Below are positions 1 through 64,000 of a DNA stretch of 64,000 bases, piece after piece. Both the position numbers and the translations under genes were made by a program. How positions within the stretch are numbered: the stretch's first letter is position 1; every line of letters starts with the position of its first letter. Under the pieces are notes generated by a model, which saw only the letters and a program-made list of their open reading frames with translations, was not told the origin of the DNA and made no database searches. Source of the DNA: Siniperca chuatsi (Eukaryota; Chordata; Actinopteri; Centrarchiformes; Sinipercidae); assembly GCF_020085105.1 (NCBI RefSeq), contig NC_058046.1, forward strand, positions 25,176,675 to 25,240,674, given 5' to 3'.

Positions 1-672
1 ATCGTTATTGCCATGATTAATCCGTCATGCCTGTAATAATGAACAGTTTGGTGTGTCGTCGGTCCTAGGCCTCCTGCTAGCCTTCGTGCTGTCTATAACA
101 TTAGCTAGCTAGCTAGCTGACTAATAGAAACGTGTTGTTCTTCGTTACTCTTTGGTGTTTACCCATTCAATTCCGCTGTCACATACTTGAATTTTCCTTT
201 AAAACATTAAATAGTCATTTTGAGAAGACGTGTCTGGCTAACCAGTAAATCGGCTCCTCTGTACTATGGTGCTAACTTTCGCTAACGTTCCTTGTCATGC
301 CTCTTCTGCATTGGAGATTGCTGTGGTCTTTAGCAGTCTACCAAAGAAATGTAGTAGTTTCTAGTATGGCTGTGATGTTTTCTGCTCTTTACCAATGCAC
401 TGTGTAATATGGTTGTGGTATTTTCTGCTGTCTCACTGCATTGTGTAGTGCAGATTAAGAACACTATTTACTTGAAGGCTAGAGTAGTCATTGATACAGT
501 GCTAGTCTTCTGTAGTTGATACCAGAACCACAGTCCTATGGAGCAGTATACAATGCACTGTCCATTCAAGGCTTAAATATTGTTTTGGAGATTCTTAACT
601 ACATCAAATAAATGCTCTGACATTGTGCACAACATTTCTTGGTATACTAACATCTGTCTTACTTTGTGTCAG
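1..672. other. Upstream/first-intron sequence of rpl6
   Basis: This stretch ends in a splice acceptor (CAG at 670-672) directly before the rpl6 start codon, so its right part is intron following a non-coding first exon. I could not place that first exon or a pyrimidine-rich start site with confidence; it may lie left of the window. An (AGCT)n run near 105-120 and a degenerate tandem duplication at 365-447 are the only structures seen. Confidence 0.5.
365..447. repeat. Degenerate tandem duplication, two ~42-base units
   Basis: The units 365-407 and 408-447 both start TATGG(C/T)TGTG(A/G)T, share TTTTCTGCT in the middle and end in (C/T)TGTGTA. They lie in intronic sequence before rpl6 coding exon 1. 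I saw no snoRNA boxes that would explain the repeat. Confidence 0.5.
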
Positions 673-3909
<3,237 letters not shown>

Positions 3910-3918
3910 ATGTGTTGT

Positions 3919-3924
3919 AATAAA
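3919..3924 (+). terminator. rpl6 polyadenylation signal AATAAA
   Basis: A canonical AATAAA lies 10 bases after the rpl6 stop codon, giving the very short 3' UTR typical of ribosomal protein genes. Confidence 0.85.
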
Positions 3925-4406
3925 GAGTACCATCGTCTTTTGTCCTCTCTTGCCTCTTTTGTGCTGAAATTGAGTGTCTCTATCGAGAGAGAATTTTTAG
4001 ATGTTTCCTAGACAGATAAGTCATTAACGTGTACCATCTCAGGAACATAAGAGTAAAACTTGGGATTTCAAATAATACATTCATCTTGTTTTATTGGTGA
4101 ATTTACCATTATTAGGTATTATGGTGTGTTGTGCTGATGAAACTATCCCTGGCAACTGACTATAAATGAACAGAAATGGGCTTAAAGCACCATTCAAGGT
4201 TAATGTTCTACTGAAAAAGGTCACAGGAGCTGCCTGCATGATGCAGTGACTCAAATCATACTGAGCTTGTTGATGTGAGTGTGTAAGACACTGTTCCTTG
4301 TATTTCTTATCCCATTACTGGACTTTCCAGATATGGTTGAGAAATGTTAAATATGCATATGGGGAATATAGACACACTAGTAACCTGGCTACTGCAACTT
4401 CATAAT

Positions 4407-4412
4407 TTTATT
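4407..4412 (-). terminator. Candidate dynll1 polyadenylation signal
   Basis: TTTATT on the plus strand reads AATAAA on the minus strand, about 410 bases past the dynll1 stop. A second candidate lies near 4090. Which one is used cannot be told from sequence. Confidence 0.45.
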
Positions 4413-4821
4413 CTGTTTATAATAACAAATATACTGGAAGAAAAAGTGTATATACATCAATACCACAAAGTCATCTATACATCTCAAAACATTAAAAGTA
4501 TCTGGTCATATGGGATTATAAACGTCATGGTTGAATTTGTGTATAATGAAACTGCAATGAAATGACCACACCATGCATTGGACCCAGACAGCTTAAAAGC
4601 TACGCTTTAATTATAAAATGACATGTCTAATGTAACAAGACAAAAATAAATACAAGTGTTTCATCTCTTTAACATGGCCACGTTTTTTTATCCTCAAAAA
4701 CAACATAGTAGAAAGCAGCACAGAAAAAGGCAGCGGCCCCTTGCCAAGGAATGATAAGTGCCTTTGTCGAGTCAGTCAGTACTGTATGTATGGTCAGCAG
4801 ATGTAGAGAAAATGCGTTCCC

Positions 4822-6264
<1,443 letters not shown>

Positions 6265-6852
6265 GGTTGCCCTGGGAAACCAAAACACAGCAGAGGATTT
6301 ATCATCTTCACAGGCTCATTGGCACACACACAATGCAATCGACTCTAGACTCGACTCCCAACAGTCATCAGTGATTGACTTAAACGGTACTGTATGCATA
6401 AAGGGTCTCGTCAGCCAGTAAAGAAAAAGAAACGGTTAGTTAGTGACGAAGCTATCATTACATAATCACATCACATCACATCACATTATATTTGAACTAG
6501 CCATTTCTACAGGTGTTGCATAACAACTTCCATCAGCGGCAATCTGATGCGCGCTCTGCGTAGTTTCTATGGATACGCAAGACATTTAAGATTATCGTCT
6601 CAAATTTACCCGAGGTTTCAACAAGAATCCTATTAAATATGATGCTGCAAAATGAAAGCACATTTCTGCAACTAACGTTACCTAACGCCAGAAAGTAGCG
6701 AAAAAACAAGCTTTATCTGCTTCAACGTGCAAAATAAACACTCCATTCTCATAATAATATAACGTTTGGCATAAATATGACTTTACATTGTCTGAAGTAA
6801 CGTAACGGTGTCATATGAAGATGGGTTTGCTAACAACACCTCGAGCTTTTCA

Positions 6853-6872
6853 TTAACGTTAGCTAACGTTAA
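6853..6872. repeat. Perfect 20-base palindrome
   Basis: TTAACGTTAGCTAACGTTAA is its own reverse complement. It sits in the first intron of dynll1, near its promoter. Similar AACGTTAGCTAACG strings are common in fish upstream regions, so function is unknown. Confidence 0.6.
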
Positions 6873-7010
6873 AAAACGATAACTAGCTGCTCATTCATCC
6901 CGCAAAAGGAAAAAAACACCGTAACCACAGATGTTACCGTTTCGATAATACTTAAAACAGAATAAATGAACAATCATATAATTTTCTGCATGCGAAATTC
7001 TTAAATGTAC

Positions 7011-7090
7011 CTACTAATCTCCCGTATACTGTTAGTCTAGTTTTAAAGAAACGACCGCTCCTGTAGTGACAACTCCCGCGAAGTGGTTGA
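7011..7090 (-). promoter_or_regulatory. Putative dynll1 non-coding first exon and promoter
   Basis: Reading the minus strand, sequence ending at 7011 is followed by GTACAT, a plausible donor pairing with the acceptor before the dynll1 coding start. Upstream of it lies CpG-bearing sequence (CTCCCGCG near 7073). The exact transcription start is inferred, not seen. Confidence 0.35.
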
Positions 7091-8485
7091 CACAAAAGTA
7101 ATGTGGGTGTGTAGCGGTAAGAGACTACTGCCTTGACGCGTTCCTATTGGCTGATATTAATGCACAGGGCGCTGTCATTGGCTTATTCAGGCCCATCTTT
7201 CTGGCGTTTCTGCCTGCATTTTATTTCAAACCATCATGCCCTGCGACACGATCGTTGCTGGGGCAACCATTGTAAATAACTTGCTCATGCCATGCCCCGT
7301 GCTTATCATTATATTTTGTTTGCACACGCCATCGAGCAAACGAATTTTACCTTAAATGTTTGCCCTTTTAATAACAATTTTTGTAAATAAAGTAAAAGAA
7401 AACGTACCTAACATGAAATAATTTTGTCACAAGAAATTTTGACATACCAGCGTGTTATAAAGAAACCTTTCGCGTATGTTTACTCATTATAACAAGTCGT
7501 TAGAAAAATAAACTTTCATGTTGTTTTGACGTGAAAAACAAAATGCCAAATTAAAAACATTGTAGCCTATGCGCATGAGAGAATTAAAAATGTATTAGTT
7601 ATGTTTAGACGCTCTTGTTTATGTGTTGGCTAAGAAAGCCATAATTTGAACGGCTTTGATGTACACAGAAATTAAATATATATATAATATATAGTGTGGA
7701 CAATGGAATACTCTCGACATGTACCATTTCAAACATGAAAACTTGAAATAGTAAGTAGGCTAGTATAAAGTATATTAAGACTATAAACACATTTCCAATT
7801 TTCACAACATTCTGAAAACAAAGTGTGAAAATAAATAAAACTTGACATTTTATATATTTTTTACCCATTTATTTCACTCATACATACTCAAAGTTAACAG
7901 TTGAGTGTTAACAGCCCGACTAAACCCACACAACTCCATTGTTTCCCATCCAATTTCCTTAAATATTTTCTGAAATGTTTGCAATCATCCACATACAAAA
8001 CTAACGTCCCAATCCTAATATTCAAGTTTTGCTTTAGAGATTAAAAGATGTATCACCAAGGTACAGTATTTGTTACCTGGTTAACTTCATAAGTTTTATA
8101 AATGGCTTTTAAAATGCCCCCTGAAAAGCACTGAAGATACAATAATGTCCTGACCTAACACACACGTAATCAATTTGACACAACCACAAACAATAGATTC
8201 ATCAAGTCTACCAGTGTAACAGCCATATTCACACAACAATCAATAATTGAGAAAATTTATATTCTTATGTCTCAATAAATCCATGATGATTTTGAACCAA
8301 ATTAGTGTCCATAACCAGAAACTCTGCCCATTAACCACAACTGCTGTTTGCATCATTGTATTTCTTCTTTTTAATTAGTTTGCCAGAACTGGAGGAGGAA
8401 TTCTACTGGTTTAAAAACTCACAAAAAAACTCACAACTATACCTTAAAACACCTTTGGACTACTGTCAAAATGCCATGATGATGG
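7091..8485. other. Intergenic region between dynll1 and polb
   Basis: AT-rich sequence with no conserved reading frame, no recognisable RNA gene and no clear repeat. It contains the dynll1 upstream flank at its left end, including an inverted CCAAT (ATTGG) near 7147, and a short TATATATAATATATA run near 7676. Confidence 0.6.
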
Positions 8486-8493
8486 ACGAACAA

Positions 8494-9327
8494 TGGTGGA
8501 AGAGGTACTCAGATCTTTTACTTAAAAGGTTCAGTATGTAGGATTTAGTGGCATCTAGCGGTGAAATTGCAGTTTGCAACCATTTGAAAGGCGCTCACAT
8601 CACCCTCCCCTTCCAAGCGTGTAGGAGAAACTACGGTGGCCGCGAAAATCGCGAATGGCCCTATCTAGAGCCAGTGATTGGTTTGTCCGTTCTGCGCTAC
8701 TGTAGAAACATGGTGACCTCCGTGGAAGGGGACCCGCGCCCTCTGTAGATAAAAACGGCTCATTCTAAAGTAATGAAAACATGTTTCTTACTTTCAGGTG
8801 ATTATACACTAATTAAAACAAACAAATATTATATTCTATTTCTGCCAACAGCTCCTCCCAAATGTTACACACTGGACCTTTAGGTAAAGGTGTAAAAATA
8901 CTCCATTACAAGTAAAAATCCTGCATTCAAAAAATATGTAAGTAATGGCATCAAAATATACTTAAAGTGAAAGTACTCATTATGCAGAATGGCTCATTTC
9001 AGAATAATGTATAGCACTGGATTATAATTAGTGATGCATTAATGAGTAAGCATCACTAATGTTGCAGCTGGTAAAGGTGGAGCTAATTCAGCTACTTTAT
9101 GTAGGGTGGCTTAATCCATAATAAACCATAATAATTTATTAGTCGATTTATATTTTGCATTAATAATCATAATCTGCAAAGTAACTAGTACCTAATGTCA
9201 AATAAATGTAGTGGAGTAAAAAATACAATATTTCCCTCCAAAATGTAGTGGAGTAGAAAAGTAGCATAAAATGGAAATACCCAAGTAAAAGTACAAGTAC
9301 CTCAAAATTAGTTACATTCCACCACTG
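8494..9327. mobile_element. hAT-type MITE interrupted by a second MITE
   Basis: The left end reads TGGTGGAAGAGGTACTCAG and the right end reads ACATTCCACCACTG, matching the CAGTGGTGGAA terminal inverted repeat of a common fish element whose body is the CTCCATTACAAGTAAAAATCC block. Both ends are flanked by the direct repeat ACGAACAA (8486-8493 and 9328-9335), the 8-base target duplication expected for hAT transposition. The first three bases of the left terminal repeat seem to be lost. A second element (8525-8882) sits inside it. Confidence 0.8.
8525..8882. mobile_element. Inner MITE nested in the hAT-type element
   Basis: Ends AAAGGTTCAGTATGTAGGAT and, reverse-complemented, AAAGGTCCAGTGTGTAACAT form imperfect terminal inverted repeats. 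The element separates two halves of the outer element's TTTTACTTAAGTAAA-type sequence. The target duplication is TA or TTA, which would fit a PIF/Harbinger-like or mariner-like mobiliser. It has no coding capacity. Confidence 0.75.
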
Positions 9328-9335
9328 ACGAACAA

Positions 9336-9746
9336 CAACTGTAACAGATGCCAGTTCACATTAAGATTGCTCCTCTCAGGATATGTTATAATCCCTTTTG
9401 GTATATTAAAAACTAAGTGTGGTAAAAAAAAATAAAAAATAAATAAAACTCTTAAGCATGATTTACAAACTTGCTTAAAAATGTAGCCCAAGCCTTCACA
9501 AAGATAAATGAACATGTAGAATTAAACCTAAGTTAAAAACAAAATAACAATTTTGTTAGGTTAAAATGTCATTAATTGGGATGATTTCAACTTAAGATAG
9601 AAAAAGATGTCCAAAACAAGTAATTAAAATGACTTTCACAGTTGTTTTCTTTTGAGTGACACACTAACACACATTTTACACACATTTTAGTGTCAGGTCT
9701 TGTTTGTAGCTTCAAATACAGATGTAACTGTAAGCTGTCCTTTGCT
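9336..9746. other. polb 3' UTR side and flank
   Basis: Sequence downstream of the polb stop on the minus strand. It is AT-rich with an A-rich run at 9426-9448. I found no clear minus-strand AATAAA here, so the polb 3' end is not placed. Confidence 0.5.
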
Positions 9747-14631
<4,885 letters not shown>

Positions 14632-15377
14632 TGTTGATTTGACAAGCTCTCAAATGTTATTTAGAAATTCAAACGGTCTTATATGCATGCATGAGAAGTT
14701 AACGTCTTTGTAATCTTGGCTAGCATTTAACTAGCACCTTAGCTAGCTCACGCTGAACAATGACCGAAAGACGTAGTGCGTGGTGCGTGCGTAATACGTC
14801 ATCGATATCATTAGCTTTTTTTCTCAAGTAGCGTTCATTTCCAAATGATACAACGACTTGTTTGGCGCTCTGCACCATCTCGACTTTGTACACAATGTAC
14901 TGCATTGCATGTTTTAATACCCAAGAATTAAAAATATAAATATACCATGACTTTACAAAAATAGCCATTGTTACAAACCACCAGCCAGTTTTACACAGAC
15001 AAAACAAATCACATCTCAGCAGATGCCACTTTAAGAGCTAATGATTTTTACTGATAAGTTTACAGTGCATCTGCTTGTTTCTTTCAAGAGAAAATTGCAT
15101 ACCATTCAGTAGTATGTATATTGTTCTCTAAGTAACTGTTAATCAGTTAACCAGTAGTGGTTGTCCTTATGCAATAATCACTCAGGTTACAATATAGAAT
15201 TTTCAATTTACAAAAAAAATACTTTGCTAACATTAAAATAATCATGCAATTTACAAGGTTCAGTGTTATGTTACACAATGCAACTACAAAATGAAAATGA
15301 ATCTCGATAAAGCAGTAAATTTACAGGACCATCCCCTCCTCTTCCTTCTCTCTTTTTCTCTTCATCCTCCTCGTGTG
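14632..15377. other. polb promoter region and enkd1 3' flank
   Basis: This stretch holds the polb 5' UTR and promoter (left part) and the enkd1 3' UTR (right part, minus strand). It contains AGCTAGC-type motifs near 14740 and a CRE-like site at 14794-14801. The enkd1 cleavage site is not clear; TTTAAT near 14906 reads ATTAAA on the minus strand and would put the end close to the polb promoter. Confidence 0.5.
14794..14801 (-). promoter_or_regulatory. CRE-like site upstream of polb
   Basis: The minus strand reads TGACGTAT, one base from the cAMP-response element TGACGTCA, 163 bases upstream of the polb start codon. The mammalian POLB promoter is known to be driven by a CREB/ATF-binding palindrome, so this is a reasonable functional counterpart, though a single 8-mer is weak evidence. 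Confidence 0.4.
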
Positions 15378-17539
15378 TTAGGAATCTATTTTTATATAAA
15401 CTTTGTCCCTGGAGAATATTTTAATGGCCTCCTCGATTTCAGAAAGCCTACAATCAAGATGAGCCCGACGTGAGCGAACACTCAGACTGTCAGCTTTGAG
15501 AGGCAGCGACAGCAGCTCAGTCACCAGGGAGCGATGCGCTGAGGGGGAAAAAAATTAGCACCAAGAGAATTAGAGAAGCAAATATTCACTATACATATTG
15601 TACTTTAATGCTGCCATCATTAATGTAAGTGCAGGGATAAAGAGCAACAGAGACATACTCTCTTTGAGGGACTTCAGTGTCTCTCGTCTCTCACTCTCAG
15701 GTATCAGGGTGTGACCAGCTGGGATTGTAGGATCAGGTGTGTTCCTCCTCCTCTCCTCCTCCTCTTTATGCCACTGCTCCTTCCTTTCCTCAAGACTGAT
15801 TGTGTTTAATTGTCAATGAGAAGGAGAACAGAAACAAGCAAAAAATGTCAAAATCCACCTGTGGTAAAGAATCACGTTATTACCAAATTGGCTGGTTGAT
15901 TATGACTGTAAGGAAGGAGGTAAGATATGGAATACGAATACTCACTACTGAGGCACCTGTCCCTTGACTGCGCTGGGGACAGGCTTATCTCTAAGGTTTG
16001 TCAGTGACTGGGACCGACGCAGCACAGTTTTTCGTGCAGCCCGGGCATTATGTTTTATGAAGTCTATGGTCTGGCCTTGCACCTGTAACTGTAACCATAT
16101 ATAACAATGTATAGAATTAAAACAAAAAGTAAACATTGCAGATACACATCAAAGTGAGCAAAATGCATGTTCATGTTATTTGTTTAATAGATAATTTTGC
16201 AGAAAAAGACAAGAGTTGCAAACCCTACTCTTCTCCTTACAACTTCTTTGACAGAAAAAATATGGTGAAATCAATATACTATACCTGTTATTGTCTGATC
16301 ATGTGAGTGTTTATCAGTAAGTAAACATTTACTGGTAATTCTCACTTGCAAGTTTTGGTCCTGTGTAGAGTTGCAGGAGGACGGGTGTTGCAAAGCTACA
16401 GGAGAGGTTTTGGAGCGTGGTCTTGGTGGGACAGTAGATCCACCATTAGAGTGGGCCTTCAGAAAGTTTTGACACTGTGGTTTAGCAGTTGGACTGGAAA
16501 CCTACACGAAAGAGACTGGATTAAAAGTGTTCCAGAGGAAATATTCATAACTCAAGGGCATCTTTTGCAGACATGCTCCTTACCTGTAGCTGGACCATCA
16601 CCCTGGATGGGACGTTCTCATATTTGGAGGAGGTCCAAAGAGCTTTGACTGGAACTGGACGAGACTGTGCTCTCTCAGCCTCCTGCTCTTTGCAGCGTCT
16701 CTGGATCTCCCTGAGCCGACGCACATTCTCTTTACCAAAGTCATGTACCCGCTGTTCTGAGGGTCAAGAATTGCAAAAGTTGTCTCAATTACTTTATAAT
16801 TTTTATACGTGATTAGTGTGCTTGATCAAACTCTCTTTCTTGCTATAACAACAAACAAATGGAAAAACTAGAAATAACACACTGATAGCATCAGTCAAGA
16901 CAATACAGAGCCATTTTTTTGGTATAGTACACATTTACAGACCTGAAAAATCAATTGCACTTACTCTGTTTGGGAACAGGGGTGATAGAGACACCATCTA
17001 GTTTGAGTAGTTCCCCCACTACCCCTCTCCGTCCTCGTTCCAGAATATGAGTGGCATTAGGGCTAATACGGGGAGGATGTGCTGGGGTACGAGCACTGTA
17101 GCAGCCAGGGTACAACACAGGATCTGGAGCGAGTTGCCCTGAGAGCAGGGACAAAGTCCCATCGTGGTGTCCTTCTAAACGGCCACGAGCTGAAGAAAAA
17201 AAGAAAAACTAAACAAGGTCCCTTGAGGCTAATGTTTTGCTCAAAAAAAAAAAAATATAGTATAAAAAAACGTGTCCTCAAACACTGGAAGAGAAGATGT
17301 TCTAAAATAGCAGATTCCTACACGTGATGGATCTGGGGCCTCATTTATTAAAAGCACTCATTGATGTCAATAGACTAACTCCAAAAAATTCACAATGGTT
17401 CTAACAATTCAAGTTGTGTTGGTGTGATATCAACAAAAGGAGAAATCATCTAACCTGAAGCAGGTCGTTTGTAGTACTGAGGAAACAGAGAAGGATCCGG
17501 GGGGATTGGCCCAGATATCGATGAAGGTCCCTCACACAT
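15378..17539 (-). CDS. enkd1: Enkurin domain-containing protein 1, seven coding exons
   Basis: Microtubule, centrosome and basal-body protein implicated in ciliogenesis and spindle orientation. Exons: 17455-17539, 16965-17189, 16584-16756, 16346-16501, 15946-16088 (or 15946-16082), 15659-15795, 15378-15538; 359 aa against 346 in human. The N-terminus MCEGPSSISGPIPPDPSLFP is nearly identical to human. Further matches are ASARGRLEG, ILERGRRGVVGELL, KENVRRLREIQRR, VKALWTSSKYENVPSRV, NFLKAHSNGG and VQGQTIDFIKHNARAARK. The C-terminal enkurin domain has VPQYLEERKEQW, ERRETLKSLKE, ELLSLPLKADSLSVRSRRAHLD and EIEEAIKIFSR. Exon 5 has two tandem acceptors six bases apart, adding or omitting Leu-Gln. A non-coding first exon should lie near 18.1 kb. 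Human ENKD1 is on 16q22, not beside POLB, so this placement is notable. Confidence 0.92.
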
Positions 17540-18163
17540 CTGTAGCTGTAAATTGTAAAAAAAAAAATAAATAAATAAAATGACAGGATCAGCTAAGAAA
17601 CAAAAATAATTGGTTAGTGTTACTTTATGACAATCAAGGTAGTAATTAACCACTGATTTCCTTATGCTTACAGGCGGTGTAATAACTATATTCTTTAGCA
17701 GTTTTCTAGCAAAACAACGTTATAAGTCCTTGCAGTTTATAAACCAAATCACACAGACTAACAAGGCTATAACGTTAACACTTGGATAAAATGAATGTAT
17801 GAATAAATCAATCAGTCATTTTTGAGAATACAACTATGAAAATCCCTGTTCATCCGGCGTTACATTGCTTGCCAACGTTACCTAACGGTGTCTAATTTTA
17901 GCCATTGTTAATTAGCTAGCTTGTTGCAAAGTTAGCTAGCTAGCTGTTTATCAACACAGGCTTTGTCGATGAACAAACATGCTTTTAACGAAAGATATTT
18001 ACAATAACTTACCAAACAACTACAAACGGTTAAGATGCATAAAGTAACTTAATATTACTAATATTATATAGTAATTTACCTTTAATATCGTCTTGTTTAT
18101 CCGTTGAGGATTTTGTTCACGCAGACTGATGACGCCGAGGTATCAACACTTCTTTCAGTATTC
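17540..18163. other. enkd1 5' UTR intron and first-exon region
   Basis: The enkd1 start codon follows tandem acceptor-like CAG triplets, so the 5' UTR is spliced. The interval has an A-rich (AAAT)n run near 17560-17580 and GCTAGC-type inverted motifs at 17915-17945. No other gene is visible. Confidence 0.5.
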
Positions 18164-18177
18164 TTCACCATGGTAAC
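18164..18177. promoter_or_regulatory. RFX X-box-like site at the enkd1 promoter
   Basis: TTCACCATGGTAAC matches 11 of 14 positions of the RFX consensus palindrome GTTGCCATGGTAAC, with one half-site (GGTAAC) exact. It lies just upstream of enkd1, a ciliary gene, and RFX factors drive ciliary genes. It is a prediction from motif plus gene function. Confidence 0.5.
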
Positions 18178-19395
18178 GGTGCAGCCGCACACAGAACTAG
18201 ACCCGACAGAAGGGACACATTTCCCCAAAGCGTTTCATCCAGATTTATCCAAATAATTTAACTGATAAGCAGTTGGGGGTTTATCAGAAATATGACACAC
18301 AGGTAGACTACTAACAACAGCCAACAAATAGTGTATTACTGCCAATTACTTCGCAATCAGTGCCGTTTTAAATTGTGGCGCATTCGTTTGGACACTAGCC
18401 ATAAAGTCATTGCTGAAATAATTACAGTAGGCTAATAATAATTGGATAATAATATTAATAATAATATTTTGGTCTAAAACATAACAAACACCCCAATGAT
18501 TTAACGGGCAGTTAGTCTTGATAAACCGGTGTCACCTGTGTTCCCTGCCATGGGAGCAGTTTTGAGTTCTAGCAGGTGTATTTCTGGTGTAATCCCGCAA
18601 ACTCCTAAGGGTGTCCCTGAGCGTTGCCTTTCAGGTTTGCTAAAGACCACCTACTAATTCAGTACGACTGTCACACCCAAACCCCAACTATGGCCCTAAT
18701 CATTGCTATTCCTAACCTCAATTAAAACGTGACCCTTTAATTGCTGGAGGTACACTGTACACTGAGATTGAGGCCCCTGACAGGGTGTCATCAGGGCAAA
18801 CAAGAGCCCAGTTCATGAGGGATATTAGGTAGAGGTCATTGCCCCCGAGTGGTGTTTTGGTCTTATTACACCACAAACAAATGCAGTATTTCCCCATTTG
18901 TGCCTCCCGCTGTTGTTTCACACTGGCAGTGGCTAGCTATAATATAAATATATAATATAATTCTGCTATTGCAGGGATTGCATCGTAAGCATATTCCCCA
19001 CAGTTCTGTGTTGCTGCAGTCCACGAACTCAATTTAAATTACCACAATTTGAAAGCGTTTTACTTCAATTTAGACAAATCTAAATCTTTATTTTTTAGTG
19101 ACAATTTGTAGAATAAGTAGATGCAGTTGTTGATGTAAATCTCACAATATTTTATAGTTATTTATATGAATAGTCTACCATAATAAAACTATAAACGCCT
19201 TATCCATGAATGTCATAGGAATACTATGAACAAGATGATTTATATTATCGGACAGATCGACCGATCCCAAATTAAACACCTACTGAGCACCAAAGATCTG
19301 TACATATGTATTCTACATAGGCTAAACAATTGTAAAACAATTACTAACAGTATAGGCCTACTGTATACTGAAGTTTTTGTTCAATGTCACTGCAC
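18178..19395. other. Intergenic region between enkd1 and vdac3
   Basis: Shared upstream region of two divergent genes. It is mostly AT-rich with no conserved open frame. The short TAATAATAATTGGATAATAA run near 18433-18470 is low complexity. Confidence 0.5.
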
Positions 19396-19399
19396 AACG

Positions 19400-19526
19400 G
19401 CCCCGCCCACTGCCGGAGGTCTGACTTGCGCCTGCCCAGTCCGGTTGTCCCTGCTTTCTCCTTTACTGTGGTCCGCTGCAGCGAACAGCGTTGTGAAATT
19501 CTGCACGCTCCGCTCCATAAATAAAG
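19400..19526 (+). promoter_or_regulatory. vdac3 core promoter and non-coding first exon
   Basis: A GC box (CCCCGCCC near 19400) and a TGCGCCTGC string lie in a short GC-rich patch. The presumed first exon ends at 19526 with the donor AAAG|GTAAGAA. It pairs in orientation with the acceptor at 25164-25165 before the vdac3 ATG, giving a first intron of about 5.6 kb. The transcription start is inferred. Confidence 0.5.
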
Positions 19527-22500
19527 GTAAGAAATAACTGAATTTAGCAAATTCTTATTTTTTATTCAGTTACTTAGGTTGGTTTCTCTGCATTTAGCTT
19601 TATTTAGCTGTTGTCAAGTGTGGTTTGACTGTCAGTGAGCTATGAGTCACACATAAAGGGGTGGGAGCGCAGCAGCGCGTATGCCAGGGGTTTAATGCGA
19701 GTCCAGGCCTGTATTTCCCATTAGTTTGCTAAAATTCACAACTGTAAACTGCCTGAAAATTAATCCCCGCACAAAGGCAATTTTACTGACCAAAATGCGA
19801 AATGTGATGGCGACATTGTAAATGTAAAGGTTATGAAGTAGCATATTTTTTACCATTGTGGTGCAACATCCAGAATGTAAGCCATTAAAAGCTGAAAAAA
19901 TAAAATTGTGTTTGAAAAAGTTATCTGTTGCAGTGTTGGTAACCCCCCAGCAGACAACAGACGTCTTACAGACGCACGAACAATGGAAACAAGAGGGGCA
20001 CGCATCTGGCAAATAAAAACACTCGTCCACTTATGGGACAGGGCGACGTGATGCCATAAATCTTGTTCAAACGTCTTATCAGGTTGTTTGTCAAAAAGCA
20101 CAAGGGCCATGAACAGCTACATGACAAGAAGCATTACCTTTTTTACGCACGCTCCTTCCTATGTAATTACATAGTCTGCTCTGTGTTATTAGACACAGTG
20201 GTAATGACCCACAACACCACACTAAGTATCAGGCAACTTTAACATCATGGTCAGCTTGGAAGAATAAGTGAAAGTGAAACCTTTATTATTTTAACTGTTG
20301 TTTTTTTTATATTGGTAGGCTTTTGAAGAAGGTAGCTATCCAAAGTCCTGAAATTAGGGCTGTTGATTAAGTGCCAGACTGTTTCAGAGCTGAAAAAAGC
20401 TCATTAAACTCATTAGATGACCCAAGTCCACTAGCTAACTGGTGCTTACACACAGCAGTAACTTCTTGTCATTGTACATCTTGAAACCCCACTGGAAGTG
20501 ACTTGCATGCTGAACAGATCATACTATGGAGCAAATACATCACTACCTTACATTCAAGCTATAAATTGTCTTAGTGTAACTTGACTGCACTTGACCTTAT
20601 CTCACACCCTCACATTCCTCCCGTTATATGCCACACACACTTGCCTTGGTTTCACCTTATCTGAAGGTTCGGTCAGTGTTGGGTAACTGCCTGTTTACAA
20701 GATTTTATAATTTTCTTGTTTAGTTTCTGTTCATTAGCAAGGGGTTGCGTCAGTGCTTTTCATATTAAACTGCTAAATTCAACTATTGAATAAATGTCAA
20801 AATGATCGCTAATATTATTAGTCATTTAAATAGTAAGACATATGAGTAACCAATACCAATTTCCATGATTGATTAGACATCCAATACACTGGTTTCACCT
20901 TTACAAATACAAGAAGTTGGTGGGTTTTCGCCAATTTATATCAACACAAATTGAACACTTATGCTTGATACATTAATTGATACATCCGTTTGCTGTTATT
21001 TTTCACATTTCATAGACAGAGGAATTGAGTATTTAAAGAATAATATTCAATAGATTTCTCAACAATGATAATTGCAGGTAGTTGCAGACCTAGTCAGAGT
21101 AGCCTTCTGTTTATATGAATCAATGAGTTGATGTAACACACTGGTGCTCTGTGAGAGGACAAACAGCTCTCTAATCAGTCAAGTGAAAATAATTGGAACC
21201 AAATAAATTGGCAATTTACACAGATTGTGCTGTGTATATATAACAGCTGTACCTGATTTTTAGGAGCACGTCTCTGATATGAGGTGAAAATATGTCACAA
21301 AGTTTTATGTGTGATCTTCATGACCCCCGACAATGAACTGCTTTTGTCATAATGTGCTAAGACTAAATTCCTACGAGCACTTAAAACAGTGTTATCCATG
21401 TTAGACTAACGTGGAAAAAAATAGGTCATTGGGAAAATGCAGACTTTTTACTCTTTTAAAGATATTCATTGTCTGTTTGCCACCATCTTGTTGTTTGTGC
21501 GGTTGCTGTTTTCCTTTCTCATACCTCTGTTGTTTATGGGTGCCATTTTGACCTTTGAGCTCAGTCAAGGCTGTCACCTGGTTGCAGCTCATGAAAGTGG
21601 TAAAATGAGTGGCAGGAGTGTGTTTGTATATAAATACGGTGTGGAGGTACAATACAGACACATACATGCATATTCATAGGGGTTTTAATAGGCTGAACCT
21701 GGAGGAGGACATATGTTGAAACCCTAGTCACATGTGTTGTAGTGTTAGGTTCACCTGAGCTAAATTTAGAGTGTTGAGACTGAGGGATGAAGGCTAGGAG
21801 GGACAGGGTCAAAAATGGACTGATAGTGGTGGAGGAGGTGAGGGGGTACAGTCGAGAAGGAGTGTCTGTCGGGTGAAATGACAAAGACAGTCCAGGAATT
21901 GCACGTGGTCAGCGAAATGCAGGTCAGCTGGCACACAGTTGCTTAGCGTTTGAGAAATGAAGAGCAACACTGAGACAGCAGACAAGACAGGACTTTTTGA
22001 TGCATACTGTGATTTATTGTCAGGTGTTTGTGTATGATAAAAGATGGAGATCTTAAAGAGATATACAGATATTCCCCTCAGGAGTTGGTAGAGAACAAAA
22101 CAGAGCTAAAAGCATGTGAATATTGGACTTACATTCGCCAGGTGGACAGAACCACGACTCCAAATGAATAAATGATGTTTCTCCGTATCTGCTGGATGTG
22201 TAAATAAGCAACCGTTTGCTAACACGTTCACCATATCAACTTAAAAGGTGATCATTATGTCAACGTTGTGTTCACAACTTGTTTTCACTGCCCCCCAAGT
22301 GACCAAAAAAAAATAAAAAATCAGTTATTGCAGGTTTAGTAAATAAGAGCTAAGGATGTTTTCAAACTTCAACTCTGACTGCTGCTTATTTAGTCATGAA
22401 TATTTAATGTTATAAAGAAATCCTTAAGATTTGAAACCAGGTTTTCAGGGGCTTGAAGCACCACATCACCTCTGAATGTGGAAAAGGCACATTTGGAGAC

Positions 22501-24210
22501 AGATTACTGTGGATGTAGGACTCTGCTCATCTTGCCAATAGGTGACATGCGAGAGGTGAATGACATTGTTACATCAAGTTACACATCATCATGTGGACAG
22601 ACACTTACCTGTATGATGTGCTGTGTTTTCTGTGCTCTTATATAAGGCAGCACAGAGGCTTCTATATTTCACTAGATCATCACTTTGTACCCTTGATGCA
22701 GCTAATCAGTATTCTTTGTCTGGTAAAAATACCATCTCTCAGTGCCATACAAGGGCTGTACACAGGCCTATGTTGGACTATGCACATACTGTACAATGTG
22801 ATGCAATAGTTGGCCAGTTCTCTGCATAGAAAGGACACCAGCTCTGACTGAATGCTAAAGAAACATGCTAATATTCACTGCAGCTGCAGACAAACCCACA
22901 TATTGTGCACCGTTGCTGTCAAAACAGTACAGGACTACTTGCCAAAGTTTTCTATTGTCTCTCCTTGCGCTTCCCACCTCTGAAGAGACATGGCAGAGCA
23001 AGGAATGGTCAGTGTGGTGCAGCAGGACAAGACAGGAAAAGGCAAGCAGGCAGAAAACAAAGGCCACTGTGTGACATGTCAGCACCACGCACCCAATGGA
23101 CATGGTGAGTGGGGGGTGTGTGTGTAGAAAGAGACAGATGACACGTCATCAGGGTCCCCGGATTGAGCTTTGGCTGCAGTGACATGAGTCATGTGAGGCC
23201 AGACTTGGATATCTGTGGAATTTTCATCTTTACCCATCGTCAGTTCCACTGTATTTGATTGCAATGACAACATTTTGATTTTCTGCACTGGCTCAATCAC
23301 TGATTCATTAGCTTATAGAGGTTGCATTACCCTAAGCAAAGTCATGTCTCCATCCTTTGCAGAAAATATATGATTGGTGAGATTAATGGTGGAGGGAGCA
23401 GCAGGACAAAAGCACTGAAAGGAAGGCGAGTCAGTAGTAAAACATTAAACCAGCTTTAGGTTATAAGTGAATGCAGGATATTCTGAGTGCTCCAGCAAAG
23501 TCACCTTGTCAAAAATGTCTTCTTCACACACACAAAGAGTGTGCACACACACTGACCCAGGGGACCGTGATGACTGTCTGAAGCCCGGTGCAGTGCAGTT
23601 GTGTGCAGGGATGGTAGTTGCTGACTAACCAAACCTGCTTCTGCTTAGGTTAGCTCTACTGCATTGGCTTGCATAGTATTTCTTTACACATCATACATAT
23701 TATATCATAATGGGGATGTTATTAATGTCGAAATACAGTAGTGAGTCTTGCAGCAACATTTCTCTGGTAGATGGCTTTGTAATCTTTTAAATGATTTGCT
23801 CCTGTACATTTCTAGTCCCTTCCTTCTAGAGAATCAGTCCCATTAGTTTAACAACCTCTGCTGCTTGCTAATGGACTGCTGCCAGGCAATTCATAGGGGT
23901 CACATGGAAGATGGAGGTGGAGGAGAGAAGCTGTATATCACCTGCACCCAGACAGGCCCCCTCCAGATGGCGAAGGCCTCCCATCTGAGACAAATATGTA
24001 TACTGATATATACTGTTTGTTTGCAAGTAAATATTTGGTAGAAAACGCTGTCTGCAATTCTTTGTGTGTGAGGAAAAACAGCTTTTTACATGTGTTTGTG
24101 CCCTCAGAAGTGCTCTCTGGGTTGCATTGCTCAGCTTCCACAAATGTGCAGAGCTCCATGTGTTCGCAAGAGGTATTCAGCTTGTATTTGTTCTAGCATT
24201 TTGATTTAAA

Positions 24211-25068
24211 GGGGCACTCCACTGATTTTACATGAGATCAATTTAGTCCTCATGGTGAATACTACTCAGTCTGTGATAACACTTGTATAATATCTATAAT
24301 AATATCTTTTGTGGCAGGGTTGTCTCATTTTGGGCTTGAGACTTCATATTTTTAACAGAAAATGTGTTACAAACTGGAGGAGTATAAAAGATGCGAGTGT
24401 TTACTAGGGCTGGGTATTGTTTAAAAAAATTTCGAAAACCAGTACCCTTAAAGTGATACCGATACCAAAAGATCATCATGTGAATGGAAGCATTCATTTG
24501 CGTAAAATGCCACCACTCCTCCCCATCCAAATAATTATTACACACATACATTTTGAAAGTGTTCTTTAATTAAACTTTAATGCAAGAGATAAGTGTAGAG
24601 AGCCAGCACAACAGACCAGCCTTGTTTATCAGAGTGTTGAGTAATGGGAAATGTTAATTCTGAAGGACTATAAGTTAACTGTTTGAGAACTGCTGGAGAA
24701 TGAGGCAAAAAGGTTCTCAGTGTGTGTGGACGGGCAGCCCGGCGGCAGCCCGCTGTATGTAGCTGCTAGCTGTAGCTGCTAGCTGTAGCTGCTAGCTGTA
24801 GTTGCTCGCTGCTAGCTGTAGCTGCGGTAGTGGGCCAATCACACGTCGCATTAAATTGAAGAACGCTTGTGGCCATTGGCTGGGAGCAAAACCATACAAA
24901 TAGCTATAATACCTTAAAGGTATGCTATAGAGTTGCATCATGGGAAATGTAGGATCCATCATTTTTGCAGTGTAACCCATGCTAGGGACTAAAAATCTCC
25001 TCTGCTGCATCGATTTTGACCATTGGTTTTTAAAAATCTGTGCATTACTCAATTGCTGGAGTATTCCA
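24211..25068. mobile_element. Nested fish MITE in vdac3 intron 1
   Basis: The left end GGGGCACTCCACTGATTTTA and the reverse complement of the right end, GGAATACTCCAGCAATTGAG, form degenerate terminal inverted repeats. Between them an element beginning AGGGCTGGGTATTG (near 24405) plus GC-rich material appears inserted. The right boundary of the inner element is unclear. Confidence 0.5.
24758..24825. repeat. 13-base minisatellite
   Basis: Head-to-tail copies of TGTAGCTGCTAGC, at least three perfect and two degenerate, lie inside the nested repeat in vdac3 intron 1. The unit is itself rich in AGCT, so the array can fold on itself. Confidence 0.8.
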
Positions 25069-25170
25069 TTAATTATGCATTTAGACAGACTGATGCAGTG
25101 AAGTATTGTGATTTTATTATTGTGAAGAAATTGTAAAATCTTAATGTGCATGTCTGTTTCCTCAGGCACA

Positions 25171-28100
25171 ATGACCGTACCTCCTGCATACTCAGACTTG
25201 GGGAAATCTGCCAAAGACATCTTCAACAAGGGCTATGGTAATTCAACAAATTCTCTTAACATATACATATATGATTGCTATGATGTTGCTATTTTGTTTA
25301 AACAGTTTTGGGTGAAGCTGTGCTGAAGCAGGACTGATATTAGAGAACATTTTGCTTGCTCTGTCACTTTAAATGTAGGCTGTTTATTTTTGCTGCAGCT
25401 GTTTTAGAGCCATGCTGTGCAGTACAAGGATGTAAGTTGTTTTCCCACCCTTTCTGTTCTTTTGAATTTCCCTAATTGAATTTCTTCACAGGCTATGGTG
25501 TTCTCAAGCTGGACGTTAAGACCAAGTCCAGGAGTGGTGTTGTAAGTGCTACTGTTGTCTCTGTCTCTGTTATCTCTCAGTGCTCTGTGATGTAGATCAA
25601 ATGGCTGACTAATGGCCTTGTGTTTGCTGCCTGACATGTACTCTGTCTAACCTAGCAGTAACACTGTCTGTCTGACAAGTTTACACCTTACTCTTCTCCC
25701 TCAAGCAACATGCCCTATCATGATGGGGAAAAATGTGTTTAGTTTGCCCCAGACATGCTGAGTGTCAGTGTCACAATAAACCTGTTGCTATGGTAAAACC
25801 ATAATGAGCACTTGCATACAGAGTTTCCCACATGCCACAAAACTCAAACCTCATTGAAAAAAAATCTATTCCCTCTGCGTCTAAACTCACAAGTTTCCGC
25901 TTTCTGTTGCGCTGCTTTTTATTTTCGCAGTGAGCGGATAAATTGCTGCATGTAAACTCTGAGTGGTTCTCCCTAACTTTCTCTCTTTTCTCTTTTTTCT
26001 GCTTTCTTCTTTGGATGTTCCTGTCAGATGGTAAGAGTGAGTGCGTGTGCATATGTAATGATTAAACACAGGTGCACCGCAGGGTAAGCCAGTGATACCA
26101 GTTATGTGTTTGTGTGCAGACGATGTATCCAGGCTTTCTACCAAGTGTTTCTTCATTATCCCAGCTGCTGCGGCCGCAACCACTGATCCTCAAATACACT
26201 CACAACCTACCTCTCCCTCACAGTCCTGCCTAAATTTTCCTTTCCAACTCATTTCTCCATCTTAAAAGGTGTAGTTCTTCCTTTAAATAACCAGCCATAC
26301 AAACCTGAGAGGGATTGTGTGGCAGAGGAAAAAGCAGAGAAGCTATGCTTATTTCCCTCGTCTTTGTTTTTTCTTATTTTTTCTCCCTGTATGCTTTCTC
26401 CTTCTAGTTTCTGTGGTTGTGCTCTAATGTAAAAATGTGCCTTCCCACCTCATTTTCCATCTCCATCTCCCCCCTCATCACTCCATCCCTCTTTGTCCTG
26501 CAGGAGTTTGCCACCTCTGGCTCCAACAACACCGACACAGGGAAGTCAGGAGGCCACCTGGAGACCAAGTACAAACTGAATGAACTGGGCCTCAACTTCA
26601 ACCAGAAATGGAACACAGACAATACTCTCACCACAGAAATCACCATGGAGGACCAGGTGGAGTCAAACAAACAAGATATTAGTCATTTTAAGTACTTAAA
26701 GAATATATGACAGGATTTTACTTTACTAGCCTATTTAAAATGTTCAAAACATCAATATATTTACTTTCAGATAGAATTTTAGCTCATGGTCTGTGTCTCT
26801 TGTCTGGTTGTCTGTCCATAGCTGGCTAAGGGCCTGAAGCTCAGTTTGGACACGTCGTTTGTGCCCAACACCGGGTAAGAGCAATCCTGTTCATGTTAAG
26901 TAGTTTTCAATGTCTTCAATAAATTGACCACAAAGTGAATAAATTAGTCAATCAACACAGAAGTATATTATAAACATATTAATAATGCAGTACTGCTAAT
27001 TACTGAATTGTTATTCCTTCTGTAGCAAGAAGAGTGCCAAACTGAAGACTGGCTACAAGCGTGATTTTGTCAATGTGGGCTGCGACCTGGACTTCGACAT
27101 GGCAGGTCCCACCGTCCACGCAGCTGCTGTACTGGGCTTCGAGGGCTGGCTGGCTGGCTACCAGTTGGCTTTTGACACTGCCAAATCTAAACTGACCCAA
27201 AACAACTTTGCCCTTGGATACAAGGCCGGTGACTTCCAGCTTCACACCAACGTGTGAGTCACTGCATCACAGTAAAGAGAGGCAGGAAATGGAAGTGATA
27301 CATTGGACGAGGGCAGCAATGAGAGAGGAAGCATTTCCCCAGGATGAAACGCAAAGTTCAGGCTAATATCCACTGCTGCTAATCTCCACCGTTTTTATCT
27401 GTGTTTTGCTTTTGTATTTCAGTAACGACGGCACAGAGTTTGGTGGCTCCATTTACCAAAAGGTGAACAGCAACTTGGAGACAGCGATCCACCTGGCCTG
27501 GACAGCTGGCAGCAACAACACACGCTTTGGAATTGGAGCCAAATACCAGCTGGATAAGGATGCCTCCCTGTCTGTAAGAACTGACTTCAAAACATCATGG
27601 ACACATCTAAAATGATTAAAAAAAAAAATAAATCACATTTGCTAATTAGCACTAAACACAAAGTACAGCGGAGGCTGATGGGAATGTCATTAGTTTTGCA
27701 GGTATTTGGTGACAAACTGAAGTATCTGACAAAGTGAAATGTGACCTGATAATACCAGTAAATGGAAAGTCAGAGGATCGCCAAAGTAGGATTCGTCCTT
27801 TGGGGACCATTAATGTCTGTACTAAATTTCATGGCCATCTATCCAATATTTGTTGAGATATTTCAGTCTGGACCAAAGTGGTGGACTGACGGACCAACAG
27901 GCCGACATTGCCAACCCTAGATCCACACCGAAACTTAGGTTTCAAGCTATCATCGAACTTATCTGCAGTTGTTGACTTGAGGTTGATATATATGATATAA
28001 ATTATATAACTGCATCCCAGTTCTCATCTATCTACACTCCTAATGCTGTGTCCATGATTATCTCAACTGTCCTTGATGTTTTGTTTCTCCTCACAGACCA

Positions 28101-28337
28101 AAGTTGACAACGCCTGCCTCGTTGGAGTTGGATACACACAAACCCTCAGGCCAGGTTAGCTGATTGTCTTTTTTTATTGTCTAACAACAATCCAAAGAAC
28201 ACAGGCATGGTTACTTGATACATAATCTGACACTCTTCCCTGCAGGAGTGAAGCTCACCCTCTCAGGTCTGATTGACGGGAAGAACGTGAACAGCGGTGG
28301 ACACAAAGTCGGCATGGGTTTCGAGCTGGAGGCGTAA
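25171..28337 (+). CDS. vdac3: Voltage-dependent anion channel 3, eight coding exons
   Basis: Outer-mitochondrial-membrane beta-barrel porin for metabolites. Coding exons: 25171-25237, 25492-25541, 26504-26656, 26822-26874, 27026-27253, 27423-27573, 28097-28154, 28246-28337; 283 aa, the exact family length. It begins with the amphipathic helix [20 protein letters not shown]. It has the LAKGLKL (GLK) motif, [51 protein letters not shown] and [15 protein letters not shown], and ends [11 protein letters not shown]. Isoform 3 is favoured over 1 and 2 by Gln at position 73 (Glu in VDAC1 and 2), by FVPNTGKKS and [19 protein letters not shown], and by linkage to polb, ikbkb and plat. The N-terminal Cys residues of mammalian VDAC3 are absent. 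A 3-nt alternative exon lies in the intron after codon 39. Confidence 0.95.
26028..26030 (+). CDS. vdac3: Alternative 3-nucleotide microexon (ATG) of vdac3
   Basis: Within the 962-base intron between codons 39 and 40, a long pyrimidine tract ends in CCTGTCAG, followed by ATG and a strong donor GTAAGAG. Splicing in this triplet inserts one Met between V39 and E40 without a frame change. Mammalian VDAC3 has an alternatively used 3-base ATG exon at the same place. Both halves of the split intron (486 and 473 bases) are long enough to splice. Confidence 0.75.
27765..27935. repeat. Dispersed fish repeat, copy 1 (vdac3 intron)
   Basis: Contains GGATCGCCAAAGTAGGATTC, then TTTGGGGACCATTAATGTCT, GAGATATTTCAGTCTGGACC and a GGACTGACGGACC motif. 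A diverged copy of the same family lies at 48245-48390. The class is not determinable; it may be the tail of a LINE or a MITE body. Confidence 0.65.
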
Positions 28338-28965
28338 AAAAAATTCAGCGGGAGGACAGACAAAAAGAGAGGAAAGCAACACAGGAGAAGAATAAAGAGC
28401 CCAAATGTGGAAACACTGCAAAGGTCCACGTAAACACATTTTCCCTCTAAGTCCTACACACATAAGCACACAGATACACACATTCTTTGCCTTAACCCTG
28501 AAACCCCATGCAGCCTCCAAGACCTCTAGTACTGTTAAAGGAATCAAGCATTATTTTATGTTGGTTATTTTTACATTTTACATTATTTACAGGTCCCTCA
28601 ACCAACATTTGAGCATATATTATCAGAATACAACAAAAGAACAAGGCAATTCATGCAACACCCATGTTCTCCAAATAATGTGCTACTTATGACCAGTTTG
28701 ATCAGACAAAGTGCACTTTTAATAAAGTATTTATGTCTCAGACATATCTGTTTTCTTTCAGAAATTGATTTGAAGCACCTTTTTATTTTGACTGTGTGGT
28801 CAGATCATTTTTGTTCAGATATACTCTGGGTTTTAGACATTAATAAGATTATTAGAGAGTTCTTGTTTTGGTATATTGTGGTTTTGTTGCATGCTTTCAA
28901 GGCTAGAGGGAAGTTTTTGACTTTTCGGTGTCACATTGACAAGTACAGTGACTGTAAATAGATGC

Positions 28966-28971
28966 AATAAA
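28966..28971 (+). terminator. vdac3 proximal polyadenylation signal
   Basis: AATAAA about 630 bases after the vdac3 stop. A second signal lies at 29295-29300, so two 3' UTR lengths are possible. Confidence 0.6.
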
Positions 28972-29294
28972 AGCTGGGGAGAATTAAGCAGAAAAGACAA
29001 AGAGCGGCTGATCCTTCTCAGACTGAGTGGACTGATTTTGATTCCACCATTTGACCTCAGTAACACAGTTATAAACTGTGGACCTTCAGTTGCCTAAATG
29101 TCTATTTTTCAGGTCCTGTTTGGTAAAAGGGCCGATGGCAATTTGGAACTCTGTGTCAACTCTTTGTCTTGTCTCGTTTCATGTCCTGTACCTGTTCAAT
29201 CTTTACCACTACATTTCACTTTATCTGTGCTGTGCTTTGTATAGGAGAGTTAGTTGACAGTTAGGACCTCAAACTAATTTTATTGAATTAATGG

Positions 29295-29300
29295 AATAAA
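29295..29300 (+). terminator. vdac3 distal polyadenylation signal
   Basis: AATAAA followed by a GTGTGTTTTATTTTTATTTTGG GU/U-rich element about 30 bases downstream, which looks like the stronger of the two vdac3 cleavage contexts. Confidence 0.6.
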
Positions 29301-29319
29301 GAATGTTAAACACTATGAT

Positions 29320-30570
29320 CTTAATGAGTGTGTTTTATTTTTATTTTGGTTGACATAAAACAGGTGAAGGAAGAGGAGAACCTGTGCCCTCATTCCCAGA
29401 AAAATGGAAATGAATTAAAGAAACTTACAGTACAGTAAAATACTGTACTCAAGATACAAAATTCAGTTTTGTTTTGAAAATTATGATAGAAATGTCTGAC
29501 ATTCAGTTATTCAGACATTATTACAATCTTAACAGCATAGAGTATACACACAAATAGTCAACAAGACACCTGCCAATATGTAGCATCTCTCATCACTGTG
29601 TGATCTATATACAGTAACGACCACCTCCAATAGTTGGAATTAACATGGGCACAGGAGGTCCAGCTTTGAAGCAACGTGTGAAGAAAATCACGATGCAGCT
29701 GTACAATATCGAATTGCTGTAGCAGTCACATCTAGATTGAAATATAGTGGATGTAAAATGAATTAGCGGTATTAAAATGTTAATTTAGTTTTGGTTCAAT
29801 TCATAAATCTGACTCTATTCTTACATTTGCAGTTGCATTGTTTCAGTAAAACAAGGAAATGTTTGAGGTTTAGACCATAAATAATCTGTTTTTAATCACC
29901 ATATTGAACCAAGCCAAGAGAGTAACAAGATATGTTTTTGTCGTTTGACTATGGCCACAAACATTACCACATACCCAACTTCTCTCACACAATCTCTACA
30001 TGAATTTAACATTATAAGCTTTGTAATTATTGCAGGGATTCTGGACTGCGCCATATTAAACAGGTGTTCCTGTTATTGTGTTCACAGCATATAGTTATAA
30101 TAGTCATTTTACAGTTATAAACATCACACATGTCATTCAATGATTGTCTTACTAAAACAAAATTTGCAATACAAAATAATGGTCCAGTGAGAAACACATA
30201 ACAACTGATACACATTTACATTTAGGTTCATAACACACAGTTCAGATATTTTTAGAATATAACCAAAACACTGTTTTACTTGGGATAAATGTACATAAGT
30301 CTTAAAATACAATCTGTAGTTTCCTGATAAAGGCCCAAATGTAACTAAAACATTTAGTTTCAAAAATAAGAGAAATGTCTGTCAGCATTATTTAAAGAAT
30401 TATTTTCATGAATTCTCTCACTTCTAAATTTGAGGATAAAATTTGCTCTTTATGTGTGTCAGCTGTTTTAAGGTCACTGTTTTAAGACAGATTCAGCTTG
30501 ACGCTTCGTACAAGCCTCTTCACATGCAGTAACACTGTAGGAATGTATGTACCTGTGGGTATATTCTGAC
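29320..30570. other. Intergenic region between convergent vdac3 and ikbkb
   Basis: AT-rich sequence separating the two 3' ends. No open frame with family resemblance, no RNA gene and no repeat with clear ends was found. Confidence 0.6.
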
Positions 30571-30587
30571 TGGGACTTTCTAAATGG

Positions 30588-30593
30588 TTTATT
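30588..30593 (-). terminator. Candidate ikbkb polyadenylation signal
   Basis: TTTATT on the plus strand (AATAAA on the minus strand) about 340 bases beyond the ikbkb stop codon. Confidence 0.5.
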
Positions 30594-30933
30594 TGTCACG
30601 AGCATCTTATTTGATCCATGATACCAATGGAATGGTTGATCTGTGCATAATGAAGTGTAACTTTACCCCAAAACGTATTTCATGGTTTGTTAAAATTACA
30701 TAAATAAATTCCTCTGATGTTAATCATAATCATTTGCTTCAGTGCACTACAGGTTGGCATTAAATTTCCTGTTTTACCAACTCCTTAATCTCATTAAGCA
30801 AATATTTGCCAGCAGCTATTACTCTGTTCACATTGTTAAACAAACCAGCTTCTACCACATCCTCATGTAGTTTGACATCCCATCCACACAGAGGCAGTAG
30901 AGTACCACATGTAAGCAAAGAATGAGAATGAAT

Positions 30934-33900
30934 TTAAGAGAGGTCACTGGAGAAATTCTGGCCTCCATGCATCCACGTCCACTCGCTCAACATCTGGGAC
31001 AAAAACAAAGGGTGGTGTTTTTTTAAGAGTCATCACACTGAGAGCTGAAGAAGGGAGAAATGTGTTGTTTGGTGCGGGGGGGAGTGTGAACATGTATGTA
31101 CCTCCATGCTATTCTCTGATTCCTGGATGGTGTCATGCAGCAAACTCTGGAGTCGACTCTCAAACGTCCTGCTCTCCTCCACAAGAGACTCGTCACTGCA
31201 GACACACCCAAAGTGATTCAAGCTGATGTTATACTCATAATTGTGATTATATTATATCTGTGGATACACAGGATATGTATTTGCGCCTTCCGAAAGGTTC
31301 TGGTGATGATGTCTGTCAAAATGGACAGCAGCGTGGAGTGTGTGAAAGCAAACTTTGTAGAAGATAATCAGTATACAAAGAAAACTCCCACAACTTTGAC
31401 TTAAGTAGTCAGCGGATGTGTGAAAAACCAAAAAAGTTTAATGAATTCAAAAATATTCTCAAAGTTACTTCTTTGTGTACGACTTTGCCAATATTTGGAA
31501 GTGTCAAGTCAAGTTTATTTTCTGTAGTCCTTAATCAATGTGTGTGTGTGTGTGTGTGTGTAAGTGCACTCACAACTGCTGTAAGCTGTGTCTGGGGGTC
31601 AGGAGAGGCGGCACTGAAGAGGGGGTTCGTAATCCATCAGGACTCCCGCTCACTGGGCTGCGAACTTTACTCTACACAAGACAAGATGATGCACTTTATT
31701 CTGTTTGTGTAATACAGCACCTGCTTATTGTGGAAGATATGGAACTAATTGTTATGGTTATGTTATTGATTGGGCTTTTGGTGTTTCCATTTTGACATCT
31801 GATCTATTTTTACAAGTAGAGCCGATATAAACAGCAGTTATAAACACAATGTAAGTGGTGCTTGAGAAGTGGTAAATTCAACCAAAGTGAAACTTGTGAA
31901 CATTTGTATCCGTACTGATTATTTTACGTGGCTAATCATATCATAATATACAATTATATGCAATTAACAGGCAGAGTCGAACTGTGTCTGTGAGCAGTTC
32001 ATGTATCCTCACACAGGCGACTTTGAGAAGGTTCCACAGCTCCCTCTGTCGTTTCTCCTGCAGACTCATCAGGACTTGTTCGCTCTCAGCCATCCTCTGG
32101 ACGACACCCTCCACCTTTGGCAGCAGCTCCATCACACGCTGACGGCACACTGCTGTCTTACTGCATAACACACACAAAAACAGTGGTCCAATACAAAGGC
32201 ACAAAAAGAAAAGAATTTGGGGTTCCCAAGTTGTGAACATGGATTATTCAATCACCTCTATGTTCTCGAAGTAGAGCATCCAGGCCATAAGCCATTTATT
32301 AATGACTTAACCGCAGACTGGATGGCTTATTTTAAAAGGAAATCTTTCATTAATAACAGTTTGTGAATTTCTACACTTCGTTATTAATTGTTGAAAATTT
32401 GTCACCTTACATTTAGCCATCACATTACTGTTTATTAATGTTAGTAAGTCACCAGCACGAGTGTTTTCAATTATTCTGCCTGATTAGACCTCTTCTCAGG
32501 ACTGCAGGGTGTGTTGTGGTATATAACAGACAAATACTGGACTCTCCTGTTTGTTTCTTTGTACCTATGGACATTTTTAAAAGGCAGATATTTTTACTTC
32601 TCATAGCAGGAAACGCACAGGTGTAGCTAATGACATTGTTGGTTGTTCCATTCCATTTGAGTGTCCCAGTAAGCCATGACAGTGCACAAGCATTAACAAG
32701 AGCAGGGCCCTGGTGTGTCAAGGTCTAAATAGTAACATTAATGCAGCCATCATTAGTTATTGATGACACCGGTGCTTTTCCTGCTATGACATGCCAAAAT
32801 GTGTGTTGTGAAAAAGGCCTGTTTCACCATTACAATTACTTTTTTGTGACCATAGTTATTTCCAGGCAAAACTCCACTTCAGCCTCAATCAGGTGAGCGA
32901 TCAGGCGCTAAACTAAAACACATGTATGGGTGTACAGAGCCTTTAATTAATGCTCTTTGGCCCAGCGTGGCAGCAAGATACGGTTGGATGTCAGTTTTGG
33001 GATTAATTGAAGCTAAGAAAACAATTTTGGCACATATAAAATAGATATATATATTTAGTATACCCCAACCAAAGGTATACTTCATTTAATTATGGGCACA
33101 CAACTTGGCAAAGTTCTTAATTGTGCATTATAGAGGCCTATTATTAAAATAATAAATCATGTATTGACCATTCTTCACAAGGTGTGCTTGGTCTTTGGAA
33201 GACTGCGAAACAAGCCCTGTTCTATGTGATTTGGGAATTGTATCCAGAGTTTAATAAAAATATAGTGTTTTGTGTGTTTGAGTACCTGAGGTGTGTGTAG
33301 AAGTCTCTGAGCTTCCTCTCGTAAAACTGCACAGCCTGAACCACCAGGCGCACCACCTCCTGACTGTCCCCTGAACACCTCTGGTCTGAGCAGGGGAAGG
33401 AAAAGGAAAGCAAGAAGAACATAAAAGGAAGTTTATTTTCACATGAAAACACTGGAACAAGTGTTAGGTAAGAAGTGAACAGATGCATGCCATCCAAACC
33501 TCTGGGTTTTTCTCTGAGTTTGCGGAACAACTCCATGGCCTTTCCTTCACTGAGGAACAGAGAGGAGAAGACAGCAGGGATCACAAAGCAATTGTTTTTG
33601 TTGTTTTGTTTTTACAGTTAAGTTTGGTTCAGACTTACAGTGTGTCCAGGGCCTCTCCACTCCTCCACGGCTGCCTCTGCACATCCACTATGTCTGGCTG
33701 CAGCTGCATCATCTCCTCCTCCAGTTCACTCACCTTGGCCTATAGGCCCACACATGGGTTTTAGTCTTTTTAAAGCACATGTGAATACTTCTTACACACA
33801 CACACACACACCTGACCACAGCTGACAGCAGTTTGCTCCATCTCCCTCCACACGCCCAGGAGTTTCTCTGACGCTAGAAAATGTAAAAAGACTAACATTA

Positions 33901-34471
33901 GTCAGTGGCAAGCTGAACTGTTCTAGACATTCAAGAGCACTTTCTGCCTGAGGTAAACAGGACAAACAAATTAAGCTATAAATAATGAAGATTAAGGGAC
34001 AAATTACATGCTGTTTAGGCAGTTGTAGCGTAAACTTCCTGCTATCTAAAAACATGATTTTGTAACATAGTACCGATCCCAGTGACTGTCTGCTCCTGGT
34101 ATTTGTCCATGTCTATGTGAAGGCTGGTGGTGAAGAAGTCCAGCTTGGCCATGAGTCTCTGGTGCATGGACACCATCTCATTCTTCTGTTTGGACAGTGA
34201 AGAGTTGTGTCTCAGCAGGCTCATGCTGAAAGAGAGAGGAAAAGAAACGTGTTTATCAAACAGTTAATGCATGCATATGTTGTGTGTGGGAGTTTGTTTG
34301 AATTTTGTGTATGGCCTACATGGCAGCTTTCTGCCCCTGCTGCAGTCTTTGCCAGTCTTCCTTCAGGGAGCGGATGGTGTGCCACGCCTGGCCGCAAGTT
34401 CTCCTCAGAGGGCTATAAGCCAGAAGGTGCTTAGGGTCGGTTTCTATGACAAAGACAAAGAACGAGAGAAA

Positions 34472-34535
<64 letters not shown>

Positions 34536-37500
34536 TGTAAAGTGTGCTGATTGTGGAAATTATTGTTTTGAACAAAACGAGTTCTTGTCACTTGTCAAGT
34601 CATTGTTTGCTACAGACTTTATTTTCTTTATTTAACAAAACCCCAAAGTAAAACTTTCACTGGAAGTGAGTGAAACATACATCCTAGTTGATCCACAAAA
34701 GGAAACAATTGCTTGAGTACTCAATTAATCAAAACTTTTTAGCAAAAGTGTTCATGGTGTTTAAGCCACTAAGGCAGATTCAACTGAAATCAACAGAGAA
34801 AAAAAAGGAAGAAAAAGAGAGCTTAAACATAGAAAAGCTTTGCTACAGGTAAGGAAGTTTTTAAATATTGTTTGCTTATTACTGTGTACTCACGGACGAA
34901 GCGGATGTTTTCTGGAAGGGTGCGAGGAGCAAACTGAGGTTCATAAGTGCAAGAGGAACGATCAAACAGGAAGACCAGAGGCAAGTCTGTCCGTCGCCCA
35001 TCTATCTCCTACAGGGGCAGATAATAATAATACTATGACTCAGTCCATTATTATATTGTGCTGTTGACTATTCTGTGTACAGTGTTTATGTTAGATATTA
35101 CTGTGTAATCTATGGCGCACTGTGTGGCCAGTCCATGAGGCTCCAAGGCTAACCCCGCCTCCAGCAGCAGCTCCTGGTTGGCTGCAGGGATGCTGGTGTC
35201 TTTTTCTATTCTCAGCTGCAGGTCTGCCACAGTCTCATCGTCCGAGACCGAGTATGACAGGATCTTAGCAGACATCATGTTTAGGACATGAACCAGCTGA
35301 GGGAAAAGAGAAGGACGCATATATATAAAAGTAAATGTGTTAGCCTCAGCATTCAAAAAAGGTGCACGATCCCTTCAAATTCCATAAAAACTGAAACACC
35401 AGTGCAGCACTTTGAGCCTTAGACAGTTAGAAATTTTGCCTTCAATTACAGCTTGACCACAGATTCAAAGATGTAACACCTTTATAAGTTTTGTCAACAT
35501 CAGACCAATGATGTCCGAGTAATGTAACAAAAGAACTAAAAGACATGTCCACATGGTGGAAAATGAGACAAAGTGAAAGAATAAACGAATGAATTACTCA
35601 TTGAACCTTGAGCTGCAGTATGACCTCCAGCTGGGAGAAGCAGTCGCTGGGCGTAGCATTGCGGTCTTTGCCTCTCTCCTGAGGAGACCACTTTAACATC
35701 AGCTGCAGCCACCTCTCCAGTTTCTCCAATAACAGACTGTCAAACACCAGATAACACCTTAGACTGAGATAATAAGAGTCATAAATGAGCATTTGTATGT
35801 GTGTGTCTGTCACAGATAAAATCACCTGTTGAGGTTGTTGGGTTGGGGCAGATGCTTAGAGAAGCGGACTTCCCCAGAGAGGTCCTCATAGACGACAATA
35901 TCATGGTCCTGCTTTAGCTTCAGTTTATTGTGCCTGAAAAGGATACAGATGGATTATATGAGAGAAATGCCCTAAAAATGTTGCAGTTGCATATTTTTGT
36001 CTTTTTGTGAGCGTACAAATGTTTTTTCTTTTTTATCCTCAATTTGATCATTGTAAATTCTGACCTGCAAACACAGCCAGCTACATGCCATACTGAACCT
36101 GAGTTTCTGTAATAGTGGGAGAGTATTTTTCCGCTACATAACCCGGACCCCCGCGGGGTTTCATATCTTTCAATCACCATATTAGTGAGGCACATTGACG
36201 TAGGCACAGCCCATATATCCTGCAATTCTTTGATTTGGCAGCTCCTTTTTATTTCTAAATTCCAGTCACGTAATAATGATATTTACTTGGAATTAAGCTT
36301 ATCATTGCTTAACATTCAAAAACATATTTTGCAAAAGCTAGAGGAGGAGCAAAAGCAAAAAAAAAAAAAAAAGAAGGGGAAAATAAGATTTGAGAAGGGA
36401 GAAATGGTGGAAATGTAATATGCATCACCCTCAAACTAGTTTTGGAAAACATGACTTGACATCATGACATCACCAACTTGGTTCACATTGGAATTTTTTT
36501 GAAAGGTGGTACTACCAAGGAACAGGTTGCCATGTTGGCAAGAAAGGGCGAAATCCTGTGATACACTCAAACACTAAAGTCCCGAAACTCCAGTAGTCCA
36601 CAGTGACTGTGTACTTCTGTCTCTCAATGAGCTCTGGAGCCTGGAAGATAGAAGGAAAAACAAGTTCAGCTGTTACTGTCTAGAGTACAGTCGCGTGGAA
36701 AATATGTCCACCTGTGTTTTCATCACTTACTAAGTACTGAAGTGTTCCCACAAATGAGGTGCAAAGGCTGCTCTGGTCCAGCTCTTTAGCATAGCCGAGA
36801 TCTATAATCTTGTGAATCAACTAAGATTAGTAGAAGAGGAAAGAAAAAACGTGTTATTAGCAACATTTGATCCTATACTTACAAGTGGACAACTTAAAGG
36901 AAGAATTTGACATTTTGGGAAATACGCTTATTTGCTTTCTGGCAGAGAGTTAGATGAGAAGATTAATACCACTCTCGTAGCCAAGAAATCGTCCGGCAAA
37001 TAACCCACATAAAAAAGCAAATTGTCGTTTTTATACTTTGGTTTTTGTAAGGATTAAACAAACAAGATGTAAGTGTTAATTAGTGAGCTTTAGAGGTGTT
37101 GGTAGGCAGATTTTGTTACTGTTTCCAGTCTTTCCTGCAAAGCTAACTGGCTGCTGGTCCTATACTGCATTTAATGGACAGATATGAGAGCGGTATCTTC
37201 TCATCAAACTCTCCACCAGAAAGCGAATAAGCGTATTTCCCAAAATGTCGAACTATTCCTTTAAATACTGAGAGACTCAAGAATACATGAGCAGAAATCA
37301 ACTTTTAATGCTTTTCTGTCTATTTGTATATAACCCCTTTTGTCTTAATAACCCCCCAAAACAAAAAATAAGTCTGTATGTTGGATTTACTGTTTCTCTA
37401 GTATGCCAGACAAAACAAGTGTTCATGCAAAACTATAAACTTAGTGCAGATAAAGTCTGTTTGGTTCCATAGCACTGTGCATAAACATGAATATATAACC

Positions 37501-40500
37501 TCTTTAATATGTCTGGCCTCATTTATATAACTTTCTTCATTTTCCTGTGTCCTATTGCAGGCTAGAGGATGACATGATGCGATTTGTTACATAATGAACA
37601 AAATAAAGGGAGGCCCAGAGAGAAAGGTAAAAGCAAAGAAATCCCAAAAGTTCATCGTAACAGCAAGGATAAGTTAAAGGATTGAGTTTTCCACATTAAA
37701 TATTCACTGAAGCAAAGTTGTGCTCAGCTGGTGAGGGTAGACATGTGGACATGAGAAAGACGAGTCTCCTGCACTTATTCCTCATAACCCGCACACAAAC
37801 AGCCTGTATATGAACTCTTTGTTGTGGTTTGGGTATATTTGTCTTAACAAGATGGTTCACAAGATGGTCTTTAACTCACTCTCTTCTCTCCCTGCTGAAG
37901 CACAATGTTTTCTGGTTTCAAATCTCTGTGGATGATCCTCTTCTTATGGAGGTAGGTTAGAGCCAAAGCTGAAGGGAGAAAGAAGAAGAAGTAGATGAAG
38001 GAATATGAGTCAGAGAAAAAGAAGAATGCAGAGTTAGAGTTGCATGCATTGTAATTTATTTCCTGAATATTTTCATATTAAAGAGGTTAATGCTGCATGT
38101 AAACTAGAACTAGACCAATAAATCAGCCAGGCCAATGTATCGGCTGATATACAGATATTGGCCTATATGGAGGGAGATCAAGAAATCAAACACTAATTTA
38201 TTTTAAGCCCAATAGAGTCTTAATCCCAGCACATCAATGGTGCCTATACACAGGTCAATTTCAAAGTGTAACTTAAAAGAGTACTCCGCCAATTTAGCAT
38301 TGCACAATTAACAATGTCAGACTCATGATGGACAGTTTAAAGATGAAAGAATCAAAATCAATGCAGCAGAATGAGAGATATCATCTTTTTTATTCCACGC
38401 ATTCTTCTTTCTTGTCAAAACACGGCGCCTACATTACCCACGATGCAACTTGACCACCAACAGTTTGTTCGGAGATTCAGGTGTGTTATGCTAGTGGCGG
38501 CTAATGTAGCCTCGAGCCGCTAGCCTCATGCAGTGATGAGGTGCATCCCAGGACCCTGTGCCATCACTGTTGGGTGTGGTTACAGGTGCAACAAAGCAGG
38601 TTGGGTATGGTCAGAGGTGAAACAGGCTTGAAAATTTCAAGAGGACAGTAAAACACTGCTTCAGCCTGGTGTTAAGTCACTCTTTAATAAAGAGCCATAA
38701 GAGGATAAGACTCATTTTTACATTCTATAGCCTTTAATCTGTAGGAACTGAAGTCTAATAGGTTTTGTGTCAATTTACAACTGAAACTATAATATCTCTT
38801 TACTTGTACGTCAAAGGGTGACTAGTGTGTGTGCTGGCAAAGAGTGTTGAATGAAGCGTAACTCATAACCTTTGGGCACCTGACTGTGTGAGTGTGTTTT
38901 TGGGTGTGGATGTGCATGCCTATGTCTTTACCCTCGCTCATGGAGAAGTTTAAAGGGGATCACTCATTATCAGGAAATGTACACCAGTGGGTAACAGGAA
39001 AAGGACTTTCAGTGTGAGTGTGTGTGTGTGTTTGTGTCTTACTCTACTATGTTCTCCAATCTAGCTATGTGTGATCCATACCATATGTGTCCTCTCTCAC
39101 ACCGGTTTATACAGTGTATAACATACAATATCTTGTTGATGTGAGCATTCGTACAATATGTTTGGAATAGAGCGTGAGTGTCCAATTGCTGACGTAAGCC
39201 TCTGTCTGAATGTGAGCTGTCACCATGGTGACTAAGAGGTTGGTGGTTTAGGGTCACTGATGACATCATGATACTGGTCACTATGAAAATTTCTTCCATA
39301 CTACAGGAGAGTAATCACACTACCACTACGTCAATCACACCATCAATCTTTCACTCTCACATGCACATGATTTCAAATGTTATAATAGTCACAGTGAAGC
39401 CGGGGATCGAGCAGGATACTCACAAATGTCACATAACAGAATCAAAACGGAGCCCTCCCTCATTCCACAGCAGTTATCCAAGAGGTTCAGATACTGCAGA
39501 GAGCACAAACACAGAAACTTGATGCTTGAATAACATGAACCATGGGAAGAAAACAATACAAGCTGTTTAATTTTCCGCCCACTAAAAGGTCGGGTATGCG
39601 ATTCTGGAGAAATCCAAAACCATGACAAATACCATGATATAGAGCGAACAACCACACAGCAAGTAATGTAACTAATGTTAGCTAGGTTGTGGGTTAGAAA
39701 ATTGTCGCTGCAGTTGCTGCTGCGAAGCTAACAGCCAGAGAGGACGAGACGGTTTCCCAGAGCCAGCAGACCAGCTCCAGACAGCGATACTCCCAACTCT
39801 CCTGCCACTATAGCTAACATCACAGCAACAGCATATCTTGGCAGACTAGAAAGTAAGCGGAATGTCCGTGGGCAAGTCATCTAACGTTACCTGACACACA
39901 AATCACGGAATAGTGTTGTGCACCGTGAGACGGTGAGGAGATATTCGCTGAATTTGACAAAAAGACGTGTATTGGATTAGAGTCGCATACCCCACATTTA
40001 AGTACATTGTGTTTATATAAGGGATAAGACACACATTGGAGGTCATAAACAGGCTCAGATTCAAGCAGAAAACAAACCCAAGTATCGATTGTCTCTTATA
40101 CATAAATAGAATTTTTTTCACAAGGCTGTTGATCTGATTTTTAAGAGCATTTCTGATAGTAATGTTAAACTAAAGAGATTTTGCAAACTGGCGACTCAAC
40201 ACTTTTGGTTTAAAGCCTTTGATTTGTTTTACTTTAAACAATATATTTAAAGTGTTCTACTGCTGGAAACTTGTGGCCTGACAAAAGAGGAGGATGCTGT
40301 TTTCCGCTCTCTGTCCCCGCTAACCACACCATCTGCCCCCAACTCGACCATCTGGGATGCTTTGAAATGTTTATGACACTGCGGTTTGTGATAGTTGGCA
40401 TTTTCTTCCTCTACTGGCTGCCTGGTGCCAACCTTGTCTATCGCCTCAGGCTGCACACTCAGTTGGTTTCGGATTAAAAAGTGCTACAGATTTCTCCCCC

Positions 40501-43500
40501 AGAAAGAGTGCAAACAATTGCCTGGTTGGTGGTCCAAACAAATCAAACAGTCACATTCATGTGTGAGTATCTCAAACTCAGTGAATAATGAAAAGTGGTT
40601 AAAAAATTATCACCACTGAAGGGATACTGAGGCAGGATTTTAGGATTTAGCAAAAGGGTGAAGAGACAGTCATGGGCAATATCCAAGGTTATTTTAGCAT
40701 AGATGGTGGTTTCTATTTTTTTTTTTTTTTTTTTACTTAAAAAAAAATTATCTCTGAGAATGTAAAGTTGTTGAGAGTGTTGTTTAATTTCAAATGTAAC
40801 GGTAAAAATCAATACAATTTACATTACATTTTAAAATAATTATCACCACACATGATTACCGGTGCTTCTTAATTTCTTGAGTGATTCAACACTTTGACCA
40901 AAAGCTCTATGGGCTCACATCCATCGTCCTAAACCAGACATGTGCACACACTCTCGCAAACACACCACAGACTTTTACCTTTCTCAGATCCCCTCCCTGG
41001 CAGTACTCCATTGCCAGCAGTGGCAGGTCGCTGGTGGTCACCAGTTTCTGCATTCCCTCAGGAACCTCTCTGGCTGCAACCACGTTAACATGATCCAACC
41101 TATGGGAGCAAAGATGAGCAGACAACAGTCAGTGGGGCTGCACAATGTATCGTCATATTTTTATCATTACTGAGATATGAATTTCCACATTAATCGCACT
41201 GCCAAGGGCTGCCATATTAGACAATCGAGATTTATAAATGTGGTAGTCACAGTGCAGTTTGTCAGAGTTGTAACAGACTAATAGAGTCCTCCTTTGCAAG
41301 GCTTGTAAAATGAACAAATTTAGATCTGGACTAGTGGTCCTCAATGTTTTTGGCTTGCGACCCATTAAAATGAAGCAACGTCTACTTGCCACCCTGGTTG
41401 CAAATGTCAAAGTGATCTTTGTCTTATTTGAATATGGTTTAGAGTTTGATGATATAAAAGTATCCAGTAATTCAAACAAGAATAAACAAACAAAACAAAG
41501 ATTAGAGAAAAGATTTTGTGCTGCTTCCCTGTTCTGTGGATCTACTTCTCAGATTTCTCTTGTTACCAGGTTGGGAACCACTGATCTAGACCAACTTTTA
41601 TGAAGCTACGCAGTACACTATTTTCACAGTATTTACCGCCATCACATCAATCAAACATGTAGACTTTAATGGTTTTGGGTTACACTTTACTTGGACAGTC
41701 TGCCCACTGATAGTTTATAGAGTATTGGGTAACGTTTCAACACCTTAATAAGTTGAGATTCAACAAACTGTTTCACAAATAAAGGTTTGGTTAGGTTTAG
41801 GCACAAACAACATCCTGTTCGGGTATGTTCATGAATTGTCACATTTACTTTATTGATAATCTGTTAAACATGTCTAGACAAAGCGAAACAGTTTAAATGT
41901 TACAAATACTCTGTAATCTAATAATCTGTGGGCAGACTACTAAGTAAAGTGTTTTTAAACTCTTTTGTTCTTGCATCTCTTCTCTATCTCTGTGTCCAGC
42001 AAATTTATCTAAAATGGCATACTTTCACAATTACGTACAAACCTTTTCATCAGTTAATTCTTAACTTTGACCTAATCTATTACTTTTTCTGTTTCTAATT
42101 CTTTCCTGTTTCATAACTCTGATTGAAACAATTGTTTCTGATTGTCACAAGGTCAGGCCCTCTTTAAAAAAGCAAAGGAGAAACATTGACAAACAGCATA
42201 CACTGTAACCATAACATTGTACAATATGTGATCAGTGTGTGATCAGTAACAGCTGCAATAGCAGGAGATAGATGATTGTCATCACTAGAATAATAAGCGC
42301 ATAACTTGTTTCATTATTATCAGTCACTAACATGGTTTCTTCCTTCGAACCTATAATGTTTGGTCAAATTAGTGAACACTCAAACAAACCTAAACATGAT
42401 TAGAAGTAGTATAGTCGTATTGTGTTACTATGTGACTCTTTCTGCTGCAGGGGAGACAAGCACTACAAATATGATCTGATGTGGAAAATATTTCTCTCAT
42501 CTTTGTTCTGCCTGTGTTAAGCTTGTCTGAAAACACATTTTGGGGAGCGTGGATAGAAAAAGAGTCAGAGAGAGTGGGATGAAATAGTGAACCTGCATGA
42601 GATTGTGGGATAAAATCATATTTTTCCTTAGTTTTGATGAAAACATTCAGCTGATGAAAAAGTAAAGCAATACAAGCTCTATAAACACATCATAACTCAA
42701 AAACATTGTAAAAGTTATGTGTTTTTCAGTATATGTGCATGCATGTTAAGTAGCTGTAATAATATAATAGTAGGTTTCCATGTATGTGTCCGCTGCCCTG
42801 TGGTTTTTCCATGAGTTGCGTGGGTGCACGGGAGGGTTGTGGTTGTGACCATGTCTGTCTGAAAACAACACACTTGTTAAACTGGGACTAGGAAAGAAAT
42901 GGTTTTATGCTCATGTTTGCACCCGCAAATGACAAAACACACACATACACACACACACCTCGTATCTCACAAACACTCAAAACCTGCTTTAACTGCCATC
43001 CAACTCCAGTGACCCGACAAACACACACCAAAGTAGAGCAAAATGAGGAGGCGGCACATTATCCTGTCAGAAATAACCACCATTAGACCAAAATAACCCA
43101 AACCCAGTTCTAATTATTTAATGTCTTGTGGGTTTTTTTTTTTTTTTACTTTTTACAAATTTAGTTTTTGTATTTTGAGAAAACTTGTGAAGCAGATGGG
43201 TACATAAAAGTCAAAGCTTGTCATGGAATGTACCACGGTGAGTCACAACATGTCAAACCAAAACTAGTCTCCCATGCCAAAAAGAGCTTTAAGGCAAAGC
43301 ATATAAGAGTTTGGACGGTAAAAACCAACAGGGAAATCACAGATTTTTTCAGCTGAATTAAAAAAACTAATGTGTCACACAAACTTATGCATCACAGTGG
43401 AAAAAGAAAGACTCTGTTGGAAACAGAGGGACAAGCTTAGGCAAGATGCCGTGGTCAAACAAAAAACAAACACTTAGGAAATCTGGTATTTTTGGGCATC

Positions 43501-46500
43501 AAATCACTCTCTGTAAGAGTAAAACTGTGACTGACAAGATCAGGCAAATATATAGTTCCTTTTGTACTTTTCACTAAGTCTTAAATAAATATCTGACTGT
43601 AATGTTACCATGATCTTAGCATGACCTTAAGGCAGGTCTTGCTTTATAACCTAATCCTGAGGGCATGGCCTGTGTCAAAATCTAGTTTATAGCAGTATTA
43701 TTTTACACAATGTTGTGCTTATACCATATAAGCACAACACTGTCTAAAATAAGGGACATAGTCCCAATTTAATTTCTATTTATATTTGGAGTGTACCATA
43801 TAACATACAACAGGGACCTTTGCTGCAAGTCACCCTCTCTCTCTTCCATGTTTCCTGTCTTCATCTTTACTGTGATGTATCTAATAAAGGCAAGCTGTCA
43901 AAAAAAGAATACTGGTTGGCATCTGGGGGTCTGGGAAAAATACAATGACTCTGTCATGTGTCTGCAGTGTGTCAATTTTTGCTCTGGGGCCCTTTAGTAG
44001 GTTGATGCATGTGAGAGTGAGACTGACCTCTTCATGATCTGGATCTCCAGACACCACCTCTCTTTGTTTCTCTCGCTCAGCTCCTGACGGCACTGCTTTA
44101 TAGCAATCTGTTCCTCTGTGTCCTGAAAGCGCACACACATACACACACACACACACACACACTGAAACTCCTTTTCCTGTTACCCACTGGTGTACATTTC
44201 CTGATAATGAGTGATCCCCTTTAAACTGCTCCATGAGTGGCATATTATCTAAAGGCATTCTATAAGAAAGGGAAATTAAAGTTGATATTTTGAGGTGGCC
44301 ATAATTAAAGTCAAATAGATTGTAAATTATGATTTAAAATTTGACTACTACTATTTTGGCAAAATAGTAGCAACATTTTAAAGTAGGCCTCATATTTGGG
44401 AATGTATGTTATAGTTCATTGTGTGTTTACATTTAGGGCTACAATCAATGATTATTTATATAATCGATTAATCTGCCGATTATTTTCTCGATTTATCTAT
44501 TAATAGTTTGGTCTACAAAACATCACAAACAAGTGGAAAATGTCCATCACAATTTCCTAGAGCTCAAGGTGACATCTTTAAATGTCTCTTTTGTCCAACC
44601 AACAGTCCAAAATACAAAGATATATTTCATTTACTGTAATGCTATGACAAAGGAAATCAGTAAATATTCCCATTTTAGAAGCTGGAATCATTTAATGGGT
44701 GAATGACAAATGACTTAAACAGTTACTTGATTATTAAAATAGTTAAGTTTAGTTAAGCTTTATAGTAATTTTATAGTAATCAATTAATCGACTAATCGTT
44801 GCAGCTCTATTGATATTATTTTCCATCATATAACAGCAACTTATCAGTAACATCACATTTGTGGCCTCTGAATGAGATATTTATTCTTCATTAGAACATT
44901 TACAATACACGTTACAGATGCTACGGAACGTTTTTAGCAACTTAAATACAATGGAAATTTTATGCTTTAGCATTTCTTTTCAGGAGACCCAATGGATAAT
45001 AGATAATAAAAAGAGAGGGGATGGGGTACGAACCATAACACAGATACAAATACACAACATGCATGGTGACACCAAACACATACTGTACATTTAACATCCA
45101 CAGATGATGAGCGACACAAGTACATCTCACTACCTGTTCCTCATGGCATCACCAAGGACGCGGTACCCACCCTGCTTCCCATGACTTGATCTATGAACTA
45201 ATAATAGCCCACAGTATTGTCATTACTACAGGAAGACAGGAAATTTCCTACAGAGGAAGTTTAGTCATCACAGCAGCAGCAGTGCTTAACTGTGATCAAA
45301 CTGTTAAACAATACATCATTAACTCTTGAACATTACTTCCTTGATTACTGTAAATAGCAGTAAAATTTAATTATATGACTATCTTAATTTTGTTAATATG
45401 TATTCTTGAAGACACTGAATTTCACACACAATACAGGTGTGATTTATGCCAAATTATACAGGTATAATGAAAGTAAACAAACTATAATGTGTGTTTAAAC
45501 TTTCAATACCAGATTTCAGAAAGACAAATTTTAATTGGTTTGGTTTGATGGTCAACAGTGTTTATGAAAAAATATTTTATATTTGAAACCGCAAGAAAAT
45601 ATTTCCAAGGGATTATATTTTCAAACGCTTTACTACAGTTTCTGACTCAACATCACTTGTATATCTACATTCACATGATGATGCTGCCTGGCTCAAAGCC
45701 AACTCTAAGTTTGCCTTGAAAGTGAGTGTGAGTAATACAACTTAATTACAGTTTTAAAGAGAGGAAGAGGAAGATCCAGTAAGCGGGCGTGTTCATATTC
45801 CCATGGTGTCCGTCTTGCGAATGATGAAACTCTACAATGCTCTCATCCTGTGACTAGGAGTGATATCATTACAATAGACACCATTTCTATTAGACTGAGT
45901 ACACAAAGAAGATAGCTTCCTGGACTGATGTCATACTATTTACATAAACGGTGCAGGTGAAAACCCAATCAAAAGCAAAAGCTATTTTTAAACACATTGG
46001 TTTTCATTTGTGAACTGTTGTTATATTTCATTTAGAAGTGAAATTTTTAATTTTACACGTTTTACATGACAATAGTAACATCAACGACAAAACCCCCCAA
46101 AACGATTCAAGTGTCAGTTTCACATGGGAAATGGGAAGTTTCGTAAGAATTTTTTTATATGAATACAGACTTGTCCAAAAGCAAGTGATTTGAGTTCACA
46201 CAGGGATTTGCACAGTGCAACCTTTTTGCATCAATTCCAATTTCTTACGGCAGAAATTTTGAAACTGTGAGGCGAGAGAGCGATTTGAAAGGGGGGAAGA
46301 CATGAGGCGCAATTTGCATCACCATTTGTTTTCCTTCTCTGAGTCATAACTCTGACAATCTGAACACAGACATGACACACATATTTTTTAGATTCAGCAT
46401 GAACCATAAAAACTACCATAAATCCACTTAGAAATCAAACAAAAAAGACCATCCTTATAACTCCAGAACTTGCCTGAGAATCAACACGTTTTTAAGTTTT

Positions 46501-47395
46501 CTTCAGTAAGTACTCAAGTGATAGTTGTCTGTACATCCACGGATACATTGCAAACAGGAATTGCTAAAAACTAATTCTGCATTCGTTTAATGGTGCCAAT
46601 TTGGTAAAATGTGAACAAATATAGGCTAAAAAAACAGGGCTCAAGTTGTATAACTAACTGACACCATGGCAACATTCTATATCCTGTTTAAATCCCGTCA
46701 ACGCCCCCACATTATGGGAACTGTTGGCCGCTTTGGCTCAGAAGGTAGAGCAAGTCATCCATTAATCACAGATCAGGTCATCCATTAATCACAGGGTTGG
46801 AGGGGGTTTCAATTTTGTCTGTCTTAAGGTTAAGCAAACTGAACTCAATGAGGGTATTGAAGCATTCCTCATGTGAAATGAGAATTCTTTTTGCTGCAAT
46901 TAAAGCAGTCAATTTAAAGTTCCAAGATTAATTTGTAAAGAGGACAAGAAAGTATTTTATTTGTAATATGCATTTCTTTTTGTTTCGTTTTGTATATTAG
47001 TTTACTTGACAGAAGCTTGTTTTAACATTTAGATTTGATCAAAGTGATTATCTTTTTCAGCTAGTTTTCATTTTGATGATATGTTGCACTGATGGTGATG
47101 ATGTTGATGAGGAAATGATGCTGGGAAACGACAGCAGGACAACTTTAGTTATCTTCCATCTGAGTATTTAAAATGCTCCAAATTTCTTTCAGTCTACTAT
47201 CATGTCCTATCACAGCAACAAATAAAGCCAAATGTTCCCACAGAGACGGTAAAGACTTAATAGCGTGTTAAAAGTGTGCGGATTGTGCACCTTATTTTGC
47301 CATCTTGTGACATTCCCAAAGCCTCCGGTGCCCAGCCGCTCCTTCAGCTCCCAGGCCCCACAGCTCTGCTGCTGCTGCAGGGGGACTCGATTCAT
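30934..47395 (-). CDS. ikbkb: Inhibitor of NF-kappa-B kinase subunit beta, 21 coding exons
   Basis: Ser/Thr kinase of the IKK complex that phosphorylates I-kappa-B. Exons: 47291-47395, 44028-44122, 40979-41099, 39424-39493, 37880-37968, 36731-36820, 36516-36640, 35826-35933, 35607-35736, 35102-35296, 34894-35008, 34320-34443, 34074-34225, 33812-33873, 33639-33739, 33500-33549, 33286-33385, 32013-32160, 31574-31671, 31102-31195, 30934-30993; 743 aa against 756 in human. The glycine loop is LGTGGFGNV, with K44 in IAIKQCRQ, the catalytic loop HRDLKPEN and DLG in place of DFG. The activation loop is DQSSLCTSF, with both regulatory serines. APEL and the WSFGTL segment follow. A ubiquitin-like domain spans roughly residues 310-390. 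A long helical scaffold contains [17 protein letters not shown]. The NEMO-binding end is LSEWTWM. A non-coding first exon ends at 49324. Confidence 0.96.
31538..31561. repeat. (GT)n microsatellite in an ikbkb intron
   Basis: About eleven GT units lie just past the donor of the exon 31574-31671 (on the minus strand (AC)n follows the donor). Confidence 0.85.
32601..32790. mobile_element. Short inverted-repeat element, copy 1
   Basis: The left end TCATAGCAGGAAACGCACAG and the right end, reverse-complemented TCATAGCAGGAAAAGCACCG, form terminal inverted repeats of about 24 bases around a 190-base non-coding body. A related foldback copy is at 48448-48705. Confidence 0.7.
34473..34530. repeat. (AC)29 microsatellite
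   Basis: Fifty-eight bases of uninterrupted AC, the longest microsatellite in the window. On the gene strand it reads (GT)29 and sits 29 bases upstream of the ikbkb exon that starts at 34443. Confidence 0.95.
36894..37264. mobile_element. MITE with TTAA target duplication
   Basis: The ends AGGAAGAATTTGACATTTTG and, reverse-complemented, AGGAATAGTTCGACATTTTG extend as inverted repeats for about 35 bases (to ATACGCTTATT). Both are flanked by TTAA (36894-36897 and 37261-37264), as expected for piggyBac-mobilised elements. It lies in an ikbkb intron and is non-coding. A truncated relative lies at 51991-52221. Confidence 0.8.
38100..38180. repeat. TCGGC(T/C)GATAT-type repeat fragment
   Basis: AGACCAATAAATCAGCCAGG, then CCAATGTATCGGCTGATATA and GATATTGGCC resemble a widespread fish repeat built of alternating ATCGGC/GCCGAT motifs. 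Similar motifs recur near 48400-48420 and 48830-48870. Confidence 0.5.
38937..39030 (+). repeat. 94-base inverted duplicate, copy A (ikbkb intron)
   Basis: Starts CTCATGGAGAAGTTTAAAGG and continues through CACTCATTATCAGGAAATG into a (GT)n run. It matches the reverse complement of 44143-44237 with about three mismatches. Neither copy shows transposon ends. Confidence 0.85.
39219..39232. promoter_or_regulatory. Perfect X-box-like palindrome
   Basis: GTCACCATGGTGAC is a perfect 14-base palindrome close to the RFX-type X-box pattern. It is intronic in ikbkb; regulatory activity is a guess. Confidence 0.3.
41332..41583. mobile_element. hAT-type MITE in an ikbkb intron
   Basis: The left end TAGTGGTCCTCAATG and the right end GGGAACCACTG are inverted repeats of the CAGTGGTTCCCAA class. 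Flanking octamers ATCTGGAC (41324-41331) and ATCTAGAC (41584-41591) are an 8-base target duplication with one change. Confidence 0.8.
41677..41955. mobile_element. MITE with GGGTTACACTTTACTTGG ends
   Basis: The left end GGGTTACACTTTACTTGGAC followed by AGTCTGCCC is mirrored on the right by GGGCAGACTACTAAGTAAAG. The body includes GTTTGGTTAGGTTTAGGCAC and ATGTTCATGAATTGTCACA. The right half of another copy is at 51801-51972. Confidence 0.75.
44131..44162. repeat. (CA)n microsatellite next to ikbkb coding exon 2
   Basis: CA/CACACAT repeats a few bases from the splice acceptor at 44123-44124. On the gene strand this (TG)n forms part of the acceptor's upstream tract. Confidence 0.9.
44143..44237 (-). 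repeat. 94-base inverted duplicate, copy B (ikbkb intron)
   Basis: Near-identical reverse complement of 38937-39030. It ends about 20 bases from the acceptor of the exon 44028-44122, so it occupies the branch-point region of that intron. Confidence 0.85.
44434..44809. mobile_element. TAGGGCTGCAAC-type MITE, copy 1
   Basis: The left end TAGGGCTACAATCAATGATT and the right end ACTAATCGTTGCAGCTCTA are inverted repeats of a very common fish element with ATCGATTAATC subterminal motifs. Related copies are at 47868-48176 (near complete) and 62365-62471 (truncated). Confidence 0.8.
46727..46812. repeat. tRNA-derived SINE head, truncated, with internal duplication
   Basis: GGCTCAGAAGGTAGAGCAAG matches the A-box side of a tRNA-like fish SINE (GTGGCTCAGGAGGTAGAGCG type). 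The following TCATCCATTAATCACAG occurs twice in tandem. The B-box region is missing, so this is not a functional tRNA gene. Confidence 0.6.
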
Positions 47396-47867
47396 GGCCT
47401 CCTCAGCTGGTCCTACACCCAATACAACAAATAACAAGAACAAATTTAAGTCTACAGTCATACAAGTGGCCCTGTGAAGCTCACATCAGTCAACAAAAAT
47501 ACTGGATTAATAGAAAATGGAGAAACAACTTTGCTACTCTTAGATCATTACCACTACCAAGGCAAAAATGTAAAGTTTGGCCTAAGGAGGGCACTACAGA
47601 AAGGTCCTTGTTGTTGTCCAAATAAAAAGAGTTAATCGTCTGTACAGAAGATATTTTAGGACATCTTAGACTCAGCTGGTCAGGCTCAGCTCTACATGGT
47701 CAACCCTTCACCCAGATCTCATCAGTCAACGCTGTACTTTTTCAGCCTTAGGTGTCCCAAGGCTCAACTGGTCTTTGAGCATGTTAGCATGCAACCATTA
47801 CCATGCTAAAAACATAAATAAGTATAATGTGCTCCTGTGAGAATTTACGCTAGTGCCAAAACGATAT

Positions 47868-48176
47868 TGATTAATTGATTAGTCAGAGAATTAATGACCA
47901 ACAATTTTGATTATCAAGTAATTATTAAAGACATTTACTAACCAAAAATGCCAAATTTTCTTTTGTTTCAAACATGCTTTTTTCTCTGTTTTATATCATT
48001 ATAAATAGAATATCTTTGGGTTTTGTACTGTTGAGTGGACAAAACAAGCAATTTGGAGACGTCACCTGGGACCTCTGGGAAAGTGTCATTGGTATTTTTC
48101 ACAAGACCAACTGATTGCTAAACAAATAATCAACAGATTAATTGATTAGGAAAATAACCATTAGCTGCAGCCCTAA
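47868..48176. mobile_element. TAGGGCTGCAAC-type MITE, copy 2
   Basis: The right end GCTGCAGCCCTA and body motifs (GATTAATTGATTAG, CAATTTGGAGACGTCACCT) match the family of 44434-44809 in opposite orientation. The left end is diverged. Confidence 0.7.
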
Positions 48177-48244
48177 TTTGGTCATTAGAGGTATGAAGAG
48201 TGTAAAAAGTGTAGATTGAAAAGTGTCATTTTTGATGGGGACAG

Positions 48245-48390
48245 AGAATCACCACAATCATTAGGATTCATCCTCTGGAGACTATGAATCTCTCTTTGAT
48301 CTGATCCATCCTATGCTTACTGAGATATTTCACTCTGGACCAAAGTTCTGGGCCAGACACGTGGACAGACCAGCCGACTAACACTGACAT
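48245..48390. repeat. Dispersed fish repeat, copy 2
   Basis: GAATCACCACAATCATTAGG, then ATTCATCCTCTGGAGACTAT and GAGATATTTCACTCTGGACC match the family at 27765-27935. Confidence 0.65.
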
Positions 48391-48447
48391 CCACAAAATC
48401 GGCCGACATTCGCTTATTGCACGTTGCTGATATGTAACAAAAAAAAG

Positions 48448-48705
48448 GCCTTTTCCCCAGAAGACATTTTGACATGTGACAGTGTGAAAAGCACAGGTGT
48501 AAATATTTAAATGAATGGTGGCTGAATTCCATTTAGCTGCTTCAGCTTCAGGGTCCTGGTATTGTGCATGCTGGCTCACTGTCACACTGTCATGGCTTAC
48601 TGGGACACTCGAATATAATAGAGCCATTGTTAATGTCATAAGTAACAACTGTGCTTTTCCTACTATGACAAGACAGGATGTGGGGGAAAGGCCTGTTGCA
48701 GGGCA
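48448..48705. mobile_element. Foldback element, copy 2
   Basis: The left arm GGCCTTTTCCCCAGAAGACA leading into GAAAAGCACAGGTGT is mirrored by the right arm GTGCTTTTCCTACTATGAC and GGGGGAAAGGCC. It is related to 32601-32790. The long open frame read across it on the minus strand is spurious. Confidence 0.65.
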
Positions 48706-49323
48706 GAAAATGCCAAAGATATGTTTGAGGTCATTTAGAAACATGAAATTATTTGTTAAGTTTTTTTTTTTTTTAACAGTAAAATGTCCCACAAATCTTG
48801 GGATCCCTATCAAAAGTGTTAATGATAATAGTATGGCTGATATGTTGTTAATATCAACATCGGTATTGGCTTAAAAAATCCACAATAGGTAGGGCTCTAT
48901 TGGATAGAGCAGATGTCACTCTCCATTGGCTGATTCAAAAATCTCCAAACTTTACTCTGATTGTGGCTTAATGTTGATTTTTTACACCGGCTGCAATTAC
49001 ACTGACCAAACATACAGAATCTATGGAACAATGTCTGTATGTAGTTGTTACAGTAAGTATCCCACAGGCCATTACCAGGCCTATTCCATACTGCAGTGCC
49101 AGTACATGCATCATGCTTCTGTTTTTGTCTTTAAGCTCTGCTGTGATTATCGATCTCACCACTCTGCTCATAACAAAATGGTGTATTCAAACACACACAA
49201 AAAAAAAATCACCTTCCTCCTGTTTCCTGTTTTCTGTTTTATTACTACAACGTACTCGTTTTCGGATTAAATTTTCATACAGACAAGCGCTTCAGCTACA
49301 GTATTACTACAACTAAATCCTAC

Positions 49324-49450
49324 CTTAGACTTCGTAGGCAGCGTTGGCAAGCTTTCAAACCTTTATTACACACTGTGTGTATCCGGTTTTTAACCGAGTT
49401 AAACTTTAACACGAACGCTATGTAGTAATTTTAGCGACACAACAAATCTC
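49324..49450 (-). promoter_or_regulatory. ikbkb non-coding first exon
   Basis: On the minus strand GTCTAAG|GTAGGAT at 49324 is a good donor, facing the acceptor at 47413-47414 before the start-codon exon. The upstream end of the exon is inferred. Confidence 0.5.
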
Positions 49451-49461
49451 CAAAACTTTTT

Positions 49462-49506
49462 ACTTCCTGATACTCATATTTCCTGTAAACCTCATGAGAC
49501 CCGCCC
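49462..49506 (-). promoter_or_regulatory. ikbkb promoter elements (ETS sites and GC box)
   Basis: The minus strand carries CAGGAAGT (49462-49469) and CAGGAAAT (49478-49485), ETS/GABP-type sites, and GGGCGG (49501-49506), an Sp1-type GC box, just upstream of the presumed first exon. This is a typical TATA-less arrangement. Confidence 0.5.
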
Positions 49507-51414
49507 ACACGAAGGCAGAGCCAGATCTCCAGCTGGTGGTTTCATGCCGATGATTTTAACCAATTTTCTCCCACATTTGGACCATGAATGATTAATCTGT
49601 TTCAGTGATTTTATGTTAACAGTTCAACTTGGAAATGTCTAATATATTTTGTGCTTAGTGAGAGGCATTCATTTAATTGCAGATACATTTACTCAACTTC
49701 AGTCGTCCCACATGGAACAATTTAAAACATACAGTTATTTAATGTTTAAGTATACTATTCAAAAACTACTACTCGATTCTGATTGGCTCGGAGGTGTCCA
49801 TTAATTTCTAGTAACAGCACAGTATAACCGAACACCTAAGATGCAAGTTTTTGCTTTCAGTTTCAAAATTGCCAATAACTTTAATAACAATAACAATAAC
49901 TCTGGGTAAGGACAACAGCCTCTGCTATAGCAGTTGTGAAACGGACGACCTGTCAGGTACTACGCCTTACAACGTTGTTTACTAGCTACATGACAAAAAG
50001 AGGCGTTGAATTTTGAATATTTGTGCTACAGAAGTGAAGAATGCATTGCTGCTAATAAAATATATTCATTGCTACTTGTGAAAAGGTAGCAGGATTATCT
50101 TGAAGTTTTATGCCCGTGTTGCTATATTTGTGTGTTGTAGCCCAGTGGTGCCCAAACTGTGGTTCTGAAGCCCCTAAGGGTCCTTCACCGCGCTTCAGTG
50201 GATCCCGTAGGCATTATTAGGATTAGTTGAAATCTCTTTCTGCCACTATCTTGGAAATGGACATGACACACTTATAGGCTCAGTTTTACAACTTCTCGCT
50301 AATGGTTGGATCAACTTCTCAAACCATTCAGGACAGCACAGTCACCCCCCTATCTGCTCCCATGACCTGACATCTCATCTTACTGTAAGTATTACTTCAC
50401 GTCTCCCTCTTGAATTACACCTCTTCTCTTTAGTTGTGAAAGCTTTTTCTAACCGGAGTTTGTTTTTTGTTAGCCTGGGAACCGGGCGAATCTGCCGAGC
50501 TCATGTTTCATTTGCTCTAATACACATTTGCAAATGTTTTTGTAGCACTTAATCATACATGTATCAAAAATATATTATATTACACACAAGGATGTTTTTT
50601 TTGATGTGTTGTCAAGATACTCTGTCTCAAACAATACTATTCTGTAATGCCGATGTTACCATTTTCACGTACATGTGGTGTACCAGATCTTGAGATTTTC
50701 AGATCATCCAACATCTCAGTTTCATGAAGGTTACAACACCTGTTTAAATGGAACAGCAATTACACATAGTTTTAAAGTCAGTCTTCAAAAAGAGTGTCAA
50801 AACACTCAAAAGACATTCTTATTTGAACTGGCTTTACTTAAATCAAATCTTCATATCAGTATTTAACATTCTCCTACTTTGCCAAGTCAATGTTGATCCA
50901 ACTGATGTTGTATTTGGAGACGATGCATGTCAGAATTTGTATAACAGTGACGTTTTTCATTTTATCACCTGTTATTCTTGGATTGAATAGTGGTGAAACT
51001 TGCAACTCACTCTGATACAACCAACAAACTTCATCTAATCGTTAACACATAGCGTATCTGACCTTTCTCTGACGTGATCTGTGGGTGCGTATGTAAGACC
51101 CACTTTATCTGACTGGAAATGTTTGTAAAAAAGAAGGGCTTTCCTGTTTATACTAGCAAATATGGTGCTGTTTCCTAATCTCTGAAGAGCACACAACAGA
51201 AAGGGCTTCATGGAAGTCAACTCGTAATTTGTTTACTCCTGTAAACCTAGTCTGTGGAAATGGCTTAAATGTTGCCCTCAATTACATATTATTGCACATG
51301 TGTTTATTTCCAACCACATTCATCTGTTTGAATATAGCCTTTTTATTCTGCCACCAGTAGTTAATTTCAGTTAAGCATTATGCTGCTAGTAGCAACTGTT
51401 CCACAGCAGTTTAC

Positions 51415-51697
51415 AGCTAGGGTAGGTAATGTTGGAGAAACTAGCAAGAGACACCTAGATTTTAAAAATATCCACCTGAAAAAAAATCCCACCCCCTCCC
51501 TCACAAGCCACTCCCCCAAAACACATTTTCATGCACAATGAGTGCACCTGATTGGATGGGCTTATTACAGGCTGTGATACTGAATTTTGTTTTTCATTTT
51601 TCCCCCCAGGGCATTTGATCTGATTGCTGTCAGGATGTAAAGAGAATTTCAAAAAATATAACAAAAATGTTTCTGAAATACATTACCTACCCTAGCT
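51415..51697. mobile_element. 283-base MITE with perfect 18-base inverted repeats
   Basis: Both ends are AGCTAGGGTAGGTAATGT in inverted orientation with no mismatch, and TTTAC flanks each side as a 5-base direct repeat. The interior is pyrimidine-rich and non-coding. Perfect ends suggest recent or conserved activity. Confidence 0.85.
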
Positions 51698-51800
51698 TTT
51701 ACTGACACTGCTACATATAGCCACCATTTTGTCAGCTCTGTGACCAAATATTGATAGACATCTTTTATATACTCCCCGTATTCCCTTGTTGTTGTTTTCT

Positions 51801-51972
51801 AGGTTTGGTTAGATTTAGGCACAAAAAACATCTTGTTACGGTATGTTCATGAATTGTCACACATACGCTACTAAAAATCTGTTAAACATCTACAGACAAA
51901 GCAAAACAGTTGAAATGTTACAACTACTATACAAGCTATCTGTAGGCGGACTATCAAAACAAAGTGTTACCC
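51801..51972. mobile_element. Truncated relative of the 41677-41955 MITE
   Basis: Shares AGGTTTGGTTAGATTTAGGC, ATGTTCATGAATTGTCACA and the terminal AAAGTGTTACCC. The left half is missing. Confidence 0.7.
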
Positions 51973-51990
51973 AAAAATCTAAGTGATTGC

Positions 51991-52221
51991 TAAAGCAATA
52001 GTTCGACATTTTGCCAAATACGCTTATTTGCTTAGCTCAGCATAAAGACTGGAAACAGTGGTTAGCCAGCAATTAACCTTAAAAATGTAAAACTGTTTTT
52101 CTGGTTTGATGGAAGGTTATTTGGCTCTACGCTGCAGTTTTTGTACGGATGAAACAAACGATATGTAGGCTAACATGTTAACTGGTGAGCTGAGGTGCAG
52201 GTAAGAGGATTTTGTTACCTT
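51991..52221. mobile_element. Truncated relative of the 36894-37264 MITE
   Basis: Begins TAAAGCAATAGTTCGACATT and shares AAATACGCTTATTTGC and GATTTTGTTAC. The right terminus is replaced by another element. Confidence 0.7.
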
Positions 52222-52224
52222 TGG

Positions 52225-52400
52225 ACTAGTCTTGCATAGCCAGACCTGTCTCCACACTTCCTTTTAGCGCTGTGCCAGCGCTGAAGAAAGGTCTGGCTGA
52301 ACCCATTATTATTCTGGTATAGGGGAAAAAATGCTCTGGCTTGTTTGTATTTCTTTAAACCAATCACAATCGTCTTGTACTAATTCATTTTTACAATACT
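52225..52400. mobile_element. GACTAGTCTTGCATAGCCAGACC-type MITE piece
   Basis: The CCAGACCTGTCTCCACACTT and AAGGTCTGGCT arms form an inverted pair typical of a known fish MITE head, and CCAATCACAATCGTCTTG follows. It abuts and seems to cut off the element to its left. Confidence 0.55.
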
Positions 52401-53094
52401 TTGGTGTAACTCTTGTTTATAGTATCTCATTGTTTTCTGATTTGTAATCCCTATTGCTGAATTTGTCCACTACCATTTTCACAGTTTCACAGTTGCATTT
52501 ATTCGAAGTGTGTTCAGCTCGTATTTTTAATTATTTATTTACTGTGATATACTGGTATATTGCTTTTATGTAAAATATATGCAATATGTCATATATGTAG
52601 GTTTTATTGTCATATCAGATAGGAAACTCTGAGTTGTGTTTCTGCTCAAACTTCACCAAGACAGATTGTTGTACATTCATTATACGTGGCACTTTACTTT
52701 GTTGAAGGATTTGGAGAGTCTGCGTCCAGGAAATCATGAAAACATTCACCCACATATTAAGACAAAAAACTAAAATGTTTAAAACTGTGGTTTCCCAAAT
52801 TTCTGTAATACTGCCACAGAATTTACAAATGCCTTTCATTGCCATTCGTTGCATAATGTAAATAACGGGCAGTCAAATTATAGATAAGTGAAATTTATAA
52901 TAATTGATAATTGACTTTTTAAATCACTCAACACAAGGGAGGAGGCGTGCAGTAAATGATCAGTTGTGTTTAATGAATTTGATATTCTGTAATAAAGGAA
53001 TAGAACATGACTCAAAGAGATAAGACTCCTGGTTGTGTTAGAGGAACCTGATTTACAGGATAACTTTCACCTTGAGCCATTACATTTCTGAGTA

Positions 53095-53116
53095 GTAGTG
53101 AAGCAAGCTTCACTAC
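53095..53116. repeat. Perfect 10-base-stem inverted repeat
   Basis: GTAGTGAAGC-AA-GCTTCACTAC, a near-perfect hairpin of unknown meaning, next to a (GT)n run. Confidence 0.7.
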
Positions 53117-54385
53117 CCAATGTGTGTGTGTGTGTTTATGTGTGATCTTCCTCATGAAGTAGTGGGAGTGCGCTCTAATCTAACACAGATGGAAACAAAG
53201 AGGACAGACGCCGAACGAACTACCCCTGCCCATTATCCTCGAGTACCATGTTCTCAGCTATTTATTTGTGGAGTTAACAGACTGTAAAAACAATGAACAT
53301 GAATTATCCAATTCAAATAAAATCACTGTTGGTACTAAGAAAAGATTCTTGAGCTATTGAGGCTAAGTGATTTCCTGAGGAAGGGATGGGTTGAATAAAG
53401 AGGATAGTGGCTGTAACAAATGGCTCCTGGTGCCAGCTGGTTCCTGGCACAGATATAATGTCACCCACAGCCCATCACATGATGGTATGAAAAATCCATA
53501 GTATGCCAGTTTTATGTCACTCTACACTCATCAGTCAGTTTAAAAACTCAAGTAGTTTTAGATTAGTTTGAAACAGCTAGACTGAAGTAAATCACCTCCA
53601 AATGAATACACCTTTGACAGGTACCATTTACTGTATGTATGGTGTAGGCTAGATGTAGTGTATTACACTGTATATAGTAGGCCTACCTTTGTTTTTGTTT
53701 TTTTGTGCTTCTTGTAGTATATAGTAGATGATCATAATCTAATGTTCTAGTTTTAGGTTACTTCCCTTACCCATAATAGGCATCTGTTACTTTTGTACTT
53801 CCATTTGCTTTTTGACACTTAGATTTTTACCTGTGTGGGATGAATGAAGTTGATCTTATCTTGTCTAACAACAATAATCAATAATATATATCAACATTAT
53901 GCTTCACACAAATGTTTATTGTACCAAAGAATAAACACAAAGGAACACATTCTCCTGTTAAGGATAGTTTATTTATATTTAAATAAATACATTTAAATAT
54001 AATAGTATATTTCTATTTTTTAGATACTTGGTGGGTTGTTTGAACAAAATATCTCGAAAAATAGGTCAAAGTAACATTATATAACACTGACGTTTAAAAT
54101 CCTTACAAACTTATTTTATTAATTATATATAGATTATTATAAGGTTTTATTACATTAGTGTCACAGAGAAGCACGCTGGAGGAAATGATAGCTAAAGATA
54201 AAACACCTCAGAATAGATATTTTCCAGTCAAGTGTGTGCCCTGTTAACCGACCCGGAGCAGTTGGGGCAGTCCCGTCAGTATCGGCACCGCCCAGCAGCC
54301 TCATCATCCGCCCGGCCCGCCACGCTTCCCGCTGAGGTCACAGCAGCCCTCCCCCCTTCACACACCGGCAGGACCGGAGCGCTCC

Positions 54386-54493
54386 GATAAAAACTGGGAA
54401 CAGAGGAATGACCATCTCAATCCGAGCTGCAAATCCCAAGGACACTCACACTACTCCTGCAGAGACACTGAGAAGTTAGCGAGTTTTAACTTG
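54386..54493 (+). promoter_or_regulatory. plat core promoter and non-coding first exon
   Basis: A TATA-like GATAAAA at 54386-54392 precedes a short leader that ends with the donor AACTTG|GTAAGAG at 54493. Upstream, an AGGTCA half-site lies near 54336 and GC-rich sequence near 54300-54375. The start at about 54418 is inferred from TATA spacing. Confidence 0.5.
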
Positions 54494-57400
54494 GTAAGAG
54501 AGATTTTCACATTTGTTTTACAGATCTATAGAGATTATGCATCGGGCTGTTTTCTGCTAATGTAACAACTCAAGTTCTCATTGTGTTTCATTCGGAGTCG
54601 TTTTGCATGGCTGTTATTTGACGTGTCAAGGGGAAACACATTAAATATTTGATTGTCCAATTTGCATTTGATGAAAAGTAATTAAAATATTTTAACCAGT
54701 ACTCTTTAAGTTGATTTGACCAATTAGTGTGGCTGGGCAATATTCAGTAGTATTGTATAAAGTTTTACAGTACAATCTTATATGATGAGTTATCTTGACA
54801 CACAGTTCCCCCATTTTATTAAATGCTAATTAGCAAAAAATAAGTAAAAAGAAACAGTAGGGAATATACATTTAAAACATTAGTGCTACCACATTGTATA
54901 GTAACCTGCAACTCAGTGTAATTAACACTTGATTCAAGGTGACACAGTTTGTGATTATGGTGATATTAATTTGTCTGGTTTCACATTAACTGTGTAGGGA
55001 TTTGGATTACCTTGTGTTTGCTCATTCATTTGGCATCCAAACACTTTCTCACTCTGACTTCAGCAGGTTTTTACTGACCGCTCTCCATCCACATCCACCT
55101 GTTTACAAATTCCCTCACAGCATCACACACTCACTCACTCTTCATACCCCAAACTTTTCTCAGAAAGTAAAATCAGTAATCTGTGTCATCAAGGTCACTT
55201 CAGATCTTTTTGCAACACAAAAATCACAATGTTACAAATGTTTCAAGAATGTGGTGATATTGTGCTCTGCACAGGATCACTGACATGCAGAATCTTATCA
55301 GGCTAATTAGTTGGATTTGAGTCAGTGTTGGCGCTTTTCCTCCCCATTATCTGTCAGCGCTCATGCTCTCCATCCCACTGATACTCTGTACTGTTGCATG
55401 TGAAGTTTGCAAAGTAGAGTTTGTTTCCATTATCTGCATTCCCTGCAAATGTTTGTGAGTCACAGGATCAGTGAGTTGGGTAGTTCAGAGTAGTAGTGCT
55501 GGATCAGACTGTGGGAACATTGGCCAGAAGGTGTCGCTGAATCCCTCAAGAGCAAATAATTCAATACTGAGCGGCGGCTTTCACTTGAATCTGGACAAAA
55601 ACCCTGTTTCACATCTCTACTCTTCCTATCTGACTACATTTTTTAATTGTATCTTCATCTAATGAGCTTGATACTGGTTATAAATCCCATCAATGCCTCC
55701 GTCTGTCTCTGTGCAGTCCTGGAAACTGGGGTGACTCAGGACTACTCACTGTCTTTCTGCTGACCTCCGGGATTTAATTTCATCTCTTCTCCTTTCTCCC
55801 TCATCTCTCTGCTCTCTCCATCCTTTCATCTCCTTCCATGAAGCTGTCTCATGCTACATTATCTCCTCAGGTTTATTCTCATTTCTAATGTCAACACCTT
55901 TTCTTTCTTCCTGTCTCTTCTGGCTTTATGAGTCTGTGTTTCTTTCTGATAAGGAGTCAAGGCTTCATACTGTGCACAGAGGGAAGCTGTAAGGCAACAA
56001 TACAGCCCTCTGTTCTTGGGGACTTTACAGAGACGGATCACAGCTGGTTTATTGAAGCTTGACTGAACCCCCTCGAGTAAAGAATGCATAATGCCCGCTA
56101 AGTAGCTAACCGACATGACATTACATGCCAAAACACTTCATCAGCAAGCATACTACACACATGCAAACTTTTTAACTGAAGGAACAATGACTAAACTGAA
56201 GCTATTGTAAAGGTTGAATGCAGGTTTAGGGATCCCAGCAGGTCAAACCAGTTCAAAAATGTGTTGTAAGATTTGCTACCGGAAACTGACGCTGCCAGCC
56301 TGCTATGACAAAAGAATGGGAATAGTGTTTACAATCCAATCCCACAAATGTTGAGCTCTCTAAGAAATATTGTTAAGAAACTAGCTTCAGTGCCAAACGA
56401 CTATAAAAGTGCTACAATGCTCACTGTAAAGGTGTTTCCTCTGCCACTTCCTCCCCTGGATGCCAGTATGGGTAGTCCACCCACGCTAAGTACTTTATTA
56501 AGTATCAATTCTGACATTGCATAGAAGAGAGACAGGAAAAGTAACCTAAGAGGTGCTTTAAAGGGCACAGTGAACCATAATTTGAACTTCACAGGCAACT
56601 ATGTTCCCTGCACGTCTAACCATTCTCACCGTTTTAGACTTTGACATTTGTTGGCCTTACTGGCAGACAAGAATGTCTCACCTCCGACCTTTACAACATC
56701 AGCGCACCATCATCATTACATATCCTTGCTAATGGTCCGGTGAACTCACCGCTAAGATGAAAAGCCTGTGGTCAGCACTTAAGACCAGTTCCATTAAATA
56801 TACTGAAGCTGCACACAAATAGGAAATTAACAATGACGGAAAACTTTCAGTTTTGGGCATAAACTGTGTGTGTGTGTGTGTGTGTGTGTTTTTGTGTGTG
56901 TGTCATCTCTTGCATGTGTTTGCTTTCCCAAAGTGGTGCATTTTAAATCTGCTGTTATGAAGCTGCTGCTGACTCACAGTCTGCAGATGTTTGCAAAGAT
57001 GTTTTAATTTCTTCCATTCATATTTGACCTACTAGGGGAACCACTCTCAGCTCAGGCTGCAGGCTGTACATGTTTGAACTATTAACTGATTGGGTGTAAC
57101 AGACAGAATACCTTAACCCCATCAGTGCCAGTGGGACGCCGCTGGTGTCCCGCTTACTTTTTAAGAGAGGCTTGCTCATGAACCGATTGCTGTATCTCGC
57201 TATCAGTCAACATATCAATAGCTCTGGTCATTATGAGCAAAATCAGAAATCGTTATTGGTCCTAACCCCACCTGACGTGTTGTTATGGCGATACAAGCAA
57301 CGTGTGCACATCAAAGTTTGGTTGTGTCCCACTCTCCTTTATGGGAGAAGAGGCTATTCACCGAATAGTTACTGATGTTATTTATTGGTTATGATGCTCT

Positions 57401-60153
57401 TGTAAACAATTTAAACTCAAGGTTTTGACCCTTGTGCCTGTTTTCTTTATGAGGCTGTTGTAAGCTCATAGTCGCTGCCAGTTACACCCAAATCCTCACA
57501 GATATCACTGATTATTTTGATTACTGTTCTGTAATGAGCGATCACATTTGACACCTTCAGAATTTTTATAAAATGCATTTTGTAACAGAAATTCTCCAGG
57601 CAAACCTAAATTCATATGAAATATTTCTGCATTTTCAAGTAGCCCTAGTTATCCTGAAAAAGAAAATACGCAATACGCCTATTTTTGAAGCTAATAAGTC
57701 ATATAAACGCAAGTAACACAAAACCACAGCTAAGAGTAGATCACCTCGAGGAAGTTAGCTCCACTATATACTACATAAAACTAAAGAAGAGTTTTACTTT
57801 GTATCCTGTAAATGAGACATGTTTATTTTGTGTGTTTGTATGTCTGTTCGTATGCATTAAATGGGATTGTTGAAGGAGCAGTGTTTGATGGCGCCCCAAA
57901 CGGGGCCTCTGCATGTCAGACGTCACAGACTTTAAAAAGGGTGGGACACATATGTTTATATCTGATATCTGTGCATGTTGGTATGTGTTTTTGTGTGTGC
58001 ATGAGTTGATATGTACGCATGTTTCCGAAATGCACGGGGCCCGTATTGGCAGTATTTTAGCAGGAAACACATGTTTTCAGCTGACAGGGCTGGAGAGAGG
58101 GGCGACTGGACGGAGCTGAACAGCTGCACAAAGGAAACAAAAAGGAAACTAGTGTGTTGTTGTCGCCCTGCCAGAGAGGCTCAGTTAGGGGGTAAAAGCA
58201 CAGGTCAATAGGGTTTTTTTTTGTCTGAGGCAAGGACAGCTTTCAAGGGTCCTCTTAATGGTGAGTGTGCGAATGCATGTGTGTGTCTGTGTTTTAAACT
58301 TGTTTTCAAAGTCAAATCGTGAGAGGGAGTCTTTGTTCAAATGATCAATGAGCAGAATGAACAGTAAACCTTTGTGTGTAGGGCTGTTAATTAGCTCCAC
58401 GTTCCTGAGCCCTTTGTGTAATGTGTGTGTGAGAGAGTATGTGTGTATGTGTGTGCGGCTGCCAGCGTAGCTGTTTTATCTCACTGATATATCATAACAG
58501 AGCGCTGTTTTCTATTTGCCCAGTCAGCCACAGAAGGTGAGTCAGTGAAGAACCAGCCGACAGAGAGGAGAGTATAAAAATGTACAGGCATGGAGGCACA
58601 TGGTTATTGCAGTATGTCTGGGTCTTTGCAGGCATGTGTCTGTAGAAGACGTTTCTAAACGGTTATTTTTAAAACATCTTGGAAGTTCTTTATATTGAGG
58701 TCATTGTGTGCAACTTTCTTTTTCTTCTCTCTCCCATTTTCCTCTCTACTCTGTCTTCCACTCACCCCCTCTTTCTTTTGTGACTCATGTTTACTCACAC
58801 TTGACTGAGGAGCAACAGGCGCTTTGCTCTATACCTCTTTACTCCTTTGACTCCTTCATAACAGAGAAGAGGAACAAGTCTGATATCAGACATCTTTTTC
58901 TGGAAGTATAAAAGGGAAATATGAGTTTAGTTACTTTTTCTTGCTCCAGCTTCCTCTTCTGTTTCCTTCTCCTTCCCTTTAAAATCTTGACTCATGTTAT
59001 CCTCCTACAACTGCTGCTTTGCTCTGTTAGAGGAGGAATGCTGTCAGTATGGTGGAGAAACCTTCTGCTGTGCATACTGCCTTTAATCCCTCCAGGGTTG
59101 TCCAGATTGTGTTGTTTGATATGGTGGTCAGTGTCCCATTCTTTGCATAGAGGGAAGATAATCTACTTCCTGTTCATTCCCAGTGGGGAAGTTATAGATG
59201 AATTATGATAAAAGGGAAATGAATTTAAGCAGGACTACAAAGACATATACCACACACATTTGTTGAACTCATCCTCCTATCAGACTGTCCTGCACAGGCA
59301 GGGAAAACTTCCTGTCTGAGTCAAAAGTCAACACAACTTCAAGAAACTATAAATGGCCTCCAATTTCCCACAAGCTCCCCACCTTGCCCACCCTTTCCTC
59401 TCCAGTGGATTCACTCAGTAGCAGGCATAGGGATGGGGAAAGGAAGCTGAACAGAGAAACAGTATAGTGGGGGGAAGGTGACCAGGGTCGTTTGTTTTCC
59501 TGCAATTGTTGGCTCAGTATTAATGAGAGATTCATGACAAAAGAGATACACCAATGATCCATTCTCAGTCACTCACTCACCTTACTGTGCTGAACCTCTT
59601 ATTTTGTTAGAAATTGAAGGGAGTTTTCTCTGGGTTTACACTGGTGCCAATGTTTTCATTTTGGTTGTGTGTGTGTGTGTGTGTTATGTCAGTATTGATT
59701 GTTAATATTAGTGTGTTTGGGGACATACAAAGAACACATTTTTTAAAAAGGATGCAGGAAAGAAGTGCTGAATGTTCGGATTATTTACAACTTATTTGAC
59801 AATTTCAATTATTGCTCATTTACTACTTTGCAGTCTTTGTAGTGACATGCAGTCAGTTTGCCAGAATCAGATTTCGTATTGTACCCCCTTTAATACTATT
59901 TTGTCTAAAAAATTGAAACATTATTAAAAATGCTTACTAATGTTTAATGAAAGAATGTTATGACTGATCTGCGCAAATCTAATGTCATTTATTAATGGCC
60001 AGTCAGTCTTATGATTAGCCTATCGTGGTTTGTCTTTGTCTTTGCTTTTCTCAACACGCAACTTGTGTAGGTAAAAGTGCTTGCATATGTCGGTCTAAAC
60101 TGTATTAGTCTTAAGTCAGTTGTGTCTAATATGTATTTCTATTCCACTTCCAG
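54494..60153. other. plat intron 1
   Basis: Intron of about 5.7 kb between the leader exon and the signal-peptide exon. It contains (GT)n tracts at 56865-56890 and 59664-59684 and several pyrimidine-rich stretches. No conserved coding frame was seen. Confidence 0.6.
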
Positions 60154-60168
60154 ACCACTTGAGTAGCC

Positions 60169-63100
60169 ATGACCAGAACACTTGGACTATTAATGCTCCT
60201 GCCTGCTCTCTGCTGCTCCCTAGTGGACAATGTGAGTACTACATCATTGTCATGATAGGACCAACAAGTGATTTTGCATGTTTCAGCACATTAACTACAA
60301 ATCCTGCATACTTAACAAGGGCTTATCTTAATATGTTTCAATTATGTGGTTTATAATCCATCTGAGCAAACATTTAGTCTGCTTAGTATTTTTGCCTTTG
60401 TGTTTTTGTTGCATGGTGATGCGGTTTTGAGCATTGACTGGTTTGAAAACGCCTCCCTGGTGGTGCCCTCAAGTGCTTGCCTGAAAGTTCAACATCCGAG
60501 ACTTAAGAGTCAGCTGCTGAACCACAACATTTTAAATGCAAAAAGCTACTTCATTAATCAATTAAACAAAATAAATATTAATTCATTCTTCATGTTGTTT
60601 TGAAACAATATAGCTCATAAACACACTGTTGTCCTGCAGCTAACTCTCAAGTCCTGGGTGTTGGAGCACTTCTGTACTGTGTATACCCACAAGTGACTAA
60701 AACTTAAAGGCAGCTTGTGAAGAAAGTTTCAAGTCTCTGCAAGTTTATTTTCACAGTGTCCTGAAGAAAATAAAAGCACTGGCTGCCTGGGATGGAAACC
60801 AATGCCATGCAACTGATTCCCATGCACTGCTACTCTGTGTTTAACATATCTTTTCTATTGCAGGTGGAGCTGCTCCGCACTAAGAGAGGGGCTCGTTTTT
60901 ACAGAGGTGAGCCTGGCAGGCAGCCAGCTAGACGGACGCTTTTGATTATTCATGTCGAGAAGTCTTCACCTTCCTTTGATACCTCCTGTGAGCCCCCATC
61001 ACACTTCTGTTTGTCTTCCCTAATAACACCACCAACACCACCGCCATCATCATCATTGTCCTTCTCAGATTCTTTTAACTCACTGTTCATGTGTTTGTGT
61101 TCCTCTCTGTTTTGTACCTTTATGTTTGTAACCACTTTTACATGTGACAATGATTACGTTTACTGTGTCTTGGCTGTATACTTATTCTTTGTGTGTGTGT
61201 GTGTATGTTTTCTCAGTATATTGTGTGGATAGTGAGACGTCAGCTGTGCGTAGTTCTGGGGACACGTGGCTGCGATGGAGGGGACAGCGTGTGGAGTATT
61301 GCCGTTGTGCATTAAAAGGACGAGAGCATTGTCACATTGTGCCCGTCATCAGTGAGTGTGACATGGATGCATACACACACAAACACATGTGGATTGGCTG
61401 ACTTTTCTGACTTGTCTTACTTTCTTGTCTCTTTCTGTCTGCGTTTTAGTTCGCAATGAGCAGAATATAATCTTCTGTTTGTTAATGTGTCTGTCAATCT
61501 GCTTGCCTGCCCTTACTGACCTCATCTCTTTCATTATAACTTCCCTTTACCTCTAACTTGCTGTTACAACCTCAGATGATTATTTTTTTGTTGGCTTTCC
61601 TTGCTCATGTGTCCAAATTGCTGTTATTTCAGTGCATCCAAATGAAGAGCTGTTGGGTTTCTGTGTTTTTGAGTTGGCATAGTTTATTCTGAGATTGTTT
61701 GAAATATTCCTGCCAGACAAGCCCTTGTGCGCACTTTCACCCCCATTGACGAATTCTGTGAAGCATGACTGCCCCTCCCTCAGACAAATTACAACCACAT
61801 TTTCAGTCTGCCAAACTGCACCGTCTGTGAGCTCATACCACTGGGAGCGAGTGGGGTGCTGTTATTCTGAACGCTAGCCTTTAGGAAATGTTGAAATAAT
61901 AAATGAAAAACTAAACTGGTGATGACCTAAAAGTTTTGCTTGAGAAAGAAATCCTCGGCATTACATTACATTTTAAAAGTGAAGCAATGAAGATGTTTGC
62001 TAGTGTGTAACTAGAGAGTCAGGATGAACCATGCACACAGACCTTTGCATACTACTCAATGTTTCGATGTCAAATGTGACGCACAAGGCCAAACCCACAA
62101 ATTAAACTCTCTATATACGCAAGTGGCCATGACCACTCAATCATATTCTGATTATTCAAATTGTTTGTTTGCTGAAGAACTGGATGACTTATAACTGACT
62201 AACCAGCTCTCTGTCTGCCCCATCCAGACTGCTACGTGTCTCAGTGCTATAACGGAGGAACCTGTAAGGAGGCCGTGTACACTTCAGACTACATTTGCCA
62301 GTGTCCTCCAGGCTTCAGTGGGACTCAGTGTGAGATCAGTAAGTAATCAACAAACTCTTTAATCTTGGGCACGATTATTATCGATTAACCTGCAAGCTTT
62401 TTTCTCGATAAATCGGTTAAACGTTTTTTTCTGTAAAATGTCAGTTAATTGACTTATTGTTTAAGCTCTACTTTAATTTCTTATTTAGTCTTCCTGTGCT
62501 GCATCAGGTACACCCTGGCTATTCCACTATATCCAGTATTTGCATTTGCATATGTTTTACTTTAAAGCAACAATAAACAGGGTGACCGGTGACACAAAAC
62601 TGATGAAAACTTTCTACAAACTTGTTAATGACTCTAGATAAAGTCATAGTCTGACTGTGTGACTCAAACAGTAGGTGTCATGGGCCTGTGGTTTGGAGAG
62701 AAGAAGAAAGGATCATAAACTATGGAAAGACATACTGGGATATAAATGTTTTTGTTTCTGCGGTGACTTTTTAAGGCTTTAGGGACTCCCCACCCTCTAA
62801 GTGGGATAATTACGCAAACCCCAGTGGTCAAATCCAAGTGATTTCAGTGAAAGTGTAATTAGTTACGATGGCCAGACTCAATAAATCTGAATATATTTAC
62901 GATCATCATAGTTTATGTTTGGTCATTGTTTTAAACCACTAATTGGAAAAATACAATATAAATGCCATTAGGACACAAGTTGTGAGTTTAATGTCTTAAT
63001 AACAATGTTTTAATAATTTGTCCAAATATTTTGAATGGCCTAAGTTTTTCCAGATCCAATAAACATGCTTTATTGTGCAGAATAAATGAATTAGGTCAGT

Positions 63101-63350
63101 TATTAGAGTGATATCAGTCTCATATATAAATTAGTGACACTATATCCAGTTTAATTTTGCCTCTTTCTCCAACAGACACCAATGAGAAGTGTGCTGTGGG
63201 GCAAGGTGGAGGGTACCGCGGCACATGGAGTATCAGCCATTCAGGAGCAGAGTGCATCAACTGGAACGCTACGTCTCTGAGAGGAAGGAGGTTCACAGCT
63301 AGAAAATTGGATGCCAGCAGTCTTGGACTGGGCAATCACAACTTCTGCAG
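60169..63350 (+). CDS. plat: Tissue-type plasminogen activator, N-terminal part (5 coding exons, runs off the window)
   Basis: Secreted serine protease that converts plasminogen to plasmin; only the non-catalytic N-terminus is in the window. Coding exons: 60169-60231, 60864-60906, 61217-61351, 62228-62338, 63176-63350. The signal peptide is MTRTLGLLMLLPALCCSL. A basic RTKR site precedes GARFYR, matching the mature start of mammalian tPA. The fibronectin type I finger (VYCVDSE to HCHIVPVI) has four Cys. The EGF-like domain is CYVSQCYNGGTC to CQCPPGFSGTQCEI, with six Cys. The first half of kringle 1 has YRGTWS, GAECINWNATSL and LGLGNHNFCR; NAT keeps the glycosylation sequon. Remaining kringle and protease exons lie beyond 64000. 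The finger-EGF-kringle order also occurs in HGFAC and F12, but linkage to ikbkb and the short leader favour plat. Confidence 0.9.
62365..62471. repeat. TAGGGCTGCAAC-type MITE, truncated copy 3
   Basis: GGGCACGATTATTATCGATT followed by TTTTTTCTCGATAAATCGG and ending TTTAAGCTCTA matches the termini of the 44434-44809 family with most of the body lost. Confidence 0.6.
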
Positions 63351-64000
63351 GTATGTGACCAGTTGAATCTGTTTAGTGCTCGAGTATCTGTAGGAATAAA
63401 CTGCAAATATTTACTGTGTCCATGCAATTTAATCAAGGAGGGGGTCTGATCATCCAAAACATACTGGTTAAATTCTAATTAACCCGACAGAAATGATGTG
63501 CCACTGTATTCAGGCATTTAATTAAATTAATTGATTGATCGGACTGTGGCACTATAGCTGAAGGTGAGAATGTCTTACTTTGAATGGCAAAACCTGATAT
63601 ACCATCTTTGTAACGGCTCAGTTTACCAAAAGCATGAGTCACAGACAAGGCAGGTAGGTTAAAAGCACAGTTTACTGGGTTAAGGAGCAACAGGTAAGAA
63701 ACTGAAACAGGTAACTAAGTTCAAAGAGTATAAACAAGCTGGCAAATGTCCAGAGGACAGACAGGAAACAGGCAAAAAGGCTCAAACACTATGGCTAAGG
63801 TGGCTCAATAGAAGATCTGGCAAAGTGAATTAGTGACTTGGCAGGAAAATAGGCAGAAGAAAAGATACAAAAATTAACAATTGGATGATGTGACAATCAG
63901 TCTAATTGTTGGGATGGTGCATTTTAAAACTGTTTGGTTTTGTCATCATTTATGTGAGCCACGAGCCTGTTTACTCATTGTCCTTGCCTTTCTTTCTCCC
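63351..64000. other. plat intron to window edge
   Basis: Starts with the donor GTATGTG after the kringle half-exon. From about 63640 to 63900 it holds AGGAAACAGGCAAAAAGGCT, GACAAGGCAGGTAGG and similar short quasi-repeats, typical of a dispersed fish element. No exon is seen before the right edge. Confidence 0.55.

Follow-up and report, generated by a model that had tools for sequence, protein, structure and literature searches.

Whether the three-nucleotide exon of mammalian VDAC3 has a counterpart in fish is the question raised by an intron within a 64,000-nt stretch of the Siniperca chuatsi genome (the window, to whose positions the coordinates below refer unless another locus is named). 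The mammalian 3-base exon was reportedly described by Sampson et al. in 1998, and Decker and Craigen are said to have dealt with it as well in 2000. In the excerpts of a review (PMC8374620), it is given as a single-ATG exon that human VDAC3 has between exons 3 and 4 and that rat and mouse share. In the fish intron, the trinucleotide ATG at 26028-26030 (forward strand) is preceded by the acceptor CAG (26025-26027) and followed by the donor GTAAGAG (26031-26037), forming a candidate cassette microexon of phase 0 that, at one codon, would be among the smallest exons possible and would add a Met between Val39 and Glu40. Judged from the sequence, it is very probably orthologous to the known 3-nt ATG cassette exon that vertebrates have in VDAC3, and it would be included in neurons with the help of Srrm3/4, yielding an isoform with one additional Met.

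The gene that carries this intron is of the vdac3 type and its coding sequence extends on the forward strand from the start ATG at 25171 to 28337. Exon 2 (25166-25237, coding from the ATG, its acceptor identified by eye) is followed by exon 3 (25492-25541), whose last codon is codon 39, and by exon 4 (26504-26656), which begins with codon 40. Exons 5 to 8 occupy 26822-26874, 27026-27253, 27423-27573 and 28097-28154, and exon 9 (28246-28337) holds the stop codon. The encoded protein is a eukaryotic porin (Pfam Porin_3, 318 bits) whose top match in the PDB is zebrafish VDAC2, VDAC3 chains being absent from the PDB hits. Neighbouring genes include that of DNA polymerase beta and an open reading frame (ORF) for an IKK kinase, which scores 55.9 bits with IKK-beta, 55.5 with IKK-alpha and 60 with ubiquitin chains over its whole sequence, and which we read as IKBKB. 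DNA polymerase beta and an IKK kinase are also neighbours of human VDAC3. In a tree of eight rows, the window protein pairs with that of a second vdac3-type gene of the same genome (100/100), the rows of VDAC1 and VDAC2 standing outside this pair; when human VDAC3 is added, with its sequence entered by hand, the fish pair stands at 92/91 and the trio is weak, at 78/83. Neighbours and trees together identify the host gene as vdac3. Elsewhere in the window, a piece of an Enkurin domain lies between polb and vdac3 at 15570-15812 (reverse strand; E 8.9e-5, 23.3 bits against a Pfam cut-off of 23.6), and on the left side Pfam recognises an exon of ribosomal protein L6 at 577-837 (forward) and one of dynein light chain type 1 at 6046-6315 (reverse).

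The host intron is 962 nt long and of phase 0, separating codon 39 (GTT, ending exon 3 at 25541) from codon 40 (GAG, opening exon 4 at 26504), and the candidate divides it into 486 and 473 nt. With the microexon included, the spliced product reads ...SRSGV-M-EFATSG..., and a length of 3 nt that keeps the reading frame falls within the frame-preserving range of 3-27 nt used for eMIC exons. The arrangement CAG-ATG-GTAAGAG between codons 39 and 40, from which the earlier note had started, was thus found correct to the exact base (26025-26037). Because the window protein aligns with zebrafish VDAC2 (4bum) without gaps from residue 1 to 283, the Met would enter between residues 39 and 40, presumably at the start of strand 2, just past the first beta-hairpin turn of VDAC.

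Scored with a matrix of hand-set splice-site frequencies, not those of a tool, the acceptor of the ATG candidate reaches 7.8 and its donor 8.5, within the ranges of the seven scored acceptors (5.4 to 14.1) and the seven scored donors (3.4 to 9.5) of the vdac3 gene. These ranges leave out AG (26507, 27030, 28249) and GT (25537, 25539, 27252, 27570) dinucleotides that are not exon borders, as well as the acceptor of exon 2. Upstream, a CTAAC that matches the branch-point consensus (25973-25977, forward strand) places the branch A at -52, and the nearest AG before that of the acceptor is at -66. The intervening long pyrimidine tract is present as the earlier note had it (25976-26024, forward strand), with 86% pyrimidine, TCTC runs and no AG, although it is not rare in its own right: 12 non-overlapping 49-mers of at least 86% pyrimidine occur on the two strands of the 64 kb, its own included. 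A UGC at -28 (26000-26002, forward strand) is a weak candidate for an SRRM3/4 element, a single occurrence in about 35 nt being close to chance expectation. When the intron was scanned for exons of 3-27 nt with both sites scoring above 3, three candidates were obtained, of 3, 9 and 21 nt. The 21-nt candidate at 25931 (score 12.9) starts with an in-frame TGA and was rejected.

How far this site stands out from chance was approached at several scales. With a summed score of 16.2, it ranks second among the 494 AG-NNN-GT sites on both strands of the window, and the three other scored sites of this kind in the same intron reach at most -1.3. The highest-ranking AG-NNN-GT of the window encloses an AAG at 58534 (forward strand, score 17.2). 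Among 5000 dinucleotide shuffles of the 962-nt intron, 37 held an equally good AG-NNN-GT and 2 held one with ATG. Across the genome (718.8 Mb, both strands), the pattern YAGATGGTAAGA has 228 matches, against 129 for the reversed control, and its expected number on one strand of the vdac3 intron is 1.5e-4. The longer pattern CTAACN{38,62}CAGATGGTAAG has 4 matches against 7 for its control, and only in the match in the window is the span from branch point to acceptor free of AG (by eye). A further pattern, YYYYNYYYNYAGATGGTAAG, has 8 matches and its control 2; it misses the window site itself because two positions that it requires to be pyrimidine are G there. The genome patterns were picked with the site already known, and their figures are therefore generous; the place, the phase and the codon were set in advance by the mammalian exon. 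The ATG site exceeds chance expectation.

The genome holds five intron-bearing VDAC genes and one partial copy, and the second vdac3-type gene among them (locus L035, contig C18, 3.30 Mb), whose protein is 83% identical to that of the window over 252 columns, offers a second view of the intron. Its exon 3 ends in AGTGGAGTG and its exon 4 starts with GAGTTC; between them, in the homologous phase-0 intron after codon 39, lies a second ATG microexon candidate, TAG-ATG-GTAAGA (L035:4138-4140, equal to G000:C18:3300137-3300139, forward strand). With a score of 14.3, it is the best of the 16 AG-NNN-GT sites of this intron, the next reaching 5.2, and it lies 424 nt from exon 3, compared with 486 nt in the window gene. 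Shuffles of the 3331-nt intron held an equally good AG-NNN-GT in 115 of 3000 cases and one with ATG in 4 of 3000, while the expected number of YAGATGGTAAGA in it is 5e-4. A CTAAC puts the branch A at -60 with no AG up to the acceptor, so that CTAAC and a long AG-free zone are common to both vdac3 copies. The tract that follows is only 65% pyrimidine and the acceptor scores only 5.8; five UGC stand between CTAAC and ATG, at -55, -42, -39, -36 and -19. The two copies thus contrast in their upstream signals: the window copy has a long pyrimidine tract and a single UGC, whereas the duplicate is rich in UGC and less so in pyrimidines.

With MAFFT, the flanks of the two candidates (140 + 120 nt) could not be aligned convincingly, and the two ATGs were not placed in register; the homology of the latter therefore rests on their place, their phase, the distance from exon 3 and the signals. 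Within 49 kb around the duplicate, a torsin gene is present, and neither POLB nor IKK was seen by eye among the 45 longest ORFs, so that an origin of the pair in a whole-genome duplication is not established. A tentative proposal, possible but less likely than not, is that both duplicated vdac3 copies of S. chuatsi keep the 3-nt ATG microexon, with its regulation perhaps divided between them (repression of the PTB type in one and activation of the SRRM3/4 type in the other, or use in different tissues). If this is true, the selective value of one inserted Met becomes directly testable.

The remaining VDAC genes of the genome provide a comparison. The homologous introns of a vdac1-type gene (C14) and of a vdac2-type gene (C20) each contain one AG-NNN-GT, in neither case with ATG. 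Another vdac2-type gene (C11; L036 reverse complement, position 2887) has CAG-ATG-GTGCGG in the homologous intron, the best of 4 such sites there. Its score is a weak 10.6, it has no pyrimidine tract and other AGs are nearby; as a real counterpart it was rejected, being probably a product of chance or else a relic. Either such sites can arise by chance, or the exon predates VDAC3. A strong candidate is accordingly found in both of the two vdac3-type genes and in none of the three others (2/2 versus 0/3), the distribution to be expected if the exon is a feature of VDAC3. The partial copy (L039, G000:C18:16788688-16788924) encodes residues 205-283 as a single open frame that runs through positions of exon borders in the window gene, and it looks like a vdac2-type retrocopy. 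A search of viral contigs for relatives gave one pattern match, which tblastn did not confirm.

Against this background, other readings of the site have to be weighed. A competing tandem donor, GTGAGT at 26037-26042 (forward strand), would extend the exon to 9 nt (ATGGTAAGA, Met-Val-Arg), and the exon might have this length, or occur in both lengths if GTAAGA and GTGAGT are each used as donor. The longer exon is in frame and free of stops, and its donor scores 6.8, against 8.5 for GTAAGA; however, in the duplicate ATG-GTAAGA is followed by TCGGTGT, GTGAGT being absent at that place, and the mammalian exon is, in the excerpts of PMC8374620, a single ATG codon, which together make a 9-nt form improbable. 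It is less probable still that CAG and GTAAGA stand together by chance or as a decoy and never delimit a spliced exon, or that their role is confined to that of a decoy or a recursive site. Usage is not deducible from sequence alone, and shuffles of both introns do hold some sites as good as the real ones (the 37 of 5000 and 115 of 3000 mentioned above). Against this, both vdac3-type genes have the ATG itself where it was predicted to be, the numbers of YAGATGGTAAGA expected there (1.5e-4 and 5e-4) are small, and a microexon of zebrafish vdac3 is listed in the portions of PMC12626424 that bear on it.

The least probable of these readings is that the exon supplies an internal start from which a truncated VDAC3 without the N-terminal helix is made, an idea that the earlier note had raised as a possible second start. 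Once spliced, the ATG has G at both -3 and +4, and the excerpts of PMC8374620 report a shorter, truncated protein for the human transcript. Upstream of the microexon, however, there are two out-of-frame ATGs (frame +1), one at +64 and one at +70, both having G at positions -3 and +4. The ORFs that these open, of 43 and 41 codons, run past the microexon, and the main start has A at -3, which leaves the second start unlikely. On the mammalian side, the title of the paper by Decker and Craigen (2000) reportedly denies that a truncated VDAC3 protein exists in vivo; on this point the literature disagrees, the review excerpts answering yes and that title no. The reading preferred here remains the 3-nt cassette exon, in all likelihood orthologous to a neural microexon that is already known, which would place one Met early in the barrel.

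How such an exon could be recognised may be pictured as follows, in terms of what has been described for exons that depend on the eMIC (SRRM3/4). In the excerpts of PMC8797185, these are characterised by strong CUAAY branch points and longer tracts with UCUC, by UGC close to the 3' splice site and by an AG exclusion zone of considerable length. In cells to which SRRM4 was added, the downstream intron was removed first in 58% of SRRM4-dependent microexons and the upstream intron first in 26%, according to the excerpts of PMC10250204, whose authors propose that the U1 and U2 snRNPs hinder each other sterically; by analogy, such hindrance should apply fully to an exon of three bases. In S. chuatsi, most tissues would skip the microexon, whereas neurons would include it. 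U1 would bind the strong GTAAGA, and the downstream intron would be taken out first, joining the ATG to exon 4, given that the 3' splice site would be sterically hindered before that removal. Srrm3/4, probably acting through UGC and the AG-free tract, would then help early spliceosome factors to choose CAG in neurons. Inclusion would put one Met between Val39 and Glu40 and so give a neuronal channel isoform, not a truncated protein. Use of the exon in S. chuatsi, its regulators, the order of splicing and the effect on the protein are, in this scheme, what we infer.

The zebrafish literature bears directly on the novelty of the exon. A CRISPR study (PMC12626424, from its main text and appendix in part) lists in its Appendix 1 a deletion strain for vdac3_mic, which corresponds to VastDB EX0084235. 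It picked 21 highly conserved microexons, asking among other things for sharp neural inclusion, strong regulation by srrm3/4 and conservation of regulation in human, and checked all 21 by RT-PCR; spock3, pus7 and dock7 were later dropped, and the 18 remaining deletions showed no gross morphological abnormalities. Appendix 1 implies that vdac3 is among both the 21 and the 18, its name being absent from sections 5 and 6. The zebrafish microexon is very probably the 3-nt ATG exon, a strong inference, its length not appearing in the portions of the main text that were available. MicroExonator paired 402 microexons between mouse and zebrafish, of which 90.3% are equal in length (PMC7821500, in excerpt), and 'vdac' does not occur in the excerpted main text. 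For the 3-nt ATG exon of the window, homology with that of mammalian VDAC3 is supported by the same place, phase and codon, by the rarity of the site, by the candidate in the duplicate and by the zebrafish microexon. The conservation from fish to mammals that the earlier note had proposed is likewise supported, although it is not new, a zebrafish vdac3 microexon being already in print (PMC12626424, in part). For the second ATG microexon, that of the vdac3 duplicate, no published description was met among the best 20 of 1,434 matches, and a separate search for vdac3a or vdac3b gave no paper. The surroundings in raw sequence can thus reveal an exon of three bases, and a gene duplicate can back it up; the duplicate copy could also help to ask why a switch of a single residue has been retained by vertebrates in a channel of the mitochondrion.

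Compared with known systems, the candidate is closest to the single-ATG exon of mammalian VDAC3, with which it shares the gene, the intron and the codon, differing in being a candidate, seen in the DNA of a fish. Zebrafish EX0084235 belongs to a teleost vdac3 and to a set regulated by Srrm3/4 and conserved in human, and is very probably the same exon as the candidate; a second vdac3 gene is not mentioned in the relevant parts of that study (PMC12626424). Relative to eMIC microexons at large (PMC8797185 and PMC10250204, in excerpt), the window copy has only one UGC, near chance level, and its regulation is predicted from sequence; it has in common with them the AG-free zone, the CUAAY, the UCUC-rich tract and the strong donor, and perhaps the UGC.
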